A stretch of 64,000 nucleotides of DNA from positions 7,316,001 to 7,380,000 of the forward strand of contig NZ_CP049838.1 of the NCBI RefSeq assembly GCF_013085465.1, in the 5' to 3' direction. The first letter of the stretch is position 1. The number at the start of each line of letters is the position of its first letter. Origin of the DNA: Streptomyces asoensis (GTDB taxonomy: Bacteria; Actinomycetota; Actinomycetes; Streptomycetales; Streptomycetaceae). The notes under the pieces are model-generated. The model saw only the letters and a list, made by a program, of their open reading frames with translations. It searched no databases and was not told where the DNA came from. The position numbers and the translations under genes are program-made. This document shows, in pieces, positions 1 through 64,000 of this stretch.

Positions 1-44
1 TTGTCGGCGCGTGAACGTAGCCTCGGAAGTGTCGCGTGGTGCGC

Positions 45-77
45 TTGACACGGAAATCGAACATCCGTTCTTATTAA
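45..77 (+). promoter_or_regulatory. recA promoter with SOS (LexA) box
   Basis: A TTGACA -35 element lies at 45-50. TCGAAC-ATCC-GTTCTT at 57-72 matches the actinobacterial LexA box (TCGAAC-N4-GTTCGA) except for the last two bases. A -10 is less clear: TTCTTA at 68-73 gives a 17-bp spacer, while TATTAA at 72-77 lies further away. The box sits inside the promoter, as expected for LexA repression of recA. A TTATCCACA DnaA-type box follows at 137-145 in the leader. Confidence 0.75.
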
Positions 78-234
78 GGCTCCGGTGAGACTCTGGTCGG
101 GTGTTATGTCCAGGTTTGGACGGATGGACACCCGAGTTATCCACAGGCCGGACCGGCGTCGGGGCGCATTGTCAGTGGCAGGCGTTAGCGTCTTTGACGT
201 GAAGCGATCGACTCAAGCAAACCGGGTGGAACCC

Positions 235-1365
235 ATGGCAGGAACCGACCGCGAGAAGGCACTGGATGCCGCACTCGCACAGATTGAACGGCAGTTCGGC
301 AAGGGCGCCGTGATGCGTCTCGGCGAGCGACCGAACGAGCCCATCGAGGTCATCCCCACCGGGTCGACCGCACTCGACGTCGCCCTCGGGGTCGGCGGGC
401 TGCCGCGTGGCCGCGTCGTGGAGGTGTACGGCCCGGAGTCCTCCGGTAAGACGACACTGACGCTGCACGCCGTGGCGAACGCGCAGAAGGCCGGCGGACA
501 GGTCGCCTTCGTGGACGCGGAGCACGCTCTCGACCCCGAGTACGCGAAGAAGCTCGGCGTCGACATCGACAACCTGATCCTCTCGCAGCCGGACAACGGC
601 GAGCAGGCCCTCGAGATCGTGGACATGCTGGTCCGCTCCGGCGCCCTCGACCTCATCGTCATCGACTCCGTCGCCGCGCTCGTCCCGCGCGCCGAGATCG
701 AGGGCGAGATGGGCGACAGTCACGTCGGTCTCCAGGCCCGTCTGATGAGCCAGGCACTGCGGAAGATCACCAGCGCGCTCAACCAGTCCAAGACCACCGC
801 GATCTTCATCAACCAGCTCCGCGAGAAGATCGGCGTGATGTTCGGCTCCCCGGAGACCACGACCGGTGGCCGGGCGCTGAAGTTCTACGCCTCGGTGCGC
901 CTCGACATCCGACGCATCGAGACCCTGAAGGACGGTACAGACGCGGTCGGCAACCGCACCCGCGTCAAGGTCGTCAAGAACAAGGTCGCGCCCCCCTTCA
1001 AGCAGGCCGAGTTCGACATCCTCTACGGGCAGGGCATCAGCCGCGAGGGCGGTCTGATCGACATGGGCGTGGAGAACGGCTTCGTCCGCAAGGCCGGCGC
1101 CTGGTACACGTACGAGGGCGACCAACTGGGGCAGGGCAAGGAGAACGCCCGTAACTTCCTGAAGGACAACCCCGACCTCGCCAACGAGATCGAGAGGAAG
1201 ATCAAGGAGAAGCTGGGCGTCGGCGTGCGTCCGGAGGAGCCCGCCGCCGAGCCGGCCGCGGTCGCCGCGGCTACCGCGGGCACGCCCGCGGACGACGCCG
1301 CCAAGGCGGTTCCGGCTGCCGCGGCCAAGACGGCCAAGACCAAGGCCGCGGCTGCCAAGAGCTGA
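235..1365 (+). CDS. recA: RecA recombinase
   Basis: RecA is the ATP-dependent strand-exchange protein of homologous recombination and the co-protease that triggers LexA self-cleavage. The 376-residue product has the Walker A motif GPESSGKTT at about residues 66-74, the [12 protein letters not shown] region of loop L1, and an Ala/Lys-rich C-terminal tail of about 40 residues typical of Streptomyces RecA. I chose the ATG at 235, preceded by GGTGGA, because the protein then begins with the usual [14 protein letters not shown]; an open frame extends further upstream without conserved sequence. recX follows after 3 nt, so the two are probably co-transcribed. An SOS box lies in the promoter. Confidence 0.98.
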
Positions 1366-1368
1366 TCC

Positions 1369-2160
1369 GTGACGCGACGAACGGACTGGGCCGACTACGT
1401 CTACCCCGACACCCCCCGGGGGGCGGGGGGCGGGGCCGACGACGGCCCCGCCCAGGCCGGCGACGACCGGCCGGAGGGCGGCTCGCACCGCGGTGAGGGG
1501 ACGGACGGCGACGACCGGCCCCGTGGTGGCCGGGCGCGGCGCGGCGGCGATGGAGGTCCACGTGGTGGGCGTGGGCGCCGTCGGCGCGGCTTCGGAGAAC
1601 CGTCCGCCGAGGACGAAGGCCCCTCCTCCTCGTCGAGGGCCGAGCGGGGGGAGTCTTCAGGGGACCCGGCTGAGCGGGCACGGGCGATCTGCCTGCGCCT
1701 GCTCACCGGGACCCCGCGCACCCGGAAGCAACTCGCCGACGCCCTGCGCAAACGGGAGATCCCGGACGACGTGGCGGAGGAGGTGCTCTCGCGGTTCGAG
1801 GAGGTCGGGCTGATCAACGACGGCGCCTTCGCGGACGCCTGGGTGGAGTCCCGGCACCACGGCCGGGGGCTGGCCCGGCGAGCGCTCGCCCAGGAGCTGC
1901 GGACCAAGGGGGTCGATTCGGAGCTGATCGAGGAGGCCGTCGGCCGGCTCGACTCCGAGCAGGAGGAGGAGACGGCGCGCGAGCTCGTCGCCCGCAAGCT
2001 GCGCTCGACCCGTGGCCTCGACCGCGACAAACGGCTGCGGCGCCTCGCCGGCATGCTCGCACGCAAGGGCTATCCCGAGGGTATGGCCCTGCGGGTGGTC
2101 CGACAGGCGCTGGAGGAGGAGGGTCAGGACACGGAGTTCCTGGACGGCGAGAGGTTCTGA
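1369..2160 (+). CDS. recX: RecX regulatory protein
   Basis: RecX binds RecA filaments and limits RecA activity. The protein is 263 residues with a GTG start 3 nt after the recA stop, so it is probably translationally coupled. The conserved RecX three-helix repeats occupy roughly residues 100-255 (for example LLTGTPRTRKQLADAL, FADAWVESR and RKLRSTRGLDRDKRLRRL). The first 95 or so residues are low-complexity, rich in Gly, Arg, Asp and Glu, and lie outside the family domain. This long disordered extension is common in Streptomyces RecX. Confidence 0.95.
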   Translation: MTRRTDWADYVYPDTPRGAGGGADDGPAQAGDDRPEGGSHRGEGTDGDDRPRGGRARRGGDGGPRGGRGRRRRGFGEPSAEDEGPSSSSRAERGESSGDPAERARAICLRLLTGTPRTRKQLADALRKREIPDDVAEEVLSRFEEVGLINDGAFADAWVESRHHGRGLARRALAQELRTKGVDSELIEEAVGRLDSEQEEETARELVARKLRSTRGLDRDKRLRRLAGMLARKGYPEGMALRVVRQALEEEGQDTEFLDGERF

Positions 2161-2250
2161 ACGAGGTGCTCTGAACGAGGGGTTCTGAGCGCAGGATCTC
2201 CCGTAGCGGGGTGGGGACAACCCCCCCGCTGAAGACGCCGGACCACCGCA

Positions 2251-2270
2251 GTGCACAAGCACCTGTGCAC
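2251..2270. promoter_or_regulatory. Inverted repeat, likely operator of the downstream regulator
   Basis: GTGCACA-AGCACC-TGTGCAC is an inverted repeat with perfect 7-bp arms. It lies 17 bp before the preferred ATG (2287) of a winged-helix regulator gene, a typical position for autoregulation by ArsR-like repressors. Its regulatory role is inferred. Confidence 0.45.
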
Positions 2271-2286
2271 AGGCGAGTGTGTACGC

Positions 2287-2949
2287 ATGTCCCAGGAACC
2301 CGGTGCCAACGAGCCCCCGGAAGCGGAACACGCCTCCGCGGCCCCCGTCGAACTCGGCGACCTCGCCGCGCTCAGGGCGCTCGCCCAGCCACGCCGTCAG
2401 CGCATGCTCGAACACCTCACCCTGCACGGCCCGGCCACCTCGGCGACCCTCGCCCGCGCCCTCGGCCTGAACACCGGATCCACCAGCTACCACCTGCGTG
2501 AGCTGGCCAGGTACGGCTTCGTCGAGGAGACCGACGCAGAGAAGCCCGCGCACCGGGGCGAGCACCCGGCCGAAGCGCGGCGCGCGGAGCCGTCCACGCA
2601 TCGGGAGCGCTGGTGGCGGGCGGTCCCCGGGGACCGCCGATTTCCCCCGCGCAGCCGTCAGAGTCCCGAGATGCGGCTCGTCATGGACGAGCTGAACCAC
2701 CATGCCTACGCAGCCGATCCGGACCTCTTCGAGCGGCTCCAGAGGGACGCGGAGGACGACGACCCGTGGGCGGACGCGTTCCCCACGTTCAGCATCGGTA
2801 TGACCGGGCGGGCTGCGCCGGCGGTCGTACCGCTCGTGTACGCCACGGTGGTTGCCGGGGCCGGGCTGCTCGCACTGGTCGCCACCGCTGTGCCGGGACG
2901 CGTGGCGCTGAGGGTGCGCGCGGTGACGGTGGCGACGGCGCAGGAGTGA
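2287..2949 (+). CDS. ArsR-like winged-helix regulator with a transporter-like hydrophobic C-terminus
   Basis: Probable transcriptional regulator, 220 residues. Residues about 20-80 form an ArsR-type winged helix (LAALRALAQPRRQRMLEHL, then TGSTSYHLRELARYGFVEE). The middle resembles the Streptomyces ArsR-type proteins normally found beside an MFS transporter gene. After DDDPWADAFP the sequence changes to a hydrophobic segment (VVPLVYATVVAGAGLLALVATAV) and a short polar tail that looks like the last transmembrane helix of an MFS protein. I infer an in-frame deletion joining regulator to transporter. The start could also be GTG 2251, but that would lie inside the inverted repeat at 2251-2270. Whether the product still works is unknown. 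Confidence 0.7.
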   Translation: MSQEPGANEPPEAEHASAAPVELGDLAALRALAQPRRQRMLEHLTLHGPATSATLARALGLNTGSTSYHLRELARYGFVEETDAEKPAHRGEHPAEARRAEPSTHRERWWRAVPGDRRFPPRSRQSPEMRLVMDELNHHAYAADPDLFERLQRDAEDDDPWADAFPTFSIGMTGRAAPAVVPLVYATVVAGAGLLALVATAVPGRVALRVRAVTVATAQE

Positions 2950-3071
2950 GCGATCCCCCGGCCCCCTGCCGGGAGGCGTGATCTCCGAGCCCCCGGGGAG
3001 CGCAGGATTACCTTGCGCTCCCGGAGGGGTGAGCTCGCCCGGCCTGCCGGTACCGTCTGCTGCCGCCCATG

Positions 3072-3096
3072 AACCCCCGCCTGACGTGCGGGGGTT
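3072..3096 (+). terminator. Hairpin before the binding-protein gene
   Basis: AACCCCCGC and GCGGGGGTT form a perfect 9-bp stem around a 7-nt loop. No U-tract follows, so it could be a weak terminator for the regulator gene or an attenuator or mRNA-stability element in the leader of the gene starting at 3129. Confidence 0.45.
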
Positions 3097-3128
3097 GCCT
3101 CCCGCACCTCCTGAAAGGCGGCCCCGCC

Positions 3129-4103
3129 ATGCCCGTGCCCACCCGCTCCCGAAGACCGCTCGTCGTGTCGGTCCTCGGCGCCGGTCTGCTGCTCACCGGC
3201 TGTGGAGTGTGGCCTTCGCAGGCCACGGCACCGGCGGGGGCGGTCAAGGGCAGGATCACGCTGGGCTTCGTCAACGGCGGTACCACCGAGTTCCATACGT
3301 GCCTTCAGGAGTCCGTCGAGCGGACGGCCCGCAACAACGGCGTCCATCTCTTCACGGCCAACTCGCGCCAGGACGGCGACACGGAGGTCTCCAACATCGA
3401 GGCCATGATCGCCCGCAAGGTGGACGCGCTGATAGTGCAGACCGTCGACGTCGAGGCCCTCAAGGGGGACATCGCGGAGGCGAAGGCGGCCGGGGTGCCG
3501 ATCTTCCTCACCTCGGTCACCCCCGACGACACGTCCGACCTGCTGGGGGCTGTCGTGGTCGATCTGAAGGAGGTGGGGGAACTGGACGCCGAGTGGATCG
3601 AGCGGGACGCCGCCGGCCGCGCGGTGAGCGTCGCGGTGATCGCGGGAGCCCCCGGTGCCGCCTCCGACCTGCTCACGGAGGCCTTCGCCCAGAGGCTGCC
3701 GGACAATGCCGAGGTGGTGGCGAGCCGGCCCGGCATGTACGACCCCGTCAAGGCGCGGACGGTCGCCGCGGCCATGATCAAGGACAGTCCCGGCCTCGAC
3801 TACGCCTTCGTCGCCAATGAGGAGATGGCGTTCGCCGCCCGCAAGGCCTTCGACGCGGCCGGGGCCGAGGACGTCAGGATCGTGACGGTGAACGGCACCG
3901 ACGAGGCACTGGCCGCGCTCAAGGCCGGCAGCCTCGCCGCCACGGTCTCCAACTCGGCCGCGGACACCGGTGAACTGGCGGTGCAGAACGTCGTCTCCCT
4001 GCTCCGCAAGGACCAGCGGGCCGACAGGATCGACAAGACGCCCGTCCGCCTGGTCACCCGGGACAACGCCGACACGGCCCCGCTGTACTGCCCGCCGGAC
4101 TGA
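3129..4103 (+). CDS. Sugar-type ABC substrate-binding lipoprotein
   Basis: Extracellular solute-binding protein of the periplasmic binding protein type 4 (RbsB-like) fold, 324 residues. It has a lipoprotein signal peptide with lipobox LLTGC (Cys25). The mature part shows family features: ITLGFVNGGTTEFHTCLQESVERTA, MIARKVDALIVQTVDVEALK, and a TVNGTDEALAALKAGSLAATV segment near the C-terminus. The start is the ATG at 3129, with GAAAGGCGG upstream. No permease or ATPase gene is adjacent, so the ligand cannot be read from context; the sugar class is family knowledge only. Confidence 0.85.
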   Translation: MPVPTRSRRPLVVSVLGAGLLLTGCGVWPSQATAPAGAVKGRITLGFVNGGTTEFHTCLQESVERTARNNGVHLFTANSRQDGDTEVSNIEAMIARKVDALIVQTVDVEALKGDIAEAKAAGVPIFLTSVTPDDTSDLLGAVVVDLKEVGELDAEWIERDAAGRAVSVAVIAGAPGAASDLLTEAFAQRLPDNAEVVASRPGMYDPVKARTVAAAMIKDSPGLDYAFVANEEMAFAARKAFDAAGAEDVRIVTVNGTDEALAALKAGSLAATVSNSAADTGELAVQNVVSLLRKDQRADRIDKTPVRLVTRDNADTAPLYCPPD

Positions 4104-4124
4104 GCCCGGCGCGCCGCAGCCCCG

Positions 4125-4553
4125 CTAGGACGTCACGGGGAGCCCCGCCGCCCGCCACGCCTGGAAACCGCCGACGAGGTCGGTGGCCCGGTGCAGCCCC
4201 AGTTGGTGCAGGGAAGCGGCGGCCAGGCTCGACGCGTAGCCCTCGTTGCAGATCACGACCGCCCGCACGCCATGACTCGTGGCCTCGGGGAGGCGATGAC
4301 TGCCCTGGGGGTCGAGACGCCACTCCAGTTCGTTGCGCTCGACGACCAGGGCACCGGGGATCAGACCGTCCCGCTCGCGCAGGGCCGCGTACCGGATGTC
4401 GATGAGCAGCGCCTCACCCGCGCGGGCGGCCTCGTACGCCTCTCGCGCCTCCACGCGCGCGTACCCCGCACGCACCCGCTCGAGCAGCTCGTCCACGCCC
4501 GTCGGCCGTTCGCCGTCCGGTCGGCGCTCCTGAGGTATGACCGGGCCGCTCAC
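4125..4553 (-). CDS. Rhodanese-like sulfurtransferase
   Basis: Single-domain rhodanese, 142 residues, likely a cytoplasmic sulfur carrier or sulfurtransferase. The catalytic loop ICNEGYASS places the sulfur-accepting cysteine at about residue 102. The substrate-side elements LLIDIRYAALRERDGLIPGALVV and the terminal DLVGGFQAWRAAGLPV are typical of the family. The GTG start overlaps the stop of the cysteine dioxygenase gene (GTGA), so the two are translationally coupled. Together they suggest coupled handling of cysteine and its sulfur. Confidence 0.9.
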   Translation of the reverse strand: MSGPVIPQERRPDGERPTGVDELLERVRAGYARVEAREAYEAARAGEALLIDIRYAALRERDGLIPGALVVERNELEWRLDPQGSHRLPEATSHGVRAVVICNEGYASSLAAASLHQLGLHRATDLVGGFQAWRAAGLPVTS

Positions 4554-5083
4554 TGCCAGTCCTCCGGGCGCTCGACCTGCTCCAGCCGCAGGACGTGTCC
4601 CGTACGGCTGTAGCGGCGGATGCGCGGCAGCGGGGGGTAGTAGGCGTGGACGGAGACGGCGTGTTCCTCGGTGGACCGGTTGAGGACCTCGTGGACGTGG
4701 TGCCGTCCGAAGGAGCGGCCCCGGCCGGCCGGCAGTGTGCGCTCCCGGTCCACGTCGTCCGTCAGCTCGAGGGTCTTCCAGCCGTCGGTGGGCAGCCGCG
4801 CGGCGAGCGAGTACTCCTTCAGCTCGCCCTGCGCGATCAGGAAGGCGCCGACCGAGTCGGCGTGGTCGTGCCAGCCGGTGCCGGTGCCGGGCGGCCAGCC
4901 GATCAGCCAGGCCTCGCTGCCGCCGGGACCCTCCAGGCGCACCCAGGTGCGGCCCTCGGGGTCGAGGGGAAGCGAGGCGATCAGCTCGGCGTCGGCGGCC
5001 GTGCGCCGGACGAAGTCGAGGAGGTCCGCCTGTGTGGGCGCGGCGGCGACGGCGGCGATGGGCACGGAGGGAGAGACAGACAC
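4550..5083 (-). CDS. Cysteine dioxygenase family protein
   Basis: Type I cysteine dioxygenases are cupin iron enzymes that oxidise L-cysteine to cysteine sulfinate. The 177-residue product has the iron-binding His pair in GWHDHADSVGAF (H72 and H74) and a third histidine in GRHHVHEV (about H128-H131). I chose GTG 5083, preceded by AGGACGG; the open frame continues upstream without conserved sequence. The gene overlaps the rhodanese gene downstream and follows a Cys-rich leader peptide at 5181-5267, which suggests control by cysteine supply. Confidence 0.9.
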   Translation of the reverse strand: MSVSPSVPIAAVAAAPTQADLLDFVRRTAADAELIASLPLDPEGRTWVRLEGPGGSEAWLIGWPPGTGTGWHDHADSVGAFLIAQGELKEYSLAARLPTDGWKTLELTDDVDRERTLPAGRGRSFGRHHVHEVLNRSTEEHAVSVHAYYPPLPRIRRYSRTGHVLRLEQVERPEDWQ

Positions 5084-5180
5084 GGATACCGTCCTGGGAG
5101 CGTTCGCGGGGAGCGCGCGGCCGCGCACGAGGTGAGGTGCGCATCGGCGGCGCGCGCCGGTGGGAATGGGGGATGCGAAT

Positions 5181-5267
5181 TCAGCAGGACGGGCGACACA
5201 CGCAGCCCGCATAGCGGACGAGGTCCATATGGACCCTCCGCCACAGGCGCACATCGGTGTCGGTCAC
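5181..5267 (-). CDS. Cys-rich putative leader peptide upstream of cysteine dioxygenase
   Basis: A 28-codon ORF starting GTG and ending with YAGCVCRPSC, so three of the last seven residues are Cys and the terminal residue is Cys. It matches the actinobacterial putative leader peptide family found before sulfur-metabolism genes. A TTGACC-N17-TGTACT promoter places the likely transcription start at or next to the GTG, so the mRNA appears leaderless. An alternative 15-residue start is ATG 5228 with GGAGGG upstream. By analogy with Cys-codon leaderless ORFs of mycobacteria, ribosome stalling at the Cys codons may control the dioxygenase-rhodanese operon. The leader ends 97 nt before the dioxygenase GTG. 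Confidence 0.75.
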   Translation of the reverse strand: MTDTDVRLWRRVHMDLVRYAGCVCRPSC

Positions 5268-5274
5268 GATCCGG

Positions 5275-5303
5275 AGTACACCACGCCGGTGTACCCCGGT
5301 CAA
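5275..5303 (-). promoter_or_regulatory. Promoter of the leader peptide / cysteine dioxygenase operon
   Basis: On the minus strand, TTGACC (5303-5298) and TGTACT (5280-5275) are separated by exactly 17 bp. The -10 ends 7 nt before the leader-peptide GTG, the spacing expected when transcription starts on the initiation codon. Confidence 0.6.
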
Positions 5304-5458
5304 CTCACTGTCACCATGTGGACCGCACAGTCACAGCCGGTGCGATCGTGCGATTTTCGTTCGGCTCTCTTCCGGCTTTCGGCTCCGGTTCTCGCCCGGT
5401 CGTCGTCCGGTCGTAGTCCGGCTTCTCGTGCCGGCGTGCGCCGGGCGGGGCCGTACCG

Positions 5459-7081
5459 TCACTTGGCCGCGGAGCCCGCCGTGGCCCCCGCTTCGGACGG
5501 CTCCCGTGTCCCCGCAGGCCCGCCCACCGTCGCCTCCGCCGCCGCGTACAGATCGGCCGCGCGTACTCCGTCGAGCGCGGTGACCAGATGGCCGTCGGGC
5601 CGGATCAGCAGAACGGTGTGCGCGGCCGCGCCCGGATAACTCTCGGCCACCAGCAGCTCGGCCGGGCTCGGCAGGGCCGTCACCGCGGCGGCGAGCCGGG
5701 GCATGATCCCGGCGCCCACCCAGTGCCTGCGCTCCCACACGCCGGTGCCCGGCGCGATCAGCAGGACGAGCAGGGCACCGCGCCCCAGCCGGTCCCGCAG
5801 CCGTACGAACGAGCCGTCCTCCGCGGTCACGCGCACGTCCTCGACCGGCGCACCGGGAGGCGTGTCCACCGGCACCTCCGCCTCCAGATGCCGGGGCGCG
5901 AGCGGCGAACCGTCGTAGGTGCCCGGCGCGCCCAGCGGACCGCGGCCCAGGTGGCCGTCGGTGAGCAGCACGTCGTGACCGCGGGTCGTGCCGGGGACGT
6001 AGGCCCTTATGCCCGCGCCGCCGCGCAGCACCGGCAGTGCCTGGTCGGCGGCGCGCAGCCGGGCGGCGACGGCCGCGCGCCGCTCCGCCTGGTAGCTGTC
6101 GAGCAGCGCCTCGTGCGACCCGTGATGCCAGGCCAGGGCCAGCTTCCAGGCCAGGTTGTCGGCGTCCCGCAGGCCCTCGTCGAGGCCTTGGGTGCCGAAC
6201 GCGCCGAGCAGATGCGCGGCGTCCCCGGCGACGAAGACCCGCCCCACGCGCCAGCGGCGGGCCAGCCGGTGGTGCACGGTGTGGACGCCGGTGTCGAGCA
6301 GCTCGTAGGCGGGCGTGGAACCGCTGCTCCAGCCCGCCAGGGTCTCCCGGACACGGGCCACGAGCAGCTCGGGCGTGACGAGGTCCTTGCCGGGCGGCAG
6401 CAGCCAGTCCAGGCGCCAGACGCCGTCCGGCAGCGGGCGTCCGGTGACTTCCCCGGCGGAGGGACCGGACACCCGCCACGGCGGGGTCCGATGGAGCAAC
6501 GCCTGATCGGGCCACGGAAGTTCCGTGCGCAGCGCGGCCACGGCGTGTCGTTCCACCGCGGTACGGCCGGGAAAGCGGATGTCGAGGAGTTTGCGGACCG
6601 TGGAGCGCGGGCCGTCGCAGCCGATCAGATGGCTGCCACGCCACCACGTGCCCTGGGGGCCGCGCGTGTGGGCCGTGACGCCGGAAGGTTCCTGCTCGAT
6701 GCCGTCCAGGCGGCTGTCCACGGCGATCTTCACCAGCCGCTGGCCCGCGAGTGCGGCGCGCAGGATGCCCGTCAGCACATGCTGGGCGATGTGCAGGGGA
6801 GCGGGATCCGTCGCGTCGTCGAACCTGACCTCGCGCGTCACCTGCTTGCGCCGCATCGACCGCCATCCGGCCCAGTGGACCCCGGCCTCGTCGAGGGGCA
6901 CTCCGGTGAGCCGCTCGATGAGGGCGGCGGTGTCCTCGCGCAGGACGACGGTGCGCGCGAGCCGTGGTTCGTCCTTGCCGGGGCCCTCGTCGAGGATCAC
7001 GGACGGCACCTGCTGGCGCGCCAGCGCAAGGGCGAGCGTGAGCCCCACCGGCCCCGCTCCGACGATGATCACCGGGTCCAC
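5459..7081 (-). CDS. FAD-dependent aromatic-ring hydroxylase-type monooxygenase
   Basis: Class A flavoprotein monooxygenase of the PHBH/polyketide hydroxylase type, 540 residues, using NAD(P)H and O2 to hydroxylate an aromatic or polyketide-like substrate. The N-terminal dinucleotide fold is IIVGAGPVGLTLALALARQ (GxGxxG at about residues 8-13). The second FAD motif is FVAGDAAHLLGAFGTQGLDEGLRDADNLAWKL. The C-terminal thioredoxin-like domain of this family follows. GTG 7081 with AGGGGG upstream is the best start; the same frame continues upstream into transposase debris (7333-7609), which is not part of the gene. No biosynthetic cluster surrounds it, so the substrate is unknown. Confidence 0.85.
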   Translation of the reverse strand: MDPVIIVGAGPVGLTLALALARQQVPSVILDEGPGKDEPRLARTVVLREDTAALIERLTGVPLDEAGVHWAGWRSMRRKQVTREVRFDDATDPAPLHIAQHVLTGILRAALAGQRLVKIAVDSRLDGIEQEPSGVTAHTRGPQGTWWRGSHLIGCDGPRSTVRKLLDIRFPGRTAVERHAVAALRTELPWPDQALLHRTPPWRVSGPSAGEVTGRPLPDGVWRLDWLLPPGKDLVTPELLVARVRETLAGWSSGSTPAYELLDTGVHTVHHRLARRWRVGRVFVAGDAAHLLGAFGTQGLDEGLRDADNLAWKLALAWHHGSHEALLDSYQAERRAAVAARLRAADQALPVLRGGAGIRAYVPGTTRGHDVLLTDGHLGRGPLGAPGTYDGSPLAPRHLEAEVPVDTPPGAPVEDVRVTAEDGSFVRLRDRLGRGALLVLLIAPGTGVWERRHWVGAGIMPRLAAAVTALPSPAELLVAESYPGAAAHTVLLIRPDGHLVTALDGVRAADLYAAAEATVGGPAGTREPSEAGATAGSAAK

Positions 7082-7332
7082 GGCGTGCCGCCCCCTGCCC
7101 GCGACGGTGTCCTCAGGGACGTAAGGGAACAAGAGGTAGGAGCAGGGTGCACGATCACAGAACGTATGCAACTCATTGTCGCTGTTTGCGTCAAGTGACG
7201 GACGGACGTGGCGCCTGGAAGGATCTCCGCGTTGTTCACCTTTGCGCCAGTCGAGGGCTTTCAGTCGTGGCCTGCCCTCTTGGTCCTGCTCCCCTGGAGT
7301 GTTGCCCGGAGCGCCGATTCGAAGACCTGGAA

Positions 7333-8050
7333 CGTTCGAGCACGGCAGGGCTTGGACCATGTCGCTCAAGTGCTCGTGGCGACCGTGCCGAAGGGCGAGA
7401 GCCCGCCAGTTCCTCAGGTGAGCGATGCCGTGCTCGACGCGGATATGCCCTGAGGAGTGGGCCTTGCGCTGTGATGCGTGCGTTTCCTTCCACCAGGCGG
7501 GGGCGCTCTTCCTGGACTTGCGGTGCGGAGGTGTCACCACGTGTCCGCCGGTCGATGCGCCCAGGCCTTGGCAGCCGGCGTTTGCGAGGACTTCTCTGAA
7601 CGGGGCGTCGACAAGAAGCCTGGTCGGCCGAGCTGGCAGGGCTGGGTGATGTCCGCGCAACTGCCTGGCAGCACCGCGCCGGCGAAGAGAATCCGCCCCC
7701 CGGCGTCCGTCAGGATCATGGACCTCACGGCGTTCCGCCTGGTCTTGCCGGAGATGAACTCGTCCCGGTCCTTGCGGCCGACGGCTGGGCGGCGCACGCG
7801 GATCTCGGTGCCGTCGATGATTGCGGTCTGTCCGTCGGCGCCCAGGTGATCACGTCGGCCGGGGTATGCAGCCGAATGCCGGCGGCGATGGTGCAGCCAC
7901 GATGCGCCGGCAGCGGCCGCACGGACCGATCTTCAGCCATCACGTCTGGCCGTGACCCCGGGACGCGATACTCACAAACGATCAACTCGCGCGTCTCAAC
8001 CCCCATCATGCGCAGCTCAACGAGCCGCCCTTCCGCCGGGCCGCGGCCCA
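7333..8050 (-). pseudogene. Degraded IS5-family DDE transposase
   Basis: Three minus-strand frames together spell one transposase. Around 7842-7915 is GIRLHTPADVITW. Around 7615-7842, in another frame, is QTAIIDGTEIRVRRP then FISGKTRRNAVRSMILTDAGG and PGSCADITQ. Around 7333-7609, in a third frame, is FREVLANAGCQGLGA and GHIRVEHGIAHLRNWRAL. The catalytic Asp of IIDGTEI and Glu of RVEHGIAHL are recognisable. A shift of about 4 nt occurs near 7842 and another near 7615, so no intact product can be made. The N-terminal part is not recognisable. The remnant borders the accessory genes at 8101-9864. Confidence 0.85.
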
Positions 8051-8100
8051 CTGTGCACGAGCTCGTTGGCTGAACCGACGAGACCCCCGAAGGATTGAGG

Positions 8101-8730
8101 TCAGGCAGCGCTCTCGGTGGCCGCGATGCGAGCAAGCCATGCCACATGAGCGGCCTGGACACGCGTAGGGGCACCCAATTTCGAGCGTATGGCCCGGACG
8201 TGATCCTTTACTGTTTCCGGGCTGATGAAGAGGGTGCCGGCGATTTCCCGGTTCGACATACCTCGGCTGAGGAGGTGCAGAACCTCGTGTTCCCTGCGGC
8301 TCAAGCGGCATATTCTTTCGCGTGCAGATTCTTCCTGAGGCGTCATTACGCCATTTCTGAGGTACTCGCTGATCATCGATTCGGAGATCTCTGGCGAGAC
8401 GACACGGCAGCCGTTCGATATTGCTGGAATCGCCCAGGGAATGTGCCGTGCGGCGGTATCCCGGAGTAAGATCCCGGCTGCACCCATGGCTAGGATCTGG
8501 CGAACATCGCTGTCGGGAACTCGCTCTGCTAGTACAAGGATGGGAACCCTGATGCCGGAATTCGCGGCATTGTGCAGGAATTCAACCGACTCGCTGCCTT
8601 GGGTGTGAATCCTGATAATGATGTCTGGTTTCGCTTCTGCGGCGGTGACCGTAAGAAACCTCTGAGAGGTCAGTACGGCGTGGAGAGTGTCGTTCAGTAA
8701 GTTCTCTTCACCGCTGATCACAATTCTCAT
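8101..8730 (-). CDS. Orphan LuxR/NarL-type regulator with degenerate receiver and two TTA codons
   Basis: 209 residues. The C-terminal LuxR helix-turn-helix is intact (LSRREHEVLHLLSRGMSNREIAGTLFISPETVKDHVRAIRSKLGA, about residues 140-190). The N-terminal part follows a NarL receiver pattern, but where the phosphorylated Asp should be it reads PDIIIRIHTQGSE, and the conserved Lys is Arg (LLRDTA). It is therefore probably phosphorylation-independent. No kinase is adjacent. Leu codons at 8698-8700 and 8467-8469 are TTA, the rare codon read by the bldA tRNA, so translation is likely tied to development. Codon use is less GC-biased than in neighbours. ATG 8730 follows GGGGG. It may control the secreted-protein genes at 9149 and 9523. 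Confidence 0.8.
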   Translation of the reverse strand: MRIVISGEENLLNDTLHAVLTSQRFLTVTAAEAKPDIIIRIHTQGSESVEFLHNAANSGIRVPILVLAERVPDSDVRQILAMGAAGILLRDTAARHIPWAIPAISNGCRVVSPEISESMISEYLRNGVMTPQEESARERICRLSRREHEVLHLLSRGMSNREIAGTLFISPETVKDHVRAIRSKLGAPTRVQAAHVAWLARIAATESAA

Positions 8731-9148
8731 TTCGAACCCCCGGAAATGCTCCACTGGGCGCGGAGTCATGCCACTAGGTCACCTGGTCAGGGTTGCCTAT
8801 TTCCGATTATCCTTTCCTTGGCTTTGGTGTGACGTCAAGCGATTTCATTCTTCCCGTCGGAAGATTTGAGGTTTCCCTGAGGCCTGGTGATGTGCTCGGA
8901 GTCTTGGGGGTGCCGCTTTTGCGGTGAATAGCCGATTTGGGGGCAATGTGAGGAGAACCCCCCCGGAAAGGGGATGTTGGGGGACGCGTGAGTCGCATTG
9001 AATGGTGACCGGTTCGGCAAGGGGTCGAATCGAATGTACCGCGTTGCAGGACGTGGCGTTGTTGATCGCGATGAATGTCGGTCACCGCCGCAGGCGGCAC
9101 GGCACTGCAATTGAACAAACCGTGACTCATGGAATCGGGTGAAGAAAG
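8731..9148. other. Intergenic region between the orphan regulator and secreted-protein genes
   Basis: This 418-bp stretch is visibly less GC-rich than the rest of the window and holds no convincing gene. It must contain the divergent promoters for the regulator and the first secreted protein. I see a wide inverted repeat, GGTGACCG at 9004-9011 and CGGTCACC at 9079-9086, and two similar C-runs near 8735 and 8955. None can be assigned a role. Confidence 0.5.
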
Positions 9149-9493
9149 TTGCTAGTTGGTATCCGAGCTCGACGGGCTGTGACGACTGCGGCACTTGGAG
9201 TCCTCTTTGCCGGCGCGTTCGCGCTCCAGGCCGGGACATCCGCGTCAGCTTCAGAATCCGCGGCCGCAGGACGTCCCAGTGGTTGCCACTACGAGGTTGG
9301 CGGCTACTGGGGCTCGATCGCTCAATGCTCCGATGACAATGGCGGCTCGTACGCGGCCACTGTTGGGTGCAAGTTTCCGAACGGAAAGATCGTCGACTAC
9401 GACGGCCCTTGGAGGAAGGCAGGGAAGTCCATAGCGTACTGCCAGGGAGACTCCAAGGCCGTGTACGCGGGAATCTGGACCAAGGTCTCCTGA
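9149..9493 (+). CDS. Small secreted protein, four-cysteine family (copy 1)
   Basis: 114 residues with a Sec signal peptide (RARR, then AVTTAALGVLFAGAFALQAG, with a likely ASA-type cleavage site near residue 34). The mature part is about 80 residues with Cys at 46, 60, 74 and 98. It is a paralogue of the next gene: both share PSGC, a second Cys, NGG-x-Y-x-A-x-V-x-C, a Trp at residue 88, and G-x-S-I-x-x-C ending at residue 98. I do not recognise the family. Four conserved cysteines suggest two disulfides in an extracellular domain. The only in-frame start is TTG 9149, after GAAGAAAG, so the start is less certain than the body. Confidence 0.75.
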   Translation: MLVGIRARRAVTTAALGVLFAGAFALQAGTSASASESAAAGRPSGCHYEVGGYWGSIAQCSDDNGGSYAATVGCKFPNGKIVDYDGPWRKAGKSIAYCQGDSKAVYAGIWTKVS

Positions 9494-9522
9494 AGTAGGC
9501 CGGACCGATCGAGAAAGGGTCA

Positions 9523-9864
9523 GTGAAAATGAACAAGCTGTGGAAGGCGCAAGCCGCCGCCATGGGAGTGGTGGCGTGCTTCTCTCTCGGGCTCCAAGGT
9601 ACTGCCAATGCGGCGCCGGTAAGTGACGCATCCGTCATGGCTGCCCCGAGTGGATGTTACGACGGTAAGTACGACAACGGGTGGTATGTCGTTTGCACTA
9701 AAAGTAATGGCGGAAAGTATAGGGCGTGGGTGCGCTGCCTTGCTTTTGGCGGTGGCCCAGACGTTGAGCGTGATGCAGTGGTCTGGAAGTCCAGCGGGCA
9801 GTCCATCGTCTCCTGCCCACCGTTCACCCAGGTCAAGACCGGTGGTAAGTGGACAACGGGTTAA
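9523..9864 (+). CDS. Small secreted protein, four-cysteine family (copy 2)
   Basis: 113 residues with a Sec signal peptide ending near ANA (residues 28-30). Mature Cys residues are at 45, 58, 72 and 98, aligning with copy 1. Shared positions include PSGC, NGG, Trp88, Gly92, Ser94-Ile95 and Cys98; overall identity is low, so the duplication is old or fast-evolving. The start is GTG 9523 or ATG 9529; GAGAAAGGG lies just upstream. It lies 29 nt downstream of copy 1 on the same strand and is followed by a strong terminator, so the two probably form one transcript. Function is unknown. Confidence 0.8.
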   Translation: MKMNKLWKAQAAAMGVVACFSLGLQGTANAAPVSDASVMAAPSGCYDGKYDNGWYVVCTKSNGGKYRAWVRCLAFGGGPDVERDAVVWKSSGQSIVSCPPFTQVKTGGKWTTG

Positions 9865-9877
9865 CCTACTTCCGGGG

Positions 9878-9906
9878 ACGGCCCGCCGATTTCTTCGGCG
9901 GGCCGT
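9878..9906 (+). terminator. Strong terminator after the secreted-protein pair
   Basis: ACGGCCCGCCGA and TCGGCGGGCCGT form a perfect 12-bp stem with a TTTCT loop, starting 13 nt after the stop of copy 2 and followed by TTTCGG. Confidence 0.85.
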
Positions 9907-9960
9907 TTCGGCTGTCTGCCCTGATCGCAGGCAGGCTGAGGTCTGGCTGTGATGCCGAGC

Positions 9961-10116
9961 GGGCGCCGATGAGTTGGTCGAAGACGCCGCCGTTCACCAC
10001 GCTGCGAAATACCTGTGACAGTTTCCCGGCACGCGATGCTTTCGGACCGGATAGCGCCACGGGATCCCGGCACGGGCGCCATGCAGGATGGCGTCCATGA
10101 TCCGGCGCAGAATCTG
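9961..10116 (-). pseudogene. Fragment of an IS5-type transposase N-terminus
   Basis: On the minus strand the sequence reads QILRRIMDAILHGARAGIPWRY, then (after a small indel) HRYFAAW, then in another frame NGGVFDQLIGA. This matches the N-terminal domain (DUF4096 type) of IS5-group transposases, which typically reads RRIVDAVLY-x-TG-x-PWRDLP...DGVFDQL. The fragment is frameshifted and lacks the catalytic part. It forms the far border of the accessory islet and comes from a different IS subgroup than the remnant at 7333-8050. Confidence 0.7.
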
Positions 10117-10140
10117 CTGGGGCTGGGGCTGGGGCTGGGG
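10117..10140 (+). repeat. CTGGGG hexamer repeated four times
   Basis: Four perfect tandem copies of CTGGGG directly next to the transposase fragment. Possibly a replication-slippage product at the islet border. Confidence 0.8.
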
Positions 10141-10323
10141 AGGGTCCGGCGTCCAGACCCTCGTCTCCGCGCTTGGTGCGACGGCCGGCGATCCGTCCGA
10201 TGCCTACTGAGCCTGAACGGCCACACGGAAAGATCAGGGCTCTGGCAGGGCGGAGATGAAAAATGATGGGGTGACGCCATTGTTCGCGTCACCCCTCGTG
10301 CCGAACCCGAAGATCGGTCGAAC

Positions 10324-11235
10324 CTATTCCTTGATGCCGCCGCCCGGCTCGGGTGGGGCGTGGCCCACGGTCTCAAGGTCCTCGATCGCCTCCACTCCGA
10401 CCACCGCGCCCGTGCTCTTCTTGCTGCGGCGCAGCCTGCGTTCCAGCCAACTCGCGAAGCTCGTGAGGGTGAAGTTGATCGCAACGAAGATGACGGCCAC
10501 AACGGTAAAGCTGGCGATGGTGTTGGCGCCGTAGTACGAGCTCATTGGGCTCACTGCGGCGATCAGGTCGGGGAACGTGAGTACCGCGCCGCCGAGGGCG
10601 GTGTCCTTCACGATCACGACGAGCTGACTGACGATAGCCGGCAGCATTGCCGTGACTGCTTGAGGGAGCAGGATCGACGTCATGGTCTGGGTCTTGCGAA
10701 GGCCGATCGCCTGCGCCGCCTCGGTCTGGCCCTTGGGGAGGGAGAGGATGCCCGCGCGGACGATCTCCGCCAGTACTGAGGCGTTGTAGAGCACCAGGCC
10801 GGTGACAACCGCATACAGTGGGCGGTCGTCGGAACTGACGTCCGTGTACTCGGAGTACAGGGCCACACCGAAGATCATCAGGATCAATACTGGGATGGCG
10901 CGGAAGAACTCGACGATCGCGCCGGCCGGAATTCGGATCCATGTATGGTCCGAGAGGCGTGCGATCCCGAACACGGCGCCCAAAGGTAGCGCGAGGAGCA
11001 TGGACAGGGCTGCCGCGATCAGGGTGTTCTTCAGGCCGGGCAGAATATATGTGGTCCACGCCTCGGAGCCGGAGAAAAATGGCTCCCACTTCACCCACTC
11101 GAGCTGGCCCTTTTCGTCCAGGCTCTTGTACACCCACCACAGCACTGCGACGAGTACGGCCAGGAACAGGACCGTGAAGAGTGCATTGCGCCGCTTGGCC
11201 CGGGGTCCCGGGGCGTCATACAGGAGGGAGCTCAT
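10324..11235 (-). CDS. gluD: Glutamate ABC transporter permease GluD
   Basis: Amino-acid ABC permease of the HisM type, 303 residues, about five to six transmembrane helices after a short cytoplasmic N-terminus. The coupling (EAA) loop is seen in RAGILSLPKGQTEAAQAIGLRKTQTMTSILLPQA. It pairs with GluC to form the membrane channel. The ATG at 11235 overlaps the gluC stop (ATGA). A charged C-terminal tail follows the last helix. Gene order gluA-gluB-gluC-gluD matches the glutamate uptake operon known in Corynebacterium and Streptomyces; glutamate as substrate rests on that family knowledge. Confidence 0.93.
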   Translation of the reverse strand: MSSLLYDAPGPRAKRRNALFTVLFLAVLVAVLWWVYKSLDEKGQLEWVKWEPFFSGSEAWTTYILPGLKNTLIAAALSMLLALPLGAVFGIARLSDHTWIRIPAGAIVEFFRAIPVLILMIFGVALYSEYTDVSSDDRPLYAVVTGLVLYNASVLAEIVRAGILSLPKGQTEAAQAIGLRKTQTMTSILLPQAVTAMLPAIVSQLVVIVKDTALGGAVLTFPDLIAAVSPMSSYYGANTIASFTVVAVIFVAINFTLTSFASWLERRLRRSKKSTGAVVGVEAIEDLETVGHAPPEPGGGIKE

Positions 11236-11897
11236 CGCTTCACCGCTACCTTCTTGCCCACCCAGCCGAGAATCAAGCCGGTCGGCAGCGTCAGACACAA
11301 GAAGCCGAACGCGAATACCGCGGAGATCAGCAGGAGTTGTGCCTCGTTCTCAATCATTTCCTTCATGAGCAGGGCGGCTTCGGCGACACCGATTGCAGCG
11401 GCTACTGTGGTGTTCTTGGTCAAGGCGATCAGTACGTTGGTCAGCGGGCCGACCACCGAGCGGAAGGCCTGGGGCAGCACGATCAGTGTCAGGATCTGGG
11501 TGAAATTCAGCCCCACCGCGCGGGCCGCCTCCGCTTGGCCGACCGGCACGGTGTTGATGCCCGAGCGGATTGCCTCGCAGACGAACGCCGAGGTGTAGGC
11601 GATCAGGCCGAGCACGGCGAGCCGGAAGTTGATGCTGTCGAAGTCGTGGGCGCCGAGGCTGATGCCCAGGGTCTGGTTGAGCCCCAGCGAGGTGAACAGA
11701 ATGATCACCGTCAGTGGGATGTTCCGCACGATGTTCACGTAGGCGGCGCCGAAGCCGCGCATCAGGGGCACTGGGCCGACGCGCATGGCTGCCAGCAGGG
11801 TCCCCCAGAACAGGGAGCCGACGGCCGAGAGCAGCGTGAGCTGCACAGTCACCCAGAAGGCGCCCAACAGGTCGTAACCTTCAAGAAAGTCGAACAC
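11232..11897 (-). CDS. gluC: Glutamate ABC transporter permease GluC
   Basis: Second membrane subunit, 221 residues, of the HisM/GltK permease family. The transmembrane segments cover almost the whole length and the EAA loop is SGINTVPVGQAEAARAVGLNFTQILTLIVLPQAF. It overlaps gluD by 4 nt at its end and starts 77 nt after gluB, so all four glu genes form one minus-strand operon. Confidence 0.93.
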   Translation of the reverse strand: MFDFLEGYDLLGAFWVTVQLTLLSAVGSLFWGTLLAAMRVGPVPLMRGFGAAYVNIVRNIPLTVIILFTSLGLNQTLGISLGAHDFDSINFRLAVLGLIAYTSAFVCEAIRSGINTVPVGQAEAARAVGLNFTQILTLIVLPQAFRSVVGPLTNVLIALTKNTTVAAAIGVAEAALLMKEMIENEAQLLLISAVFAFGFLCLTLPTGLILGWVGKKVAVKR

Positions 11898-11973
11898 GAT
11901 CTCCCGCGCTTCCGCGTGTGGGTTGGCCCGAGTGCGCCGCCCTCAGCGGGCGACGCACTGGCTGGGCGCTTCA

Positions 11974-12813
11974 TCAGCTCTTGACGTCGCCGATCTTCGG
12001 CGCTGCCTCCGCCTTGTAGTTGGCCGGGCCGAAGTTCTTCTCCACGGCCTTCTGCCAGGAACCGTCAGCGACCATCTCCTCAAGAGCCTTGTTGATCTTT
12101 GCCTTGAGGTCGCTGCCCTCCTTGACTCCGATGCCGTAGTTCTCGTTGGTCATCTTCAAGCCGCCGAGCTTGAACTTGCCCTTGAACTGGTCCTGAGCGG
12201 CGTAGCCGGCGAGGATCGAGTCGTCCGTGGTCAACGCGTCGATGGCCTTGTTCTGAAGACCGCTCAGGCAGGCCGAGTACGTCGGGTACTTCTGGAGGTC
12301 CGCGTCGGGAGCCAGCTTGTCCTTGATGTTCTGCGCCGAGGTAGAGCCGGTCACGGAACACAGCTTCTTCTTGTTGAGGTCCGCCGGGGACTTGATGGTG
12401 TCGTCGTCTGCGCGGACGAGGACGTCCTGGTGGGCGAGGAGGTAGGGGCCGGCGAAGTCGACCTTCTTCTCGCGCTCCGGGTTGATCGAGTACGACGCAG
12501 CGATGAAGTCGACGTCACCACGCTGAAGCATGGTCTCTCGGTCGGCGCTCTTCGACTCCTTCCACTCGATCTGGTCGGCGTTGTAACCGAGCTTCTTCGC
12601 GACGTAGGTGGCGACATCGACGTCGAAGCCGGAGTAGCCCTGCGGAGTCTTCTGGCCGATGCCGGGCTGGTCGAACTTGATGCCCACAGCGATCTTCTTG
12701 TCCCCGCCGGAGGAACCGCTGTCGTCCTTGTTGTCGTCGCCGCCGCAGGCGGTGGCGGTCAGGGCGAGGACGAGGGCTGCGGCGGAGGCGGCGGTGACCT
12801 TGCGAAGCTTCAT
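11974..12813 (-). CDS. gluB: Glutamate-binding lipoprotein GluB
   Basis: Extracellular family 3 solute-binding protein, 279 residues. The lipoprotein signal peptide ends in the lipobox LTATAC. Mature motifs fit amino-acid binding proteins: GIKFDQPGIGQKTPQGYSGFDVDVATYVAKKLGY, VDFIAASYSINPEREKKVDFAGPYL, and NENYGIGVKEGSDLKAKINKALEEM. It captures glutamate outside the membrane for GluCD. It sits between the ATPase and permease genes of the operon. Confidence 0.94.
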   Translation of the reverse strand: MKLRKVTAASAAALVLALTATACGGDDNKDDSGSSGGDKKIAVGIKFDQPGIGQKTPQGYSGFDVDVATYVAKKLGYNADQIEWKESKSADRETMLQRGDVDFIAASYSINPEREKKVDFAGPYLLAHQDVLVRADDDTIKSPADLNKKKLCSVTGSTSAQNIKDKLAPDADLQKYPTYSACLSGLQNKAIDALTTDDSILAGYAAQDQFKGKFKLGGLKMTNENYGIGVKEGSDLKAKINKALEEMVADGSWQKAVEKNFGPANYKAEAAPKIGDVKS

Positions 12814-12875
12814 GAGGAACTTCCTTAGAAGAGTGGTGAAGTACTGCGTGCGGTGCGGGTTCCGTCAGATGCAGG

Positions 12876-13652
<777 letters not shown>

Positions 13653-13666
13653 CGCTCTGGTGCTCC

Positions 13667-13688
13667 GTCCTCCTCGGTTTCGGAGGAC
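13667..13688 (-). promoter_or_regulatory. gluA leader hairpin covering the ribosome-binding region
   Basis: In the gluA mRNA, GUCCUCC and GGAGGAC form a 7-bp stem with an 8-nt loop. The downstream arm is the purine-rich stretch just before the start region, so folding could hide a ribosome-binding site. A GGAG closer to the ATG remains free, so the effect is uncertain. Confidence 0.4.
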
Positions 13689-13745
13689 AGTAGTGACCTG
13701 CTGCGACCAGCGTCATTACATCTGAGGGGAATCTGAGCATCACGA

Positions 13746-13761
13746 TCCGATAGCAATCGGA
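13746..13761. promoter_or_regulatory. Inverted repeat upstream of gluA
   Basis: TCCGAT-AGCA-ATCGGA, perfect 6-bp arms with a 4-nt spacer, about 94 bp upstream of the gluA start. It is a candidate operator for glutamate uptake control; no regulator is identified. Confidence 0.4.
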
Positions 13762-13966
13762 CACGTGTCGTAGCACTTGTGACCTGCGGGCGTATCGGGC
13801 GGATAACGGAAGCCGGGTGCAACCGGAACCCTCTTGACGGCGTCCTCGTCCATCAGCGTGACTGCCATGATGCACACACGCGTGTGCCCGCGTTTTTCCC
13901 GACGGAGAACCGAACGCCCGTTGTAGTGAGTCAGACCGTATGCCCGATGAACCGGAGGAGGCCGGC

Positions 13967-14653
13967 ATGAGACTGCTGCTCGTCGAGGACGACAACCACG
14001 TCGCCGCCGCCCTGTCCGCGGTCCTGAAGCGGCACGGTTTCGACGTCACCCACGCGCGCAGTGGCGAGGAAGCGCTCCAGGCGCTCGTCCCGGAGGGCCC
14101 CGGCTTCGGGGTCGTGCTGCTCGACCTGGGCCTTCCCGACCAGGACGGGTACGAGGTCTGCGGCAAGATCCGCAAGCGCACCGCCACGCCGGTGATCATG
14201 GTGACCGCCCGCTCCGACGTGCGCTCCCGCATCCACGGCCTCAACCTGGGGGCCGACGACTACGTGGTGAAGCCGTACGACACCGGGGAACTGCTCGCCC
14301 GTATCCACGCCGTCAGCCGCCGCACCGTCCACGAGGACCAGGAGGCCGGCGGGGAGGACGCGCTGCGCCTGGGCCCCGTGCACATCGAACTGCCCACCCG
14401 GCGCGTCACGGTGGACGGTTCGGTCGTCCAACTGACCCGCAAGGAGTTCGACCTGCTGGCGCTGCTCGCCCAGCGTCCCGGTGTGGTCTTCCGCCGGGAA
14501 CAGATCATCAGTGAGGTGTGGCGCACCAGCTGGGAGGGGACCGGGCGCACCCTGGAGGTGCACGTGGCCTCGCTGCGCGCCAAGCTGCGCATGCCCGCGC
14601 TGATCGAGACCGTACGCGGCGTCGGCTACCGGCTCGTCGCCCCGGGCGCATAG
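13967..14653 (+). CDS. OmpR-type response regulator
   Basis: 228 residues: receiver domain (about 1-115) with acidic pocket EDD at 7-9, phospho-acceptor D53 in LLDLGLPDQDG and Lys in DDYVVKPYD, then an OmpR winged-helix DNA-binding domain (LTRKEFDLLALLAQRPGVVFRREQI). ATG 13967 is preferred because GGAGGAGG lies just upstream; an in-frame ATG at 13940 is possible. The gene is followed 12 nt later by its likely partner histidine kinase. The neighbouring TAXI binding-protein gene converges on the kinase gene. Confidence 0.93.
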   Translation: MRLLLVEDDNHVAAALSAVLKRHGFDVTHARSGEEALQALVPEGPGFGVVLLDLGLPDQDGYEVCGKIRKRTATPVIMVTARSDVRSRIHGLNLGADDYVVKPYDTGELLARIHAVSRRTVHEDQEAGGEDALRLGPVHIELPTRRVTVDGSVVQLTRKEFDLLALLAQRPGVVFRREQIISEVWRTSWEGTGRTLEVHVASLRAKLRMPALIETVRGVGYRLVAPGA

Positions 14654-14665
14654 CGGGGCCCGCGG

Positions 14666-16072
14666 TTGCGTACACGTCTCCTGCCGCTGCTCATCGTGCT
14701 GATGGCGGCCGTACTGCTGGCCCTCGGGGTGCCGCTGGCCGTCAGTGTGGCGGGCGCCCAGCAGCAGAACGTGGTCGTCGACCGCATCGACGACACCGCG
14801 CGGTTCGCGGCGCTCGCCCAGTTCGTCACCGCCTCGTCGGGCGTCAACGACTCCGCGTCGGCGACGAACGAGCGACGCGCGACGCTCAGCCGGGAGCTCG
14901 ACAGCTACTACGACGTCTACGGCATTCGTGCCGGTGTCTTCTACGGCACCGACACCCCCATGGCTCATGCCCCCAGGGACTGGTACCTCCCCGAAACGGG
15001 GGAGGTGCGGGAAGCATTCGAGGAGGCGCTGCTCAGCCGTCGCAGCCACGACCCCCGGCAGGTGTGGCCATGGCAGCGCAACCGGCTCGTCGTGGCGTCG
15101 CCGGTCATCCGGGACGGTGACGTGGTCGCCGTCGTGGTCACCGACTCGCCCACCGGGCCGATGCGGTCGCGGATCCTGCACGGCTGGCTGGTCGTCGGCG
15201 CCGGCGAGATCGCCGCGATGCTGCTGGCCATCGGCGCCGCCCTGCGGCTGACCGGCTGGGTGCTGCGGCCTGTGCGGGTCCTGGACGCCACCACCCACGA
15301 GATCGCGAGCGGCCGCCTGAAGTCCCGGGTCGCGGTGGCCGGCGGGCCCCCGGAACTCCGGCGGCTGGCCGGGGCGTTCAACGAGATGGCGGACAACGTC
15401 GAGGACGTGCTGGAGCAGCAGCGCGCCTTCGTCGCCGACGCCTCGCACCAACTGCGCAACCCGCTCGCCGCACTGCTGCTGCGCATCGAACTGCTCGGGT
15501 ACGAGCTCCCGGAGGGCAACGAGGAGATCGCCTCCGTCCAGAACGAGGGCAAGCGCCTGGCCCAGGTCCTGGACGACCTGCTCGACCTGGCCCTGGCCGA
15601 GCACGCGGAGGCCGACCTGCGGGTCACCGACATCGGCGCGCTGGCCGCCGAGCGCGTGGCCGCCTGGGCGCCCACCGCCGCGGCCAAGGGCGTCCGGCTG
15701 GTCGGCGACTGCCCGCCCACCACGGCATGGGCCGACCCGGTGACGCTGTCCAGCGCGCTGGACGCCGTGATCGACAACGCGGTGAAGTTCACCCCGGAGG
15801 GGGAGAGCGTCACGGTCACGGTCACGGCCGACGGCGAGACCTCGACCGTCGTCGTCACCGACAACGGTCCCGGGCTGACCGACGAGGAACTCACCCGCGT
15901 GGGCGACCGTTTCTGGCGCAGCGGCCGCCACCAGAACATCAAGGGCTCCGGTCTCGGCCTGTCCATCTCCCGGGCCCTGCTCGCGGCGGGCGGCGGCTCC
16001 CTCTCGTACGACCATCACGAGCCCGGTGGACTGACGGCGACCGTGTCGGTGCCGAGGTCTCCGACGTCGTAG
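14666..16072 (+). CDS. Sensor histidine kinase
   Basis: 468 residues with a TTG start. One transmembrane helix is near the N-terminus (LLPLLIVLMAAVLLALGVPLAV) and a second near residue 180, with an extracytoplasmic sensor region of about 150 residues between. HAMP follows, then the H-box ASHQLRNPLAALLLRIELL, N-box DNAVKFTP and G boxes DNGPGLT and GSGLGLSIS. It would phosphorylate the regulator encoded just upstream. The signal is unknown; the adjacent TAXI-type binding protein is a candidate partner. Confidence 0.93.
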   Translation: MRTRLLPLLIVLMAAVLLALGVPLAVSVAGAQQQNVVVDRIDDTARFAALAQFVTASSGVNDSASATNERRATLSRELDSYYDVYGIRAGVFYGTDTPMAHAPRDWYLPETGEVREAFEEALLSRRSHDPRQVWPWQRNRLVVASPVIRDGDVVAVVVTDSPTGPMRSRILHGWLVVGAGEIAAMLLAIGAALRLTGWVLRPVRVLDATTHEIASGRLKSRVAVAGGPPELRRLAGAFNEMADNVEDVLEQQRAFVADASHQLRNPLAALLLRIELLGYELPEGNEEIASVQNEGKRLAQVLDDLLDLALAEHAEADLRVTDIGALAAERVAAWAPTAAAKGVRLVGDCPPTTAWADPVTLSSALDAVIDNAVKFTPEGESVTVTVTADGETSTVVVTDNGPGLTDEELTRVGDRFWRSGRHQNIKGSGLGLSISRALLAAGGGSLSYDHHEPGGLTATVSVPRSPTS

Positions 16073-16081
16073 CCGGGGGTC

Positions 16082-17080
16082 CTACGGCTTGACGGAGCGG
16101 TAGTAGCGCCGGGCGCCCTCGTGCAGCTTCAGCGGGTCGGTGTAGATGGCCGTGCGCAGGTCGACCAGCTGCGCGGAGTGCACATGCGCACCGATCCCGT
16201 CCCGGCTCTTGATCACCGTCCGGGTCAGCCACTCGGTGAGCCGGGGCGCCATGTCCGTACGGGTCATCAGCAGGTTGGACACCGCGATCGTCGCCACCGT
16301 CGAGCCGTTCTGGATGGTGGGGTACGCCGACTCCGGCATGTTGGTGGCCCGGTAGAACCCGGTGGAGTCGTCCTGGTCGTGCATCTTGGCGACGAGGTCG
16401 GGGCCGATCGGTACGAACCGGAAGGTGAAGGTGTCGGCCAGCTTCTCCAGCCCGGCCGTGGGCACCCCGCCGGACCAGAAGAAGGCGTCGATCTTGCCCT
16501 TCTTCAGCTGCTCGGGACCGGTGTCGATGCCCTGCGACACGGCCGTGATGTCCTTCGCCGGGTCCAGGCCCGCCGCCTTGAGCACCCGCTCGGCGATCAG
16601 CCGCACACCCGAGCGCGGCAGCCCGGTCGCCACGGTTCTGCCCCGCAGGTCGGCGACGGAACGGACGTCGGAGTCGCGCGGCACCACGAGCTGGACGTAG
16701 TCGTCGTACAGGCGGGCCACCCCGCGCAGCCGGGCGGCCGAGCCGGGGTGCTGCCGTTCGTACGTTTCCACCGCGTCGGCCGCGGCGATGGTGAAGTCGG
16801 CCTCGCCGGTCGCCACGCGCGCGACGTTCTCCTGCGATCCGTTGCTGGTCGACAGCTTCACGTCCAGATCGGGCATGTCGCGGGCGAGCTCCGCGCGCAG
16901 GCGGCTGCCGTACTCGTAGTAGACGCCGCTCGTCGTGCCCGTGCTGAAGGTGATCGACCCGCTCGGCGGGTCCTCGCCCAGCGGCAGCAGCCACCACAGC
17001 AGCAGCCCGAGGACGACGACACCGGCGGCTGTGCCCTGGAGGGCACGACGCCTGCCGATACGGGAGAACAACGGGGACAT
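16082..17080 (-). CDS. TAXI family solute-binding protein
   Basis: 332 residues of the TAXI (TRAP-associated extracytoplasmic immunogenic) solute receptor family: ITFSTGTTSGVYYEYGSRLRAEL, then ADFTIAAADAVETYERQ and DLRGRTVATGLPRSGVRLIAERVL. An N-terminal hydrophobic segment (GVVVLGLLLWWLLPL) has no lipobox, so the protein is likely membrane-anchored. No TRAP permease gene is near. It ends 9 bp from the end of the histidine kinase gene on the opposite strand, suggesting it may work as a ligand sensor for that system rather than as an importer part. Confidence 0.85.
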   Translation of the reverse strand: MSPLFSRIGRRRALQGTAAGVVVLGLLLWWLLPLGEDPPSGSITFSTGTTSGVYYEYGSRLRAELARDMPDLDVKLSTSNGSQENVARVATGEADFTIAAADAVETYERQHPGSAARLRGVARLYDDYVQLVVPRDSDVRSVADLRGRTVATGLPRSGVRLIAERVLKAAGLDPAKDITAVSQGIDTGPEQLKKGKIDAFFWSGGVPTAGLEKLADTFTFRFVPIGPDLVAKMHDQDDSTGFYRATNMPESAYPTIQNGSTVATIAVSNLLMTRTDMAPRLTEWLTRTVIKSRDGIGAHVHSAQLVDLRTAIYTDPLKLHEGARRYYRSVKP

Positions 17081-17167
17081 GGGCGCGATCCTGCCAGCCG
17101 GAACGCGGTGCTGACCAGGGCGGGGCTCACAGGGCCGGTTCCGGACCGGAGTGTCAGTGGCCGTCGT

Positions 17168-17173
17168 TACAGT
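17168..17173 (+). promoter_or_regulatory. -10 element, probable leaderless start of the MazG-like gene
   Basis: TACAGT ends 6 nt before ATG 17180, which puts transcription initiation at or beside the start codon. No clear -35 is seen. Confidence 0.45.
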
Positions 17174-17179
17174 CGGTGC

Positions 17180-17587
17180 ATGAGTTCCTCGCCCGCCGAA
17201 CTGGTCCGTGAGTTCCACCGTGCCTTCGGGCTCGACGCCCGCAGCACGCCGACGGAGGTGTCGCCCCGCCTCGCCGCGCACCGCGGAGAGCTCCTCGCAG
17301 AGGAGGCGGCGGAGGTCGCCGAGGTGGCGGTGAGCGGCCCGCTGGACCGGCTCGCGCACGAGCTGGCCGATGTCGTCTACGTCGCCTACGGCACGGCCCT
17401 GGTGCACGGGATCGACCTCGACGCGGTGCTCGCCGAGATCCACCGGTCCAACATGACCAAGCTGGGCCCCGACGGCCAGGTCGCCCGGCGTGCCGACGGC
17501 AAGGTCCTCAAGGGGGAGCACTACGAGATACCGGACGTGTCCGCGGTGCTGCGCCGCCAGGGCTGGACCCCTGGCGGCGCGGCCTGA
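17180..17587 (+). CDS. MazG-like nucleotide pyrophosphohydrolase
   Basis: 135 residues of the all-alpha NTP pyrophosphatase superfamily. The metal-binding pattern is visible as ELLAEEAAEVAEV (E-x-x-E) and DRLAHELADVVYVAYG (E-x-x-D). Such proteins hydrolyse nucleoside triphosphates to monophosphate and pyrophosphate, often as house cleaners or phosphoribosyl-ATP-type enzymes. The exact substrate is not predictable. The gene stands alone and converges with the lipoprotein gene 14 bp downstream. Confidence 0.85.
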   Translation: MSSSPAELVREFHRAFGLDARSTPTEVSPRLAAHRGELLAEEAAEVAEVAVSGPLDRLAHELADVVYVAYGTALVHGIDLDAVLAEIHRSNMTKLGPDGQVARRADGKVLKGEHYEIPDVSAVLRRQGWTPGGAA

Positions 17588-17601
17588 AGCCGGCGGACCG
17601 G

Positions 17602-19047
17602 TCAGGAGGGTGACCCGCCGCCCGCCAGCTTCCACTCCCGGTGCAGCGCGCCCAGCGGGATGTCCCGCTGGAACACGGGCGTGCCGAAGATCGTCAGCTG
17701 GAGCCGCAGGGTGCCGCTCAGGTCGACCCCGCCGTACACGGACCAGGAACCGTCGGCTTCGAACACCGAATCGGTGCCGGTGACCGTGCCGGTGCCCTCG
17801 CCGCGGACGTAGGGCGCCAGATCGGCGACGACGCCGACGCTGCCGTACAGGCCGACCGTGGCCTGGGCGCCGAGCGCCGCCTGCACGCTGCCGGCGGTGG
17901 TGACGGAGGTGCGCACCGGGGTGCTCTTCATGTCCGAGGAGCTGACGGGGGTCCAGCCCTGGCCGAGGCCGAAGGTGCCGCCCGCCTTGAAGTCGCCCTG
18001 GAGGCTCTGCTCCACGTCGACGGTGATCCTGCCGTCGCCGCTCACCTGGATGTAGCAGGTCAGGTCCAGGTTGACCACGACAGGCACGGGGCCGACCTGG
18101 AGGACCGGATCGGCGTGCAGGGTGGCGAAGGGGATCCGCACCGGCGTGGCGGAGGCGCCCGCGCGGCCCTTGAGCGACCAGCCCGAGGTCCAGTCGCCGG
18201 ACACGCCCAGGTACGCCGCGGCGGGCGCGGCGGCGGTGCCCTCGCCGCCGTAGCGGAAGTCGACCTGCGGGGCGACCTGCACGAAGCCGGAGACGGAGGC
18301 GGCCGCCGACGCGGACGTGTTCCCGACGGTCGGAAGGTCGGCCCGCACGTCGAGCCGCAGGCTGCCGAGCGGAACCGTCGCTCCCTCCGGGCCCACGTGC
18401 ACGTCGGCCGTCTTCGACCAGGAGACGTCGACGTCGGGCAGCAGCTCGTCGATGTCGAACGCGGCCGGGTCGACCGGCACGCTGCCCTTGGCGGTGTCGT
18501 CCCCGAGCAGGGCGTTGAGCCGGGCCGGTGCGGTCTGTACCTCGGTGCCCTCGTCGGTCTCGCCGATCACCTTCGTGACCTCGGCGAGGAGCCCGTCCGG
18601 CGCACCGGGCGCGGGGGCGCTGGCGATGACGTCGCCGACGGCGGTGCGGTGCGGTGCGGCCGACGCGCTCGGCGAGGACGAGGGGGAAGAGGAGCCCGAT
18701 GGGGAGCTCGTGGCGGAGGGCGTTGACGAGGGCGCGGTGTCGGAGGAGATGACGGCCCGTCGGGTCTTGCCGTCGTACGAGCTGACGCTGAGCTTCGTCC
18801 GGTGGGCCCGCCCGTCGGAGTCACCCGGGCGGGCCGTGGCGGTCGCGGTGCTGCCGGTCGGTGCGGCGGCCACCGCCAGCGAGCGGTCGGCGGCGGAGGC
18901 GGCGGTCTCCTCGTCGGCCTGACGGGCGGCCGCCGAGGAGGAGGGTTCGGCCTGTGAGGAGGGGGAGGAGCAGCCCGCGGCGAGGAGGAGAGCGGATGCG
19001 GCTAAGGCGGGCATGAGGGCACGGGAGTGCCTCGTGCGTCTGCGCAA
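17602..19047 (-). CDS. Large lipoprotein of unknown function with a TTA codon
   Basis: 481 residues with a TTG start (AGGA upstream). A lipoprotein signal peptide ends in LLLAAGC. The Leu in MPALAAS is encoded by TTA at 19003-19005, so expression likely depends on the bldA tRNA. A Ser/Thr/Pro/Ala-rich linker occupies about residues 30-140. The rest is beta-rich, with alternating hydrophobic repeats (VPLGSLRLDVRADLPTVG, LQVGPVPVVVNLDLTCYIQV, GLYGSVGVVADLAPYVRGEG). I do not recognise the domain. It is probably an extracellular, membrane-tethered protein made late in development. Confidence 0.8.
   Translation of the reverse strand: MRRRTRHSRALMPALAASALLLAAGCSSPSSQAEPSSSAAARQADEETAASAADRSLAVAAAPTGSTATATARPGDSDGRAHRTKLSVSSYDGKTRRAVISSDTAPSSTPSATSSPSGSSSPSSSPSASAAPHRTAVGDVIASAPAPGAPDGLLAEVTKVIGETDEGTEVQTAPARLNALLGDDTAKGSVPVDPAAFDIDELLPDVDVSWSKTADVHVGPEGATVPLGSLRLDVRADLPTVGNTSASAAASVSGFVQVAPQVDFRYGGEGTAAAPAAAYLGVSGDWTSGWSLKGRAGASATPVRIPFATLHADPVLQVGPVPVVVNLDLTCYIQVSGDGRITVDVEQSLQGDFKAGGTFGLGQGWTPVSSSDMKSTPVRTSVTTAGSVQAALGAQATVGLYGSVGVVADLAPYVRGEGTGTVTGTDSVFEADGSWSVYGGVDLSGTLRLQLTIFGTPVFQRDIPLGALHREWKLAGGGSPS
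19003..19005 (-). promoter_or_regulatory. TTA codon (bldA-dependent control point)
   Basis: In-frame TTA leucine codon within the signal peptide of the lipoprotein gene 17602-19047. TTA is read only by the bldA tRNA in Streptomyces and is concentrated in developmental and secondary-metabolism genes. Confidence 0.8.
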
Positions 19048-19253
19048 GGTCAGTCCTGGAGATGGGGGGTGAGGGAAAGGGGGACCGGCCTGGCACTGTT
19101 CCTACTGGCCGGTAACGAGCCATGAGCATGCCATGGCGCTCTCCTCGCCACTCCGTGATCCGGACACGCTGTGCTGTGACGTATGCCACGGGGTGCGGTG
19201 AGGGCCCGGAGTGCGGTCCGGGCGCCCACCGCACCTCAGTCGCCCACTGCGCC

Positions 19254-20477
19254 TCAGTCGCGTACCGCCGTCTGCGTCCTCGCCTCGGGAAGCTGCTCGG
19301 TCGTGCCGTGGTCGTGGGGCGTCCGGCGCCGCGCCCACCAAGCCGCCAACGGCTCCGTGTAACGGGCGGTGAGCGGGCCCAGGACGACCAGGATCAGGAC
19401 GTACGCCGTGGCCAGCGGCCCGAGAGAAGGCTCGATCCCGGCGGTGACCGCCAGCCCCGCGATGACGATCGAGAACTCGCCGCGCGCCACCAGCGCGCCG
19501 CCCGCACGCCAGCGCCCCTTGACCGAGATCCCGGACCGCCGGGCCGCCCAGTAGCCGGTGGCGATCTTCGTCGCGGCGGTGACGACCGCCAGCGCGAGGG
19601 CGGGCAGCAGGACGGGAGGGATGCTCGCCGGGTCGGTGTGCAGCCCGAAGAAGACGAAGAAGACGGCGGCGAACAGGTCGCGCAGCGGGCTCAGCAGGGT
19701 GTGCGCGCCCTCGGCGACCTCCCCGGACAGCGCGATGCCCACCAGGAACGCCCCCACGGCCGCCGACACCTGGAGCTGCTGCGCCACGCCGGCGACCAGG
19801 ATGGTGAGCCCCAGCACGACGAGGAGCAGCTTCTCCGGGTCGTCGCTCGACACGAACCGGGAGATGACCCGCCCGTAGCGCACCGCCGCGAACAGCACGA
19901 GCCCCGCGACGCCCAGCGCGATCGCCAGGGTGACGCTGCCGGCCGCCAGCCCGACCCCGGCCACCAGGGCGGTGACGATGGGCAGGTAGACCGCCATGGC
20001 CAGGTCCTCGAGGACCAGCACGCTGAGGATCACCGGGGTCTCCCGGTTGCCGACCCGGCCCAGGTCGCCCAGCACCTTGGCAATCACCCCGGACGAGGAG
20101 ATCCAGGTGACGCCCGCCAGCACCACGGCCGCCACCGGTCCCCAGCCCAGTAGCAGCGCGGCGGCCGCGCCCGGCAGGGCGTTGAGGGCGCAGTCGACGA
20201 GACCGGCCGGATAGTGGGCCTTGAGGTTGGAGACCAGATCGCTGGCCGTGTACTCCAGGCCGAGCATCAGCAGCAACAGGATGACGCCGATCTCGGCACC
20301 GGTGGCGACGAACTCCTCGCTCGCGCCGAGCGGCAGCAGCCCGCCCTCACCGAAGGCCAGACCGGACAGCAGGTACAGCGGGATCGGCGAGAACCGGAAA
20401 CGGGCGGCGAACCGGCCGAGCAGGCCGAGGCCGAGGATGATGGAACCGAACTCGATCAGCAGGACTGCGGAGTGCAC
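19254..20477 (-). CDS. CPA2-type cation:proton antiporter
   Basis: 407 residues, about 12 transmembrane helices, of the monovalent cation:proton antiporter-2 (KefB/KhtU-like) family. It contains the sodium/hydrogen exchanger core with TWISSSGVIAKVLGDLGR and the unwound region ETPVILSVLVLEDLAMAVYLP, whose Glu and Asp are expected to be functional. It likely exports K+ or Na+ in exchange for protons. The GTG start lies 4 nt after the stop of the regulatory-subunit gene, so the two are one operon. Confidence 0.92.
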   Translation of the reverse strand: MHSAVLLIEFGSIILGLGLLGRFAARFRFSPIPLYLLSGLAFGEGGLLPLGASEEFVATGAEIGVILLLLMLGLEYTASDLVSNLKAHYPAGLVDCALNALPGAAAALLLGWGPVAAVVLAGVTWISSSGVIAKVLGDLGRVGNRETPVILSVLVLEDLAMAVYLPIVTALVAGVGLAAGSVTLAIALGVAGLVLFAAVRYGRVISRFVSSDDPEKLLLVVLGLTILVAGVAQQLQVSAAVGAFLVGIALSGEVAEGAHTLLSPLRDLFAAVFFVFFGLHTDPASIPPVLLPALALAVVTAATKIATGYWAARRSGISVKGRWRAGGALVARGEFSIVIAGLAVTAGIEPSLGPLATAYVLILVVLGPLTARYTEPLAAWWARRRTPHDHGTTEQLPEARTQTAVRD

Positions 20478-20481
20478 TCGA

Positions 20482-20967
20482 TCACTCCCGCCCGAGTATG
20501 GCCGCGGCCGCGTCCACACCTTCGCGGGTGCCGATGACGATGAGGGTGTCGCCGCCCGCGAGACGGAAGTCCGGCGCCGGGGACGGGATCGCCTCGGCCC
20601 GCCGCAGCACCGCGACGATGGAGGTGCCGGTCTCCGTGCGCATCCGGGTGTCGCCCAGCAGCCGCCCGTTCCAGCGCGAGGTGGCCGCCACCTCGATGCG
20701 CTCGGCGACCAGCCCCAGGTCCGTGGTGTAGAGCAGGCTCGCGCTGTGGTGGGACGGCATCAGCGCGTCGATCAGCGAGCCCGCCTCGGCACCGGTCAGC
20801 CGCAGGGACTGGGCGCAGGAGTCGGGGTCGTCCGCGTGGTACAGGCCGACCGTCCGCGTGCCGTCGCGGTGGGCCACCACGGACAGGTGGCGCTGCTCCC
20901 GCGTCACGAGGTCGTACTGGACTCCGATGCCTGGCAGCGGTGTGGTCCGGAGGCGTGGAGCAGACAC
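20482..20967 (-). CDS. Cation:proton antiporter regulatory subunit (TrkA-C domain)
   Basis: 161 residues. The C-terminal half has a TrkA-C (RCK-C) fold: RIEVAATSRWNGRLLGDTRMRTETGTSIVAVLRR, then FRLAGGDTLIVIGTREGVDAAAAIL. The N-terminal half resembles the KhtT-like regulatory subunit. It probably gates the antiporter encoded next, in response to a nucleotide or ion. GTG 20967 is supported by AAGGGGAAG upstream; the frame is open for another 340 codons but that is only GC-driven reading. Confidence 0.88.
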   Translation of the reverse strand: MSAPRLRTTPLPGIGVQYDLVTREQRHLSVVAHRDGTRTVGLYHADDPDSCAQSLRLTGAEAGSLIDALMPSHHSASLLYTTDLGLVAERIEVAATSRWNGRLLGDTRMRTETGTSIVAVLRRAEAIPSPAPDFRLAGGDTLIVIGTREGVDAAAAILGRE

Positions 20968-21358
20968 GTTTCTTCCCCTTGCTGGTCGTTGCTGGGCGTT
21001 TCCTGTGACGTCTGGGACGAGTGCCCAAAGCCGCCATGCTGCCATCCCCCCGTACGGTGACGACATGGGTGTCGTGACGGATGGACAGTGCCGACGGTGG
21101 GCGGAGAGGCTGGTCACGGCAGTGCCATGGAGAAGCGGCCGGGACCGGCCCGGGGGCCGACAGGAGCCGCGAACCGGAAGGCCCGGAAGGGCCGTAGGGG
21201 CGGGAAGGACGGCAAGAGCAGCACGAGCTGCACGAGACGAGCGAGCCGAACGAGACGGACGAGACGAGCGAGCCGGACACGACAAGCGAGCCGAACGAGA
21301 TGGGCGAGTCGGACGACTCACGCGAGTCAGGCGAGTCAGGCGAGGAGGAGCCGCGCAC
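20968..21358. other. Divergent region with a 9-bp tandem repeat
   Basis: Spacer between the antiporter operon (minus) and the kinase gene (plus). The distal third (21218-21343) is a degenerate 9-bp repeat. Nothing else is recognised. Confidence 0.6.
21218..21343 (+). repeat. Degenerate 9-bp tandem repeat, 14 units
   Basis: Fourteen consecutive 9-mers, most ending in CGA: for example GACGAGCGA, GCCGAACGA, GACGGACGA, GACAAGCGA, GTCGGACGA, and GTCAGGCGA twice in a row. The array ends at the GGAGGAG ribosome-binding site of the kinase gene at 21359. Because the unit is 9 bp, it stays in the kinase reading frame and would encode a basic/acidic tripeptide repeat if translation started upstream. 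Confidence 0.8.
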
Positions 21359-22339
21359 ATGTCACTGTTCTGGCGGATCTTCGTGCTCGACGCAGTCGGT
21401 CTGATCGTCGCGGCCGCACTGCTGCTGGGCCCGGTCACCGTCTCCACGCCCATACTGCCGGGTGAGGTGCTCGTCGTGGTCGCGGGTCTGGCCGCGCTGC
21501 TGACCGTCAACGCGGTCGTGCTGCGCGTCGGGCTGGCCCCGCTGGGGCGGCTGGGACGGGCCATGGCCGACGCCGACCTGCTGCACCCCGGGGCCCGTGC
21601 CGTGGTCTCGGGACCGGTCGAGACGGCCGAGCTGATCACGACGTACAACGCGATGCTGGACCGGCTGGAGGCCGAGCGCGCCGCCAGCGCGGCCGGGGCG
21701 CTGTCCGCCCAGGAACGCGAGCGCCACCGCATCGCCCGCGAACTCCACGACGAGGTCGGCCAGACCCTCACCGCCGTGCTGCTCCAGCTCAAGCGCGTCG
21801 CCGACCGGGCCCCGCGGGACCTGCGCGAGGAACTCGGCCAGGCGCAGGAGGCCACCCGGGCCGGCCTCGACGAGATCCGCCGCATCGCCCGTCGGCTGCG
21901 CCCCGGCGTCCTCGACGAACTCGGACTGCTCAGCGCCCTGCGCTCGCTCGCGGGCGAGTTCACCACCCATGGACTGACGGTGCGCCACGACCTTCGCACC
22001 GGCCTGCCCCCGCTGACCGAGGAGACGGAACTCGTGCTCTACCGCGTGGCCCAGGAGGCCCTCACCAACACCGCCCGGCACGCCGGCGCCGACCGTGCCG
22101 AGCTCCGCCTCCGCCCGGTCACCGACGGCGTCGAGCTCCTCGTACAGGACAACGGCAGGGGTCTGGGCGCGGCGGCCGGGGAGGGCGCCGGGATCCGGGG
22201 GATGCGGGAGCGGGCCCTGTTGATCGGCGCGACCCTCACGGTGTCGTCGGGGACGGACGGCGGCGGGACGGACATACGGCTGCGGGCGGCCGCGAGGGCC
22301 GGCCGGGTGGACGCGGCGGCCCCGGTCGGAGGCCGCTGA
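21359..22339 (+). CDS. NarL-type sensor histidine kinase
   Basis: 326 residues. Two transmembrane segments at the N-terminus (residues about 1-60), a HAMP-like linker, then the HisKA_3 dimerisation domain with RERHRIARELHDEVGQTLTAVLLQL and a HATPase domain (ALTNTARHAGADRAELRLR, DNGRGLG, GIRGMRERA). ATG 21359 has a strong GGAGGAG upstream; the same frame stays open through the 9-bp repeat and beyond, so a longer N-terminus cannot be fully excluded. The stop overlaps the ATG of the partner regulator (TGATG). Confidence 0.9.
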   Translation: MSLFWRIFVLDAVGLIVAAALLLGPVTVSTPILPGEVLVVVAGLAALLTVNAVVLRVGLAPLGRLGRAMADADLLHPGARAVVSGPVETAELITTYNAMLDRLEAERAASAAGALSAQERERHRIARELHDEVGQTLTAVLLQLKRVADRAPRDLREELGQAQEATRAGLDEIRRIARRLRPGVLDELGLLSALRSLAGEFTTHGLTVRHDLRTGLPPLTEETELVLYRVAQEALTNTARHAGADRAELRLRPVTDGVELLVQDNGRGLGAAAGEGAGIRGMRERALLIGATLTVSSGTDGGGTDIRLRAAARAGRVDAAAPVGGR

Positions 22340-23037
22340 TGGCGGACGGCACAGCATCGGCCGCACCTGGATCGGCGCCCTCTCCGACCCGCGTCCTGCT
22401 CGCCGACGACCACACCCTCGTACGCCGGGGTGTACGGCTCATCCTGGACGGCGAGCCCGACCTGACGGTGGTCGCCGAGGCCGGGGACGGCGCCGAGGCG
22501 GTCGAGCGCGCCCGGGCCGGGGACATCGACCTGGCCGTCCTCGACGTGGCCATGCCCCGGATGACCGGGCTCCAGGCGGCCCGTGAACTGTCCCGCCGCC
22601 TCCCGGCCCTGCGCATCCTCATCCTGACCATGTACGACAACGAGCAGTACTTCTTCGAGGCGCTCAAGGCCGGAGCGGGCGGCTACGTCCTGAAGTCGGT
22701 CGCCGACCGGGACCTGGTCGAGGCGTGCCGGGCGGTGGTGCGGGACGAGCCGTTCATCTGTCCGGGCGCGGAGCGGGCCCTGGTCCGCTCGTACCTGGAC
22801 CGGCTGCATCGCGGCGACGGTGTCGACGGGTTGTCCGAGCGGCCCATCACCGAGCGCGAGGAGGAGATCCTCAAGCTCGTCGCCGAGGGGCATACCTTCA
22901 GGGAGATCGGCGCGCTGCTGTTCATCAGCGCCAAGACGGTGGAACGGCATCGCGCCAACCTCCTGCACAAACTCGGCATGCGCGACCGCCTGGAGCTCAC
23001 CCGCTATGTGATCCGCGCGGGCCTCATCGACCCGTGA
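22339..23037 (+). CDS. NarL/FixJ-type response regulator
   Basis: 232 residues. The receiver has LLADDHTLVRRGVRLIL, the phospho-acceptor Asp in LAVLDVAMPRMTG and Lys in GYVLKSVADRDL; the LuxR helix-turn-helix is ITEREEEILKLVAEGHTFREIGALLFISAKTVERHRANLLHKLGM. It overlaps the kinase gene by 1 nt, making a cognate pair. Unlike the regulator at 8101-8730, the phosphorylation site is intact. Targets are unknown. Confidence 0.94.
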   Translation: MADGTASAAPGSAPSPTRVLLADDHTLVRRGVRLILDGEPDLTVVAEAGDGAEAVERARAGDIDLAVLDVAMPRMTGLQAARELSRRLPALRILILTMYDNEQYFFEALKAGAGGYVLKSVADRDLVEACRAVVRDEPFICPGAERALVRSYLDRLHRGDGVDGLSERPITEREEEILKLVAEGHTFREIGALLFISAKTVERHRANLLHKLGMRDRLELTRYVIRAGLIDP

Positions 23038-23058
23038 CACCCTGGGCGGCCGCGCGCG

Positions 23059-23265
23059 TCACTCGTCGATCGCGGTGCCGAAGAGCGCGTCCGTGCCCGA
23101 GGTGCCGAAGGAGCCGCCGCCGTACAGCCAGCAGCCGTCGGCGGTGACGCCGGTGGTCGCGGTCGGTCCCGCGAACGGAGGCAGACGGGCGTTCTTCGGG
23201 GAGCGCCTACCCTTGAGCCATGACCAGCAGCAGCGACCGGAGCCTCGCAGTGGACGTTCACACAC
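23059..23265 (-). CDS. Possible small ORF antisense to the miaB 5' end
   Basis: 68 codons from ATG 23265 ending [25 protein letters not shown]. The C-terminal 40 residues have strong third-position GC and protein-like composition and end where the intergenic gap begins, which is unusual for a shadow frame. However, the only start lies inside miaB on the other strand and no ribosome-binding site is obvious. It may be a real conserved small protein with a misjudged start, or a chance frame. Confidence 0.3.
23208..23213 (+). promoter_or_regulatory. -10 element, probable leaderless start of miaB
   Basis: TACCCT ends 6 nt before ATG 23220, consistent with a leaderless transcript; no ribosome-binding site is visible before the ATG. 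Confidence 0.5.
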
Positions 23266-24749
23266 CCAAGAGCTACGAGATCCGCACCTATGGGTGCCAG
23301 ATGAACGTCCATGACTCCGAGCGATTGTCCGGGCTGCTCGAAGAAGCCGGGTATGTGCGCGCCCCTGAGGGGTCCGACGGTGACGCGGACGTCGTCGTCT
23401 TCAACACCTGCGCGGTGCGCGAGAACGCCGACAACCGCCTCTACGGCAACCTCGGCCGACTCGCGCCGAGGAAGGCGAGCCGGCCCGGGATGCAGATCGC
23501 GGTCGGCGGGTGTCTCGCCCAGAAGGACCGCGACACCATCGTGAAGAAGGCGCCCTGGGTCGACGTCGTCTTCGGCACGCACAACATCGGCAAGCTCCCG
23601 GTCCTGCTGGAACGCGCGCGCGTGCAGGAAGAGGCCCAGGTCGAGATCGCCGAGTCGCTCGAGGCCTTCCCCTCCACCCTGCCGACGCGGCGTGAGAGCG
23701 CCTACGCGGCCTGGGTGTCGATCTCCGTCGGCTGCAACAACACCTGCACCTTCTGCATCGTCCCGGCCCTGCGGGGCAAGGAGAAGGACCGCCGCACCGG
23801 CGACATCCTCGCCGAGATCGAGGCGCTGGTCGGTGAGGGCGTCTCCGAGATCACCCTGCTCGGCCAGAACGTCAACGCCTACGGCTCCGACATCGGCGAC
23901 CGCGAGGCCTTCAGCAAGCTGCTCCGCGCGTGCGGCGCGATCGAGGGCCTGGAGCGCGTCCGCTTCACCTCCCCGCACCCGCGCGACTTCACCGACGACG
24001 TCATCGCGGCCATGGCCGAGACGCCCAACGTGATGCCGCAGCTGCACATGCCCCTCCAGTCCGGCTCGGACACGGTCCTGAAGGCGATGCGCCGGTCCTA
24101 CCGGCAGGAGCGCTACCTGGGGATCATCGAGAAGGTGCGGGCCGCCATCCCGCACGCGGCGATCACCACCGACATCATCGTGGGCTTCCCCGGCGAGACC
24201 GAGGAGGACTTCGAGCAGACCCTGCACGCGGTCCGCGAGGCCCGTTTCGCGCAGGCGTTCACCTTCCAGTACTCCAAGCGCCCCGGCACCCCCGCCGCGA
24301 CCATGGAGGACCAGATCCCCAAGGCGGTCGTGCAGGCGCGCTACGAGCGTCTGGTCGCCCTCCAGGAGGAGATCTCCTGGGAGGAGAACAAGAAGCAGGT
24401 CGGTCGCACCCTGGAGCTGATGGTGGCCGAGGGCGAGGGCCGCAAGGACGGCGCCACCCATCGTCTCTCCGGCCGCGCCCCCGACAACCGCCTGGTCCAC
24501 TTCAGCAAGCCGGAGCAGGAGGTGCGCCCCGGCGACGTCGTGACCGTCGAGGTGACGTACGCCGCCCCGCATCACCTCCTGGCGGAAGGCCCGGTCCTGG
24601 AAGTACGCCGCACGCGCGCGGGGGAAGCCTGGGAGAAGCGCACCGCCGAGAAGGCGGAGAAGCCGGCCGGCGTCCTGCTCGGCCTGCCCAAGATCGGCGT
24701 GCCCGCGCCACTGCCGGTGGCCACGGGCAGCGGCTGCGGCTGCGACTGA
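23220..24749 (+). CDS. miaB: tRNA (N6-dimethylallyl)adenosine(37) methylthiotransferase MiaB
   Basis: Radical SAM enzyme, 509 residues, that adds the 2-methylthio group to i6A37 of tRNAs, acting after MiaA (encoded at 26450). The UPF0004 domain cysteines appear in [15 protein letters not shown] and GGCLAQKD and bind the auxiliary cluster. The radical SAM motif is [12 protein letters not shown] (C-x3-C-x2-C). The C-terminal TRAM region precedes an unusual tail ending in GSGCGCD. The annotation follows directly from the motif set; length is typical for Streptomyces. Confidence 0.97.
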
Positions 24750-24770
24750 CAGCCGGCGCGGCACCTGGCC

Positions 24771-24801
24771 GGTAGCCCTGTGGCTCTCGTACGGGGCTAC
24801 C
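24771..24801. repeat. Inverted repeat before the LigB-like gene
   Basis: GGTAGCCC at 24771-24778 and GGGCTACC at 24794-24801 flank a 15-nt spacer; the second arm overlaps the -10 element TACCCT of the next gene. It could terminate miaB transcription or bind a regulator. Confidence 0.45.
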
Positions 24802-24803
24802 CT
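24798..24803 (+). promoter_or_regulatory. -10 element, probable leaderless start of the LigB-like gene
   Basis: TACCCT ends 7 nt before ATG 24811, and no ribosome-binding site is present, so the transcript is probably leaderless. Confidence 0.45.
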
Positions 24804-24810
24804 GCCGATC

Positions 24811-25527
24811 ATGCTTGTCGCCGCCGCAGTCTGTCCCTGTCCGCCCCTGCTGGTACCCGAGGTCGCCGCGGGCGCCGCTGCCGAGCTGGATGCCGCGCGA
24901 GCCGCCTGCTCCGACGCGCTGTCCGTGCTGGCCGCCGCCCGGCCGGACCGGCTCGTGGTCGTCGGGCCGGCCGAGCAGTCCGGGCGTGGCCCGCACCCGG
25001 AGGGCGGACGGGGTTCGTTCGCCGGCTTCGGGGTGGATCTCGCCGTACGGCTGGGCCGGGGCGGCGGGGACACGCCGTCCGCACGTGAACTGCCGCCGTC
25101 CCTCGCCGTCGCCGCCTGGCTGCTCGAGCGGACGGGGTGGTCGGCCGCCCCCGTCGAGGGACTCGGCGTCGGGGAACCGATCGCGGCCGAGCGGTGCGTC
25201 GACGTCGGCCGGGGCATCGGCGCGGCGGCGGAGCGGGTCGCGCTGCTGGTGATGGGCGACGCCAGCGCGTGCCGGACGCTGAAGGCGCCGGGCTATCTCG
25301 ACGAGCGCGCGGCTCCGTTCGACGCCGAGGTCGCGCGGGCGCTCGGCACGGCGGACCTCGCGGCCCTCAAGGCGCTGGACGCCGAGTTGGCGTACGAGCT
25401 CAAGGCCTCGGGCCGGGCGCCCTGGCAGGTGCTGGCGGGCGCGGCCGAGGACGCCGGGCTGACGGGCGCGCTGCTCTACGAGGACGCGCCCTACGGCGTG
25501 GGATACGTGGTCGCGACCTGGTCGTAG
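24811..25527 (+). CDS. Class III extradiol dioxygenase-like (LigB fold) protein
   Basis: 238 residues resembling the LigB/MEMO-type fold that Streptomyces genomes carry between miaB and miaA. Visible features are the start MLVAAAVCPCPPLLVPEVA, the LVVVGPAEQ strand and VALLVMGDASACRT, with EDAPYGVGYVVATWS at the end. The usual His metal ligands of true extradiol dioxygenases are not clear, so catalysis is doubtful. The conserved position near tRNA-modification genes is the main context. Confidence 0.75.
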   Translation: MLVAAAVCPCPPLLVPEVAAGAAAELDAARAACSDALSVLAAARPDRLVVVGPAEQSGRGPHPEGGRGSFAGFGVDLAVRLGRGGGDTPSARELPPSLAVAAWLLERTGWSAAPVEGLGVGEPIAAERCVDVGRGIGAAAERVALLVMGDASACRTLKAPGYLDERAAPFDAEVARALGTADLAALKALDAELAYELKASGRAPWQVLAGAAEDAGLTGALLYEDAPYGVGYVVATWS

Positions 25528-25595
25528 GCGGCCGTACGGCGGCGTCGTACGGCTCCGTCGTACGGCTTCCGGTTGAGCGGTACCGGCCGGTGAAA

Positions 25596-25638
25596 CGGCG
25601 GACGGCCGCGAGCGTTTCCGCTGCGCGGCCGTCCGCCG
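25596..25638. terminator. Bidirectional terminator
   Basis: CGGCGGACGGCCGCG and CGCGGCCGTCCGCCG form a perfect 15-bp stem, extended inside by AGCG/CGCT around a small loop. It lies between two convergent genes (ends at 25527 and 25669) and can serve both. Confidence 0.85.
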
Positions 25639-25668
25639 ATCGATGGGCCGGCGTGAGGTGCCTGCTGC

Positions 25669-25938
25669 TCAGGAGGCCGGCGGGGGAGTGTTCGGCGGGG
25701 TGAAGGTGTCGCCGCCCCCGGCGGGTTCGTCCTTGTGCGCGAGCCGGTCCACGGCGCCCTTGGCCTTACCGGTGCCCGAGTGGATGGTGTCGCTGTACTT
25801 GCCCTTGGTCTTCTCGTCGACGACCTTCGCGGCCTTGTCGAGACCGTGCTGGACCTTGTCCCCGTGCTGTTGCGCGAGGCCCGAGACCTTGCCCTTGGCC
25901 GGGGAGAGTTTGGCCTTCAAATTGTCGAAAAGACCCAT
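25669..25938 (-). CDS. MT0933/Rv0909-like antitoxin family protein
   Basis: 89 residues, Lys- and Gly-rich and predicted helical: MGLFDNLKAKLSPAKGKVSGLAQQHGDKVQHGLDKAAKVVDEKTKGKYSD. This matches the family named after mycobacterial Rv0909-type antitoxins. No toxin gene is adjacent, and in Streptomyces these proteins are often solitary, so an antitoxin role is uncertain. The C-terminus is a Pro-rich tail. Confidence 0.75.
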   Translation of the reverse strand: MGLFDNLKAKLSPAKGKVSGLAQQHGDKVQHGLDKAAKVVDEKTKGKYSDTIHSGTGKAKGAVDRLAHKDEPAGGGDTFTPPNTPPPAS

Positions 25939-25962
25939 GGGGCACCTTCCTCGCGGGTTCCG

Positions 25963-26268
25963 TTAGGCGCGGGCGCCTTCGCCCGCTTCGCTGTCGGCCG
26001 CCTCTTCGGCGGACTGCTGCCGGGGAATCTCGACCCCGTCGGTGGCGGCGACGGCAACCGGTTCCGTCGTCTTGTCCGGCTCCGGCTCGGCGCCGCTTCC
26101 AGCCTCTTCGGCCTCGGCCGACTCCTGCGCCGACGTCGGCGCGCCCGTCGGCTCCGCCTCGATGCCGTCCATCGGCGTACCGGTCGGTGTGTCGGCGGCG
26201 CTCGCCGTCTCCGCCGTCGCTTCCTCCGTCGCCCTCGACCTCCGAAAAATTCGCGCCAATACGCCCAT
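25963..26268 (-). CDS. Small acidic hypothetical protein
   Basis: 101 residues: a short basic N-terminus (MGVLARIFRRSRA) followed by a low-complexity acidic region rich in Glu, Ala, Thr and Pro. ATG 26268 with GGAG 5 nt upstream is better than the ATG two codons earlier. It is probably intrinsically disordered. It lies 24 bp upstream of the antitoxin-like gene on the same strand and is likely co-transcribed with it. No function is recognised. Confidence 0.65.
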   Translation of the reverse strand: MGVLARIFRRSRATEEATAETASAADTPTGTPMDGIEAEPTGAPTSAQESAEAEEAGSGAEPEPDKTTEPVAVAATDGVEIPRQQSAEEAADSEAGEGARA

Positions 26269-26449
26269 ATCCACTCCATACGGTACTCGTGCGGGCGAAA
26301 TCCCGCGTTGGCCGGTGCGTCCGTTTGCGTCACCGGGGTCACCGCCCCCGCGAAGGGAGACGGGAATCTCGCAACGGGCAACGACCTCGCGCCGGCGTCG
26401 TCACGTAACTCGTTCGAGAGCGGTGGTCGGGGTTTGCGAGACTGGTGCC

Positions 26450-27388
26450 GTGAGCAGCGCACCCCCCGCCCCCCACGTCATCGCCGTCGTCGGACCGACC
26501 GCGGCCGGAAAGTCCGATCTGGGCGTATTCCTGGCCCAGCGGCTCGGCGGCGAAGTCGTCAACGCCGACTCCATGCAGCTCTACCGAGGGATGGACATCG
26601 GCACCGCCAAGCTGACGCTCGAGGAGCGCGGTGGCGTCCCGCACCACCTCCTGGACGTCTGGGACGTGACGGAAACCGCGTCCGTCGCCGAGTACCAGCG
26701 GCTGGCCCGCCAAAAGATCGACACCCTGCTCGCCGAGGGCCGTTGGCCGATCCTCGTCGGAGGCTCGGGGCTGTACGTCCGAGGAGCCGTCGACAACCTG
26801 GAGTTCCCCGGCACCGACCCCGAGGTCCGGGCCCGGCTGGAGGAGGAGCTCACGCTCCGCGGCTCGGGCGCGCTGCACGCCCGGCTGGCCGCCGCCGACC
26901 CCGAGGCCGCGCAGGCCATCCTGCCCGGCAACGGCCGCCGTATCGTCCGGGCCCTCGAGGTGATCGAGATCACCGGCAAGCCCTTCACGGCCAACCTGCC
27001 CGGTCACGACTCGGTCTACGACACCGTCCAGATCGGGGTCGACGTGGCGCGCCCCGAACTGGACGAGCGCATCGCCCGCCGCGTCGACCGGATGTGGGAC
27101 GCGGGGCTGGTGGACGAGGTCCGCGCGCTGGAGGCGCAGGGCCTGCGTGCGGGGCGCACGGCCTCGCGCGCGCTCGGCTACCAGCAGGTCCTCACCGCCC
27201 TGACCGGCGAGTGCACCCAGGACGAGGCGCGCGCCGAGACGGTCCGTGCCACCAAGCGCTTCGCGCGCCGTCAGGATTCGTGGTTCAGGCGCGATCCGCG
27301 GGTGCACTGGTTGAGTGGGGCTGCGGCTGACCTCACAGAACTTCCGGAGCTCGCGCTGGCGTTGGTGGAACGACCGGTCACAGCCTGA
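26450..27388 (+). CDS. miaA: tRNA dimethylallyltransferase MiaA
   Basis: 312 residues; transfers a dimethylallyl group to A37 of tRNAs reading UNN codons, the substrate later modified by MiaB. P-loop GPTAAGKSDLG at about residues 16-26, then VNADSMQLYRGMDIGTAK, the DVWD and PILVGGSGLYVRG motifs, and the C-terminal ALGYQQV and TKRFARRQDSWFRRD. GTG 26450 gives the normal length; the frame is open upstream but unconserved. In Streptomyces this modification affects the UUA-reading bldA tRNA, relevant to the TTA-containing genes in this window. Confidence 0.96.
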   Translation: MSSAPPAPHVIAVVGPTAAGKSDLGVFLAQRLGGEVVNADSMQLYRGMDIGTAKLTLEERGGVPHHLLDVWDVTETASVAEYQRLARQKIDTLLAEGRWPILVGGSGLYVRGAVDNLEFPGTDPEVRARLEEELTLRGSGALHARLAAADPEAAQAILPGNGRRIVRALEVIEITGKPFTANLPGHDSVYDTVQIGVDVARPELDERIARRVDRMWDAGLVDEVRALEAQGLRAGRTASRALGYQQVLTALTGECTQDEARAETVRATKRFARRQDSWFRRDPRVHWLSGAAADLTELPELALALVERPVTA

Positions 27389-27490
27389 TCACGTCATGGC
27401 ATCGGGACGCCCAGGCCGTCATCCGGGCATCCGACGCCGTGCCATCATCGAGCTTCGATCGACCAAGTGGAGTCCGAGTTGGGAGGGCGC

Positions 27491-28006
27491 GTGGCGATGG
27501 AGGCCGGCCCTCGCGACACCGCAAAAGGCACCGAGCACCTCACCACCGAGCGTGGTGAACCGGAGCCCGAGGAAGGCCGTCTGAGCCCCGACGGGCCGGA
27601 CGAGGACGACACCCGGGACGGCGTGAGCGACGACGGTCCCGAGCCCGAGGAGATGTTCGCGGGCGGACCCGAGGTCGAGGTCGAGCTGCGCCCGCAGCGT
27701 CGGCTTCGGATCTGGCAGCTCGCGCCCATCGTGACGCTGGCCGCGGTCGGCTCCCTGATGTTCGCCTTCCCGCTCGCCTTCGACTTCGGTGACAGCGGCG
27801 CCATGATCGCCATGCTCGGGCTGCTCATCTGCTCCTGTGCGGCCGGCTGGGGAATGATGGCCGCGCGACGCGTGGGTTACACGTGGCCCGGCCTGCCCCA
27901 GCGCGGCTCCGGGCGCCGTCCCGACTGGCGGGTCGTCCTCGCCTACGTCGTGATGGTCGCCGCGGTGGTGGCCCTGGCCGTCGGACGGGTCGCCAGGCTG
28001 CGCTGA
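27491..28006 (+). CDS. Hypothetical membrane protein
   Basis: 171 residues (GTG 27491 or ATG 27497 after GGGAGGG). The N-terminal 75 residues are acidic and polar (many Glu, Asp, Pro), followed by three transmembrane segments: IVTLAAVGSLMFAFPLAFDF, MIAMLGLLICSCAAGWGMMAA and VVLAYVVMVAAVVALAVG. It lies between miaA and dapF, a conserved position in Streptomyces. No function is known to me. Confidence 0.75.
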   Translation: MAMEAGPRDTAKGTEHLTTERGEPEPEEGRLSPDGPDEDDTRDGVSDDGPEPEEMFAGGPEVEVELRPQRRLRIWQLAPIVTLAAVGSLMFAFPLAFDFGDSGAMIAMLGLLICSCAAGWGMMAARRVGYTWPGLPQRGSGRRPDWRVVLAYVVMVAAVVALAVGRVARLR

Positions 28007-28010
28007 GCTC

Positions 28011-28022
28011 CACGCGCGCGTG
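28011..28022. repeat. CACGCGCGCGTG palindrome (copy 1)
   Basis: Perfect 12-bp palindrome 4 bp after the membrane-protein stop. One of six exact copies in the window. Confidence 0.85.
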
Positions 28023-28067
28023 CTCACCGGCGCGGCCGCCCCGGGACGGGGTGTCCTGGCCACCCCG

Positions 28068-28073
28068 TACGAT
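28068..28073 (+). promoter_or_regulatory. -10 element, probable leaderless start of dapF
   Basis: TACGAT ends 6 nt before ATG 28080, consistent with a leaderless dapF mRNA, although CGAGGA just before the ATG could act as a weak ribosome-binding site. Confidence 0.45.
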
Positions 28074-28079
28074 CGAGGA

Positions 28080-28949
28080 ATGAGCACGCGGATCGCCTTC
28101 CTCAAGGGTCACGGCACCGAGAACGACTTCGTGATCGTCCCGGACCCCGAGAACGCCATCGACCTCCCCCCGGCCGCCGTCGCCGCCCTGTGCGACCGCC
28201 GCGCGGGCATCGGAGGTGACGGGCTGCTGCACGTCGTGCGGTCCGCCGCGCACCCCGAGGCGAAGGACATGGCGGCCGAGGCGGAGTGGTTCATGGACTA
28301 CCGCAACGGCGACGGCTCCGTCGCGGAGATGTGCGGCAACGGCGTCCGGGTGTTCGCGCGCTACCTCCAGCACGCCGGACTCGTCACCGAGGGCGACCTC
28401 GCGGTCGCCACGCGCGGGGGCGTGAAGCGCGCGCACCTCGACAAGGAGGGTGACGTCACCGTCGGCATGGGCAGGGCCCGTCTCCCCGAAGGGGACGTCA
28501 CGGTGAGCGTCGGCGAGCGCAGCTGGCCCGCGCGGAACGTGAACATGGGCAACCCGCACGCCGTCGCCTTCGTGGCGGACCTCGCGCACGCGGGCGACCT
28601 GCTGGCCCCACCGCCGTTCAGCCCCGCCTCGGCGTACCCGGACGGGGTCAACGTCGAGTTCGTCGTGGACCGCGGTCCACAGCACGTCGCCCTGCGCGTG
28701 CACGAGCGCGGGGCCGGCGAGACCCGCTCGTGCGGCACGGGCGCGTGCGCCGTCGCCGTGGCGGCCGCGCGCCGGGACGGCGCCGACCCGGCGGCCACCG
28801 GCGTACCGGCGACGTACGTCGTGGACGTTCCCGGCGGACGTCTGCTGATCACCGAGCGGCCCGACGGTGAGATCGAGATGACAGGGCCCGCAGTGATCGT
28901 CGCCACAGGCGAGATCGATCCGGAGTGGCTGGAAACAGTCGCCCGCTGA
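28080..28949 (+). CDS. dapF: Diaminopimelate epimerase
   Basis: 289 residues; converts LL- to meso-diaminopimelate in lysine biosynthesis, although Streptomyces walls contain LL-DAP. Both catalytic cysteines are visible: the first in EMCGNGVRVF and the second in RSCGTGACAVA. The N-terminal FLKGHGTENDFVIV is the usual start, fixing ATG 28080. A GC-rich hairpin follows the gene. Confidence 0.97.
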   Translation: MSTRIAFLKGHGTENDFVIVPDPENAIDLPPAAVAALCDRRAGIGGDGLLHVVRSAAHPEAKDMAAEAEWFMDYRNGDGSVAEMCGNGVRVFARYLQHAGLVTEGDLAVATRGGVKRAHLDKEGDVTVGMGRARLPEGDVTVSVGERSWPARNVNMGNPHAVAFVADLAHAGDLLAPPPFSPASAYPDGVNVEFVVDRGPQHVALRVHERGAGETRSCGTGACAVAVAAARRDGADPAATGVPATYVVDVPGGRLLITERPDGEIEMTGPAVIVATGEIDPEWLETVAR

Positions 28950-28987
28950 TTTCACGGAGGCTTGGCATCGGAGGCGGGAGCGACCTG

Positions 28988-29018
28988 CCGGCCCGGAGGG
29001 TCGCGCTCCGGGGGCCGG
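28988..29018 (+). terminator. Probable dapF terminator
   Basis: CCGGCCCGGAG pairs with CTCCG and GGCCGG with a two-G bulge around a GGTCGCG loop, about 40 nt after the dapF stop. No U-tract, as is usual in Streptomyces. The rest of 28950-29249 shows nothing further. Confidence 0.6.
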
Positions 29019-29249
29019 TCGTGGGCTCGAATTCACGATCGAGATCAGGCCGGGCGGCTCAAAATCGTAAACCCCCGGCCCGTCGCTCGAATGGGTGATC
29101 CGTTTCACGCTCGGCGAGAGGCGGTCAGTCGCGCGTGATGGGCTCGGTAGCATCAAGCACCGGCCCGGACGGGGGACCGTTCACCAGTCCCCTGAGCCGT
29201 GTCCGCCCTGGGACACCCCGTCCGCCGGTCCACGCAGCCGGAGGTGCCC

Positions 29250-31436
29250 ATGAGTGCGGAGGCCACGAATCCCGCGACCCCAGGCCCGGTAGTGCCTTCA
29301 GCGCCCCGCAGGCGCAGTCGCCCCCGGATCGACCTGCGTCGCCTCGGCCGGGCTGCGCTGCTCGGCCCGGCCTCCCGCGGCCGGCTGCCCGACGCGATCG
29401 GCCACGTGGTCGAGGCCCATCGCGCCCACCACCCCGACGCCGACCTGGAACCGCTGCACCGCGCCTATGTGCTCGCCGAGTCCTCGCACCGCGGCCAGAT
29501 GCGCAAGAGCGGCGAGCCCTACATCACCCACCCGCTCGCCGTGACCCTGATCCTCGCCGAACTCGGCGCGGAGACCACGGCCCTGACGGCCTCACTGCTC
29601 CACGACACCGTCGAGGACACCGATGTGACGCTCGATCAGGTCGGCGAGGAGTTCGGCGCCGAAGTGCGCTATCTCGTCGACGGTGTCACGAAGTTGGAGA
29701 AGGTCGACTACGGCGCGGCCGCCGAGCCCGAGACCTTCCGCAAGATGCTCGTCGCCACCGGCAACGACGTCCGCGTGATGTCGATCAAACTCGCCGACCG
29801 GCTGCACAACATGCGCACCCTCGGCGTGATGCGCCCCGAGAAACAGGAACGCATCGCCAAGGTCACCCGCGACGTCCTCATCCCGCTCGCCGAACGCCTC
29901 GGTGTCCAGGCCCTCAAGACCGAGCTGGAAGACCTCGTCTTCGCGATCCTGCATCCCGAGGAGTACGAGCACACCCGCGAACTGATCGTCGACAACGCCT
30001 CCCGCGCGGACGACCCCCTCGCGGAGTTCGCCGAGGCGATGCGCACGGTCCTGCGCGACGCCGACATCCAGGCCGAAGTCCTCATCCGCCCACGGCACTT
30101 CGTCTCCGTGCACCGCGCGTCCCGCAAGCGCGGCCGCATGCGGGGCGCCGACTTCGGCCGGCTGCTGGTCCTGGTGAACGAGGACGCCGACTGTTACGCC
30201 GTCCTGGGCGAACTGCACACCTGTATGACGCCGGTCGTCTCGGAGTTCAAGGACTTCATCGCCGTTCCCAAGTTCAACCTGTACCAGTCGCTGCACACCG
30301 CCGTCGCCCGCGAGGACGGCCAGGTTGCCGAAGTCCTCATCCGCACCCACCAGATGCACAAGGTCGCCGAGGCCGGCGTCATCGCCCTCGGCAATCCCTA
30401 TACAGCTCCCGCGGAGGAGCAGACCCGGGGGAGGGTCCCGGCCGACGAGGAACGCGTCGACCCGACCCGGCCCGGTTGGCTCTCCCGCCTCCTGGACTGG
30501 CAGGAGGCCGCGCCCGATCCCGACACCTTCTGGTCCACCCTGCGCGAGGACCTCGCCCAGGACCGCGAGATCACCGTCTTCCGCCCCGACGGCGGCACGC
30601 TCGGCCTGCCCGACGGAGCCACCTGCGTCGACGCCGCGTACGCGCAGTACGGCGAGGACGCCCACGCCTGCATCGGCGCCCGGGTGAACGGCCGTCTGGC
30701 GACCCTCAGCACCGTTCTGCGGGACGGCGACACCGTCCAGCTCCTCATGGGCCAGGACCCCGCCTCGGAGCCCTCCAGGGAGTGGCTGGAGCACGCCCAC
30801 ACTCCCGCCGCCCGCATCGCCATCCAGCGGTGGCTGGCGACGCACCCGGCCCCGGCCGAGCACGAGGGAGCGGAGAGGGCGCAGGACTCCGGTGCCGCCA
30901 AGGCCGCCGAGGCCATCGCCCGGCCCGCGGCCGACACGGTCACGCCCGACGCCCCCGCCTCGCGGCCCGGCGCCGCGATCACCGTCGTCGACCGGCCCGA
31001 CGCCAGCGTCCGGCTCGCCGGGTGCTGCACGCCCGTGCCCCTCGACGAGGTCACCGGCTTCGCGGTGCGCGGGGGAGTGGTGACCGTGCACCGCGCAGAG
31101 TGTTCCGCCGTGGCGCGCATGGCGAACGCCGGGCGCGAGGAGGTCGACGTGCGCTGGGGCGACACCAGCGGATGCCGGGTCACCCTGGTCGCCGAATCGT
31201 TCGGCCGCCCCCATCTGCTCGCCGACCTCACCGAGGCCATGGCGCTGGAGGGCGCCGAGATCGTCTCCGCGACCGTCGAGCCCCCGAACCAGCAGCAGGT
31301 GCGCCACACGTACACCGTGCAACTCCCCGACGCCGGCCACCTGCCCACCCTCATGCGCGCCATGCGGAACGTACCCGGCGTCTACGACGTGGGCCGCGCG
31401 CAGCATCACGCTCCCGCCTCCCCGGAACCGGCGTAG
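29250..31436 (+). CDS. Long RelA/SpoT homologue (RshA-type)
   Basis: 728 residues with the full RSH layout: HD hydrolase domain (THPLAVTLILAELGAETTALTASLLHDTVEDTD and KLADRLHNMRTL), synthetase-like domain, TGS domain (ITVFRPDGGTLGLPDGATCVDAAYAQYG), a GCCTPVP zinc/helical region and a C-terminal ACT domain. The hydrolase residues look intact. In the synthetase region the GRPKH/YSxYxKM signature is degraded to RPRHFVSVHRASRK (two expected Lys changed), while the pocket IAVPKFNLYQSLHTAV is kept. This is the second RSH of Streptomyces, distinct from the main RelA. ATG 29250 has CGGAGGT upstream. Confidence 0.9.
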   Translation: MSAEATNPATPGPVVPSAPRRRSRPRIDLRRLGRAALLGPASRGRLPDAIGHVVEAHRAHHPDADLEPLHRAYVLAESSHRGQMRKSGEPYITHPLAVTLILAELGAETTALTASLLHDTVEDTDVTLDQVGEEFGAEVRYLVDGVTKLEKVDYGAAAEPETFRKMLVATGNDVRVMSIKLADRLHNMRTLGVMRPEKQERIAKVTRDVLIPLAERLGVQALKTELEDLVFAILHPEEYEHTRELIVDNASRADDPLAEFAEAMRTVLRDADIQAEVLIRPRHFVSVHRASRKRGRMRGADFGRLLVLVNEDADCYAVLGELHTCMTPVVSEFKDFIAVPKFNLYQSLHTAVAREDGQVAEVLIRTHQMHKVAEAGVIALGNPYTAPAEEQTRGRVPADEERVDPTRPGWLSRLLDWQEAAPDPDTFWSTLREDLAQDREITVFRPDGGTLGLPDGATCVDAAYAQYGEDAHACIGARVNGRLATLSTVLRDGDTVQLLMGQDPASEPSREWLEHAHTPAARIAIQRWLATHPAPAEHEGAERAQDSGAAKAAEAIARPAADTVTPDAPASRPGAAITVVDRPDASVRLAGCCTPVPLDEVTGFAVRGGVVTVHRAECSAVARMANAGREEVDVRWGDTSGCRVTLVAESFGRPHLLADLTEAMALEGAEIVSATVEPPNQQQVRHTYTVQLPDAGHLPTLMRAMRNVPGVYDVGRAQHHAPASPEPA

Positions 31437-31477
31437 ACCGTGCCCCCGCGCGCGTGAAGTGGACGGCCGTGCCGGTG

Positions 31478-31493
31478 TCCACGCGCGCGTGGA
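31478..31493. repeat. TCCACGCGCGCGTGGA palindrome (copy 2)
   Basis: Perfect 16-bp palindrome containing the recurring CACGCGCGCGTG core, in the intergenic region between the RelA/SpoT homologue and the M1 peptidase. Confidence 0.85.
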
Positions 31494-31533
31494 GCGAAGG
31501 CGCGTCGCGCAGTTGTCCTCCCGGGCGACAGGC

Positions 31534-31545
31534 CACGCGCGCGTG
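31534..31545. repeat. CACGCGCGCGTG palindrome (copy 3)
   Basis: Second perfect core copy in the same intergenic region, 54 bp after copy 2. Confidence 0.85.
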
Positions 31546-31615
31546 CGCAACCCGTTCGAGTGGGCCGGGCGCGCGTCGCCGACGTGACGGACGTGCGCGC
31601 TGGTAGCGGTGGTGC

Positions 31616-33127
31616 ATGCTGCTCACCCCTCGCGCCCGGCTGAAATCCGCGCTCCTCGCCTCGGCCGTCTCCGTCTGCCTCGTCGCCGCGAGCGCCCCGG
31701 AGGTCCCGCTCGGCGTCGGCGACCGCCTCTTCCCGTACCTGGGCAACCCCGGGTACGACGTCGCCTCGTACGACCTGGCCTTCACCTATCCCGGCACCAA
31801 CACCAAGCCCCTCCAGGCGGTCACCACCATCGACGCCTGGACCACCACCGCCCTGGACCGGATCAACCTCGACTTCGCGCAGGGCAAGGTGGAATCGGTC
31901 GAGGTCGACGGCGCACCCGCCACCTTCAGCAGCGCCGGCGACGACCTGGTGGTCACCCCGGAGGACTCGCTGGCCGCCGGCAGTTGGACGCGGATCACCG
32001 TGCGGCACACCAGCGATCCCGTGAGCACCGGCGGCCGGGACGGCGGCTGGGTGCGGACCGCGGACGGCCTCGCCATGGCCAACCAGGCGGACGCCGCGCA
32101 CCTGGTCTTCCCGTGCAACGACCATCCGTCCGACAAGGCGATGTTCACCGTCCGGATCACCGCTCCCAACGGCTACACGGCCGTCGCGGGCGGGCTGCCG
32201 ACCGGGGTCGAGCGGGCCGGCGAGGCCACCACCTGGACCTATCGCACCCAGCACCCCATGGCCACCGAGCTCGCCCAGGTGTCCATCGGCCGCTCCACGG
32301 TCGTGCACCGCGAGGGGCCGCACGCACTGCCCGTACGGGACGTCGTGCCCACCAAGGACCGCGAACTCCTCGAACCGTGGCTGAAGAAGACGCCCGACCA
32401 GATCGCCTGGATGGAGGGCAAGGTCGGCCCCTACCCCTTCGAGACCTACGGGCTGCTCATGGCGGAGGCCTCCACCGGGTTCGAACTCGAGACGCAGACC
32501 CTCTCCCTCTTCGAGAGGGACCTCTTCACCGAGCCCGGCTACCCCAAGTGGTACATCGAGTCGATCATGGTGCACGAGCTGTCCCACCAGTGGTTCGGCG
32601 ACAGCGTCAGCCCGCGCACCTGGTCCGACCTGTGGCTGAACGAGGGACACGCCACCTGGTACGAGGCGCTGTACGCGGAGGAGAAGGCGGGGCGCACGCT
32701 GGAGGCGCGGATGAAGGCGGCTTACGGCGCCTCCGACCGCTGGCGCTCCACGGGAGGCCCGCCGGCGCAGCCCAAGGCCCCCAACCCCGGCCAGAAGATC
32801 AGCATCTTCCGGCCCAACGTCTACGACGGCGCCGCCCTCGTCCTGTTCGCCCTGCGCCAGGAGATCGGCCGGACCGCGTTCGAGCACCTCGAGCGGGCGT
32901 GGGTCCACAACCACCGGGACTCCACGGCGACCACGGCCGACTTCGAGCACCTCGCCCAGGAGATCTCCGGTCGCGATCTGGCCCGGTTCTTCAAGGACTG
33001 GCTGTACGGCGAGAAGACCCCGCCGATGCCCGGCCACCCGGACTGGAAGCCGGCGGCGCCGGTCGCCAAGGGCGAACCGAAGGCCGCACCGAAGGTCGCC
33101 CCGCCGGCAGCGCGGGCCGCGAAATAA
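31616..33127 (+). CDS. Secreted M1 family metallopeptidase
   Basis: 503 residues with an N-terminal signal sequence (SALLASAVSVCLVAASA). The zinc site is HELSHQWFGD with the downstream LWLNEGHATWYEALY (HExxH-x18-E), and the substrate element FELETQTLSLF resembles the GAMEN-type strand. It is shorter than full aminopeptidase N (about 850 residues), lacking the C-terminal helical domain, as in many Streptomyces extracellular M1 members. It ends in an Ala/Pro/Lys-rich tail. The gene stands alone between palindromes and hflX. Confidence 0.9.
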   Translation: MLLTPRARLKSALLASAVSVCLVAASAPEVPLGVGDRLFPYLGNPGYDVASYDLAFTYPGTNTKPLQAVTTIDAWTTTALDRINLDFAQGKVESVEVDGAPATFSSAGDDLVVTPEDSLAAGSWTRITVRHTSDPVSTGGRDGGWVRTADGLAMANQADAAHLVFPCNDHPSDKAMFTVRITAPNGYTAVAGGLPTGVERAGEATTWTYRTQHPMATELAQVSIGRSTVVHREGPHALPVRDVVPTKDRELLEPWLKKTPDQIAWMEGKVGPYPFETYGLLMAEASTGFELETQTLSLFERDLFTEPGYPKWYIESIMVHELSHQWFGDSVSPRTWSDLWLNEGHATWYEALYAEEKAGRTLEARMKAAYGASDRWRSTGGPPAQPKAPNPGQKISIFRPNVYDGAALVLFALRQEIGRTAFEHLERAWVHNHRDSTATTADFEHLAQEISGRDLARFFKDWLYGEKTPPMPGHPDWKPAAPVAKGEPKAAPKVAPPAARAAK

Positions 33128-33262
33128 GGCCGTGACGAGACGGGCCGTACCGTGCGACCATCGTGAGGTCGGTGCAGCGCGGGACACGGGAATCTCCCGG
33201 GGTGCTCGCGCGTTGTCCCTCATGAAGGCCGCCGTACCGGCATCCAACGACGTAAGGACCCA

Positions 33263-34756
33263 ATGACCTCCTCTTCTTCCCCTTCCCAGGACACCCAGCG
33301 CGTTACGCACGCCTACCCCGAAGGTCTCCGGGCCGATGCCCTGATGGAAGAGGACGTCGCCTGGAGCCACGAGATCGACGGAGACCGGGACGGCGACCAG
33401 TTCGACCGCTCCGAGCGCGCGGCCCTGCGCCGCGTGGCGGGTCTCTCCACCGAACTCGAGGACGTCACCGAGGTCGAGTACCGGCAGCTCCGCCTGGAGC
33501 GGGTCGTGCTCGTCGGCGTCTGGACCACGGGAACCGCACAGGACGCGGACAACTCCCTCGCGGAGCTGGCCGCCCTCGCGGAGACGGCGGGCGCTCTGGT
33601 GCTCGACGGCGTCATCCAGCGCCGTGACAAGCCCGACGCGGCCACCTACATCGGCTCCGGCAAGGCCCAGGAGCTGCGCGACATCGTGCTCGAGACGGGC
33701 GCGGACACCGTCATCTGCGACGGTGAGCTCAGCCCGGGCCAGCTGATCCACCTCGAGGACGTCGTCAAGGTCAAGGTCATCGACCGTACGGCCCTGATCC
33801 TGGACATCTTCGCCCAGCACGCCAAGTCCCGAGAGGGCAAGGCGCAGGTCGCGCTCGCGCAGATGCAGTACATGCTGCCGAGGCTGCGCGGCTGGGGTCA
33901 GTCGCTGTCCCGGCAGATGGGCGGCGGCAAGGGCGGCGGCCTCGCCACCCGTGGCCCCGGTGAGACCAAGATCGAGACGGACCGGCGCCGGATCCGCGAG
34001 AAGATGGCGAAGATGCGCCGGGAGATCGCGGAGATGAAGACCGGCCGCGAGATCAAGCGCCAGGAGCGCAAGCGCCACAAGGTGCCGTCCGTCGCCATCG
34101 CGGGCTACACCAACGCCGGTAAGTCGTCGCTGCTCAACCGCCTCACGGGCGCGGGCGTCCTGGTCGAGAACGCCCTGTTCGCGACCCTGGACCCGACCGT
34201 GCGCCGGGCGGAGACCCCGAGCGGCCGCCTGTACACGCTGGCGGACACGGTCGGCTTCGTCAGGCACCTGCCGCACCACCTGGTCGAGGCGTTCCGCTCC
34301 ACCATGGAAGAGGTCGGCGAGTCCGACCTGATCCTGCACGTGGTGGACGGCTCGCACCCGAACCCGGAGGAGCAGCTGGCCGCCGTACGCGAGGTGGTCC
34401 GGGACGTCGGCGCCACCGGCGTGCCCGAGATCGTCGTGATCAACAAGGCGGACGCGGCCGACCCGCTGACGCTCCAGCGGCTCATGCGGATCGAGAAGCG
34501 CTCCATCGCGGTCTCGGCCCGCACCGGCCAGGGCATCGACGAGCTGCTCGCGCTGATCGACAACGAGCTGCCGCGGCCGTCGGTCGAGGTGGAGGCGCTC
34601 GTGCCGTACACCCACGGTGGACTGGTCGCCCGCGCCCACACCGAGGGCGAGGTGATCTCCGCGGAGCACACGGCGGAGGGCACCCTGCTGAAGGTGCGGG
34701 TGCACGAGGAGCTGGCGGCGGACCTCGCGCCGTACGTACCGGCTCCGCTCGCCTGA
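33263..34756 (+). CDS. hflX: GTPase HflX
   Basis: 497 residues; ribosome-associated GTPase that splits stalled or heat-damaged 70S ribosomes. The HflX N-terminal domain includes DKPDAATYIGSGKAQEL and LIHLEDVVKVKVIDRTALILDIFAQHA, followed by the Gly-rich region RQMGGGKGGGLATRGPGETKIE, a coiled segment, and the G domain (G1 GYTNAGKSS, G3 DTVGF, G4 NKAD). ATG 33263 begins MTSSSSPSQ; the N-terminal 70 residues are Streptomyces-specific. Confidence 0.96.
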   Translation: MTSSSSPSQDTQRVTHAYPEGLRADALMEEDVAWSHEIDGDRDGDQFDRSERAALRRVAGLSTELEDVTEVEYRQLRLERVVLVGVWTTGTAQDADNSLAELAALAETAGALVLDGVIQRRDKPDAATYIGSGKAQELRDIVLETGADTVICDGELSPGQLIHLEDVVKVKVIDRTALILDIFAQHAKSREGKAQVALAQMQYMLPRLRGWGQSLSRQMGGGKGGGLATRGPGETKIETDRRRIREKMAKMRREIAEMKTGREIKRQERKRHKVPSVAIAGYTNAGKSSLLNRLTGAGVLVENALFATLDPTVRRAETPSGRLYTLADTVGFVRHLPHHLVEAFRSTMEEVGESDLILHVVDGSHPNPEEQLAAVREVVRDVGATGVPEIVVINKADAADPLTLQRLMRIEKRSIAVSARTGQGIDELLALIDNELPRPSVEVEALVPYTHGGLVARAHTEGEVISAEHTAEGTLLKVRVHEELAADLAPYVPAPLA

Positions 34757-34779
34757 GCCGTCGCGGCCCGCTCTACGCC

Positions 34780-34820
34780 CGAAGGCCCGCCCCCTGCTCG
34801 ACGCAGGGGGCGGGCCTTCG
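34780..34820. terminator. Strong bidirectional terminator after hflX
   Basis: CGAAGGCCCGCCCCCTGC and GCAGGGGGCGGGCCTTCG form a perfect 18-bp stem with a TCGAC loop. It lies between convergent hflX (ends 34756) and the serine protease gene (ends 34832). Confidence 0.95.
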
Positions 34821-34831
34821 GCGTGCTCGGC

Positions 34832-36025
34832 TCACTGACCGCCGTATGTCTTGCTCATGTTCTCGTAGAGCGCCTCGGCCTCCTGGCCGAGCCGGGGCCC
34901 CGCCAGCCAGCTGTTGTCGGCCGGGCCGATCGAGGTGTTGGAGACCAGCTCGGTCCTGCCGTCCACCACCCGGAACCAGCCGCCGCCGGACGAACCGCCG
35001 GTCATCGTGCAGCCGATGCGGTACATCGTCGGCAGCGACGCGTCGAGTGAGAACCGCCCGGGCCGGTCGAGGCACTTGAACATCTTCAGCCCGTTGTAGG
35101 GCGGTGCCGCCGGGTAGCCCCAGGCGCCCATCGAGGCGACCTCGGTCGCGGACGGCCCGGAGAAGTCCACGTCCAGCGCCGCGCCGACCGTCTCCTCCAG
35201 CGACTTGGAGCCCTGCTCCGGTGTCACGTGCAGCACGGCGTAGTCGTACGCGGCTCCCGCGCCGCCCGTGTCCGAGCCGCCGGCGATCCACTCGTTCGAC
35301 GTCGACGCCCAGTCGGCCCACCAGTTGCCGTAGGGGGCGATCTCCGACGACGTGGCGTCACCGAGCTGGGCCTCCGTCTTGCCGAGGTCGTTGTAGGCCG
35401 GGACGAAGACGAGGTTGCGGTACCAGCCACCGTCGCCCCCGGCGTGCACACAGTGCCCGGCCGTCCACACGAGGTTGGACTTGCCCGGGTGGTTCACGTC
35501 CTTGACGACCGTGCCGGAGCAGACCATCGTGCCCTCGGGCGAGTCGAAGAAGACCTTGCCGACCGGGGCCGCGTTCTCGTGGTACGGCGTCTTCTCGGCC
35601 TCCGCCTTCACGGCCGTCGGATCCGGGTCGCTGACGCCCTGGTCGGCGGCGGCGTCCTTCGTGGTGACGGTCTTGTTCGCCTCCTTCGCGGACTGCATCC
35701 GCTCGGGCTTCCACAGCCCCTCGATCACCGGATTGACGAAGTCCTTGGCCGCGCTCAGCCACTTGTCCTTGTCCCAGTCCTGCCAGCCGCCGTCGGCCCA
35801 CTTGTCGACGTCGACGCCGTGCTTCTCGAGCTTGTCGGCGATGTCGGCCGGGACCTGGACCTTGCCGTCACCGGCGGCCGTCCCGGAGGCGGTGGCGTCG
35901 GCCTTGGTGTCGTCGGAGCCGCTGCACGCGGTCACCGTCAGAGCCAGGGCGGTGACGAGCCCGGCCGCGAGCAGGGTGCGCCGTCGGCCGTGTGGGCGCG
36001 CGACGGGCGTACGTGTGGAACGCAT
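34832..36025 (-). CDS. Secreted trypsin-like serine protease (copy A)
   Basis: 397 residues. A lipoprotein-type signal peptide ends LTVTAC. A conserved segment of about 50 residues (DKLEKHGVDVDKWADGGWQDW then VNPVIEGLWKPERMQ) precedes the S1/V8-like protease domain: His in WTAGHCVHAGG, Asp in YDYAVLHVTPE, Ser in TGGSSGGGW. ATG 36025 has GGGGGA upstream. It is a paralogue of the next gene with the same architecture, so the pair arose by tandem duplication. Likely anchored outside the membrane; substrate unknown. Confidence 0.9.
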   Translation of the reverse strand: MRSTRTPVARPHGRRRTLLAAGLVTALALTVTACSGSDDTKADATASGTAAGDGKVQVPADIADKLEKHGVDVDKWADGGWQDWDKDKWLSAAKDFVNPVIEGLWKPERMQSAKEANKTVTTKDAAADQGVSDPDPTAVKAEAEKTPYHENAAPVGKVFFDSPEGTMVCSGTVVKDVNHPGKSNLVWTAGHCVHAGGDGGWYRNLVFVPAYNDLGKTEAQLGDATSSEIAPYGNWWADWASTSNEWIAGGSDTGGAGAAYDYAVLHVTPEQGSKSLEETVGAALDVDFSGPSATEVASMGAWGYPAAPPYNGLKMFKCLDRPGRFSLDASLPTMYRIGCTMTGGSSGGGWFRVVDGRTELVSNTSIGPADNSWLAGPRLGQEAEALYENMSKTYGGQ

Positions 36026-36235
36026 GGTGCGATATCCCCCGTTGAAACCTGTGAAGGTGAAGCGTGTGGATCGTTGAACGTCCGAGCCGACCTGAAGTGT
36101 CATGGGCCTGACAGACATAGCGCCGAGTCGACCCGACGCTCGCCCACAGGCAACACCCCATCATGCCCGTGGAATTCGGGACGAACGGCGGTGGGACGGT
36201 GAAGGTTCCCGTCAGGCGTCCCACCGCCGATCAAG

Positions 36236-37459
36236 CTACTGACCGGCGAACTTGTCGCTCACCGAGTCGTACACACCCTTGGCCACGTCACCCAGCCGCG
36301 GCCCCGCGAGCCAACCCGCGTTCACCGGGCCGATCGAGGTGTTGGACACCAGCGCGGGTTTCCCGTCCGACCCCGCCGCGACCCAACCGCCGCCCGACGA
36401 ACCGCCGGTCATCGTGCAGCCGATGCGGTACATCGTCGGGTCCGAGGAACTCAGCGAGAACCGCCCCGGCTTGTCCTGGCACTGGTAGAGCTTCTGCCCG
36501 TCGTACGGCGCCGCCGCCGGATAGCCGGTCGCGGTGATGCTGCTCACCTTCGGCACCGCCGGGGCGTTGAAGTTCACCGGGAGCGCCGAACCGACCGTCT
36601 CCTCCAGGGACTTGCCCGTGCCGCCCTCCTCCGGCGTCACATGGATGACGGCGTAGTCGTACGAGGCGCCGTCACCGCCGGTCTGCCCGCCCTGGGCGAT
36701 CCACTGGTCGGACGTCTTCGTCCAGTCGCCCCACCAGACCCCGTAGGGAGCAACCTGCTCCTTGGTGGCCGTCTCCAACTCCTTGGCCGACATGCCCGAG
36801 TCGTTGTACGACGGCACGAACGCGATGTTGCGGTACCAGCCGCCGCCCTTGCCGGCGTGCACACAGTGGCCGGCCGTCCACACCAGGTTGGACTTTCCGG
36901 GGTGAGCGGGGTCCTTGACGACCGTCGCCGAGCAGACCATCGTGCCCTCGGGGGAGTCGAAGAGCACCTTGCCCGCCTCGGCGGCGTTCTCGTGGTACGA
37001 GGGCGAAACGGCCTTCGCGTCCACCGCCTGCGGCGTCGGGTCGGTCACCCCCTGGTCACCGGAGAGGTCGTTCTCGTCGACGCTCCGGTCCGGGTCCTCG
37101 GCCTCCCGCATCCGGTCCGGGTCCCACAGCCCCGCGATGATCGGGTTGACGTAGTCCTGCGCCTCACGCAGCCAGTCGTCCTTGTCCCAGTTCTTCCAGG
37201 CGCCGTTCTTCCACTTGTCGAGGTCGATCCCGTGCTCTTTGAGCCTGTCCTTGATGTCGTCCGGGATCGTGATCTTGCCGTCGCTGCCGGTCGACGCCGT
37301 CGCGCCGGCCTGGTTGTCCGCGTCGGTGTCGCCCGAATCGCAGGCGGTCGCGGTGAGCGCGAGCACCGAGGCGAGGGCCACGGCGCCCAGTACGGGGGAG
37401 GTTCTGCGGCGCGCGTTCCTCCCCCGCCGAGCGGTGAACGACGGCCGTATGGATCGCAT
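36236..37459 (-). CDS. Secreted trypsin-like serine protease (copy B)
   Basis: 407 residues, paralogue of copy A. Lipobox-like LALTATAC; the pre-protease segment is DRLKEHGIDLDKWKNGAWKNW followed by VNPIIAGLWDPDRMR. The catalytic triad is in WTAGHCVHAGK, YDYAVIHVTPE and TGGSSGGGW. The two genes lie on the same strand 210 bp apart and probably have separate promoters. The conserved module between lipobox and protease may be a propeptide or a substrate-docking domain. Confidence 0.9.
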   Translation of the reverse strand: MRSIRPSFTARRGRNARRRTSPVLGAVALASVLALTATACDSGDTDADNQAGATASTGSDGKITIPDDIKDRLKEHGIDLDKWKNGAWKNWDKDDWLREAQDYVNPIIAGLWDPDRMREAEDPDRSVDENDLSGDQGVTDPTPQAVDAKAVSPSYHENAAEAGKVLFDSPEGTMVCSATVVKDPAHPGKSNLVWTAGHCVHAGKGGGWYRNIAFVPSYNDSGMSAKELETATKEQVAPYGVWWGDWTKTSDQWIAQGGQTGGDGASYDYAVIHVTPEEGGTGKSLEETVGSALPVNFNAPAVPKVSSITATGYPAAAPYDGQKLYQCQDKPGRFSLSSSDPTMYRIGCTMTGGSSGGGWVAAGSDGKPALVSNTSIGPVNAGWLAGPRLGDVAKGVYDSVSDKFAGQ

Positions 37460-37817
37460 GATCTGACTCCCCCTGCTGTCAACGAACTTGAAGTACCGGC
37501 CGCCCCCGCCGAGTGAAACTCATGGTGATCTCACACCGAGTTCAAGCGGGTCTCACGGCCATGAGTGATGCCACCACACGATATGCGGTCGCCGCGGGGG
37601 ACTCCCGACCGAATGGCAACTGTTCCGCCACAGACCACCGACGGGACCGGCCAGGCGCGGGACCGCAGCGGGCGACGTGCGGCGTTCCGGCGTAGGCGGG
37701 GGCACGGTCATTCTCGTAACGACCCGTAACCAGCACGGCCGTCCGGTGTTGATAGCGATGAGGGCTGCTGTGTGTGCACGCTCTTCGACCGGCGGGAGGA
37801 CAGGGGGAGGCGTGGCC
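37460..37817. other. Intergenic region before the siderophore cassette
   Basis: This 358-bp stretch contains divergent promoters but no gene. CGTAAC occurs twice at 37714-37719 and 37724-37729, 10 bp apart, possibly a regulator site. I searched for an IdeR/DmdR1 iron box (TTAGGTTAGGCTAACCTAA-like) and saw none. Confidence 0.5.
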
Positions 37818-39572
37818 GTGACCGAGCCAGTACCCGAGGAGGCCCCCTCGGGGCGTACCACCGGAACTCGCCCCGACGGAGCCTCTGACGCCGGATCTCC
37901 CGTCGCGGGAGCATTCGCCGCCGGAACGGCCGCCGCGGGGAACCGGACGGGTGGCCGGCCCGCGCACGAGGGGATCCTGCGGCGTCAGTCGGCTCGCGAG
38001 TCCGCGGCGCGCACCTACGCGCGTGCCCTGCCGATCGTGCCGGTCCGGGCGCGCGGGCTGACCATCGAGGGCGCGGACGGCCGCCGCTACCTCGACTGTC
38101 TCTCGGGCGCCGGAACCCTCGCGCTCGGCCACAACCATCCCGTCGTGCTGGAGGCCATCCGCAAGGTCCTCGACTCGGGGGCGCCCCTGCACGTCCTCGA
38201 CCTCGCCACCCCGGTCAAGGACGCCTTCATCACCGAACTGTTCCGGACACTGCCGCCCGGTCTCGCCGACCACGCGCGCGTGCAGTTCTGCGGACCGGCC
38301 GGCACGGACGCCGTGGAGGCCGCCCTCAAGCTGGTCCGGGCCGCCACCGGCCGCACCGGTGTCCTGGCCTTCACCGGGGCGTACCACGGGATGACCGCCG
38401 GATCCCTCGAAGCCTCCGGGGGCGCCTTCGACGTGCGGGTGGCGCGGCTGCCCTATCCCCAGGACTACCGCTGTCCCTTCGGTGTCGGCGGCGAGCGCGG
38501 CGCCGAACTCGCCGCCCGCTGGACCGAGTCCGTCCTCGACGATCCCAAGTCGGGGGTGCGGCACCCCGCCGGGATGATCCTCGAACCGGTCCAGGGCGAG
38601 GGCGGTGTGATTCCCGCGCCGGACGGGTGGATGCGGCGTATGCGGCAGATCACGGCCGAGCGCTCGATCCCGCTGATCGCCGACGAGGTCCAGACGGGCG
38701 TGGGCCGGACCGGTGCCTTCTGGGCGGTGGAGCACAGCGGGGTCGTCCCCGACGTGATGGTCCTGTCCAAGGCCATCGGAGGCAGTCTGCCGCTCGCCGT
38801 CGTCGTCTACCGTGACGCCCTCGACGTCTGGCAACCCGGCGCCCACGCGGGCACGTTTCGCGGCAACCAGCTCGCCATGGCCGCCGGTACGGCCACCCTC
38901 GCCTACGTCCGCGAGAATCGCCTCGCCGAACGCGCGGCCACCCTGGGAGGCCGCATGCTGGGCCAACTCCGCCGTCTCGCCCAGGACTTCCCGTGCATGG
39001 GAGACGTGCGGGGACGCGGGCTGATGATCGGGGTCGAGATGGTGGACCCCGAGGGGGAAAGCGGGTCCGGCGCGATCGGCGCCCCGCAGGTCGTCGCGCA
39101 GGCCGGTGGCGAGCCCGGCCCGTCGGCCTACGGCGTCCACGCCCGTGACTCCACACCCCGCCCGACGACGCCATCGGCTCCCCGGCACACCCCCTACCCC
39201 GCCGCCCCCGCGCTGGCCGCCGCCGTCCGACGGGAGTGCCTGCGGCGGGGCCTCATCGTCGAACTCGGCGGACGTCACGCCAGCGTCGTACGGCTGCTTC
39301 CGCCTTTGACGATCACCGACGAGCAGGTCGCCGCGGTGCTCGACCGACTGGCGGACGCGATGGCGGCGGTGTCCAGCAGCCACATGCGCGGTGCGGTGCG
39401 GAGGGTGCCCGATCAGCCGAACCATCAGCCCCGGCTTGAACACCAGCCCGAGCCCCAGTCCGAGCACCAGACCCAGTCCGAGCACCAGAGCCAGCACCAG
39501 AGCCAGAAGCGGCCGAACCTGCCGTCCGGGCCGGACCGGCGCCAGGGCGGCCATGCCGAGTGGGCGGGGTAG
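37818..39572 (+). CDS. Diaminobutyrate--2-oxoglutarate aminotransferase-type enzyme
   Basis: 584 residues, class III PLP aminotransferase. The PLP-binding Lys is in DVMVLSKAIGGSLPLAVVVY; other motifs are LSGAGTLALGHNHPVV, FCGPAGTDAVEAALKLVRAAT and EPVQGEGGV. Family members make 2,4-diaminobutyrate. It is directly upstream of an IucA/IucC synthetase and an acyltransferase, so it likely supplies a diamine for a hydroxamate siderophore. GTG 37818 sits 7 nt after GGAGG. The C-terminus has an insertion of about 40 residues and a His/Gln-rich repeat tail (39456 onward). Confidence 0.88.
   Translation: MTEPVPEEAPSGRTTGTRPDGASDAGSPVAGAFAAGTAAAGNRTGGRPAHEGILRRQSARESAARTYARALPIVPVRARGLTIEGADGRRYLDCLSGAGTLALGHNHPVVLEAIRKVLDSGAPLHVLDLATPVKDAFITELFRTLPPGLADHARVQFCGPAGTDAVEAALKLVRAATGRTGVLAFTGAYHGMTAGSLEASGGAFDVRVARLPYPQDYRCPFGVGGERGAELAARWTESVLDDPKSGVRHPAGMILEPVQGEGGVIPAPDGWMRRMRQITAERSIPLIADEVQTGVGRTGAFWAVEHSGVVPDVMVLSKAIGGSLPLAVVVYRDALDVWQPGAHAGTFRGNQLAMAAGTATLAYVRENRLAERAATLGGRMLGQLRRLAQDFPCMGDVRGRGLMIGVEMVDPEGESGSGAIGAPQVVAQAGGEPGPSAYGVHARDSTPRPTTPSAPRHTPYPAAPALAAAVRRECLRRGLIVELGGRHASVVRLLPPLTITDEQVAAVLDRLADAMAAVSSSHMRGAVRRVPDQPNHQPRLEHQPEPQSEHQTQSEHQSQHQSQKRPNLPSGPDRRQGGHAEWAG
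38271..38282. repeat. CACGCGCGCGTG palindrome (copy 4, inside a gene)
   Basis: The only core copy that lies inside a coding region, in the aminotransferase gene. Confidence 0.85.
39456..39506 (+). repeat. 18-bp tandem repeat in the aminotransferase C-terminus
   Basis: CAGTCCGAGCACCAGA-(CC/GC) occurs twice in a row (39456-39473 and 39474-39491) and then as a shorter CAGCACCAGAGC copy. It encodes the Ser/Glu/His/Gln repeat of the protein tail. Copy number is likely variable between strains. Confidence 0.7.
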
Positions 39573-39729
39573 CCCCGGGCAATCGCCGCCGCACGCCCGT
39601 GATCGCGGACGCCGGCGGTACCGGTGTCGACCTCTCCATCGGTGTGCGACGCCCACGCGACCCGCGGGCGCGCGAGCTCCGCGCCACCGCCTGCTCGCGG
39701 CCGACCCCATCACTTCACGAGGAACGATC

Positions 39730-41670
39730 TTGACCACCTCCTCCCACGAGTCCACCTCCCTCACCTCCCCCGTCCCCCACCAACAGGGGGACGCCGTCCA
39801 CGTGGCACCGCCGAGCCGCGCCGCCGATCTCCTGGACCACCCGGATCCGCATACGGCGGCCAACGCGGCTGCCGTGGAGAACCTGCTGCGCTGCTGGGTG
39901 CGCGAGACGGGCTTGCCCGCGCCCCATGACGGCGTCCTGCGCGTGCCGCTACCCGCCGGCGGCATCACCTTGCTCGCCCCCGTCCACTACTGGTCCCCGA
40001 CCGGCTGGCACCGCTTCGGCCTCCCGCGCCTGGCCGGCGCACCCGAGCAGTCCCCGCCCGCGGACGCCGTGATGATCGCGGCCCTGCTGGCCCGCGAGAC
40101 GCTCCGGGACGGTGGACCGTCCGACGGAACCGCCGAAGCCGTGACAGCGGCCCACGCGGGTGCACTCGCGATGGAGCGCGCCACCCCTGCCGAGCCGACG
40201 CCCCGTCCCGCGCACACGACCATGAGCAGCGCCGAAGGCATCGACCTCGTCGCACGCGTCGCCGACTCCGTCCGCCGTACCGCGGTGTTCATCGGCGAGC
40301 GCCGGGAACGCCCCGTCGACCGACCCGACCTGTTCCTGACCGCCGAACAGGCACTGCTGCTCGGGCATCCGCTGCACCCGACGCCGAAGAGCCGGGAAGG
40401 CCTCTCGGACGGCGAAGCACGCCTCTACTCCCCGGAGTCGCGTGGCTCCTTCCCCCTTCGCTGGCTCGCTGTCGATCCCTCCGTGGTCGCCACAGACTCC
40501 GCCTGGACCGAAGGCGGCCGTCCCGTCCCAGCCGCCCGGTTGACGGCCCGGCTCGGCGGCGCCGGGCTGCCGTTGCCGACCGGGTTCGCCGCCCTGCCGG
40601 TGCACCCCTGGCAACTGCGCGAGGCGCGGCACCGTCCCGAGGTCGAGGCACTGTTCGACGCCGGAATCCTCCAGGACCTGGGCACCCATGGCCCCTTGTG
40701 GCATCCGACCTCCTCCGTACGCACCGTCCATCGGTCCGGAGCCCCCGCGATGCTCAAACTGTCGCTGGGTCTGCGCATCACCAACTCCCGTCGTGAGAAC
40801 CTCCGCAAAGAACTCCACCGTGGTGTCGAAGTGCACCGCCTTCTCCGCGCGGGCCTGGCCAAGCAGTGGCAGGCGGCTCACCCGGACTTCGACATCGTCC
40901 GGGATCCGGCCTGGCTCGCGGTCGACGGTGCTGACGGCCTCCCGCTGACGGGCCTCGACGTGATGATCCGCCACAACCCGTTCGCTCCGGCGGACGACGT
41001 CTCCTGCATCGCCGGTCTCGTCGCACCCCGACCGGACTCGGCTTCCGCCCACCGCTCCCGGCTGACCGCGATCGTCAGACACCTCGCCGTACGGACTGGC
41101 CGGCCGCTGTCGGCTGTCTCCGCCGAGTGGTTCCTGCGCTACCTGGAGCAGGTCGTCCGCCCCGTCCTGTGGCTCGACGGCGAGGCAGGGATCGCCCTGG
41201 AGGCGCATCAGCAGAACACGCTCCTCCTCCTGGATCCCGACGGCTGGCCCACCGGCGGCCGCTACCGCGACAACCAGGGCTACTACTTCCGCGAGTCCAG
41301 CCGTGCGGAACTCGAGGCCCGGCTGCCCGGCATCGGCGAACGCAGCGACACCTTCGTGTCGGACGACGTCACCGACGAGCGCTTCGCCTACTACCTGGGC
41401 ATCAACAACGTGCTCGGACTCATCGGCGCGTTCGGATCCCAGCGGCTCGCCGACGAGCAACTGCTGCTCGCCGCCTTCCGGCGCTTTCTCGGCGACGCCG
41501 CCTCCGGCCCCCGCCGGCTGCGCGGTTCCTTGCCGGCCCGACTGCTCGACTCGCCCCGCCTGCGCTGCAAGGCCAATCTGCTGACCCGGTTGCACGGCCT
41601 CGACGAACTCGTCGGTCCCGTGGACACCCAGTCCGTCTACGTCACCATCGCCAACCCCCTGTACTCCTGA
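39730..41670 (+). CDS. IucA/IucC family siderophore synthetase
   Basis: 646 residues; NRPS-independent siderophore (NIS) synthetase that condenses a carboxylic acid with an amine or hydroxamate using ATP. The ATP-binding motif LLLGHPLHPTPKSREG and the C-terminal FhuF-like/kinase motif GIALEAHQQNTLLLLDPDG are present, as is SLGLRITNSRRENLRKELHRGVE. TTG 39730 with CGAGGA upstream gives the usual length. Upstream aminotransferase and downstream acyltransferase genes complete a three-gene cassette, found in many Streptomyces separate from the desferrioxamine cluster. Confidence 0.92.
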   Translation: MTTSSHESTSLTSPVPHQQGDAVHVAPPSRAADLLDHPDPHTAANAAAVENLLRCWVRETGLPAPHDGVLRVPLPAGGITLLAPVHYWSPTGWHRFGLPRLAGAPEQSPPADAVMIAALLARETLRDGGPSDGTAEAVTAAHAGALAMERATPAEPTPRPAHTTMSSAEGIDLVARVADSVRRTAVFIGERRERPVDRPDLFLTAEQALLLGHPLHPTPKSREGLSDGEARLYSPESRGSFPLRWLAVDPSVVATDSAWTEGGRPVPAARLTARLGGAGLPLPTGFAALPVHPWQLREARHRPEVEALFDAGILQDLGTHGPLWHPTSSVRTVHRSGAPAMLKLSLGLRITNSRRENLRKELHRGVEVHRLLRAGLAKQWQAAHPDFDIVRDPAWLAVDGADGLPLTGLDVMIRHNPFAPADDVSCIAGLVAPRPDSASAHRSRLTAIVRHLAVRTGRPLSAVSAEWFLRYLEQVVRPVLWLDGEAGIALEAHQQNTLLLLDPDGWPTGGRYRDNQGYYFRESSRAELEARLPGIGERSDTFVSDDVTDERFAYYLGINNVLGLIGAFGSQRLADEQLLLAAFRRFLGDAASGPRRLRGSLPARLLDSPRLRCKANLLTRLHGLDELVGPVDTQSVYVTIANPLYS

Positions 41671-41747
41671 GCCGTCGCCTCACCGGCCACCGACCCCTGC
41701 CCTTCTCCGAGGAACACGTCCCACCCGACCTGCTGAGAGGAGCTGCC

Positions 41748-42368
41748 GTGGCTCCCGCAGAGACAGCCGCCGACAGCCGTACCCTTACCGCCGCCTCCGA
41801 CCTGCTCGACGGCGTCGGCGGATGGGGGCCTACCGCCACCCCGGCAGGTGCGTTCCGCCTGGTCCCGGTACAGGTCGAGAGAGACCTCTCCCTCGTCTGC
41901 CGGTGGATGAACGACCCCGTTGTCGCGGCGTTCTGGGAACTGGCGGGACCCGAATCCACGACGGCGCGACACCTGCGCCGCCAACTCGCCGACGACGGGC
42001 GCAGCGTCCCCTGCCTCGGGGTGCTGGAGGGCCGGCCCATGAGCTACTGGGAGATCTACCGGGCGGACCTCGACCCGCTGGCGTGCCACTATCCCGCCCG
42101 ACCGCAGGACACCGGCATCCACCTCCTCATCGGTGGTGGCGCCGACCGCGGGCGAGGCCTTGGCAGCCGTCTGCTCCGAGCCGTCGCCGACCTGGTCCTC
42201 GACAGGAGGCCCGCTTGTGCCCGCGTCGTCGCCGAACCCGACCTTCGCAACATTCCGTCCATGGCCGCCTTCCTGGGCGCGGGATTCCAATTCCTCGCAG
42301 AGGTCGACCTGCCCACCAAGCGGGCCGCCCTCATGGTCCGGGACCGGGTCCCGTGTGATCCGTCATGA
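41748..42368 (+). CDS. GNAT acyltransferase of siderophore type
   Basis: 206 residues of the AlcB/IucB-like GNAT family: FRLVPVQVERDLSLVCRWMNDPVVAAFWELAGP, MSYWEIYRADLDPLACHY, and the acyl-CoA site IGGGADRGRGLGSRLLRAV. Such enzymes acylate an N-hydroxylated lysine or diamine. GTG 41748 follows GAGAGGAG. No N-hydroxylase gene is adjacent, so the cassette as seen cannot make a hydroxamate alone. Confidence 0.87.
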   Translation: MAPAETAADSRTLTAASDLLDGVGGWGPTATPAGAFRLVPVQVERDLSLVCRWMNDPVVAAFWELAGPESTTARHLRRQLADDGRSVPCLGVLEGRPMSYWEIYRADLDPLACHYPARPQDTGIHLLIGGGADRGRGLGSRLLRAVADLVLDRRPACARVVAEPDLRNIPSMAAFLGAGFQFLAEVDLPTKRAALMVRDRVPCDPS

Positions 42369-42540
42369 CGCTGAGTGATCGAGCCGTCACATCTGGAACG
42401 CCCCTCGCGGCGAATCGGTTCCCGTCCCCGCCGAAGCCCGGCTTCCCCACCCCCACCGAGAAACCCACAGTCTTGATCCGTTCCCTTCCGCCCGCCTTGA
42501 CCACACGTTTGTCAGTGCCTCGCCGTAGGGTGGTCGCGCT

Positions 42541-44517
42541 ATGACGAAGCCCTCACTCCCCGAACTCCTGCACGCTGCCGTCACCGCTGTCGGCGGCACG
42601 GAGCGCCCCGGCCAGGTGACCATGGCCGAAGCCGTCGCCGAGGCGATCGACGACGGCTCCCATCTGCTGGTCCAGGCCGGCACCGGCACCGGTAAGTCGC
42701 TCGGCTACCTCGTGCCCGCACTCGCGCACGGGGAACGCGTCGTGGTCGCGACCGCCACGCTGGCCCTCCAGCGCCAGCTCGTGGAGCGGGACCTGCCGCG
42801 TACGGTCGACGCGCTGCACCCGCTGCTGCGCCGCCGCCCGGAGTTCGCGATGCTCAAGGGCAGGTCGAACTACCTCTGCCTGCACCGACTCCATGAAGGC
42901 GTCCCGCAGGACGAGGAGGAGGGCCTCTTCGACCAGTTCGAGGCGGCCGCACCCACCAGCAAGCTGGGCCAGGACCTGCTCCGGCTGCGGGACTGGTCGG
43001 ACGAGACCGAGTCCGGTGACCGGGACGACCTCGCGCCCGGTGTCTCCGACCGGGCCTGGGCACAGGTGTCGGTGTCCTCCCGGGAGTGTCTGGGCGCCAC
43101 GAAATGCGCCTACGGTGCCGAGTGCTTCGCGGAGATGGCCCGCGAGCGCGCCAAGCTCGCCGAGGTCGTCGTCACCAACCACGCGCTGCTCGCCATCGAC
43201 GCCATCGAGGGTGCGCCGGTCCTTCCGCAGCACGAGGTGCTGATCGTCGACGAGGCGCATGAGCTGGTCTCGCGGGTCACCGGTGTGGCCACCGGCGAGC
43301 TCACTCCCGGCCAGGTCAACCGGGCCGTGCGCCGGGCTGTGAAGCTGGCCAACGAAAAGGCCGCCGACCAGCTTCAGACCGCCGCCGAGGGCTTCGAGCG
43401 GCTCATGGAACTGGCGCTGCCCGGCCGTCTGGAGGAGATCCCGGAGGATCTCGGGTACGCCCTCATGGCACTGCGTGACGCCGCGCGGACCGTCATCTCG
43501 GCCATCGGCGCGACCCGCGACAAGTCAGTCCAGGACGAGGACGCGGTCCGCAAGCAGGCCCTGGCATCCGTGGAGTCCGTGCACGATGTGGCGGAGCGGA
43601 TCGTCAACGGCTCCGAGTACGACGTCGTCTGGTACGAGCGGCACGACCGTTTCGGCGCCTCCGTACGTGTCGCGCCCATGTCCGTGTCGGGCCTGCTGCG
43701 GGAGAAGCTCTTCGCCGACCGCTCCGTGACCCTGGCCTCGGCGACCTTGAAACTGGGCGGGGACTTCAACGGTGTGGGTGCCTCGATGGGGCTGGCCCCG
43801 GAGGGCACCGAGGGCGAGGACGTCCCGCAGTGGAAGGGCCTCGACGTGGGGTCGCCCTTCGACTACCCGAAGCAGGGCATCCTCTATGTGGCCAAACACC
43901 TGTCGCGTCCCGCGCGGGACGGCGACCGCGGCGACATGCTGGACGAACTGACCGAGCTGATCCAGGCGGCCGGCGGACGCACGCTCGGCCTGTTCTCCTC
44001 CATGCGGGCCGCGCAGCTCGCCGCCGAGGAACTGCGCACGCGTGTCCCCGAGTTCCCGATCCTCCTCCAGGGCGAGGAGACACTCGGCGAGCTGATCAAG
44101 AATTTCGCGGCGGATCCGAAGACCTGCCTCTTCGGCACGCTGTCGCTCTGGCAGGGCGTCGACGTCCCCGGTCCCAGCTGCCAGCTGGTCGTCATGGACA
44201 AGATCCCGTTCCCGCGCCCGGACGACCCCCTGATGAGCGCCCGCCAGAAAGCGGTGGAGGACGCGGGCGGCAACGGCTTCATGGCCGTCGCAGCCACCCA
44301 TGCGGCGCTGCTGATGGCCCAGGGTGCGGGCCGGCTCGTACGGGCGTCGGGGGACCGTGGTGTGGTCGCCGTACTGGACCAGCGGCTGGCGACGGCCCGC
44401 TACGGGAGCTATCTGAAGGCGTCGCTGCCGGACTTCTGGTACACCACGGACCGCAATCAGGTCCGTAAGTCGCTCGCGGCGATCGACGCGGTGGCCAAGC
44501 AGGCGGAGGCACAGTGA
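42541..44517 (+). CDS. dinG: DinG/XPD-type ATP-dependent DNA helicase
   Basis: 658 residues of the FeS-containing superfamily 2 helicases. Walker A is GTGTGKSLGYLVPAL, the DEAH box is LIVDEAHELVSRV, and the iron-sulfur cysteines are in YLCLHRLHEG and the RECLGATKCAYGAECF group. The C-terminal helicase motifs are LFGTLSLWQGVDVPG and QGAGRLVRASGDRG. It likely unwinds R-loops or damaged DNA in repair. It converges on lexA; no SOS box was seen before it. Confidence 0.92.
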   Translation: MTKPSLPELLHAAVTAVGGTERPGQVTMAEAVAEAIDDGSHLLVQAGTGTGKSLGYLVPALAHGERVVVATATLALQRQLVERDLPRTVDALHPLLRRRPEFAMLKGRSNYLCLHRLHEGVPQDEEEGLFDQFEAAAPTSKLGQDLLRLRDWSDETESGDRDDLAPGVSDRAWAQVSVSSRECLGATKCAYGAECFAEMARERAKLAEVVVTNHALLAIDAIEGAPVLPQHEVLIVDEAHELVSRVTGVATGELTPGQVNRAVRRAVKLANEKAADQLQTAAEGFERLMELALPGRLEEIPEDLGYALMALRDAARTVISAIGATRDKSVQDEDAVRKQALASVESVHDVAERIVNGSEYDVVWYERHDRFGASVRVAPMSVSGLLREKLFADRSVTLASATLKLGGDFNGVGASMGLAPEGTEGEDVPQWKGLDVGSPFDYPKQGILYVAKHLSRPARDGDRGDMLDELTELIQAAGGRTLGLFSSMRAAQLAAEELRTRVPEFPILLQGEETLGELIKNFAADPKTCLFGTLSLWQGVDVPGPSCQLVVMDKIPFPRPDDPLMSARQKAVEDAGGNGFMAVAATHAALLMAQGAGRLVRASGDRGVVAVLDQRLATARYGSYLKASLPDFWYTTDRNQVRKSLAAIDAVAKQAEAQ

Positions 44518-44554
44518 AGGAGGGGCCGTCCCGCTTCCGGGACGGCCCCTCCTT
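44517..44554. terminator. Bidirectional terminator dinG / lexA
   Basis: AAGGAGGGGCCGTCCCG and CGGGACGGCCCCTCCTT form a perfect 17-bp stem with a CTTC loop, starting on the last base of the dinG stop codon. Read in the other direction it also serves lexA. Confidence 0.93.
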
Positions 44555-44653
44555 CATCGTTGATCGGGCACAGCACAGGGCCCCGGAACCGGCGCAGGGA
44601 TCCCGGGGCCCAGTTTCAGGGGGTGGACGGAGGCGCCCCGTCCACCGCCGTAC

Positions 44654-45433
44654 TCAGACGCGGCGGAGTACGGCCACCACCTTGCCGAGGATGGTCGCGT
44701 CGTCGCCCTGGATCGGCTCGTAGGCCGCGTTGTGCGGGAGGAGCCACACATGGCCGTCCTCGCGCTTGAAACGCTTGACGGTGGCCTCGCCGTCCAGCAT
44801 CGCCGCCACGATGTCGCCGTTCTCGGCGACGGGCTGGCGGCGGACGGTGACCCAGTCGCCGTCGCAGATCGCGGCCTCGATCATCGAGTCACCGACGACC
44901 TTCAGGACGAACAGCTCACCGTCACCGACCAGCTGCCTCGGGAGAGGGAAGACGTCCTCGACCGACTCCTCGGCGAGGATCGGGCCACCGGCGGCGATGC
45001 GGCCGACCAGCGGGACGTACGACGCGGCGGGCTTGCCGGCGGTGTCCGTGGGCTGCACGGAGCTGGCCTGGTCGGAGCCCCGCACCTCGTAGGCGCGCGG
45101 CCGGTGCGGGTCGCGGCGCAGGAAGCCCTTCCGCTCCAGTGCCATCAGCTGGTGGGCCACCGAGGACGTGCTGGACAGGCCGACCGCCTGACCGATCTCC
45201 CGCATGGACGGCGGGTAGCCGCGCCGCTGTACGGAGTCCCTGATGACCTCGATCACTCGGCGCTGCCGGTCGGTGAGTCCCGAGCTGTCGGCGCGGATGC
45301 CTGGAGGTCGCCCAGGCAGAGAGCGCTTGTGTCCCTCGGGATTCGTGGCTTCGTTCATCGCATGCACCGGCTCGAGTCGGCCCTGGGAGCGGTCCTGGGC
45401 AGTGATGGTGGCACTGTCTGCGGTGGTGGTCAC
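44654..45433 (-). CDS. lexA: LexA SOS repressor
   Basis: 259 residues from GTG 45433 (GAGAGGGG upstream); a later ATG at 45358 is possible. N-terminal winged helix: [44 protein letters not shown]. The cleavage site is Ala-Gly in [11 protein letters not shown], and the self-cleavage dyad is Ser in [15 protein letters not shown] and Lys in GEATVKRF. LexA represses DNA-damage genes until RecA filaments trigger its cleavage. An SOS box lies upstream of its own promoter region, giving autoregulation. Confidence 0.96.
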
Positions 45434-45492
45434 GTCGGCCCCTCTCGATTGTCTCCCTGCTGGACAACGGTAGTTGCTTTCGAAAGGTTGCG

Positions 45493-45508
45493 CCAAACAC
45501 ACGTTCGA
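45493..45508 (-). promoter_or_regulatory. SOS (LexA) box upstream of lexA
   Basis: On the lexA strand: TCGAAC-GTGT-GTTTGG, matching the left half of TCGAAC-N4-GTTCGA exactly and the right half at 4 of 6 positions, 60 bp before the GTG start. It fits LexA autoregulation. Confidence 0.75.
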
Positions 45509-45727
45509 GTGAAAAAGCGTGGATAGCCTGACTTGATCACGTGTCTGGGTGTATGGCTAACGTGCCGCCCGGCGGACAAAAGGGCTCATTGTTGTACTCT
45601 TCACCGCCGAGACGGATGACCTTGTGAGGTGTGGCCTCAGTCTGCCATCCAACGCCCCGCGGGCCGGGAATTGGCCCCGCTCTGCGCGAGAGTCCCACCT
45701 CTCCTCCCTGCGACGCCCACGGTATCG

Positions 45728-45768
45728 CCGTATCCGGCGCGCCGATACGGGTGCACGCGCGCGTGCAC
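45728..45768. repeat. Adjacent hairpin and 18-bp palindrome (copy 5)
   Basis: CCGTATC and GATACGG (7-bp arms) enclose C-GGCGCGCC, and one base later GTGCACGCGCGCGTGCAC (45751-45768) is a perfect 18-bp palindrome containing the recurring CACGCGCGCGTG core. It may be an end point for lexA-side transcription or a protein-binding cluster. Confidence 0.75.
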
Positions 45769-45861
45769 GGGTGGTTTTCGGGTGCTGCGTGTGACGGCGG
45801 AATCGCGAGCGGTGAGGTCGCCGGACGCGACACGCGATACGGCCTGGGTGTATGGGCCAAG

Positions 45862-45951
45862 CCCCCATATGTAGTGGTTGGATTGCACCAGCGGCCCAGA
45901 AGTTGTGGTCCCCGGTGTCTTCGGATGCTCATGGATCCCCTATGCTTGGGG
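45862..45951 (+). promoter_or_regulatory. Candidate nrdR promoter/operator region
   Basis: CCCCCATATGTAGTGG (45862-45877) and CCCCTATGCTTGGGG (45937-45951) are AT-centred, partly symmetric sites upstream of nrdR. They loosely resemble NrdR boxes, but the spacing of 75 bp is not the usual paired arrangement, so the call is tentative. Confidence 0.3.
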
Positions 45952-46016
45952 CTGCTTCGAGGGGCCCGAGAGGTCCGGCGAGGCCATTGAGTCTGCTGTG
46001 AGGAGGGTTGGAGTTC

Positions 46017-46586
46017 ATGCACTGCCCCTTCTGTAGGCACCCCGACAGCCGTGTCGTCGACAGCCGTACGACGGATGACGGCACGTCGATCCGCAGGCGC
46101 CGCCAGTGCCCTGACTGCTCCCGTCGTTTCACGACCGTGGAGACGTGCTCGCTCATGGTGGTGAAGCGGTCCGGAGTCACCGAGCCCTTCAGCCGTATCA
46201 AGGTCATCAACGGCGTGCGCAAGGCATGTCAGGGGCGGCCTGTCACCGAGGATGCCCTGGCTCAGCTCGGCCAGCGGGTCGAGGAGGCGGTACGGGCCAC
46301 CGGAAGTGCCGAGTTGACCACCCATGACGTGGGGCTGGCCATACTCGGCCCGTTGCAGGAGCTCGACCTCGTCGCCTATCTGCGATTCGCCTCCGTCTAC
46401 CGGGCGTTCGACTCGCTCGAGGACTTCGAGGCCGCCATCGCGGAACTCAGGAACCAGACGGCACGCCCCGCCGCGGACGACGACGACCGCGAGGGCGATG
46501 CAGGGGCTGTCGTGGGGAGCCGGGAAGACGAAGGCGGGTCCGGAGGGACCGTGCAGGTCCCCGAGCCCGCCCACGCCGCCGACTGA
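46017..46586 (+). CDS. nrdR: Transcriptional repressor NrdR
   Basis: 189 residues. N-terminal zinc ribbon with [17 protein letters not shown] and [15 protein letters not shown] (two CxxC pairs), then an ATP-cone domain ([29 protein letters not shown]). It senses nucleotide levels and represses ribonucleotide reductase genes. ATG 46017 gives the conserved start; GAGGAGGG lies upstream. Residues after about 150 are a polar Streptomyces tail. nrdJ follows 165 bp downstream. Confidence 0.97.
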
Positions 46587-46649
46587 CCGGAGGACCGGAA
46601 CCGGGGTTTCGAGTCCGGGGACGGCCGGGCGGCGGCGGACCAAGACCTG

Positions 46650-46678
46650 CTGTGGGCGATAGCGCGTGGGGCCCACAG
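46650..46678 (+). other. Hairpin between nrdR and nrdJ
   Basis: CTGTGGGC and GCCCACAG form an 8-bp stem in the 165-bp spacer. It may reduce read-through into nrdJ or stabilise the mRNA. No cobalamin riboswitch signature was recognised here. Confidence 0.5.
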
Positions 46679-46751
46679 CACAAGACAGAACACCGTGTCA
46701 CGGGAACAAACGTGGCATTTTAGGGCGTTTTCGCCCGTAGAGGGAGGCGGC

Positions 46752-49652
46752 ATGACAGAGACGGCGAGCGGTCCGGCACGAGGTTCCCGAGCCAAGGGCA
46801 CCAAGACCACCAAGGGCCTGCGCATCGAGCGCATCCACACGACCCCCGGCGTGCACCCTTACGACGAGGTGGCCTGGGAGCGTCGTGACGTCGTCATGAC
46901 CAACTGGCGCGACGGCTCGGTCAATTTCGAGCAGCGTGGCGTCGAGTTCCCCGACTTCTGGTCGGTGAACGCGGTCAACATCGTCACCAGCAAGTACTTC
47001 CGGGGTGCCGTCGGCACCCCGCAGCGCGAGACCGGCCTCAGGCAGCTGATCGACCGCATCGTGAAGACGTACCGGAAGGCCGGTGAGGACCACAAGTACT
47101 TCACCTCGCCCGCCGACGCCGAGATCTTCGAGCACGAGCTGGCGTACGCCCTCCTGCACCAGATCTTCAGCTTCAACAGCCCCGTCTGGTTCAACGTCGG
47201 TACCCCGCAGCCCCAGCAGGTCTCCGCCTGCTTCATCCTGGCCGTCGACGACTCCATGGAGTCGATCCTCGACTGGTACAAGGAAGAGGGCATGATCTTC
47301 AAGGGCGGCTCCGGCGCCGGCCTGAACCTCTCCCGCATCCGCTCCTCCAAGGAGCTCCTCTCCTCCGGCGGCAACGCCTCCGGCCCGGTCTCCTTCATGC
47401 GTGGTGCCGACGCCTCCGCCGGCACCATCAAGTCCGGTGGCGCCACCCGTCGCGCGGCCAAGATGGTCGTTCTCGACGTGGACCACCCGGACGTCGAGGA
47501 CTTCATCGCCACCAAGGTGAAGGAAGAGGAGAAGATCCGCGCCCTGCGCGACGCGGGCTTCGACATGGACCTGGGCGGCGACGACATCACGTCCGTCCAG
47601 TACCAGAACGCCAACAACAGCGTCCGCGTGAACGACGAGTTCATGACGGCCGTCGAGAACGGCACCGAGTTCGGCCTCCGCGCCCGCATGACCGGCGAGA
47701 TCATCGAGAAGGTCGACGCCAAGGCGCTGTTCCGCAAGCTCGCCGAGGCCGCGTGGGCCTGTGCCGACCCGGGCATCCAGTACGACGGTGTGATCAACAA
47801 CTGGCACACCTGCCCCGAGTCCGGCCGGATCACCGCGTCGAACCCGTGCAGCGAGTACATGCACCTGGACAACACGTCCTGCAACCTCGCCTCGCTGAAC
47901 CTGATGAAGTTCCTCAAGGACGACAGCAAGGGCAACCAGTCCTTCGAGGCCGACCGCTTCCAGAAGGTCGTCGAGCTCGTCATCACCGCGATGGACATCT
48001 CCATCTGCTTCGCGGACTTCCCGACCCAGAAGATCGGCGAGAACACGCGCGCGTTCCGCCAGCTCGGCATCGGCTACGCCAACCTCGGCGCCCTGCTGAT
48101 GGCCACCGGCCACGCCTACGACTCCGACGGCGGCCGCTCGCTGGCCGGCGCCATCACCTCCCTGATGACGGGCACGGCCTACCGCCGCTCCGCCGAACTG
48201 GCCTCGGTCGTCGGCACGTACGACGGCTACGCCCGTAACGCCGACGCCCACAACCGCGTCATGAAGCAGCACTCCGACGCCAACGGGACGGCCGTCCGCA
48301 TGGACGACCTGGACTCCCCGGTCTGGGCCGCCGCCACGGAGGCCTGGCAGGACGTGCTGCGGCTCGGTGAGAAGAACGGTTTCCGTAACTCCCAGGCGTC
48401 CGTGCTCGCCCCGACCGGCACCATCGGTCTGGCGATGTCCTGCGACACCACCGGCGTCGAGCCCGACCTCGCCCTGGTCAAGTTCAAGAAGCTGGTCGGC
48501 GGCGGCTCGATGCAGATCGTCAACGGCACCGTTCCGCAGGCCCTGCGCCGCCTGGGTTACCAGGAGGAGCAGATCGAGGCGATCGTCGCCCACATCGCCG
48601 ACAACGGCAACGTGATCGACGCCCCCAGCCTCAAGCCGGAGCACTACGAGGTGTTCGACTGCGCCATGGGCGAGCGCGCCATCTCCCCGATGGGCCACGT
48701 CCGCATGATGGCCGCGATCCAGCCCTGGATCTCCGGTGCCATCTCCAAGACGGTCAACATGCCGGAGACGGCGACCGTCGAGGAGGTCGAGGAGATCTAC
48801 TTCGAGGCCTGGAAGCTCGGCGTCAAGGCGCTCGCGATCTACCGCGACAACTGCAAGGTCGGCCAGCCCCTCTCCGCGAAGACCAAGGAGAAGGAGAAGA
48901 CCGAGGTCACCGAGAAGGCCGAGGAGACGATCCGCACCGCGGTCGAGAAGGTCATCGAGTACCGCCCGGTCCGCAAGCGTCTTCCCAAGGGCCGGCCCGG
49001 CATCACGACCTCCTTCACGGTCGGTGGCGCCGAGGGTTACATGACCGCCAACTCCTACCCGGACGACGGTCTCGGCGAGGTCTTCCTGAAGATGTCCAAG
49101 CAGGGTTCGACCCTCGCCGGGATGATGGACGCCTTCTCCATCGCGGTCTCCGTCGGCCTCCAGTACGGCGTGCCGCTGGAGACGTACGTCTCGAAGTTCA
49201 CCAACATGCGCTTCGAGCCGGCCGGCATGACCGACGACCCGGACGTGCGGATGGCGCAGTCGATCGTCGACTACATCTTCCGCCGCCTGGCGCTCGACTT
49301 CCTGCCCTTCGAGACGCGTTCCGCGCTCGGCATCCACTCCGCCGAGGAGCGTCAGCGCCACCTGGAGACCGGTTCGTACGAGCCGACCTTCGAGGAGGAG
49401 AACGTGGACGTCGAGGGGCTCGCGCAGTCCGCTCCGCGTCAGACGGACCTGAAGGCCGTCGCCACTCCCAAGGCCGAGGTCGAGGTGGCCGAGCCCGCCC
49501 CGAAGCAGGCCCACACCAGTGCCGAGCTGGTGGAGATGCAGCTGGGCATCCAGGCCGACGCCCCGCTGTGCTTCTCCTGCGGTACGAAGATGCAGCGGGC
49601 CGGCTCCTGCTACATCTGCGAGGGCTGCGGTTCGACCAGCGGTTGCAGCTGA
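46752..49652 (+). CDS. nrdJ: Vitamin B12-dependent (class II) ribonucleotide reductase
   Basis: 966 residues; reduces ribonucleotides using adenosylcobalamin to generate the thiyl radical, so it works with or without oxygen. Active-site regions include NPCSEYMHLDNTSCNLASLNL and ASVLAPTGTIGLAMSCDTTGVEPDLALVKFKKL. The C-terminus carries the cysteine-rich shuttle CFSCGTKMQRAGSCYICEGCGSTSGCS. ATG 46752 follows GGGAGGCGGC. Downstream of nrdR, its expected repressor gene. Confidence 0.97.
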   Translation: MTETASGPARGSRAKGTKTTKGLRIERIHTTPGVHPYDEVAWERRDVVMTNWRDGSVNFEQRGVEFPDFWSVNAVNIVTSKYFRGAVGTPQRETGLRQLIDRIVKTYRKAGEDHKYFTSPADAEIFEHELAYALLHQIFSFNSPVWFNVGTPQPQQVSACFILAVDDSMESILDWYKEEGMIFKGGSGAGLNLSRIRSSKELLSSGGNASGPVSFMRGADASAGTIKSGGATRRAAKMVVLDVDHPDVEDFIATKVKEEEKIRALRDAGFDMDLGGDDITSVQYQNANNSVRVNDEFMTAVENGTEFGLRARMTGEIIEKVDAKALFRKLAEAAWACADPGIQYDGVINNWHTCPESGRITASNPCSEYMHLDNTSCNLASLNLMKFLKDDSKGNQSFEADRFQKVVELVITAMDISICFADFPTQKIGENTRAFRQLGIGYANLGALLMATGHAYDSDGGRSLAGAITSLMTGTAYRRSAELASVVGTYDGYARNADAHNRVMKQHSDANGTAVRMDDLDSPVWAAATEAWQDVLRLGEKNGFRNSQASVLAPTGTIGLAMSCDTTGVEPDLALVKFKKLVGGGSMQIVNGTVPQALRRLGYQEEQIEAIVAHIADNGNVIDAPSLKPEHYEVFDCAMGERAISPMGHVRMMAAIQPWISGAISKTVNMPETATVEEVEEIYFEAWKLGVKALAIYRDNCKVGQPLSAKTKEKEKTEVTEKAEETIRTAVEKVIEYRPVRKRLPKGRPGITTSFTVGGAEGYMTANSYPDDGLGEVFLKMSKQGSTLAGMMDAFSIAVSVGLQYGVPLETYVSKFTNMRFEPAGMTDDPDVRMAQSIVDYIFRRLALDFLPFETRSALGIHSAEERQRHLETGSYEPTFEEENVDVEGLAQSAPRQTDLKAVATPKAEVEVAEPAPKQAHTSAELVEMQLGIQADAPLCFSCGTKMQRAGSCYICEGCGSTSGCS

Positions 49653-49690
49653 TCCCCGCTGTGCCGGTCAGGTCGCGATGATCTGACAAA

Positions 49691-49723
49691 GGGCGGTGGA
49701 GCCGGTTCTCGGCTCCACCGCCC
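49691..49723 (+). terminator. nrdJ terminator
   Basis: GGGCGGTGGAGCC and GGCTCCACCGCCC form a perfect 13-bp stem with a 7-nt loop, 38 nt after the nrdJ stop, followed by TCGGTGTTTT. Also serves the convergent TerD-like gene. Confidence 0.92.
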
Positions 49724-49779
49724 TCGGTGTTTTCCGGAGGTTCCACCGTCCGCGAGGCGTCGGTGGTGCCTCCGTGCCT

Positions 49780-50313
49780 TCAGGAGTGGCGCACCTGGCC
49801 CATGGTCCTGGTGAACGTCGCCGGGTCGTCCTCGAAGCCCTGGACGCCGGAGTGGAACGACCATCCGTCGGACGACTCGCGCAGGAACTCCCCGACCGTC
49901 GCCGCGGTCGCACCGAGGACGCCGGCGAAGTCGTCCTCGTCCAGGACGGTGTAGCCCTCCCTTATCCGGAAGGCGGGGTTGAGCACACCGACGAACGTCC
50001 TGTGCTCCGGGTTCTGCTGGATGACGACACCGACGACCACGCGCGCGTACCGCGCGTCCAGGCGGTCGAGCTCCAGCGTCATCACCTCGTCCCAGCCGAA
50101 GCCCTTGCCGTCCTTGCTGTCCCGGTTGAGGTAGATCGTTCCGTCGGGGGAGCGACTGTCGAAGTGCACCACATAGGCAGGGGCACCATGCGGATCGCTC
50201 TCCAGGTAGGTCGCGGCCACGATGTCCAGGTCGGTGGGTGGCTGACCCGTCGGACTCGGGTCCCACTTCAGCGCCATCTCGACTTTGCGGATTCCCTTGT
50301 TGAGGCCGCTCAC
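49780..50313 (-). CDS. TerD family protein
   Basis: 177 residues of the TerD/tellurium-resistance calcium-binding family. Motifs are VEMALKWDPSPTGQPPTDLDIVAATY, FDSRSPDGTIYLNRDSKDGKGFGWDEVMTLELDRL and IREGYTVLDEDDFAGVLGATAATVGEFLRE. In Streptomyces these proteins are often involved in stress or differentiation. GTG 50313 has GGGGAGGGG upstream. It converges with nrdJ and diverges from the YdbC-like gene. Confidence 0.9.
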   Translation of the reverse strand: MSGLNKGIRKVEMALKWDPSPTGQPPTDLDIVAATYLESDPHGAPAYVVHFDSRSPDGTIYLNRDSKDGKGFGWDEVMTLELDRLDARYARVVVGVVIQQNPEHRTFVGVLNPAFRIREGYTVLDEDDFAGVLGATAATVGEFLRESSDGWSFHSGVQGFEDDPATFTRTMGQVRHS

Positions 50314-50388
50314 CGGAATTCCCCTCCCCGTTTCCCCGTCTGACATCGCCCCGAACCCGCCGACTCTCAGGGCCGGTTGTCCATCCTG

Positions 50389-50402
50389 CCACGCGCGCGT
50401 GG
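50389..50402. repeat. CCACGCGCGCGTGG palindrome (copy 6)
   Basis: Perfect 14-bp palindrome containing the recurring core, in the divergent promoter region between the TerD-like and YdbC-like genes. Confidence 0.85.
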
Positions 50403-50457
50403 GCCATCGCAGCGTCGCTCTGTGAACGAGCGTGACCAACGCCACGCCCACTGGCCT

Positions 50458-50463
50458 TACGAT
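50458..50463 (+). promoter_or_regulatory. -10 element, probable leaderless start of the YdbC-like gene
   Basis: TACGAT ends 6 nt before GTG 50470, and no ribosome-binding site is present, consistent with a leaderless transcript. Confidence 0.45.
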
Positions 50464-50469
50464 GGCGCG

Positions 50470-51075
50470 GTGCTGGTCAAGTGGATTCGCTGCACCGTGG
50501 TGGACCGCCGCGGTTTCGAACGGGGACAGCGAAAGTGGGCGGGGCTTCTGGGGGAGCCGGGGTTCCGGGGGCAGGGCGGGGGCTGGAGCAGGGGGCGGCC
50601 CTCCGTTGCGCATGTCTTCGCGTTCTGGGAGAGCCGTGCCTTCTACGACTCCTTCATGGCGCGTTCCCATGACCGGCTGGCGGCGGCTCAGTCGGGCACT
50701 TTCAAGGACGCCCAGGTGCGGCTGTTCGACTACCGCTTCGACGTGAAGACGGGCTTCGAGCCCCGCTTCACCGACTCCGACCTGCTGCGGGTGGCCCTGT
50801 GCCGGGTCCACGAGGAACGCGCCGAGCACTTCACCCTCATGCAGGAGAAGGTGTGGAACCCCGCCATGGCCGGCTCGCCCGGCATGATCCGGGGGCTGTT
50901 CGCCGAGGCGCCCGGGCACGAGTTCATGGTGCTCTCGATGTGGCGCTCGGAGGCCGAACACGGAAAGTACCGGACCGAACGCGTGGAGCGGCTCGCGCTG
51001 CGCGCCCAGACGGAAGCGGACATATCCGCCCTCACCGGTGACATCGTCGAACTCGAGTCGACCTGGACGGTTTGA
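50470..51075 (+). CDS. YdbC family protein (antibiotic biosynthesis monooxygenase-like fold)
   Basis: 201 residues: LVKWIRCTVVDRRGFERGQRKWAGLLGEPGFRGQGGGW, HVFAFWESRAFYDSFMARSHDRLA, then a second similar unit FALCRVHEE-like region (LRVALCRVHEERAEHFTLMQEKVWNPAM and FMVLSMWRSEAEHGKYR). The two halves look like duplicated dimeric alpha-beta barrel units. Family members are named after B. subtilis YdbC, of unknown function. GTG 50470 is supported by the -10 element 6 nt upstream. Confidence 0.75.
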   Translation: MLVKWIRCTVVDRRGFERGQRKWAGLLGEPGFRGQGGGWSRGRPSVAHVFAFWESRAFYDSFMARSHDRLAAAQSGTFKDAQVRLFDYRFDVKTGFEPRFTDSDLLRVALCRVHEERAEHFTLMQEKVWNPAMAGSPGMIRGLFAEAPGHEFMVLSMWRSEAEHGKYRTERVERLALRAQTEADISALTGDIVELESTWTV

Positions 51076-51193
51076 AAAACGGACTCACTGCCGGATGCGT
51101 CGATCGCGTGTTGTATGCGCTTTCTGTTGCGGGATTTGTGTGACCTACGCTGTATGAAGGCCGTACGAGTGCTCAGTCGGCCGTCACCCGATC

Positions 51194-51199
51194 TAGGGT
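51194..51199 (+). promoter_or_regulatory. -10 element, probable leaderless start of the phosphatase gene
   Basis: TAGGGT ends 6 nt before ATG 51206, and no ribosome-binding site is visible, consistent with a leaderless transcript. Confidence 0.45.
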
Positions 51200-51205
51200 T
51201 TTGGC

Positions 51206-51889
51206 ATGGCACGACCACGGCGCATCGTCCTTGTCCGGCACGGGGAGTCAACGGGCAATGTTGATGACACCGTCTACGAGCGTGAACCCGACCATGCACT
51301 GGCCCTGACCGACCGGGGATGGCAGCAGGCCGAGGAGACGGGAAAGACCCTGCGGGAGGTGTTCGGCCGCGAGCGGGTCAGCGTGTACGTCTCCCCCTAC
51401 CGGCGTACGCATGAGACGCTCCGGGCCTTCCACCTGGACCCCGAGCTCATACGGGTACGTGAAGAGCCCCGGCTGCGCGAGCAGGACTGGGGAAACTGGC
51501 AGGACCGCGACGACGTTCGGTTGCAGAAGACCTACCGGGACGCCTACGGGCACTTCTTCTACCGTTTCGCCCAGGGCGAGAGCGGCGCCGACGTCTACGA
51601 CCGGGTCGGCGGGTTCCTGGAGAGCCTCTTCCGCAGCTTCGAGGCTCCCGACCACCCGCCGAACGTGCTCATCGTGACCCATGGCCTCGCGATGCGGCTG
51701 TTCTGCATGCGCTGGTTCCACTGGACGGTCGCGGAATTCGAGTCCCTCGCGAATCCGGGGAACGCCGAGATGCGGATGCTCGTTCTCGGGGACGACGACA
51801 AATACGCGCTCGACCGGCCCTTCAACCGCTGGCGAGATCCGGAACCGTACGGGATCACCGGGATAGAGTGGCAGAGCGATGACCGCTGA
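51206..51889 (+). CDS. Histidine phosphatase superfamily protein
   Basis: 227 residues of the phosphoglycerate-mutase-like branch. The catalytic His is in IVLVRHGESTGN, the phosphate pocket in VYVSPYRRTHETLRAF, and the second His in VLIVTHGLAMRLF. It is probably a phosphomonoesterase of unknown substrate. The next gene starts 11 nt before this stop, so the two form an operon. Confidence 0.9.
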   Translation: MARPRRIVLVRHGESTGNVDDTVYEREPDHALALTDRGWQQAEETGKTLREVFGRERVSVYVSPYRRTHETLRAFHLDPELIRVREEPRLREQDWGNWQDRDDVRLQKTYRDAYGHFFYRFAQGESGADVYDRVGGFLESLFRSFEAPDHPPNVLIVTHGLAMRLFCMRWFHWTVAEFESLANPGNAEMRMLVLGDDDKYALDRPFNRWRDPEPYGITGIEWQSDDR

Positions 51890-52799
51890 CTCCTCTCCCG
51901 ACCGGCGCCTGGGGCGCGCGCTGGCCAGCCTGCGCGGCCTCGCCGTGGGTGACGCGCTGGGCTCACAGTTCTTCGTGCCGGTGAACTATCCGTTGCTCCA
52001 GCGCCGCGAGCTGCCGCCCGGCCCCTGGCAGTGGACCGACGACACGGAGATGGCCTGCTCCGTCGTGGCCGTCCTGGCCGCCCACCACCGCATCGACCAG
52101 GACGCACTGGCCCAGTTCTTCGCGCGGCACCACGACTTCGACCGCGGGTACGGTCCCGCCGTCAACCGGCTGCTGAGGCTGGTCAGGGAGGGTGCCGACT
52201 GGCGTGAGCTGTCGGCCGCCCTGTTCAACGGGCAGGGGTCCTGGGGCAACGGCGCCGCGATGCGCGTCGCCCCGCTGGGGGCCTGGTACGCGGACGATCC
52301 CGAGCAGGCGACCCATCAGGCCGAGATCTCCGCCTACCCCACGCATCAGCACCGGGAGGCCGTGGTCGGGGCCATGGCCGTCGCCGCGGCCGCCGCGCTG
52401 GTCGGCGCCCCCGGAGGGCCGCCCAGCGCCGAGGCGCTCCTGGACGGCGTCGTCGCACTCGTCCCGAAGAGCGCCGTCGGCGCCGGTCTGCGGCGCGCCA
52501 GGGACATGCTCGACTACGCCGACGCGGCCACCGTCGCGGCAGTGCTGGGCTGCGGGAGGCGGACGTCTGCCCACGACACCGTCCCCTTCGCGGTCTGGTC
52601 GGCGGCACGCGCCCTCGGTGACTACGAGGCGGCGTTCTGGACGACCGCGCAGGTCGGCGGCGATGTGGACACGACGTGCGCCATCGTCGGCGGAATTCTC
52701 GCGTCCGGGAAGGCGGGGGCTCCTCCGGAGGAGTGGGCGCGGCAGGTGGAGGCGCTGCCGGGGTGGATGCCCGCGCGCCACGTGATGCCCGAAGCCTGA
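51879..52799 (+). CDS. ADP-ribosylglycohydrolase family protein
   Basis: 306 residues; the family cleaves ADP-ribosyl bonds on proteins such as nitrogenase reductase. The di-metal pocket is seen in GLAVGDALGSQFF, WTDDTEMACSVVAVL and GGDVDTTCAIVGGILA, all matching DraG-like enzymes. It overlaps the phosphatase gene by 11 nt and is probably translationally coupled to it. The exact substrate is not predictable. Confidence 0.9.
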   Translation: MTADSSPDRRLGRALASLRGLAVGDALGSQFFVPVNYPLLQRRELPPGPWQWTDDTEMACSVVAVLAAHHRIDQDALAQFFARHHDFDRGYGPAVNRLLRLVREGADWRELSAALFNGQGSWGNGAAMRVAPLGAWYADDPEQATHQAEISAYPTHQHREAVVGAMAVAAAAALVGAPGGPPSAEALLDGVVALVPKSAVGAGLRRARDMLDYADAATVAAVLGCGRRTSAHDTVPFAVWSAARALGDYEAAFWTTAQVGGDVDTTCAIVGGILASGKAGAPPEEWARQVEALPGWMPARHVMPEA

Positions 52800-53135
52800 A
52801 AGCGACGCCTGACGTTTTTGACGGCTGAACGCCTCACCGTAGGTCTGGCGTGGTCACGCCGAACGGGGCGGAGCGGCAGCCGTTGCGAACTCTCGGTGTC
52901 CGGCGGGAACTCTGTGTGACGGCCCGCGCGTTCCTCGGACATCCGCTGCGCGACCTGTGCGTGCAGGTGGGCGGGTGACCGTGGGACGACATAGGGGGTG
53001 CGCGTGCGGTTCGACCTGTTGGCGATCATGTTGGTGTCGGTACCGAGAGGCCGCGCGGGCCGACCCGGAAGCGGTGGACGCGCCTTCGGCATGACAGGCG
53101 GTGACGCTCCCGGGTCGGTCGGCGGCGCCGTCCCG
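52800..53135. other. Intergenic region before the MFS gene end
   Basis: This 336-bp stretch lies between convergent genes. The only structure seen is the near-palindrome GGCGTG-GT-CACGCC at 52847-52860. Open frames here lack conserved features. Confidence 0.45.
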
Positions 53136-54683
53136 TCAGCCGGCCGTGGGGCCCGCCGTGCCGGACAGCGCCTCCAGGTCGCTCTTCTGGATACGGATGA
53201 CGAACCAGGCCGTCACCAGAGCGAGTGCGGCCATTGCTGCGGCCGGGACGAAGGCCGTCGAGATGCCGTGCGCGAGTACCTCGTGCCCCCAGGGAGCGGG
53301 CAACTGGTGCGTCTTGGCGAACTCGGCCTTCTGTTCGGGGGTTCCCTCCGTGAGGAACTTCGGCAGTTGTTTCTCCGCCTCGTCCTTGCTGGCCGTGCCG
53401 AAGACGGTCGTCAGGATCGACAGGCCGAGCGAACCTCCCACCTGTTGTGTGGCGTTGAGCAGACCGGACGCGGCGCCCGCTTCGTGCGGGGCGACACCCG
53501 AGACGGCGGTGACCGTCACCGTCACGAAGTTCAGTCCCATGCCGAAGCCGAAGACCACCATCGGTCCGAGCACCCCGCCGACGTAGGAGCTGTCGGGACT
53601 GATGAAGGCCTGCCAGGTGAGGCCGAGCGCCACCAGCGCGGAACCGACGAGCATGAAGGGCTTGGGGCCGACGGCGGGCAGGAAGCGCTGCGACAGACCC
53701 GCGCCCGCAGCGATGGCGACCGTGACGGGGAGGAAGGCGAGACCCGCCTTGATCGGGCTGTAGCCCAGCACGTTCTGCACGAAGAGCACGATGTAGAAGA
53801 ACATGCCGAACATGGCCGCAGCGAGGCTCAGCATGATCACGTACGTACCGGAGCGGTTGCGGTCGGCGAACATCTTCAGCGGAGTGATCGGCTCCTTGGC
53901 CCGCGCCTCCGTGAACACGAAGGCGACCAGCAGGACCAGGGCGACCGCGAAGGCGCTGACGGTCAGACCGTCCCGCCAGCCTTCCTCCGCCGCGCGGATG
54001 AACGCGTAGACCAAGGAGGCCATGCCGAGCGTCGAGGTCAGCGCTCCGGCTATGTCGAAGCGTCCGGGGTGGCGTTCGGACTCGCTGATGTAGAGCGGCG
54101 TGACGAAGGCGATGAGCACCCCGATGGGCACGTTGACGAACAGCACCCAGCGCCAGTCGAGCCACTCGGTGAGCATGCCGCCCGCGAGCAGGCCGATGGC
54201 GCCGCCGCCCGCGGAGACCGCGGCGAAGACGCCGAAGGCCCGGTTCCGCTCCGGCCCTTCAGGGAACGTGGTGGTGATGAGCGCCAGCGAGGTGGGCGAC
54301 GCGATGGCGCCTCCCACGCCCTGGAGGGCGCGTGCGGCGAGCAACTGCCAGGGTTCCTGCGCCAGTCCGCCCAGGAGCGAGGCGAAGGTGAAGAGAAGGA
54401 TGCCGGCCATGAACACTCGTCGCCGGCCGAGGATGTCACCCGCTCTGGCACCGAGCAGCAGCAGGCCGCCGAAGGTGAGCGTGTAGGCGCTGACCACCCA
54501 GGTGAGATCGGTGGTGCTGAAATTGAGCGAGTCTTGAATGTGCGGGAGCGCGATGTTCACAATCGTCGCGTCGAGTACCACCATGAGTTGGCAGGCCGCG
54601 ATCACGGTGAGTGCGATGCCGGGGTGTCCCTCCCGACGGGCCGCCCCGGGTTTCTGGTTCTGAGTCAGCTGAGAGGTTGTCAC
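53136..54683 (-). CDS. MFS drug exporter (DHA2 family)
   Basis: 515 residues, 14 predicted transmembrane helices, of the EmrB/QacA drug:H+ antiporter-2 family. Motif A-like GARAGDILGRRRVFMAGILLF, motif C-like GGGAIGLLAGGMLTEW, and motif D1-like MVVLDATIVNIALPHIQ are visible. GTG 54683 follows GGGGGAC. It diverges from the TetR gene across two identical operators, so it is almost certainly repressed by that regulator and exports its inducer. Confidence 0.92.
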   Translation of the reverse strand: MTTSQLTQNQKPGAARREGHPGIALTVIAACQLMVVLDATIVNIALPHIQDSLNFSTTDLTWVVSAYTLTFGGLLLLGARAGDILGRRRVFMAGILLFTFASLLGGLAQEPWQLLAARALQGVGGAIASPTSLALITTTFPEGPERNRAFGVFAAVSAGGGAIGLLAGGMLTEWLDWRWVLFVNVPIGVLIAFVTPLYISESERHPGRFDIAGALTSTLGMASLVYAFIRAAEEGWRDGLTVSAFAVALVLLVAFVFTEARAKEPITPLKMFADRNRSGTYVIMLSLAAAMFGMFFYIVLFVQNVLGYSPIKAGLAFLPVTVAIAAGAGLSQRFLPAVGPKPFMLVGSALVALGLTWQAFISPDSSYVGGVLGPMVVFGFGMGLNFVTVTVTAVSGVAPHEAGAASGLLNATQQVGGSLGLSILTTVFGTASKDEAEKQLPKFLTEGTPEQKAEFAKTHQLPAPWGHEVLAHGISTAFVPAAAMAALALVTAWFVIRIQKSDLEALSGTAGPTAG

Positions 54684-54706
54684 TATGAGTCCCCCACAAG
54701 AGCATT

Positions 54707-54726
54707 AGTGAACGATGGCGTTCACT
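54707..54726. promoter_or_regulatory. TetR operator 1
   Basis: AGTGAACG-ATGG-CGTTCACT: a perfect inverted repeat with 8-bp arms in the divergent region, 24 bp before the MFS gene start. Confidence 0.8.
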
Positions 54727-54754
54727 GGCCCGTCAACGGTAGTGAGTTCTTCAT

Positions 54755-54774
54755 AGTGAACGCAAGCGTTCACT
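54755..54774. promoter_or_regulatory. TetR operator 2
   Basis: AGTGAACG-CAAG-CGTTCACT: the same 8-bp arms as operator 1 with a different 4-bp spacer, centred 48 bp away. The repetition strongly supports a specific regulator-binding site. Confidence 0.8.
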
Positions 54775-54870
54775 CGCGGCGTCGCCTCGCGGCGTGTCCC
54801 CCGTCGCGGTCGCGCAGAGCCTCGCTCCACCCCCTGATCCCCGCTTCCTCTGCTCGCTGGAGATACTCGG

Positions 54871-55494
54871 ATGGTTACTTCGCGCTGGACGGCCGCCCCC
54901 GCTCGGGCGTCCTCTCCCCGCCGGCGCGGCGCCGTGCTCGAACGTGCGATTCTCGATGCCACGCTGGAGCAGTTGGGCACCGTCGGCTGGAACGGCCTCA
55001 CCATGGAGGGAGTGGCGTCCGGCGCTCAGACCGGCAAGGCCGCCGTCTACCGCCGCTGGCCCTCCAAGGAGGCCCTTGTCGCGGACGCCCTGCGGGCCGG
55101 ATTGCCCCGGCTGGATGCCGTACCCGATCTGGGCAGCGTGCGTGAGGATCTGATGGCGCTGTGCCGTGACGCCCGTGACGCGATGTTTTCCCGTCCCGGT
55201 TTCGCCTTGCGTTCGATCATTCACGAATGCGATCCGATCCAGGCGGAACGCTTCCATACCTTGATCATCGAGGGGGTGGTGGAGCCGACCGTGAAACTGC
55301 TGCACGAGGTAGTCACCCGCGGAATCGAGCGAGGTGAGGTGCGGTCCGACGCGGCGAATGGCTATGTCTTCGATGCCATTCCGGCCATGATGATGTATCG
55401 GTCGAAGATGTGCGGGTGCGAATGGAATGATCGCGAACTCGATGAGATGATCGACCGGCTCATGCTGCCGCTGCTGCGGCCGGACATGCCCTGA
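54871..55494 (+). CDS. TetR family transcriptional regulator
   Basis: 207 residues. The helix-turn-helix is LTMEGVASGAQTGKAAVYRRWPSKEALVADAL at about residues 40-75. The C-terminal part resembles the TetR_C_11-type ligand domain of AcrR-like repressors. It diverges from the MFS exporter gene with two identical 20-bp inverted repeats between them. It probably represses both itself and the exporter until a drug binds. Confidence 0.92.
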   Translation: MVTSRWTAAPARASSPRRRGAVLERAILDATLEQLGTVGWNGLTMEGVASGAQTGKAAVYRRWPSKEALVADALRAGLPRLDAVPDLGSVREDLMALCRDARDAMFSRPGFALRSIIHECDPIQAERFHTLIIEGVVEPTVKLLHEVVTRGIERGEVRSDAANGYVFDAIPAMMMYRSKMCGCEWNDRELDEMIDRLMLPLLRPDMP

Positions 55495-55587
55495 GCGCGG
55501 ATTCGGCGCCGTTGTGATCGGTCGGCGAGGGGCCGGCGCCGACCGGGGTGTCGCGACGGGATCCCGGCGGCGTAATCTAAGGACGCC

Positions 55588-56289
55588 ATGCCGTACGAAC
55601 CACCCACTCACACCGTCGAGCGCTCCCTCCGCGCCACGACCGGAGCGAAGGTCATTGCCGGTGTCGACGAGGTGGGCCGCGGTGCCTGGGCCGGGCCCGT
55701 CACCGTCTGCGCGGCCGTCACCGGACTCCGTCGGCCCCCCGTAGGTCTCACCGATTCCAAGCTGCTCACCGTCAAGCGGCGTAATGAGCTTTCCCAGGAG
55801 CTGCTGAAGTGGGTGACGTCGCACGCTCTGGGGCACGCCTCCCCGGAGGAGATCGACGACCTGGGGATGACCGCCGCGCTCCGGCTCGCCGCCGGGCGGG
55901 CCCTGGAGGCCCTCCCCGTCCGCCCGGACGCGGTGATCCTCGACGGGAAGCACGACTACCTCGGCGCGCCGTGGAGGGTCCGCACGGTGATCAAGGGCGA
56001 CCAGTCCTGCGTGGCGGTCGCGGCGGCCTCGGTGATCGCCAAGGTCCAGCGCGACAAAATGATGGCCGAACTGGGTATCGACCATGCAGACTTCGGTTTT
56101 GCGGACAATGCCGGGTATCCGTCACCCGTGCACAAGGCCGCGTTGGAGGAGCGGGGACCCACTCCGTTCCACCGGTTGTCGTGGGCGTATCTTGATGCGC
56201 TGCCCCAGTGGCGGCACCTCAAGAAGGCCCGTACCTGGGCGAGCGGGAGCGTTCCAGGAGTCGAAGGTCAACTTGGCTTCGACTTCTGA
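55588..56289 (+). CDS. rnhB: Ribonuclease HII
   Basis: 233 residues; removes ribonucleotides from RNA-DNA hybrids. The catalytic acidic residues are in [15 protein letters not shown] (Asp and Glu), [13 protein letters not shown], and the helix with [22 protein letters not shown] is the conserved substrate loop. The gene stands alone with ATG 55588. Confidence 0.96.
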
Positions 56290-56357
56290 CGATTCCGGTC
56301 GCACTGATGTGCCACCCGCTGGCGCTTGTCGTACCAACGTTTGATAGATAACAGCTC

Positions 56358-56996
56358 ATGCCTCTCATTCCCCAGGAGCCTCAGATTCACGAGAGTGCCC
56401 AGGGTCCCCGCGCCACTCCGGCCAGCGGCCGCACAGCGCCGACCCCTCGACCTGTACCCGGACCCCGTCCCGCGGCTCCGTCGCGTCCCGGTCGTCCCGG
56501 ACCCGTCCGGCCCACGCCACCGGCGCAACGCGCGCCGCGTGACGTGGCCGCCAAGCCCGGGCCGTCGGCCCCGGCCGCCCCTGCCGTCGCGGCGTCCGCT
56601 TCGGTGACTCCCCAGGTCCAGTTGATCCCGGCCTCGGCCGAGGGCGCGCTGGACGCCGCCGAGGAGGCCGTGGACCTCCTCCTGGACTCGGGCCGTACTC
56701 CGGGGGACGTGCTGGTGGTCACCACCGGCGAGCAGCACCCCTGGGCCACCCATGAACTGTCCTTCGGCGAGGCGCCCTACTGGGCGCAGCATGACGCGGG
56801 AGACGACGTCTTCTACGCCGATGCCGCAGTGGTGGACCGGGCGGGCGTGCGTCCCGTCGTCGTGGTCGCCGTCAACGGCGGACCCGACACCGTGGCCGCC
56901 ACCGTTCTGCCGCTGGCCCGCGCCAGGGCCGCCGGCCTGCTGATCGTCTGTGGCGACCCGCAGCAGATCAACGCGGCGTTGGGCGCGGGCGTCTGA
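56358..56996 (+). CDS. Conserved hypothetical protein, Pro-rich N-terminus
   Basis: 212 residues. Residues 1-90 are a low-complexity Pro/Ala/Arg region. The C-terminal 120 residues form an alpha/beta domain: EEAVDLLLDSGRTPGDVLVVTTGEQHPW, DVFYADAAVVDRAGVRPVVVVAVNG and AAGLLIVCGDPQQINAALG. I do not recognise the family. The same order beside rnhB and recQ is common in Streptomyces. A TAGATA hexamer lies 7 nt before the ATG. Confidence 0.75.
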   Translation: MPLIPQEPQIHESAQGPRATPASGRTAPTPRPVPGPRPAAPSRPGRPGPVRPTPPAQRAPRDVAAKPGPSAPAAPAVAASASVTPQVQLIPASAEGALDAAEEAVDLLLDSGRTPGDVLVVTTGEQHPWATHELSFGEAPYWAQHDAGDDVFYADAAVVDRAGVRPVVVVAVNGGPDTVAATVLPLARARAAGLLIVCGDPQQINAALGAGV

Positions 56997-57125
56997 GCCG
57001 GCTCCGGTAGGCCGGTAGGCGCCGGGGTCACGGAGGCGTCGCTGTTGCGGCGCCTCTGTGGTGTGCCCGTGCGGTACGACGTTGCGCGTGCCGGACGGCC
57101 CAGGTCCCGGCGCGTGACGATGAAT

Positions 57126-57163
57126 GTCGGCCCCCGGGAGGTTTGCGCCCCTCGGGGGCCGAC
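57126..57163. terminator. Convergent terminator
   Basis: GTCGGCCCCCG and CGGGGGCCGAC form an 11-bp stem with a 16-nt interior, between the genes ending at 56996 (plus) and 57197 (minus). Confidence 0.8.
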
Positions 57164-57196
57164 TTCTATTGCGGGTCCTTGGCCGACAGGCCGCTC

Positions 57197-57817
57197 TCAG
57201 CGGGCAGCCGCGCGACGCAGTACCTCCGAGGCGGCGCCGCCGGTCCGGGGCAGCGGCGGTGGGGCCTCGGACAGGGCGAAGGGTTCCGGAGTCGAATCCG
57301 CGTGGGGCCGACGGCCTCCGCGACCCTCGCCGAGGACCTGCCAGCCGTCCCGGGTGAGAGTGATGTACGCCCCACAGCGCAGCCCGTGCAACGTGCAGGC
57401 ATCTCGCAGACCCCACATCCACGCCCCGTCCTCCTCCGTCCAGCGTGCGTCGCCGTCCCGGCAGTAGAGCAGCACGGCGGTGCGCACGGGCGTGCGCAGC
57501 CGCAGGTCGTGCGGGATGACCCGGCGCAGCTGGGCGAGCAGGGCGTTGCGGAACATCCAGCCGTCGGCCGATGCCTGGCGCCGGGTGAACGAGGCGCTGG
57601 CCCGCACCCGTTCCTCCGGGTCGAGTACGGCCACGATCGCGGTGGCCGGCCGTGGCCGGTGCCGCGAGTGCAGTCCGCTGACGACTTCCCGCGGGTTGCG
57701 CAGCAGCGGGATGCCGGCCGCTGCCCATTCGGCGGGCTCGAGCAAGCGGGTGGCGGAGGTGGCGGACGTGGACGTCGACAACGATGCCGCCGAGGACGGA
57801 GCGAATCCGAAGGTCAC
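57197..57817 (-). CDS. Conserved hypothetical protein
   Basis: 206 residues, start GTG 57817 after GGGAGG. Recognisable stretches are LEPAEWAAAGIPLLRNPREVVSGLHSRHR, TAIVAVLDPEERVRASASF, VIPHDLRLRTPVRTAVLLYCRDGDARWTEEDGAWMWGLRDACTLHGLRCGAYITLTRDGW-like sequence, and a Pro/Arg-rich tail. The mid-part resembles a small JAB/RadC-type fold, but I cannot confirm it. The gene order near recQ is conserved in Streptomyces. Confidence 0.7.
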   Translation of the reverse strand: MTFGFAPSSAASLSTSTSATSATRLLEPAEWAAAGIPLLRNPREVVSGLHSRHRPRPATAIVAVLDPEERVRASASFTRRQASADGWMFRNALLAQLRRVIPHDLRLRTPVRTAVLLYCRDGDARWTEEDGAWMWGLRDACTLHGLRCGAYITLTRDGWQVLGEGRGGRRPHADSTPEPFALSEAPPPLPRTGGAASEVLRRAAAR

Positions 57818-58172
57818 GATCCTCCCTTCGGCTACGGCCCACACTGCGGGCGGGTCGGATTCGGGGGAGCGCACGCCGCAGCAGAGCCCTACCGGACTAC
57901 GGGCGAGCCGTGCGGGGAGCGGACCTCAATTCTTCCTGCCGAACTTGGATGCGGCAACGAGCAATTGGGGCCACCGACCGTTATGTGACGATGAGTGACT
58001 TATATCCTTACCCAGTGATTCGCGGAAGGACACGTGAGCCGGCAGCTCACGCCTTGTGAGTGCTTCTGGAGCAGCGATTCGACGGGCAGTCACACCGGCA
58101 CACCGACGCCGAGGCGCCACCGGAAGGCGGCCGGAGACGCTCGGGGCGGGCCTCGTCGGTCGCCACCTGTGG
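57818..58172. other. Upstream region of the hypothetical gene / recQ 3' side
   Basis: This 355-bp stretch holds the promoter of the minus-strand gene ending at 57197 and a recQ-side hairpin at 58033-58051. An AT-rich patch occurs near 57985-58010. No gene is seen. Confidence 0.5.
58033..58051 (-). terminator. Hairpin downstream of recQ
   Basis: CGTGAGC-CGGCA-GCTCACG is a perfect 7-bp stem about 120 nt past the recQ stop. It could terminate the recQ transcript. Confidence 0.5.
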
Positions 58173-60338
58173 TCAGCCTTGCACGGCCAGTACCAGAGGC
58201 AACACCCCGTGCGCGCCCGCGCGACGGAGCATCCGGGCCGCGACCGCGAGGGTCCAGCCCGTCTCGGTGTAGTCGTCCACGAGCAGAACGGGCCCTGGGG
58301 CCTCGGTGAGCGCGGCGGCGAGTGCGGGCGGCACCTCCAGCATGCCGTGGAGCGCCTTGAGACGTTGGGCGCTGTTGCTCCGGGAGATCGGTGAGGCGTC
58401 AGCGGTGTACTCCACCGAGCCCAGGAGCGGCAGCCGGCCGACTTCGGCGATGCGCGCGCCCAGCGAGTGGATCAACCGCGGTCGGGTGCGGGAGGCGATG
58501 GTGACCACGCCGACCGGGCGCGGCGATGCGTCGGCCACCGCGGAGGCCCAACCGCCGGGACCCTTCGCCCAGTCGGCCAGCACCCCCACCACGGCCCTCG
58601 CCACATCGTCCGGAACCGGCTCGTCGGAAGCATGGGCAGTGAGCATCGGGCGCAGCCGGTTGCCCCAGCCGATGTCGGAGAGGCGCCCCAAAGCACGCCC
58701 GGTCGACGCCTGTTCACCGGCCGGAATGCGCCCCTTGAGCTCCACGCCGATCGCCGGGAGGCCGGTCGGCCACATCCGGCGGGGCTCCACCTCGACGCCC
58801 GCGCGGCCCAGGTCCACTCGCGCGGCGTCCAGTGCGGCCGTGGACGTCTCGGCGGCGTAACGCGCCCCCGCGCAGTTGTCGCAGCGGCCGCAGGGCTTGG
58901 CGCCTTCGTCGTCGAGCTGGCGCTGAAGGAACTCCATCCGGCAGTCCGTCGTCGACGCGTACTGCCGCATCGCCTCCTGCTCGGCCTTGCGCTGCCGGGC
59001 GACCCACTCGTACCGCTCGGTCTCGTACCTCCAGGGCTGTCCGGTCGCGAGCCAGCCGCCCTTGACGCGCTTGACCGCCCCGTCCACGTCGAGGACCTTG
59101 AGCATGGTCTCCAGGCGGGAGCGGCGCAGCTCCACCAAGGGCTCCAGGGCGGGCAGCGACACGGGCCGCTCCGCGCGCGCGAGGACATCCAGGGTGCGGC
59201 GCACCAGCTCCTCCGACGGGAAGGCGAGCGACGCGAAGTACTCCCAGATCGCCTCGTCCTCCTTCCCCGGCAGCAGAAGGACCTCCGCGTGCTCCACACC
59301 ACGTCCGGCGCGGCCCACCTGCTGGTAGTACGCGATGGGGGAGGAGGGCGAGCCCAGGTGCACGACGAATCCGAGGTCGGGCTTGTCGAAGCCCATGCCG
59401 AGCGCGGAGGTGGCGACCAGCGCCTTGACCTTGTTGGCCAGCAGGTCCTCTTCGGCCTGCTGCCGGTCGGCGTTCTCCGTGCGTCCGGTGTACGAGGCGA
59501 CGATGTGGCCGCGCTGCCGGAGGAAGGCCGTGACCTCCTCCGCGGCGGCGACGGTGAGCGTATAGACGATTCCGGAGCCGGGCAGGTCGTCGAAGTGATC
59601 GGCGAGCCACGCCATCCGGTGAGCGGCGTCGGGCAGCCGCAGCACGTTCAGGCTGAGGCTCTCGCGGTCCAGGGGGCCGCGCAGCACCAGGGCGTCCGAG
59701 GTGCCGCCGGTGCCGAGCTGTTCGGCGACATCAGCGGTCACGCGCGCGTTGGCGGTCGCGGTCGTCGCGAGTACCGGTACGCCCGGCGGGAGATCGGTGA
59801 GCATGGTCCGCAGCCGCCGGTAGTCCGGGCGGAAGTCGTGGCCCCAGTCGGAGATGCAGTGGGCCTCGTCGACCACGAGCAGTCCGGTCGCGGCCGCCAG
59901 TGCGGGCAGTACCTCGTCACGGAAGTCCGGGTTGTTCAGCCGCTCCGGGCTGACCAGCAGGACGTCGACCTCACCGGCGGCGATCTCGGCCTGCACGGTG
60001 GCCCACTCCTCGGTGTTCGAGGAGTTGATGGTCCGTGCGTGGATACCGGCCCGGGCCGCGGCCTCGACCTGGTTGCGCATCAGGGCGAGCAGCGGGGAGA
60101 CGATCACCGTGGGGCCGGAACCGCGGGCTCGGAGCAGGGAGGTCGCCACGAAATAGACGGCGGACTTGCCCCACCCCGTCCGCTGCACCACCAGGGCCCG
60201 GCGCCGGTCCGCGACCAGCGCCTCGATCGCCCGCCACTGGTCCTCGCGCAGCCGGGCCACGCCCGTGGCGTCACCGACGAGGCGGGCGAGGACGGTGTCG
60301 GCGTCGGCCCGGAGATCCGCGTTGCTCGTGTGCTCCAT
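58173..60338 (-). CDS. recQ: RecQ-type DNA helicase fused to a phosphoribosyltransferase-like domain
   Basis: 721 residues. Helicase motifs: Walker [38 protein letters not shown], motif [11 protein letters not shown], and QVGRAGRG. The RecQ zinc site is [26 protein letters not shown]. The last 60 residues end in [16 protein letters not shown] and a following helix, matching the PRPP-binding loop of type I phosphoribosyltransferases (compare VLLVDDVxTTGAT of ComF). It unwinds DNA in recombination and repair; the extra domain's role is unknown. ATG 60338 is preferred; the frame runs on upstream without conservation. Confidence 0.9.
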
Positions 60339-60454
60339 GCCCCCATACAACAGGACGGCGCTGACAATCCGGTCAGTGACGGGAGGGAGCAGGGCGTTGC
60401 TCGGCGGCGACGCGGCCCCTCCACTCCGGATGCCTGACGTGTTCCTGATCGGAC

Positions 60455-60463
60455 TTATCCACA
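60455..60463. promoter_or_regulatory. DnaA-box-like TTATCCACA
   Basis: TTATCCACA in the divergent region between recQ and the DUF4192 gene, part of a 13-mer (TTATCCACAGGCC) identical to one in the recA leader at 137-149. Confidence 0.55.
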
Positions 60464-60502
60464 GGCCAAGCGGAACCTCATGATCCGCGAGATCGTCGGC
60501 GC

Positions 60503-62383
60503 ATGACGAATCACAGCGAAACCACTGGATCATCCGAAAACGGCGACCTCGCCGGACGGGACGGACGTGAGCACCCGGCCTATGTCAGCCACACGATGTA
60601 CGACGGAGCTGTCGGGTACGGCGCAAGCCCCGCCGACCACCAGGTCACCCTGCGCACTCCGGGGGAGCTCGCCGACGCTCTGCCCTACCTGCTCGGGTAC
60701 CGGCCGGAGGACAGCATCGTCCTGGTCGCCCTGCACGACCGCGGCGGACGAGGCCGGTTCGGCGGCCGGGCCCGGCTCGGCATTCCCGCGAACCCGGACG
60801 ACTGGGGAGCCGTCGCCCAGCAGTTGGCGCAAGGGCTCGTGAAGGGCAGCGAACGCCGGGGCACCCGTCCCGCGAACATGGTCGCCTACCTCTGCCAGGA
60901 ACCGGGGAAGGGGGAGACGGGCCGTCAGGTCATGGAGCGGCTCCAACCGTTGGCCCACCGACTACGTCTCGAATGCGGCCGCCTCGATGTCCCGGTGATC
61001 GAGGCGCTCTGTATCGCCGACGGCCGATTCTGGTCGTACTGCTGCGGGGGCAAGGGCTGCTGCCCGGTCGAAGGGGTGGCGATGGGCCTGCCAGGCACCT
61101 CGGTGCTGGCCGCGGCCGCGACCTACGCGGGGATCCAGGTCCGGGGCACCTTGCGCGAGTTGCGCGCCCGACTGCTGCCCCTGGAGACGGGTGCCGCACT
61201 GGAGCAGGAGATCGCCCTGGACACCGCCGGCATGGCGCTCGTCCCGAGGATCCTCGACGAGGCGAGTCGCGCGGCGGTGGCCGACGAGACGCTGGACCTG
61301 GCCGGACGGGTTGTGCGCCGCCTCGCCGAGGCGCCCGTCGTGCCGGGCGCTCTCATGGCGGACCGCCGAGACGACGAACTGCTCGGATTCGACGAGGCCG
61401 CGGCTTTGATTCTCGGCCTTCAGGACCGGGTGACGCGTGACCGGGCGGCCGGGTGGATGGAGGGCGACGAGGCGGCTCCCGCCCTGCGTCTCTGGCGGGC
61501 ACTGGCACGGCGCTGCGTCGGACCCTACGGCGAACACGCGGCGGCGCCCCTCACCCTCGCCGGTTGGGTCGCCTGGTCCAGCGGCGATGACCTCGAGGCA
61601 AGGGAAGCCCTCGCCATGGCTCTGGGTGCGGACCCGGACTATCTGTTCGCCCGCCTCCTGCACCAGGCCTGCAACGAGGGCCTCGACCCCGAGTCGGTAC
61701 GACGCTGCCTGCGCGGCGAGCGCGAGGGACGCGGGCTGCCCACGGCAGCGGAGACGCCTGGCAAGACGGCTGCGGCCGAGGGCTCCGAAGGTGCCGAGGG
61801 CCCGCAGGACCCCGGCGGGACGGAGTTCCGCGCAGGCCTGTGCGGAACCGAGAGGGGAGACGCGTCCACCGACCTCCGGTGTCCAGAGGCGGAGAATCAC
61901 CCCGGCGAGGGAAGCTGCCCCGACCAGGGGAACTGCTCCGCGGATGAAGACAGCTCCGCCGAAGAGATCCGCTCCGGCGAACCCAACGACGTAGACGGCG
62001 CCGACGAAGCCGAGCACGAGGACCGTCCCGGCGAAGGGCACGGCGCCTCCGGCCCGCACACTCCAGCCACCTGCGCATCAGAACCTGTGCCGGTACCCGC
62101 TCCCACGGCTTCTCGCAGGCGTCGCCGTGTCCGCCCCGCCGGTGCCGAAGCGGCCCACGCACCGGCTGTGGCCGGAGCGGAGGAAAGCCAGGAACCGGAA
62201 CGCCGCGCACGGGGAACGAACGAGCTTCGCGCTCGCGCACCGAGGTCGCACGTCACGCGCCCTTCCGCGCCGAGCCGAGGAGGATCCCGAACCCGCCCGG
62301 TGGGGAAGGCCTCCGCGCGGCGCCGTGACGAATGCCCGGAAGGCCTGCGGTCCGACAGCGACGACACCACGGGGAAGGGGTGA
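60503..62383 (+). CDS. DUF4192 domain-containing protein
   Basis: 626 residues. The DUF4192 region covers about residues 45-400: [31 protein letters not shown], then [16 protein letters not shown] and [41 protein letters not shown]. The remaining 200 residues are low-complexity (Glu, Gly, Ser, Cys, Pro, Arg). The domain is actinobacterial and of unknown function. It diverges from recQ over a 164-bp region with a DnaA-box-like site. Confidence 0.85.
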
Positions 62384-62744
62384 CGCCCGTTCTGCCGCCG
62401 CGGTGAAGGACGGCGTCCTGCGTGTGCGGCCGACGACGACCGAAGCCGGGCCGACACCCTGCCCTGCCCGGTGAACGCCTGCGGCCGGACATCCCGCCCA
62501 AGTCGACCGGTGTGGCCGCGCAGTCGGCACGGCGGGCCCCGAAAACGGCCCGGCGTGTCCGGATCCGGAGGCCATTCGGTGGGGCCTGCGCCCCAGGGGC
62601 GTGACCTGGGGGAGTCCCGCCCCGTTCACCTGAGTGGCGGAACGCCTGCATGGGTCGTGCCGCCGCAGCGCACCCGCCCTGCCGGAGCCGTCCACCCGGC
62701 CTCGACCATGCCCGAGGCGCACAGAGAGCAGAAGAAGTCACCGC
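62384..62744. other. Intergenic region
   Basis: 361 bp with no clear gene, palindrome or terminator; it must carry the promoter of the gene starting at 62745. Confidence 0.5.
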
Positions 62745-64000
62745 ATGCATCAGCCGACTCCGCCCTCCACCGCCGACGAACGCTCCAGCTACGACACCTC
62801 GACGCCGGTCCCTGGCGCGGGAACCGACCCACCGCTCGCGGACGGGCCAGGTCCGCGGCTGGCCGGATGTCCCGGCGAGGGCCGGCGCACCTCACCACCC
62901 GCTCCACCCATCGGGCCGGAGGGAGACCCGCGCCTGTCCACCGGGCCGGGCATCCTTGGCACGTCCACCTACCCATCGGCCGGCACAGCGCGTCGCCCGC
63001 CGCCGCCCTCGTCCAGAGGCGCCGGACCTCCGCCCGGGACGCCGACCCGGCCTCGCTCGGTCGGCCTGCCTCCCGCCCACACGGCGATGATCTGCGTCGC
63101 CCTGCCGGGCCTCGCCATCTCGACGGAACAGGGGCAGCTGACGGGACATGGATTGGAGGGGTTCTACCGGGCGGGCCGGCGCGTTCTGTCCCGTTGCCAG
63201 GTGCGGGTGGCGGGACGCGAACCGCTGGCCGTCCAGGCCCGGATGACCTCGGCGGACCGGGCCCGTTTCGTCGGCACACTCCGTGTCACACCGCACGGCG
63301 GCCCGGACCCGGACATCGTCGTCGAGCGGACCCGCTCCGCGGACGGCACGGAACTGATCATGCTGCACAGCGCCGCGGCCCGGACGCTGCGCCTCCCGGT
63401 CGAGGTGGCGCTCGGCACCGATCTGGCCGACCTGGGGGCGATCGCGTCCGGCTCCGTGGGGCCCGAACTGGCCGCCAGCGTCCACGATTCCGGTCTGCGA
63501 TGGTCCTGTGTCGCCGGGGCCTCGAGCGTCACGGCCGACCCGCCCCCGGCCGACGCGATCGCCTCCGCGGGTCTGCTGCGCTGGGACTTCGACGTGCCTC
63601 CAGGCGGCACCGTCCGTGTGGAGTTGAGGGTCCGCCTGGACGGTGCGGGACCGGTCCGAGCCGTGGGGCGGGCGGCCACGAGCCCGTTGGCTCCGGCACA
63701 GGCGACGGGCGACGATCCACGCGTCCGGGCGCTCCTGGCGACGAGCGTCGCGGATCTTCAGGCCCTGTTGGTGCGAGACCCCGCGCACCCCGCGGACACC
63801 CACCTCGCGGCAGGGGCGCCGTGGCGCTGCGGCCTGGCACCGGCGGACGCACTTGCCGCGGCCCGCATGACACTGCCTCTCGGAACCCGCCTCGCCTCGG
63901 GCACGCTGCGCACCCTGGCCCGTACACAGATCACGGCTCCAGGGTCACGGGACGGCATGATCCCCGGCCCGCGTCGGGACGCGGGCGCGCACCTTCCGCC
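62745..64000 (+). CDS. Glycogen-debranching N-terminal domain protein (cut by window end)
   Basis: 418 codons are present and the frame is still open at 64000. The first 110 residues are Pro-rich and disordered. Then comes the N-terminal domain of amylo-alpha-1,6-glucosidase-type proteins: ICVALPGLAISTEQGQLTGHGLEGFYRAGRRVLSRCQVRVAGREPLAVQARM, followed by the paired beta-strands TLRVTPHGGPDPDIVVERTRSADGTELIMLHS. The catalytic GH part would lie beyond the window. ATG 62745 is the first Met in frame. Confidence 0.8.
   Translation, partial: MHQPTPPSTADERSSYDTSTPVPGAGTDPPLADGPGPRLAGCPGEGRRTSPPAPPIGPEGDPRLSTGPGILGTSTYPSAGTARRPPPPSSRGAGPPPGTPTRPRSVGLPPAHTAMICVALPGLAISTEQGQLTGHGLEGFYRAGRRVLSRCQVRVAGREPLAVQARMTSADRARFVGTLRVTPHGGPDPDIVVERTRSADGTELIMLHSAAARTLRLPVEVALGTDLADLGAIASGSVGPELAASVHDSGLRWSCVAGASSVTADPPPADAIASAGLLRWDFDVPPGGTVRVELRVRLDGAGPVRAVGRAATSPLAPAQATGDDPRVRALLATSVADLQALLVRDPAHPADTHLAAGAPWRCGLAPADALAAARMTLPLGTRLASGTLRTLARTQITAPGSRDGMIPGPRRDAGAHLP

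Follow-up and report, generated by a model that had tools for sequence, protein, structure and literature searches.

A likely acquired, cargo-exchanging cassette near recA in Streptomyces asoensis encodes an aspartate-less regulator and two predicted secreted four-cysteine proteins of predicted lactococcin-972-like fold

Near recA, the chromosome of Streptomyces asoensis carries a small islet in which an orphan regulator gene faces two tandem genes for predicted secreted proteins, and the question is whether these genes form an acquired unit of their own and what the secreted proteins may do. The window analysed here is a stretch of 64,000 nucleotides (bases 7316001-7380000 of the 10.04 Mb single-contig chromosome), to which all positions refer. 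A sequence-only reading had taken the islet for an acquired, development-timed unit, perhaps encoding a toxin-like pair.

The tandem genes, secA (9149..9493, plus strand) and its paralogue secB (9523..9864, plus strand; start GTG 9523 or ATG 9529), are divergent from the regulator gene and encode predicted secreted four-cysteine (four-Cys) proteins, that of secA with a mature part of about 80 amino acids. Both N-termini are signal-peptide-like, with a basic-hydrophobic-AXA arrangement judged by eye (in relatives also by a simple pattern). The mature parts are 34% identical (BLASTP E value 1e-11 within a set of eight sequences), their cysteines follow the same order (12/26/40/64 and 15/28/42/68 in the numbering of the pieces used) and both contain the NGG, Trp88 and G-x-S-I-x-x-C motifs, confirming the tandem, predicted secreted paralogues first noticed in the sequence. 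P43, C46, C60, G65, G66, A70, C74, W88, G92, S94 and C98 are invariant in 23 chosen members of the four-Cys family. The unit is closed, as had been proposed, by a strong terminator, a GC-rich hairpin with a 12 bp inner stem at 9878..9906 on the plus strand (-37.2 kcal/mol, z -4.85, over a folded stretch of 66 nt); a promoter and terminator consensus scan of the region was uninformative. The secreted proteins matched no relevant family in Pfam, NCBIfam, PADLOC or PHROGs, and the statement that their family is not a recognised one therefore holds at the sequence level. Furthermore, the viral fold library gave no match at E≤0.001, a phage search with secB as the sole query gave none, and the papers found, judged by title or the start of the abstract, included none on the cassette or on the four-Cys family. 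A search of the sequences of solved structures with the four-Cys family profile returned three matches (E values 0.67-1.9), which we judged to be chance.

The genes around the islet follow the order recA-recX-rhodanese-cysteine dioxygenase-FMO-gluDCBA, in which the FMO, rhodanese, cysteine dioxygenase and gluDCBA genes are what we take them to be from their family look. The left anchor is the FAD-dependent monooxygenase-like FMO gene (5462..7087, minus strand), which has matches at E≤1e-120 in 183 of 199 genomes and identities of up to 92% outside its own genome; the right anchor is the gluD-like permease gene (10324..11241, minus strand), with matches at E≤1e-40 in all 199 genomes, a count that includes some divergent second alleles or other copies. 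The gluC-gluD genes exist as two divergent alleles (the window type and the type of locus L063) at the same place in different Streptomyces, and genome G041 (L090) has both. A Cys-rich short frame, MCACGGGSIWTSSAMRAACVARPAE..., lies at about 5180-5254 on the minus strand upstream of the cysteine dioxygenase gene; it is conserved in 8 of the 13 loci examined, occurs as a separate frame in L069, L073, L146 and L125, and looks like a cysteine-responsive leader peptide.

The limits of the islet were located by comparison with other genomes. In a blastn search of 147 loci with window positions 7120-8100, the match ended at query positions 79-98 in 63 of 63 matching loci, placing the left junction, where the conserved DNA upstream of FMO stops, at 7198..7217; the gluD-side DNA common to the S. 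albiflavescens locus (L069) starts at the right junction (10268..10330; 83% identity over 63 bp). From the left break and this right start, the inserted stretch measures about 3 kb. The conserved 80-98 bp upstream of FMO (window 7120-7217; up to 94% identity across the 63 matching loci) read ...LHTFCDRAP on the minus strand, another possible Cys-containing leader. A remnant of a DDE-type transposase was found at 7645..7839 on the minus strand (tblastn with a protein of L062: 32% identity over 65 amino acids, E value 3e-6); the query protein is a DDE_Tnp_4 member (Pfam E value 5e-15), and the remnant frame itself reaches only E 0.036, under the cut-off. In the rest of the first 20 kb of the window, none of four transposase queries had a match with an E value under 0.1; the islet, which had been described as bounded by transposase debris, thus showed such debris on its left side only. 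Apart from this remnant, no intact mobility gene was found at the cassette, and no flanking direct repeats were found in 7100-10450. Likewise, the cassette (about 55-61% GC) is less GC-rich than its surroundings mainly with respect to the left flank (mostly 66-77%), as the right flank has only 61-67%, so that this earlier observation stands on one side.

We then compared the presence of the island across relatives. The FMO-gluD site was empty in 143 and occupied in 7 of 150 surveyed genomes, these being 150 of the 183 genomes with an FMO match among 199 genus members (150 gluD and 150 FMO matches listed). Among the matches listed, FMO and gluD were adjacent in 113 genomes, with gaps, corrected for unaligned ends, of 119-418 bp in 109 and of 1591, 2154, 3239 (the genome of the window) and 10655 bp in the other four; at the other FMO loci, read from fetched DNA (L059, L063 and L089-L124, including G160 and G041 of the first set), 34 of 38 uncorrected gaps were 134-459 bp. 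The empty site in most genomes and the inserted stretch of about 3 kb support acquisition of the cassette, the idea of a unit conserved in all relatives fails, and the four-Cys pair profile is likewise confined to 16 of 392 genus genomes. All seven occupied sites hold small predicted secreted Cys proteins, which belong to at least four sequence families: the four-Cys family at four sites (the window, G029, G042 and G123); two different predicted secreted proteins, alt1 and alt2, together with a regulator orthologue in G183; transposases and a predicted secreted protein of 147 aa, which has four Cys beyond its signal part, in G160; and a 178-aa predicted secreted protein with four Cys in G021. 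No profile-level homology was detected between the four-Cys family and alt1, alt2, lactococcin 972 or the G160 and G021 proteins, nor among alt1, alt2 and these two proteins, except for a weak link between the G160 and G021 proteins (hhalign probability 26%; BLASTP E value 9e-4 in the set of eight). The regulator with alt1/alt2 was found at the same site in S. albiflavescens, Streptomyces sp. MBT53 (genes of the same sequence as in G183), Streptomyces sp. HD, S. achromogenes, S. actinomycinicus and Streptomyces sp. SID4985; these named relatives are all Streptomyces, and the remaining 14 of the 20 loci in the named-genome scan have distant regulators.

Most copies of the four-Cys family lie at or near this place. 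A profile of 47 members matched the 16 genomes at E≤1e-6; 13 of them (13 of the 14 with a strong match) hold two adjacent same-strand matches, with A preceding B in 12 of the 13 pairs and the reverse arrangement in G029. Nine of the 16 copies lie in the FMO-gluD interval (G269 has only a fragment there, and only the B type was found in G227) and three more lie nearby: between rhodanese and recX in G157, about 2.5 kb beyond gluA in G307, and in G129, where the pair is flanked by an FMO gene and by another, incomplete FMO copy and where DDE transposases lie to either side (L062:5205-12168), an arrangement that suggests a recent insertion event. The four-Cys cassette is thus not a random island. 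Copies in G061, G152 and G331 had no anchor in the fetched stretch, the FMO-gluD gap being empty in G061 and G152, and a weak match in G168 was not confirmed by tblastn. An adjacent pair was also found on a linear plasmid of Streptomyces sp. NBC_00354. The protein database contained 80 relatives at E≤0.001, including those of the window, and the organism-named ones were all from Streptomyces except for one from Glycomyces artemisiae.

The regulator gene (8101..8730, minus strand; best start ATG 8730 in a longer frame opening at 8769) encodes a NarL/LuxR-type protein with a clear GerE (LuxR) DNA-binding domain (Pfam E value 7.8e-19, 67.5 bits against a cut-off of 23.5). No Pfam receiver match was reported for its N-terminal part; NarP and NarL models (NCBIfam) align over about residues 30-200, far under their cut-offs, the protein aligns with its relatives P0047 and P0048, both carriers of PF00072, and its PADLOC matches are confined to the helix-turn-helix end. 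At the phospho-acceptor position it has R, and none of the 29 family rows with a residue there has Asp (30 rows including the window: S 19, I 5, T 2, R 1, C 1, A 1, gap 1); the alignment comprised 32 rows, the window and 31 picked from 120 listed of 742 matches, with P0047 and P0048 left out of the count. Its activity is probably controlled by some signal other than phosphorylation. We call the regulator an orphan in the sense that no kinase gene was seen adjoining it; the nearest two-component gene noticed encodes an OmpR-type regulator with an ordinary receiver (13940-14653). All orthologues that could be placed map to the FMO-gluD site (the window, L063, L068, L069, L071, L072, L073, L074 and L146, with a decayed fragment in L143), and the protein database holds further ones that were not placeable. 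According to the available part of PMC12632262, the atypical Streptomyces regulators PapR6 and VmsT act on specific genes, and the switching of aspartate-less receiver regulators is termed a mystery. Like the aspartate-less receiver response regulators, whose nomenclature we take from the same paper, and like PapR6 and VmsT, the window regulator combines a NarL-type helix-turn-helix with a putative receiver-like part devoid of the phospho-Asp and has one proposed local target; unlike them, it is tied to secreted-protein cassettes, to one chromosomal site and to a palindromic CCCC-N-GGGG candidate operator.

Both TTA leucine codons that had been noted in the regulator gene are in frame, as codon 11 (8698-8700) and codon 88 (8467-8469) on the minus strand. 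Codon 11 is TTA in the S. albiflavescens orthologue (L069) too, and L073 (codon 17) and L074 (codon 2) bring the intact orthologues with a TTA to 4 of 9, which argues that bldA gating is recurrent rather than a fixed property of the regulator. bldA control is plausible in this strain and not general; of the proposed developmental timing, the codons themselves are real and the generality is not borne out. Aerial hyphae of Streptomyces are coated by small secreted proteins, and together with these TTA codons this would favour developmental surface or matrix proteins of aerial hyphae formation, not weapons, as the products of secA and secB. We consider this distinctly unlikely, as the pair occurs in only 16 of 392 genomes and is replaced elsewhere by unrelated proteins at the same site; this rarity and replacement are easier to reconcile with a diversifying trait of competition than with a structural role.

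To what extent regulator and cargo belong together can be read from the divergent intergenic region (8731..9148), which is homologous up to about position 9037 to that of loci carrying alt1/alt2, with z scores of 41 (L069), 12.3 (L068) and 6.7 (L071) in local alignments against dinucleotide shuffles. In contrast, the DNA of secA and that of alt1 gave no alignment (z 2.8 for L069 and 0.3 for L068), so that the cargo has changed behind a conserved regulator and promoter. Furthermore, on a maximum-likelihood tree of 26 regulators, with a cargo label for regulator P0013 inferred from a contig as long (3074) as that of P0003, the cargo labels interleave, with three changes each, of which at least two are forced by well-supported branches. 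Label shuffles gave changes as few in 38 of 500 rounds for the alt cargo and in 142 of 500 for the four-Cys cargo, indicating no more than a loose association between cargo and the regulator tree.

Within this region, about 175-190 bp upstream of secA, lies a candidate operator, CCCCCC-GGAAA-GGGG (8959..8973). The pattern CCCC-N4-7-GGGG was found in all nine regulator-cargo intergenic regions (L070, identical to L068, being omitted), as against a mean of 0.59 and a maximum of 4 of 9 in 300 rounds of shuffling, its spacer range having been set after the first alignments were seen. The palindrome first came to light in the alignment of four related loci. It then turned up in the remaining five, whose intergenic regions align poorly or not at all with that of the window (z≤3.5); each of these five has it twice, at a distance of 27-30 bp in four loci and of 95 bp in L146. 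It occurred in none of 11 upstream regions of cargo that has no intact regulator (400 bp each, omitting the copies in L062, L144, L145, L149 and L152, with the start in L143 estimated). Among controls it occurred in 1 of 22 divergent regions, one of which is the G021 cargo upstream region and another of which (L143:8019) lies at the slot, and in 3 of 115 intergenic regions. By hand calculation the contrast of 9/9 with 0/11 corresponds to 1 in 167,960, a value that is only a guide because the sequences are related. The 16-mer at 8960-8975 has one exact occurrence in the whole genome and two more at one mismatch (backward-pattern control, 0), and given this near-uniqueness the regulator looks local. 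At L143 (8100-8246) a decayed regulator fragment lies beside a four-Cys pair whose tested upstream region has no palindrome, consistent with joint loss of regulator and operator.

These results also bear on whether the site is simply a hot spot near recA that gathers unrelated accessory genes, with no function in common. The transposase remnant on the left, and the transposases of the Pfam DDE and Mu-type families in L062 and L089, would be expected of such insertion debris, which we nevertheless hold to be highly improbable, since 7 of 7 occupied surveyed sites hold predicted secreted Cys proteins and since different species have kept the regulator, the palindrome and part of the promoter DNA. 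The sequence comparisons lend good support to a cassette for predicted secreted proteins that was likely acquired, exchanges its cargo and has a regulator and a candidate operator of its own.

To approach the function of the pair, models of both secreted proteins were compared with solved structures. For secA and secB alike, the top two rows, among 999 and 997 chains respectively, were 2lgn (lactococcin 972) and 9hkj (Formosin D according to its PDB title and chain name), with a lead of at least 1.6 Z units over the following row and an overlap of 60-65 residues at 2.4-2.7 Å. These two were also the only PDB sequences matched by a Streptomyces protein of the lactococcin 972 family (PF09683). 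As given in the available parts of PMC9964109 and PMC11796350, lactococcin 972 binds to lipid II and prevents septa from forming, and members of its family are thought to be Sec-secreted and form a beta-sandwich. Like that family, the two proteins are small and predicted to be Sec-secreted, and they may share its beta-sandwich; unlike it, they have four conserved Cys, are nearly always paired paralogues and show no sequence or profile match: the PF09683 profile matched 0 of 23 four-Cys members up to E 10 (HMMER filters dropping most matches above 0.1), and an hhalign comparison of 47 members with 13 Streptomyces PF09683 proteins gave probabilities below 1%. An active bacteriocin with only 18% identity to lactococcin 972 and a similar predicted structure is described in the available part of PMC12345188. 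True genes of the lactococcin 972 family can also be tandem in Streptomyces, as at G097:C76:5158-5816 (loci L129 and L140), where the starts of the two copies lie 461 bp apart. The cassette further differs from lactococcin 972 operons in that no DUF1430-type immunity/ABC transporter gene was seen among its open reading frames; PF07242 (DUF1430) had no match at E≤0.01 in the whole genome, and a sub-threshold match occurred in only 3 of 10 Streptomyces carriers of PF09683.

Two other functions were weighed against these structural matches. Like other small disulfide-bonded proteins of Streptomyces, the proteins could be secreted inhibitors or binders of an extracellular enzyme such as a protease, the cassette swapping one inhibitor for another; we think this unlikely, as no inhibitor family appeared among the Pfam and NCBIfam matches and the lactococcin 972 family rows top all other listed rows for both models. 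Alternatively, the pair could consist of a toxin and an extracellular antidote to it or a decoy. The adjacent pairing in 13 of 14 strong-match genomes, the A-before-B arrangement of 12 of 13 pairs and the finding of no further immunity gene in the cassette would suit such a division of labour, and yet the proteins are paralogues of the same predicted fold that each alone match bacteriocins best, both are predicted to be secreted, and only the B type was found at the site in G227, which makes it improbable. The toxin-like pair of the sequence-only reading gains indirect support from the best matches of both models to bacteriocins of the lactococcin 972 family and from the exchange of cargo. By analogy with that family, the envelope of competing Gram-positive bacteria is the likely target of the pair.

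Taken together, we read the islet as a likely acquired cassette in which an aspartate-less regulator faces two predicted secreted four-Cys proteins of predicted lactococcin-972-like fold, likely antibacterial against the cell-wall machinery of competitors, and give this reading as a whole roughly even odds (a probability of about 0.5); the bacteriocin-like role is a reasoned prediction. In strains with a TTA codon, the regulator would be translated only when the bldA tRNA is present; it would then, as phylogenetic footprinting suggests, bind the CCCC-N-GGGG palindrome and switch secA-secB, probably as an activator. Both proteins are predicted to leave by the Sec route and to fold into a six-strand sandwich, probably with two disulfides, and the fold suggests that they might bind to lipid II, or to some other target in the envelope of Gram-positive neighbours, perhaps working together as a two-component pair. 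A more far-reaching and tentative proposal, on the doubtful side in our estimate, is a weapon slot near recA in which a regulator that works independently of phosphorylation, through a palindromic operator of its own, drives interchangeable, sequence-unrelated secreted pairs; one of these pairs would be a new class of lipid II binders, two-component, locked by disulfides and lactococcin-972-like. As portrayed in the available part of PMC11796350, the pneumococcal blp bacteriocin locus is likewise a fixed locus with strain-variable bacteriocin and immunity content; the slot differs in belonging to Streptomyces, in having an aspartate-less regulator instead of pheromone control, and in its Sec-type cargo with no dedicated transporter seen.

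If true, this would offer a fixed place in Streptomyces genomes from which protein antibacterials could be harvested by synteny alone, with no recourse to a sequence family, and would extend the lactococcin-972-like fold to proteins that sequence searches do not connect. An aspartate-less regulator with a defined candidate operator, linked in some strains to bldA timing, would also be a possible model for how such regulators switch.
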